Shown in pieces: positions 1 through 9,787 of a stretch of DNA of 9,787 nucleotides (position 1 is the first letter of the stretch; the number at the start of each line of letters is the position of its first letter). Source of the DNA: an uncultured Verrucomicrobiota bacterium (GTDB taxonomy: Bacteria; Verrucomicrobiota; Kiritimatiellia; RFP12; UBA1067); NCBI GenBank assembly GCA_946631535.1, contig CAMPAF010000097.1:1-9787 (forward strand). The letters are read 5' to 3'. The notes beneath the pieces are model-generated. The model saw nothing but the letters and a program-made list of their open reading frames with translations, did not search any database and was not told the DNA's origin. A program made the translations under genes and the position numbers.

Positions 1-2856
1 GACTGGGACGACCTCATCCGCTTCGCCGCCGACGGCTGCGCGGCGCGCGGCCTCTCGTTCAAGATGCAGAACTGCCCCGGCTGGTCTATGAGCGGCGGCC
101 CGTGGATCGCTCCGTCGAACGCCATGCGCAATCTCACCTACTCGCGCACGGACGTGACTGGCGGCAAGCCCTTGAAGCTGTCGCTGCCAGTTCCCGACTG
201 GCAGATGGAATCGCGCCTGAAAGCTGAAGACCTCGACTACCACGACCTCTTCGTGCTCGCGTTCCCCACGCCACCTGGCGATACGCCGGGATCTTATGAG
301 ACGAAGCCGAAGGCGCGCACGGACAAGGACGGCGTGCTGAAGCTCGTCTACCGCTTCGACAAGCCGATGGCGTTCCGTTCGGTGGCGCTGCCGTCGCCGC
401 GCCAGATGAACCACGACTGGGCGTACGACCCCGGCGTGACGGTCTCGGTCCGTGGCGTCTCGGCGGAAGTGCCGCAAGGCTGCTGGCAGGATGGCGTGCC
501 GTTCACGATGGCGCTCGGCGACATGCCGCCGTCCGCGGAATGGACTGTGGAGATCAAGCACGCGCATCCGGTCAACGTCCCGTTCGTGCGTTTCCGCACG
601 GGCGCACGCCTCCACAACTGGGAAGGCAAGGCCGGCTGGGTGCTCCGCGGACTGGGAGGGTCGCGCTCCTGCGCGACCGCCGCCGAGACGGCGGCCATAC
701 ATGCGGACGCGCAGGAGCGCGTCCCTCCCGGTTGCATCCGCGGTGATGTGGTGTTGGACCTGACGGACAAGTTGAAGGACGGCGTACTTGAGTGGGCGCC
801 GCCGGCGGGGAAATGGACGATCCTTCGCATCGGCCACGTGAACAACGGCACGCGCAATGGCCCTGCGCCGAAGGAGGCGACGGGCTGGGAGTGCAACAAG
901 ATGGATCGCGCAGGCATCGACGCGCACTTCGCCGCCTACATCGGCCGTCTCGCCAAGGGACCGCTCGCGGGCGGCAAGCTTAAGGGCTTCGTGGTGGACA
1001 GCTGGGAGTGCCGCCGCCAGACCTGGACGCGCTCGCTGGAATCCGACTTCCGCGCGGCGCGCGGCTACGACTTCCGCAGGAAGCTGCCGGCCGTCTTCGG
1101 CTGGGTGATCGACTCGCCGGAGAAGACGGAAGACTTCCTGCGCGACTGGCGCCAGACGCTCGGCGAGCTGGTGGAGAAGAACTACTACGCGCGCATGGAC
1201 GAGCTGGCGCGCGCGTACGGCATGACGGCGCAGTACGAGACGGCGTTCGGCGACGTGCTGCCGGGCGACCTGATGGCGTTCTGGAAGTACTGCGACACGC
1301 CGATGTGCGAGTTCTGGTTCCCGCGCGCCGAGTCGAGCGTGGGGCAGGACGACTTCAAACCGATCATCCCGTGCGCGTCGGCGGCGCACGTGTACGGCAA
1401 GGGACGCGTGGCGGCAGAGGCCTGCACGTCGATGCGCCTCAAGTGGGACGAGGACTTCAAGAACCTGAAGGGCACGATCAACCACGCGTTCGCGCGCGGC
1501 GTGACGCACCTCGTGTTCCACACCTACACGCACAACCCGCGCACGGACTGGCTGCCGCCGGGGTCGAGCTTCGGTCACTGCATCGGCACGCCGTTCATCC
1601 GCGGCCAGGCCTGGTGGAAGCACATGCCGGAGTTCACGAAGTGGGTTGCGCGGTGCGAGACGATGCTCGAGGCAGGTAAGCCAGTGAACGACATCCTGTG
1701 GTACCTCGGCGAGGAGGTCGGCCACAAGCCGAGCGAGCGCAGTCCGTTTCCGCCCGGATACAAGTACGACTACGTGAACAAGGACGCGCTCTTGAACCGC
1801 ATCTCCGTGAAGGACGGGCTCTTCACGACGCCGGAGGGCGTGACGTGGAAGGTGCTGTGGGTGCCGGAGCGCAGGTGGATGTCGGACGCCGTGAAGGCCA
1901 AGCTGTCACATTTCATAAAATGCGGTAGTCGTGTGGTCTACGGTTCGGCGAAGGATGTCGTCGAGGGAATCAAGCCAGACGTGACGTGTGCGGGCGACGG
2001 ACCGTCCGACTGGCGGAAGGGGGAACGGCCCGTCGAGTGGCTGCACCGGCGCGACGCCACGGCGGACTGGTATTTCGTGTCGGCGAACGGCATGGACCCG
2101 TACTCGGGAGAGGTGACGTTCCGTGCGGAAGGGGACGTAACCGTGTGGGATCCCGTGACAGGCAAATGCTACGCGCCGGAGATTCCGCACGTGGAGGAAG
2201 GCAGCACGACGGTCAAGCTCGACCTCGCGTCCGCAGAATGCGTGTTCGTGGTGTTCAGTCGGGGAGGGTCGCAGTTTACTGCGACCGCAACGGGAGGGTC
2301 GCGCTCCTGCGCGACCGCCGCCGAGACGGCGGTTCCCCATGCGGACGCAACAAGTTGCGTCCCTCCCGTTTCGCTGCGCGACTGGACCCTCTCGTTCCCT
2401 GCCGGCTGGGGCGCGCCGGCGTCGCTCAAGCTTGACAAGCTCGCATCTTGGACGGAACTGCCGCTCGGCGAGGAAGGCCGCCACTTCTCTGGCACGGCCA
2501 CGTACACGGCCACTTTCACCTGTGCGGACGCGCGGGAGCGCGTCCCTCCCGCCAGCAATGCCGTTTCGGCGCTGACGCTCGACCTTGGCGAGGTGGAGAC
2601 CGTCGCGGACGTGTTCGTGAACGGCAAGAAGGTGCGTACGCTCTGGGCTCCGCCATACCGTTGCGCGATCGGCGAGTTCGTGAAGGACGGCGCGAACGAA
2701 CTGCGCGTGGACGTGACAACCACGTGGTTCAACCGGCTCGCGTACGACGCGGGGCTGCAAGAAAAGGAACGCAAGACATGGACGATCGCTGGCCCGAAGA
2801 AGGGCACGCCGCCGAAGCCCGCCGGGCTGCTTGGCCCCGTATCGCTGTGCCGGTAG
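1..2856 (+). CDS. GH106-family alpha-L-rhamnosidase, 5'-truncated by window start
   Basis: The reading frame is open from base 1, so the Met at 64 is internal and the true start lies upstream. 951 residues are visible. GH106 enzymes hydrolyse alpha-L-rhamnosyl linkages, for example in pectins and other rhamnose-rich glycans. Family hallmarks seen in order: CPGWSMSGGPWI (residues ~25-36), DSWECRRQTWTRS with a following RGYDF, the long helix-rich block to YETAFGDVLPGDL, PMCEFW, AAHVYGKGRVAAEACTS, FHTYTHNP, GTPFIRGQAWWKHMPEF, and GKPVNDILWYLGEE. The C-terminus is a galactose-binding-like beta-sandwich (LDLGEVETVADVFVNGKKVR) ending in GLLGPVSL, typical of the family. About 150 N-terminal residues including any signal peptide are missing. 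The gene carries three in-frame palindromic repeat insertions (fragment residues about 219-243, 755-789 and 842-850), which add low-complexity Ala/Thr/Cys-rich peptides absent from the family pattern. The next glycosidase starts 45 nt downstream. The family assignment is firm; the exact substrate is inferred. Confidence 0.9.
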   Translation, partial: DWDDLIRFAADGCAARGLSFKMQNCPGWSMSGGPWIAPSNAMRNLTYSRTDVTGGKPLKLSLPVPDWQMESRLKAEDLDYHDLFVLAFPTPPGDTPGSYETKPKARTDKDGVLKLVYRFDKPMAFRSVALPSPRQMNHDWAYDPGVTVSVRGVSAEVPQGCWQDGVPFTMALGDMPPSAEWTVEIKHAHPVNVPFVRFRTGARLHNWEGKAGWVLRGLGGSRSCATAAETAAIHADAQERVPPGCIRGDVVLDLTDKLKDGVLEWAPPAGKWTILRIGHVNNGTRNGPAPKEATGWECNKMDRAGIDAHFAAYIGRLAKGPLAGGKLKGFVVDSWECRRQTWTRSLESDFRAARGYDFRRKLPAVFGWVIDSPEKTEDFLRDWRQTLGELVEKNYYARMDELARAYGMTAQYETAFGDVLPGDLMAFWKYCDTPMCEFWFPRAESSVGQDDFKPIIPCASAAHVYGKGRVAAEACTSMRLKWDEDFKNLKGTINHAFARGVTHLVFHTYTHNPRTDWLPPGSSFGHCIGTPFIRGQAWWKHMPEFTKWVARCETMLEAGKPVNDILWYLGEEVGHKPSERSPFPPGYKYDYVNKDALLNRISVKDGLFTTPEGVTWKVLWVPERRWMSDAVKAKLSHFIKCGSRVVYGSAKDVVEGIKPDVTCAGDGPSDWRKGERPVEWLHRRDATADWYFVSANGMDPYSGEVTFRAEGDVTVWDPVTGKCYAPEIPHVEEGSTTVKLDLASAECVFVVFSRGGSQFTATATGGSRSCATAAETAVPHADATSCVPPVSLRDWTLSFPAGWGAPASLKLDKLASWTELPLGEEGRHFSGTATYTATFTCADARERVPPASNAVSALTLDLGEVETVADVFVNGKKVRTLWAPPYRCAIGEFVKDGANELRVDVTTTWFNRLAYDAGLQEKERKTWTIAGPKKGTPPKPAGLLGPVSLCR
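654..729 (+). repeat. 76-nt REPIN-like coding palindromic element, copy 1
   Basis: The element has three hairpins in a row. Hairpin A (stem GGTCGCGC 659-666 / GCGCGACC 671-678, loop TCCT) is preceded by the tag that gives GGGAGGG at 654-660. Hairpin B is GCCGCCG 679-685 / CGGCGGC 689-695 with loop AGA. Hairpin C is GGACGCGC 705-712 / GCGCGTCC 717-724 with loop AGGA, followed by CTCCC. The ends 654-678 and 705-729 are inverted repeats of each other, with 23 of 25 positions matching. It lies inside the rhamnosidase gene and is translated as a GGSRSCATAAETA-type insertion between VLRGL and CIRGDVVLDL. No stop codon occurs in any of the six frames. The architecture (two inverted tagged palindromes around a spacer) is that of a REPIN; the name is by analogy, and no flanking target duplication is obvious. 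Confidence 0.85.
2262..2367 (+). repeat. REPIN-like coding palindromic element, copy 2, with an extra unit
   Basis: Bases 2292-2367 are a 76-nt copy with the same layout and length as the one at 654-729. Hairpin A (2297-2304/2309-2316, loop TCCT) is identical to copy 1, the central hairpin core at 2317-2332 is identical, and hairpin C is GGACGCAA 2343-2350 / TTGCGTCC 2355-2362 with loop CAAG. An additional tagged unit precedes it, starting exactly 30 nt upstream: GGGAGGG 2262-2268, stem GGTCGCAG 2267-2274 / CTGCGACC 2279-2286, loop TTTA. The whole stretch is in frame and separates VFVVFSR from LRDWTLSFPAGW, which looks like a linker before the C-terminal beta-sandwich of the rhamnosidase. Confidence 0.85.
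2526..2550 (+). repeat. Solo 25-nt unit of the coding palindromic element, copy 3
   Basis: This is a single right-hand unit: stem GGACGCGC 2526-2533 / GCGCGTCC 2538-2545, loop GGGA, then CTCCC 2546-2550. It is preceded by TGTGC where the full copies have CATGC. No A or B hairpin accompanies it, so it is either a lone unit or the remnant of a deleted full element. It is in the same codon phase as the other copies and encodes ADARERVPP, close to ADAQERVPP of copy 1. It lies in a loop between two strands of the C-terminal beta-sandwich of the rhamnosidase. Confidence 0.75.
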
Positions 2857-2888
2857 GAGATTTGCCGCAGGAAAAGCTCGCAATAGAC

Positions 2889-2894
2889 AAGGAG
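2889..2894 (+). promoter_or_regulatory. Shine-Dalgarno AAGGAG for the GTG start of the GH5-like gene
   Basis: AAGGAG lies 7 nt before GTG at 2902. It decides the start: the GTG opens directly into a signal peptide (K-K then a hydrophobic Ala/Val core). The next in-frame ATG codons lie inside or beyond the mature domain. Confidence 0.85.
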
Positions 2895-2901
2895 CGTTAA
2901 G

Positions 2902-5217
2902 GTGAAGAAGACGTTAGCGTGTGGCGTGTGCGTGGCGGTTGCGGCGGCGGCGTTTGCCGTGCCGCGCGCGGACAGGCTCGCGAAGGTTGACGCCGAGGGC
3001 GTGATGCGCTGGACGGACGACGGAAGCGAGGTGGCGCTTTTCGGCGTCAACTACTATCCGCCGTTCACGGTTGACTACAAGTCCATCAAGGAGAAGGGAC
3101 TCGACTTCTCGCAGGTGATGCGCGAGGACGTGGCGCACTTCCGCCGCCTCGGCCTCACCTGCATCCGCATCCACTGCTTCGACCGCCAGTTCTCCACGCA
3201 CGACGGCGCGTTCCTGGACAACCACCACGTGGCGCTCCTCGACGAGCTGATCGACCTCTGCGCGCGGAACGGCATCTACACCGTCCTCACGCCCATCGCC
3301 TGGTGGGGAGGCTCCTACGCCGAGGACAAGGAGGGCTTCTCCAACGACTGGCCGATGCGCGAAATGACCTCGAACCGAACGGCTTGGGCCATCCAGGCGC
3401 GCTTCCTCAAGGAATTCGGCCAGCACGTGAACGCCGTCACGAAGCGGCGCTACGCGGACGATCCCGCCATCCTCTGCTTCGAGCTGATCAACGAGCCGAT
3501 CTACCCGCCCAAGCACCCGGACGAGGAAGTGACCGCCTACATCGACGCGCTCGCGGACGGCCTGCGCGCGAGCGGCACGACGAAGCCCATCTTCTACAAT
3601 TCCTGGCACAGGCGCAACGCCGCAGCCGGCAAGGCGCGCATCGACGGCGTGACGGGCAGCACGTACCCGACCGGCCTCGTGGCCGGCCACGCGCTGCGCG
3701 GACCCCAGCTCGCCAAGATCAGGGGCTCGTCGCTCAATCCCGACGAGCACATCGCCCGCAAGGCGCGCATGATCTACGAGTTCGACTGCGCGGACACGCC
3801 CGGCGCCTACATGTATCCCGCCTTCGCGAAGGTGTTCCGCCACGAAGGCGTGCAGGTGGCCGCGCAGTTCCAGTACGACCCGATGTGCCTGGCCGACGTG
3901 AACTCCAACTGGCAGACGCACCACCTTAACCTCGTCTACACGCCCGCCAAGGCGCTCGCCTTCGCGATCGCCGCCGAGGCGTTTCGCCGCCTGCCGCGCG
4001 GCTGCGACTACACGAATGCCGTGAACGAGATCGTGTTCCCGCCGTTCCGCATCAACGCCGCGCGTAACCTTTCGCAGATGGCCACCGAGACGGACTACCT
4101 CTACACGGCCGATCCGCTCGACCCGCCGTCAGCGCCCGCGAAACTTCGGCGCGTGTGGGGCGTGGGGAAGTCGTCCGTGGCGGCGTCCACCGGCAACGGC
4201 GTCTACTTCCTCGACAAGGCGGCGGACGGCGTGTGGCGACTGCAGCTCCACCCGAGCGTGTTCACCGTGCGCGACGAATACTCCGGCGGCACGCAGCCGA
4301 AGGTGGTGGTACTTCCCGAATCCCCGACGTTCACCGTCAACCTGCCCGATCTCGGCGCGTCGTTCCGAGTGCGCGCGGCGGCGGGTGGCGCGCCGGTGGC
4401 GCAGGCGTGCGCGGGACGTGTCACGCTCGCACCCGGCGACTACGTGCTGGAGAACGTGCCCGCGTTCGACGCGAAGGCGCGCGCGGCCCTTGCCGCGCTC
4501 GAGACGCCTTCCTACCACGCGCGGACGGCCCCCGAACGCATCTGCGGCTGGCGGATGGACGACGTGCCGAGCCAGTGGGGCGCGCGCCAGCCGTTCTCGC
4601 TCAACCTCTCGGCGATTGGCGCCACCAACATCGTGGTGACGGTGCAGACGGCGGACGGCAGCGAGACGCGCGCGTTTCCCATCAACCAGTGCGCGAAACC
4701 GAATGACTGGGAGTTCTTCGACGTGGCAAAGGCGCTGAAGGTGCGGACCGGCGGCTGGCCCGAGGTGAAGAAGACGAAGTCGCGTGACCCGGAGGGCAGA
4801 CCGGCCGTGCGTCTCTCCGCCGTGGACGGCGCGTTCATCAAGCGCGACTACGTGGGACTGCGGTTCGACTGCGACGGGGAGGGATTCAGGAACATCTTCG
4901 GAGAGACGGGACCGGGCAAGACGGTCGTGTTCCGCGCGCGGGCGACGGACGCGTTCACGAAACGTGTCGAGATCGTGTTCATCCAGCGTGACGGCGGCAA
5001 CTGGGGCGTGGACCTGCCGCTTACGCCGGAGTGGCAGACGATCCGCGTGCCGGTGGAGAAGTTCCGTCCGTACTGGAATACGCGGCGCGGCGACGGCACC
5101 AAGCCGGACATGAGCCAGGTGCAGGGCTTTTCGACCGGCTACGGCCGTTGGCTCTACGGCGACTCGCTCGACAAGCCCCACGGCTACGAACTCTCGTCGA
5201 TCAAGGTCGAGTTCTGA
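2902..5217 (+). CDS. Secreted GH5-like (clan GH-A) glycoside hydrolase with C-terminal beta-sandwich domains
   Basis: 771 aa from a GTG start. The signal peptide is residues 1-19 (KK, hydrophobic core, AFA before VPRADR), so the enzyme is exported. The catalytic barrel spans about 30-400. Its landmarks are LFGVNYYPPF, the strand CIRIHCF, the acid/base motif FELINEP with Glu198, and the probable nucleophile Glu293 in MIYEFDC, 95 residues later as expected for retaining clan GH-A enzymes. Residues ~410-530 form a beta-rich module. Residues ~540-771 look like jelly-roll carbohydrate-binding modules (EIVFIQRDGGNWGVDLPL, ending ELSSIKVEF). GH5 members cleave beta-linked glucans, mannans and related glycans; the exact specificity cannot be read here. 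The 45-nt gap after the rhamnosidase implies one transcript and a shared target polysaccharide. No sign of damage. Alternative: another clan GH-A family such as a GH2-like catalytic domain. Confidence 0.82.
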   Translation: MKKTLACGVCVAVAAAAFAVPRADRLAKVDAEGVMRWTDDGSEVALFGVNYYPPFTVDYKSIKEKGLDFSQVMREDVAHFRRLGLTCIRIHCFDRQFSTHDGAFLDNHHVALLDELIDLCARNGIYTVLTPIAWWGGSYAEDKEGFSNDWPMREMTSNRTAWAIQARFLKEFGQHVNAVTKRRYADDPAILCFELINEPIYPPKHPDEEVTAYIDALADGLRASGTTKPIFYNSWHRRNAAAGKARIDGVTGSTYPTGLVAGHALRGPQLAKIRGSSLNPDEHIARKARMIYEFDCADTPGAYMYPAFAKVFRHEGVQVAAQFQYDPMCLADVNSNWQTHHLNLVYTPAKALAFAIAAEAFRRLPRGCDYTNAVNEIVFPPFRINAARNLSQMATETDYLYTADPLDPPSAPAKLRRVWGVGKSSVAASTGNGVYFLDKAADGVWRLQLHPSVFTVRDEYSGGTQPKVVVLPESPTFTVNLPDLGASFRVRAAAGGAPVAQACAGRVTLAPGDYVLENVPAFDAKARAALAALETPSYHARTAPERICGWRMDDVPSQWGARQPFSLNLSAIGATNIVVTVQTADGSETRAFPINQCAKPNDWEFFDVAKALKVRTGGWPEVKKTKSRDPEGRPAVRLSAVDGAFIKRDYVGLRFDCDGEGFRNIFGETGPGKTVVFRARATDAFTKRVEIVFIQRDGGNWGVDLPLTPEWQTIRVPVEKFRPYWNTRRGDGTKPDMSQVQGFSTGYGRWLYGDSLDKPHGYELSSIKVEF

Positions 5218-5235
5218 TTTGAAGAGCTTTCTGCC

Positions 5236-5264
5236 TTGTGCGACAGGGGCGGAAATGCTAGACT
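5236..5264 (+). promoter_or_regulatory. Possible sigma70-type promoter in the 5218-5369 gap
   Basis: TTGTGC (5236-5241) and TAGACT (5259-5264) are separated by 17 nt. TG at 5256-5257 gives an extended -10. The match is moderate (3/6 and 4/6). The 152-nt gap is the longest non-coding stretch between complete genes and separates glycosidases from a functionally different gene group. A start near 5271 would leave a leader of about 100 nt before the ATG at 5370. Apart from the 8-nt palindrome GGCATGCC at 5305-5312, I see no clear structured RNA or terminator in the gap. Confidence 0.35.
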
Positions 5265-5358
5265 GTACCTGTTTTGTTCTTCTGCCGCGTTTCCGTCGAT
5301 GTTTGGCATGCCCTTCGGACTATGCGGCGGAGGTGTTCTGGAATTACAGGAAGGAGCG

Positions 5359-5364
5359 AGGAGG
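5359..5364 (+). promoter_or_regulatory. Shine-Dalgarno AGGAGG for the 79-aa secreted protein
   Basis: A perfect AGGAGG lies 5 nt before ATG at 5370. It supports that start over the in-frame upstream ATG at 5274, which has no such site and would bury the signal peptide. Confidence 0.8.
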
Positions 5365-5369
5365 AAGGC

Positions 5370-5609
5370 ATGGCGAGATGGAGTAGGCCTGTCGTTGCGC
5401 TGGCAGGCGTTATCGTAGGAGCCTCATGGGCGTTTGCCGCAGATTCGGCAACGTCGCAACCGGGCGTCATTGACAGCCGCCTTCGTGTGAGCGGCAGCGC
5501 CGCCGCGACCCCCGTGCTGGAAGCCCGGTCGGGACATGATTCCGTGTCAGAGGAGACGTTCACCCTCGACACGGCCACGGCCATCGGTACCTTGATCATG
5601 TTCCGCTAG
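5370..5609 (+). CDS. Small secreted protein of unknown function (79 aa)
   Basis: The start is fixed by the AGGAGG site and by the signal peptide that follows: MARWSRP, a hydrophobic stretch, then SWAFA before ADSAT at about residue 23. The mature part is only ~56 residues, Ser/Ala/Thr rich, with LRVSGSAAATPVLEARSG and a hydrophobic end GTLIMFR. I recognise no domain and no cysteines are present. Its stop is 16 nt before the first SUMF1-type gene, so it is probably the first gene of that operon. It could be an exported partner of the SUMF1 proteins, a small envelope peptide, or the stub of a longer protein. The clean start, signal peptide and in-operon spacing argue that it is expressed. An upstream-extended version of 111 aa in the same frame is less likely. 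Confidence 0.6.
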   Translation: MARWSRPVVALAGVIVGASWAFAADSATSQPGVIDSRLRVSGSAAATPVLEARSGHDSVSEETFTLDTATAIGTLIMFR

Positions 5610-5625
5610 CACAAGGAGCAAGACG

Positions 5626-6882
5626 ATGAAAGCATGTACTACTTTGCTTGTTACGGCCCTTGCGCTGACTTTCGCGGCGGGGGCGGTGGACCTCACGGAG
5701 CCGCTTGCCGTCTCCAACGTCCGCTTCTCGCAGGACCGCGCCACGCAGCTGGTGACGGTGAACTACGCGCTCGCCAACCAGGGTGAGCCGGCGTACGTGG
5801 CGCTGGGCGTGCTGACGAACGGCGTCACCATCGGGATGCAGCACGTCCGGACCGTCGCGGGCGACGTCTCGCAGCGGGGGCTGGACGTTCTCGCGCGGGG
5901 CGCCGTGCCGGACGACGGCAACGAAAAGACGATCGTGTGGGACGCCCACCGGGACTGGCGCGGCAACCTCGGCAGCAACGTGACGGTGGAGGTCTCGGCC
6001 TGGTACACCAATGCGCCTCCAATCGTCTACATGGTGGTGGACCTGAGCGGGGGCACGGCGGCTGAACGGTATCCGGTTTCGCTTACGACTGCGGTGCCCG
6101 ATCCCGCAGATGTCTCCTGCGTCTCCAACAAGCTCTGGCTGCGCTACATCCCCGCCGGCACGTTCACGCAGGGCAGTCCCGAGACCGAGGCGGGGCGTGA
6201 CACGACGGGGCGCGAGACGCAGCATCAGGTCACGCTCACGAAGCCGTTCTACGCCGGCGTGTTCGAGCTCACGCGGGCGCAGTATCGGCTCGTGATGGGA
6301 AGCGATCCCGGCGACGGCGAGACGATGACCTGCCCCGTGAACAAGGTGAAGTTCTACGACTTCGTCGGCACCAACATCAATCCCGCCGTCTCCAACACGG
6401 TGGCCGCCGGCACGTTCCTCGCGACGATCCGCGAGAAGACCGGGTTGCTCCTCAACCTGCCGACCGACGCGCAATGGGAATACGCCTGCCGCGCGGGCAC
6501 GACCGGGCTCTACAACGTGGAGACGAACGCGACGGTCACGATCGACGACCTCGCCTGGTACTACGGGAACGCGTCGGGCAAGGTCCATCCCGTTGGACAG
6601 AAGCGGCCGAACGCCTGGGGACTTTACGACATGCACGGCAACGTGCTCGAGTTCTGCCGGGAGCGTTTGAACGCGAATATGGGCTCTGGCGCGCGGACGG
6701 ATCCTGTCAACACGGGGACGAGCAGCGGATTCGTGATTCGCGGCGGGTATTTCGGCGACGGGGACGCCAACTGCCGTTCGGCCCGGCGCGGTTGGCGTGC
6801 GCCGAGCGAGGCGGATCCATCCGGATGGTATGGCGGCCAAGGGCAAAACGACGGCTTCCGCCTCTGGCTGACCTTGGAATGA
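5626..6882 (+). CDS. Secreted SUMF1/FGE-sulfatase-domain protein, paralogue 1
   Basis: 418 aa, with AAGGAG 7 nt before the ATG. The signal peptide ends near residue 20 (FAAGA). Residues ~22-130 form a beta-rich domain (SQDRATQLVTVNYALANQGEPAYV, then TIVWDAHRDWRGNLGSNVTVEVSAWYTN), which resembles an Ig/FlgD-like fold. The FGE-sulfatase fold follows from LWLRYIPAGTF to the C-terminus, with HQVTLTKPFYAGVFELTRAQY, W284EYACRAGT, Y334DMHGNVLE and R372GG. True formylglycine-generating enzymes carry two copper-binding cysteines after RGG. Here the position 6 after the Arg is Asp and only Cys383 remains (NCRSA), so sulfatase activation is doubtful. A ligand-binding or structural role outside the cytoplasm is inferred. 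It heads three tandem paralogues, follows the small secreted gene by 16 nt, and no sulfatase gene is in the window. Confidence 0.85.
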   Translation: MKACTTLLVTALALTFAAGAVDLTEPLAVSNVRFSQDRATQLVTVNYALANQGEPAYVALGVLTNGVTIGMQHVRTVAGDVSQRGLDVLARGAVPDDGNEKTIVWDAHRDWRGNLGSNVTVEVSAWYTNAPPIVYMVVDLSGGTAAERYPVSLTTAVPDPADVSCVSNKLWLRYIPAGTFTQGSPETEAGRDTTGRETQHQVTLTKPFYAGVFELTRAQYRLVMGSDPGDGETMTCPVNKVKFYDFVGTNINPAVSNTVAAGTFLATIREKTGLLLNLPTDAQWEYACRAGTTGLYNVETNATVTIDDLAWYYGNASGKVHPVGQKRPNAWGLYDMHGNVLEFCRERLNANMGSGARTDPVNTGTSSGFVIRGGYFGDGDANCRSARRGWRAPSEADPSGWYGGQGQNDGFRLWLTLE

Positions 6883-6899
6883 ACGGCGGCGACCCGCGA

Positions 6900-6910
6900 G
6901 AAAGGAACCT
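6900..6910 (+). promoter_or_regulatory. Shine-Dalgarno block GAAAGGAACCT of SUMF1 paralogue 2
   Basis: AAAGGA at 6901-6906 lies 8 nt before ATG 6915. The same 11-nt block recurs at 8160-8170 before paralogue 3, so this initiation region was copied along with the gene. It decides the start at 6915 over ATG 6879, which overlaps the previous stop as ATGA but lacks a ribosome site and would place 12 charged residues before the signal peptide. Confidence 0.75.
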
Positions 6911-6914
6911 CGAT

Positions 6915-8147
6915 ATGAAAACATCCAGATTCGCATGTCTTTCCGTGCTGCTGCCGCTGATGGCGGGGGCGGCCACGGTCGGCGACGTGTCGTTCCGTCA
7001 GGATCGCGGCACGCGCGTGGTGACCGTGAACTACACGCTCTCGAACGAGGGCAACCCGGCGTACGTGACGATGGAGGTGCTGGACGGCGACGGCGTCGCC
7101 ATCGCGGCCGCCAACCTGAACATCAAGACGGCCACCGGCGACATCTCGCAGATCGACGGACACGCCGTGCCCGACGACGGCGCGACGAAGACGATCACGT
7201 GGCCGATCATGTCCGACTGCCCGGGATTGCTGCTCCCCAACGCGTCGATCAGGATCACGGCCCATCCCGTGGACAATCCGCCGCCCAAGCTCGAGTACAT
7301 CTACATCGATCTGAGCGGCGGGCCGGACGCGGCGTCGTATCCGGTGGCGACGTCGTTCGCCGCGCCCGACCCCACGGACGTCACGTGCGTCTCGAACAAG
7401 CTGTGGCTGCGGCGCATCGAGGCCGGCACGTTCACGCAGGGCAGCCCCTCGACGGAGGTGGGGCGTACTTCGAATCGCGAGGCACAGCATCAGGTGACGC
7501 TCACCAAGCCGTTCTTCGCCGGCGTGTTCGAGGTGACGCGCGCGCAGTACCGGCTCGTGATGGGGAGCGACCCCGGCAACGGTTCGTCGCTCACATGCCC
7601 CGTGAACAACCTGATGCTTTACATGCTCGTCGGCGAAGACATCAATCCAGCCGTCTCCAATACGGTGGCGGAAGGCACGTTCTTCGCGAAGATCCGCGAG
7701 AAGACCGGGATGTTCTTCAACCTGCCGACGGACGCGCAGTGGGAGTACGCCTGCCGCGCGGGCACGACCACGCCCTACAACGTGGAGACGAACGCGGCGG
7801 TTGCGCTGAGTAGCATTGCCTGGTACAAAGAGAATGCGTCGAGCAAGGTACAGCCGGTCGGACAGAAGACGCCGAACGCCTGGGGCCTTTACGACATGCA
7901 CGGCAACGTGTTTGAGTTTTGCAGGGAAAGGATAGTTGAGAATATGGGGGCGACAGCCCGGACGGATCCGCTCTACAAGGGAGAAGCGGGAGCCGGTTTT
8001 GTGATACGGGGTGGAAGTGCGTGGCAGAACGCGGCGACCTGCCGTTCCGCGCAGCGCAACTGGCGTGCGGCGTCGCCCTCGGCGTCGGGTTACAGTGCGG
8101 GCAATACTCCCAACGACGGCTTCCGCCTGTGGTTGACGCTGGAATGA
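6915..8147 (+). CDS. Secreted SUMF1/FGE-sulfatase-domain protein, paralogue 2
   Basis: 410 aa from ATG 6915; an open frame extends upstream but only this start gives a ribosome site and a signal peptide (KTSRFACLSVLLPLMAGAA, cut near residue 20). The N-terminal beta domain (FRQDRGTRVVTVNYTLSNEGNPAYV, TITWPIMSDCPGLLLPNASIRITAHP) is the most divergent of the three paralogues. The SUMF1 domain is close to paralogue 1: GTFTQGSP, HQVTLTKPFFAGVFEVTRAQYRLVMGSDPG, NLPTDAQWEYACRAGTT, YDMHGNVFEFC, R365GGS, Cys376RSAQR and the ending NDGFRLWLTLE. The first FGE cysteine position is Gln. It begins 32 nt after paralogue 1. The stretch 7911-7947 uses AT-richer and otherwise rare codons (TTT, AGG, ATA, GTT), unlike the surrounding sequence. 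A role as an exported binding or structural protein is inferred. Confidence 0.85.
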   Translation: MKTSRFACLSVLLPLMAGAATVGDVSFRQDRGTRVVTVNYTLSNEGNPAYVTMEVLDGDGVAIAAANLNIKTATGDISQIDGHAVPDDGATKTITWPIMSDCPGLLLPNASIRITAHPVDNPPPKLEYIYIDLSGGPDAASYPVATSFAAPDPTDVTCVSNKLWLRRIEAGTFTQGSPSTEVGRTSNREAQHQVTLTKPFFAGVFEVTRAQYRLVMGSDPGNGSSLTCPVNNLMLYMLVGEDINPAVSNTVAEGTFFAKIREKTGMFFNLPTDAQWEYACRAGTTTPYNVETNAAVALSSIAWYKENASSKVQPVGQKTPNAWGLYDMHGNVFEFCRERIVENMGATARTDPLYKGEAGAGFVIRGGSAWQNAATCRSAQRNWRAASPSASGYSAGNTPNDGFRLWLTLE

Positions 8148-8159
8148 CGGCGCATGCAT

Positions 8160-8170
8160 GAAAGGAACCT
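8160..8170 (+). promoter_or_regulatory. Shine-Dalgarno block GAAAGGAACCT of SUMF1 paralogue 3
   Basis: AAAGGA at 8161-8166 lies 8 nt before ATG 8175. The block is identical to 6900-6910 and the next bases are nearly so (CGATATGAAA versus TGAAATGAAA). It favours ATG 8175 over the in-frame ATG 8154. Confidence 0.75.
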
Positions 8171-8174
8171 TGAA

Positions 8175-9425
8175 ATGAAAAAATCCTCATTCGCATATCT
8201 GTTGCTGGTGTTGCCGTTCGCGGCGGGGGCTGCAAACGTGACGGCGCCGATCGCCGTGTCCGGCACGCGCTTTTCGCAGGATCGTCAGACGCAGAAGGTG
8301 ACGGTGAAGTACGCGCTCGCCAACCAGGGCGAGCCGGCCTGGGTGACGATGGACGTGCTGACGAACGGCGTCTCGATCGGAATGCAGTACGTCAAGACGG
8401 TGCGCGGCGACATCTCGCAGCGCGGCGCCGATTTCATGGCGAGCGATCCCGTGGCCGACGACGGGCAGGAGAAGACGATCGTGTGGGACGCGCGCAAGGA
8501 CTGGCCCGGCAACATCGGCAGCAACGCCAGCGTCGTGGTTTCCGCCTGGTACACCAACTTCGTGCCCGAGGTGTACATGGTGGTGGACCTGAGCGAGGGA
8601 CCCGAGGCGACGCGCTATCCCGTGGCGCTCACGCGCGAGGTCCCCGATCCGGCGGACCTCTCCTGCGTGTCGAACCGTCTGTGGCTCAGGTACATCCCGG
8701 CCGGCACGTTCAAGATGGGGGCGTTTCCGGACGACGAGGGGCACAACTACAACGACAACACGCGAAACCGCGAGCATCTCCATCAGGTGACGCTCACCAA
8801 GGCGTTCTACGCGGGCGTGTTCGAGGTGACGCGCGCGCAGTACCGGCTCGTGCTGGGTGATGCGTCGGACACGTCGTCTGGAAGCCCGCTTCGCCCCGTG
8901 AGCGGCAAGAAGCTGAACGAGCTGTGGGGCGAGGGCTTCGATCCGTCGATGTCGAACGACGTGGCCGAGACCACGTTCTTCTACGCGCTGCGCCAGAAGA
9001 CGGGCCTCCTCTTCACGCTGCCGACCGACGCGCAATGGGAGTACGCCTGCCGCGCGGGGACGGTTACGCCCTACAACGTGGATACGAACTTCCTCGCGCT
9101 GGCGGACGTGGCCTGGCATTCAAAGAACGCGGCGAGCAGCACGCATCCGGTGGGGCAGAAGGCGCCGAACGCCTGGGGGCTCTACGACATGCACGGGAAC
9201 GTGTTCGAACCGTGCCGCGACTTCCTCGTGCACGACCTGGGAGCGAGTTCCGTCACGGATCCGCTGAAACGCCGGAACGGCACTTCCGGTCTCGGACAGG
9301 TGATCCGCGGCGGTTCCTACGTGACGGTGCCCCAGCAGATCCGCTCGCCCTACCGGGGCTGGCGCGCGATGGACGGAAGCTCGCCCAACGAGGACGGCAT
9401 CCGCGTGTTCCTGACGCTCGAGTGA
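8175..9425 (+). CDS. Secreted SUMF1/FGE-sulfatase-domain protein, paralogue 3
   Basis: 416 aa, starting 27 nt after paralogue 2. The signal peptide is KKSSFAYLLLVLPFAAGAA (cut near residue 20). The N-terminal beta domain matches paralogue 1 closely (SQDRQTQKVTVKYALANQGEPAWV, LTNGVSIGMQYV, VVVSAWYTN). Its SUMF1 domain is the most divergent: it keeps the common family motif GTFKMG, where paralogues 1 and 2 have GTFTQG, has an acidic/Asn-rich insertion (DDEGHNYNDN), and ends EDGIRVFLTLE. WEYACRAGT, YDMHGNVFE and R378GGSY are present. Both FGE cysteine positions are gone (Thr at +6, Ile389 at +11), so formylglycine-generating activity is very unlikely. It is probably the last gene of the operon, because a strong promoter for the next gene follows directly. 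Confidence 0.85.
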   Translation: MKKSSFAYLLLVLPFAAGAANVTAPIAVSGTRFSQDRQTQKVTVKYALANQGEPAWVTMDVLTNGVSIGMQYVKTVRGDISQRGADFMASDPVADDGQEKTIVWDARKDWPGNIGSNASVVVSAWYTNFVPEVYMVVDLSEGPEATRYPVALTREVPDPADLSCVSNRLWLRYIPAGTFKMGAFPDDEGHNYNDNTRNREHLHQVTLTKAFYAGVFEVTRAQYRLVLGDASDTSSGSPLRPVSGKKLNELWGEGFDPSMSNDVAETTFFYALRQKTGLLFTLPTDAQWEYACRAGTVTPYNVDTNFLALADVAWHSKNAASSTHPVGQKAPNAWGLYDMHGNVFEPCRDFLVHDLGASSVTDPLKRRNGTSGLGQVIRGGSYVTVPQQIRSPYRGWRAMDGSSPNEDGIRVFLTLE

Positions 9426-9442
9426 GAAGCGCGATCCGCTTT
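9426..9442 (+). terminator. Weak hairpin just after paralogue 3, doubtful terminator
   Basis: AAGCG (9427-9431) pairs with CGCTT (9437-9441) around a 5-nt loop, with a G-T pair outside, followed by only a short T run (TT) before GACA. It starts one base after the stop codon and overlaps the -35 of the next promoter. The stem is short and there is no real U-tract, so termination here is only possible. Confidence 0.2.
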
Positions 9443-9469
9443 TGACAGGACGGCCATTCGTGGTATAAT
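9442..9469 (+). promoter_or_regulatory. Near-consensus extended -10 sigma70 promoter
   Basis: TTGACA (9442-9447) and TATAAT (9464-9469) are both perfect consensus hexamers, with a 16-nt spacer and an extended TGG before the -10 (9461-9463). Transcription would begin near 9476, leaving a leader of about 30 nt with AAAGGA (9494-9499) seven bases before ATG 9507. It predicts strong, independent, probably constitutive transcription of the phosphodiesterase gene. Confidence 0.85.
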
Positions 9470-9506
9470 CTTGCCGTTGCTTTTCATAAACAGAAAGGAA
9501 AATAGA

Positions 9507-9787
9507 ATGAAGACGATGATTGGGCTGGCGGCGGTTGCCGTCGCTGGGATGCTGGGCGCCGCCCAGCCGGACTATGCCACGTTCATCTGCCACCGCGGCG
9601 AGTCGCACGACGCGCCGGAAAACACGCTCCCCGCCTACAAGATGGCCGTGGACCGCGGCTTCGGCTTCGAGTGCGACATCTACCTCTCGGCTGACAAGCG
9701 CGTGTTCACGTTCCACGACGGCAACCTCAAGCGCACGACGGCCGGCGCCTGCACGAAGAAGTGCGCCGAGGCCAGCTGGGCGGACGA
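9507..9787 (+). CDS. Secreted glycerophosphodiester phosphodiesterase (GDPD), 3'-truncated by window end
   Basis: 93 residues are visible. Signal peptide MKTMIGLAAVAVAGMLGAA is followed by the GDPD N-terminal motifs in correct order: H29RG, PE38NT, the metal-binding pair E55-C-D57, and FH70D. GDPD enzymes are TIM-barrel, divalent-metal-dependent phosphodiesterases that cleave glycerophosphodiesters into glycerol-3-phosphate and an alcohol. Export places this one in the periplasm or outside, consistent with phospholipid or teichoic-type headgroup scavenging. A Cys pair lies close after the HD motif (ACTKKC). The start is supported by AAAGGA 7 nt upstream and by a consensus promoter. About 200 residues are missing downstream. 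It appears transcriptionally separate from the SUMF1 operon. Motif evidence is strong; substrate is inferred. Confidence 0.88.
   Translation, partial: MKTMIGLAAVAVAGMLGAAQPDYATFICHRGESHDAPENTLPAYKMAVDRGFGFECDIYLSADKRVFTFHDGNLKRTTAGACTKKCAEASWAD

Follow-up and report, generated by a model that had tools for sequence, protein, structure and literature searches.

REPs are named for an extragenic position, and gene interiors are usually thought to be closed to them. In the REPIN/REP-RAYT system of Pseudomonas fluorescens SBW25, tagged palindromes are paired in inverted orientation around a spacer, occur in hundreds of copies and flank a RAYT gene, according to the available part of the source (PMC3116915). 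According to the accessible portions of two further reports, most REPs are intergenic, intragenic in-frame copies occur in several bacteria and intragenic repeats of the GTAG type are most numerous in Opitutus terrae, a verrucomicrobium (PMC3733652), and tnpA_REP genes of subclass 2.4 contain REPs inserted in frame (PMC6006769). Both in-frame intragenic REPs and in-frame REPs within tnpA_REP genes are therefore already known, and the novelty that a preliminary description of the locus studied here had implied for in-frame palindromes outside Rickettsia is not supported. Here, we analysed palindromic units in a 9,787-nt stretch of DNA (the window) and in related genomes. Approximately two thirds of the sampled copies are genic, mainly in one phase and polarity, making this family a natural experiment on how protein structure filters mobile DNA.

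Palindromic units within a GH106 rhamnosidase gene

The gene that carries the units in the window encodes a GH106 alpha-L-rhamnosidase (Table 1). Its product matched PF17132 in a profile search (E = 1.6e-125), 6q2f and 5mqm were the top structural matches of its model, and positive coding score across the gene was confined to this one frame. All six units lay inside this gene and were built alike, as 25 nt comprising a GGGAG tag, an 8-bp stem and a 4-nt loop. All seven tested stem pairs formed in 6/6 units and the first base of each unit fell on codon position 3. The stretches 654-729 and 2292-2367 shared a 76-nt layout, the first 57 nt being 91% alike. These results bore out the preliminary description in the number and positions of the units, their common codon position and the two full copies of identical layout. 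Its reading of one element inserted three times stood for the number of sites but not for their content, since a REPIN accompanied by a solitary unit occupies site 2, and site 3 has just one unit, in inverted orientation. No phage record matched 654-729.

Table 1 Repeat units and their host gene in the window
Feature	Position	Strand	Description
GH106 alpha-L-rhamnosidase gene	1..2856	+	5' end beyond the window; frame open across all inserts
Site 1	654..729	+	Complete REPIN made of a unit, a GC-rich central hairpin and an inverted unit; adds GGSRSCATAAETAAIHADAQERVPP
Unit 1	654..678	+	T-type, sense
Unit 2	705..729	-	A-type, inverted
Site 2	2262..2367	+	Sense unit on its own and a complete REPIN, within the variable linker preceding the C-terminal beta domain
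Unit 3	2262..2286	+	Hairpin core AGTTTACT
Unit 4	2292..2316	+	T-type, sense
Unit 5	2343..2367	-	A-type, inverted; core reads AACTTGTT in the unit's own orientation
Site 3	2526..2550	-	One inverted unit; adds ADARERVPP

The AlphaFold model of the GH106 product (pLDDT 84.9, pTM 0.88) had four segments with pLDDT <50 (residues 26-31, 221-238, 756-786 and 843-854). The last three coincided with the three inserts, and the ten-residue blocks adjoining the inserts had pLDDT values of mostly 79-94. The inserts are thus predicted to be disordered loops.

Copy number, placement and codon phase across related genomes

One scan of public genomes located an exact 41-nt stretch in 12 DNA stretches from five bins. 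These bins were titled Verrucomicrobia, Lentisphaerae, Kiritimatiellae or uncultured bacterium and all fell in one family group; with one carrier titled Kiritimatiellae and the remainder in the same group, the PVC-type host proposed in the preliminary description was supported. One carrier record title gives goat omasum as the habitat, and we take bins with RUG names to be rumen bins. The general unit pattern had 5, 269, 312, 222 and 102 matches in the five genomes (reversed pattern, 0-2), the whole-genome counts for the three close genomes G002, G003 and G004 being 269, 312 and 222 (reversed pattern 0, 1 and 0). Among 114 family genomes, 54 had at least one match, and the six richest held 312, 269, 244, 222, 102 (G005) and 72 (G034).

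For placement, we used a strict unit set, which had no hits in the reversed control. It replaced a loose regex (174 units, seven in the reversed control) that had also picked up native sequence of a DNA polymerase IV; the loose counts were not used. Across 2.27 Mb of G002, G003 and G004 there were 189 strict units. The density in G003 is biased upwards, since seven of its 20 sampled contigs were chosen as unit-bearing and six through hits of other searches. Contigs of G002 (1-30) and G004 (1-41) were chosen by number, with one exception: the remainder of G004 contig 22 was included in the knowledge that it contains the GH106 orthologue, whose units were counted. The same sequences read backwards yielded none, and this, together with the pattern counts, means that the window units are not chance occurrences. 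The window units are members of a REPIN-like family that is present at high copy number in Kiritimatiellae. The preliminary description had held that a lack of further copies in the host genome would speak against a mobile repeat; this did not occur.

Gene calls came from our own codon-usage caller and not from a standard annotation, and on these calls the comparison of intergenic and intragenic copies gave 57 and 131 of the 189 strict units, respectively, with one at a gene edge. The intragenic share was 39/70 in G002, 29/42 in G003 and 63/77 in G004. The units formed 128 clusters, 89 of them wholly intragenic and spread over 76 genes, and coding continued in the same frame on both flanks in 74 of the 78 clusters with enough gene on either side. 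Carriers included CTP synthase (insert-bearing in G002 only), an RsmB-type rRNA methyltransferase, pyruvate:ferredoxin oxidoreductase and an ABC ATPase. Unit density was 64 per Mb in genes against 251 per Mb in intergenic DNA, a roughly fourfold deficit that implies tolerance of genes and not a preference for them, and that would be expected were most insertions into genes purged. Coding-like sequence bordered 2/37 intergenic clusters on both sides, and these might represent broken genes.

The coding compatibility that had been seen in the window extended to the genomic copies. Phase 2 was found in 69/89 intragenic clusters (p = 1.7e-17) and, when one cluster was counted per gene, in 18/25, 13/18 and 27/33 in the three genomes. 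All but one of the 31 multi-unit clusters had a single phase, and the spacing of neighbouring units was a multiple of 3 in 37/38 intragenic pairs compared to 11/17 intergenic pairs.

Unit-carrying RAYT transposases

The Y1/RAYT transposase for which the preliminary description had suggested searching was found in four genomes (G002, G003, G004 and G027). These RAYT genes were flanked by the same units and carried 4-10 units in their own frame, all in phase 2, occupying an N-terminal part and the loop that separates the HUH motif from the tyrosine motif. An in-frame REP between HUH and Y is a feature of TnpA_REP subclass 2.4, as far as that class is described in the available text (PMC6006769). 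In its motifs, the RAYT had LWQ and YVRNNP where the subclass has WQ and YIxNNP (V for I), and DHIH where the subclass has NH[IFV]H. The G002 protein scored 74 bits against NF047646 (3.1e-20), short of the curated cut-off of 80. The nearest solved structure to the unit-carrying type was 4er8 (E = 0.0031), with extra length between 4er8 residues 78 and 93. A model of one RAYT (P0123) had a pLDDT of 53.6, falling below 50 at residues 1-91, 102-109 and 192-243; residues 1-91 and 192-243 are the unit-rich parts. RAYT homologues had the same arrangement with other peptides. A 6-residue peptide recurred between the two unit-rich parts in 104 of 115 homologues with the HUH motif found, a share that is biased because the homologues were the best 120 of 2236 and the query itself holds unit peptides.

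The unit-carrying RAYT is the likely mobiliser of the units. Among the subset of RAYT matches examined in G005 and G034, none carried strict units. RAYTs of the L060 type (with four units nearby) and the L047 type were considered as cognates and rejected, as their close homologues do not follow copy number across the 114 genomes. A sister family tagged GGTAG flanks another RAYT.

The family was compared with REPINs feature by feature. Two inverted units and a spacer (654-729 and 2292-2367), hundreds of copies per genome (222-312 in G002-G004) and unit-flanked RAYT loci (L234, L235, L251 and L233) are all present, and the tag at the hairpin foot is GGGAG in place of GTAG/GTGG. Placement is not mostly extragenic, though copies are denser per base between genes, and for this reason we use the term 'REPIN-like'.

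Whole transposases were also found inside enzymes. The uronate isomerase gene of G002 and G043 contained a complete Y1 transposase in frame, flanked by peptides from another palindrome family, and the homologues of five other genomes were without it. Separately, a G002 FAD-binding protein had another such transposase inside.

Origin of the units and comparison with known systems

The units very probably represent arms of a non-autonomous mobile element of the REPIN type, which is frame-compatible in this lineage and survives mostly as in-frame disordered loops. Copying of this element would proceed through hairpins of single-stranded DNA and would be the work of a cognate RAYT (an HUH/Y1 transposase) whose gene lies at another place in the genome. 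The compatibility of the element lies in the lack of a stop in the frame used and in a neighbour spacing of mostly multiples of 3. Selection would then purge insertions that shift the frame or strike structured protein, and most surviving copies would be in-frame inserts adding disordered loops that may be neutral for the enzyme. A broader proposal, that the RAYT-REPIN system is adapted to the reading frame at every level (non-autonomous copies set in codon phase, length and polarity such that tolerated linker peptides are encoded, a transposase frame partly made of its own elements, and whole RAYTs in frame in host enzymes), is tentative and, in our estimation, somewhat doubtful.

The strongest rival is that the bias in phase and polarity stems from target-site choice by the transposase or from replication-strand bias rather than from selection on the peptide. 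We consider this a serious possibility, albeit one with slightly less than an even chance. A stop codon occurred in only 1/24 frames (four unit types in six orientation/phase combinations) and with 23/24 open, stop avoidance alone cannot yield 69/89 clusters in one phase; likewise, RAYT relatives (P0154-P0190) appear to carry peptides resembling the unit in another phase. However, apart from C at position -1 and GC at positions +1/+2, both of which were assigned to the element itself, the unit flanks showed little signal, and polarity was skewed even inside one phase. Sense phase-2 units were T-type in 37 cases and A-type in 8, and antisense units A-type in 31 and T-type in 10 (Fisher, 8.6e-8), and the skew was retained with one unit per gene and orientation (Fisher, 8.0e-8). 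The 18 tag-outward pairs inside sampled genes comprised 15 with T sense followed by A antisense, one with the reverse and two with other base combinations.

Retention of the hairpins as mRNA structures that regulate host genes is improbable. The RNA folds are very stable (-64 kcal/mol for 654-729 versus a shuffle mean of -34.6, z = -9.0) and compensatory changes conserve the stems; covariation across 35 distinct intragenic units was 0.418 compared to 0.114 after shuffling (0/500 shuffles), with 97.5% paired. Yet recognition of the DNA by a RAYT predicts stem conservation equally well, and this covariation suggests that selection or copying maintains the hairpin DNA and not the peptide. Furthermore, 78/89 intragenic clusters were at least 30 codons away from both gene ends, in unrelated proteins and both orientations, and the window gave no Rfam match anywhere at gathering scores. 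The hairpin cores also differ at one orthologous site: at the position of unit 3, three relatives (L062, L063 and L064) had other cores, and four different cores in four genomes at one place imply that units are replaced in place.

A mobile element that survives in frame is also what the comparison of orthologues points to. All nonzero length differences between genomes at the listed intragenic clusters were multiples of 3, and intergenic differences included 43 and 38. At one intragenic cluster, an alternative pairing in the loose set gave 74 nt versus 21 nt by closer anchoring, and the closest-anchored pairing was kept; overlapping loci of one genome appear as 'same' rows in this comparison and were given no weight. 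Gene decay or misassembly in the carriers might be suspected of metagenome bins, but is very unlikely given these length differences, a GH106 frame that is open with units in the window and in three separately binned genomes, and a REPIN of the same length in the pyruvate:ferredoxin oxidoreductase gene of both G003 and G004.

The GH106 sites were occupied by units in the window and in the three relatives that are 90-96% identical. As the preliminary description had anticipated, alignment with homologues revealed presence and absence, site 3 being empty in two relatives of 86-87% identity (L065 and L066) and in L067-L070. Sites 1 and 2 were occupied in L065 by palindromes of another family and in L066 by degenerate units, the one at site 1 being inverted. 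A unit-like peptide at site 3 was found in 3/72 homologues where the site was locatable, among the 120 homologues listed; sharing of these residues by distant rhamnosidases, which the preliminary description had named as the mark of native protein sequence, was not seen among the scored homologues. Native rhamnosidase repeats under selection for protein function, although in frame and with the same peptides at three sites, can be dismissed as barely credible given the empty site 3, the other palindrome and degenerate units at sites 1 and 2, and the same DNA in 76 sampled genes.

If the broader proposal of adaptation to the reading frame at every level is true, mobile DNA would here spread as a passenger at the protein level and not as a parasite of intergenic DNA. 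Mobile DNA can create new protein segments, and this family offers a test case. For annotation, peptides such as GGSRSCAT and ADAQERVPP, common to unrelated proteins, should be read as element-derived and not as domains. In the literature searched, which left most subscription journals outside and included sources available only in part, we found no report of a REP family that is mostly intragenic or that shows bias in codon phase, in spacing or in polarity, and none of a metabolic enzyme that contains a RAYT in frame.

Rickettsia palindromic elements resemble the present family as palindromic DNA in frame in many genes, as summarised in the accessible part of one report (PMC3733652). Their hosts belong to another phylum, and the comparison made here is by description. 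We know of no transposase identified for them. In SBW25, overlap with genes is given for 14 of the 1,067 REP 16-mers of highest abundance, compared to 131/189 units here, and the tag is GTAG/GTGG rather than GGGAG (available sections of PMC3116915). The GTAG REPs of O. terrae are alike in being in-frame singles or dimers in PVC genes, adding 20-30 amino acids as dimers or groups; unlike the Kiritimatiellae family, the REPs of that report are mostly intergenic, and its accessible text does not treat codon phase, spacing modulo 3 or polarity (PMC3733652). Hosts of TnpA_REP subclass 2.4 (RAYT group 4) are given as Cyanobacteria, Bacteroidetes and various phyla in the available text, whereas the host here is Kiritimatiellae, and the Kiritimatiellae system differs from that subclass also in the REPIN-built N-terminal part of its RAYT and in having most sampled genomic copies of the unit in other genes (PMC6006769).

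Transposases within host reading frames

An entire Y1/RAYT transposase sits in frame within the uronate isomerase genes of two loci, L048 and L303, flanked in both by TGETPVVP/NGQDARCPS-type peptide repeats. Uronate isomerase homologues without the inserted transposase occur in five other genomes (G003, G005, G027, G037 and G111). A FAD-binding_2 protein of genome G002 also contains a Y1 transposase in frame, with ARGAPETCG repeats flanking it.

Coordinates of the features discussed
Feature	Location	Strand	Pfam
Uronate isomerase gene with in-frame Y1/RAYT	L048:619-2778	-	PF02614
Uronate isomerase gene with in-frame Y1/RAYT	L303 (G043:C39)
FAD-binding_2 protein with in-frame Y1 transposase, G002	L055:646-2625	+
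GH106 orthologue of G005	L065:618-3401
DNA polymerase IV gene, named from sequence	L099:13719-14868
DNA polymerase IV gene, named from sequence	L132:5509-6658
Three tandem paralogues, ~420 aa each	window 5626-9425

Chance unit matches and tandem paralogues

Matches to the loose unit pattern in both DNA polymerase IV genes were rejected as chance hits; native sequence of these genes fits the loose pattern, and strict units are therefore needed. The window's tandem paralogues comprise DNA blocks 69-89% alike, and both paralogues scanned (1 and 3) matched the FGE-sulfatase family (PF03781).

Palindrome families and RAYT relatives

Sites 1 and 2 of GH106, which carry GGGAGGG units in the window, hold palindromes of another family in the G005 orthologue; their core is ACGGGCGAGACGCCCGT and the peptide they encode is TGETPVVP. 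A GGTAGGG-tagged sister family (GGTAGGGACGGCGTTCCATCGCCGTCC) was found at loci L239 and L244, flanking another RAYT and also lying within its open frame. The REP-associated transposase family had 4-16 matches per genome at E 0.01 (G002-G005, G027 and G034), suggesting several REP families in parallel in these genomes. Many of the RAYT relatives P0154-P0190 contain HGRVALVAT-type peptides, which look like the GGGAGGG-family unit read in another phase. These RAYTs offer a handle on what determines unit phase.
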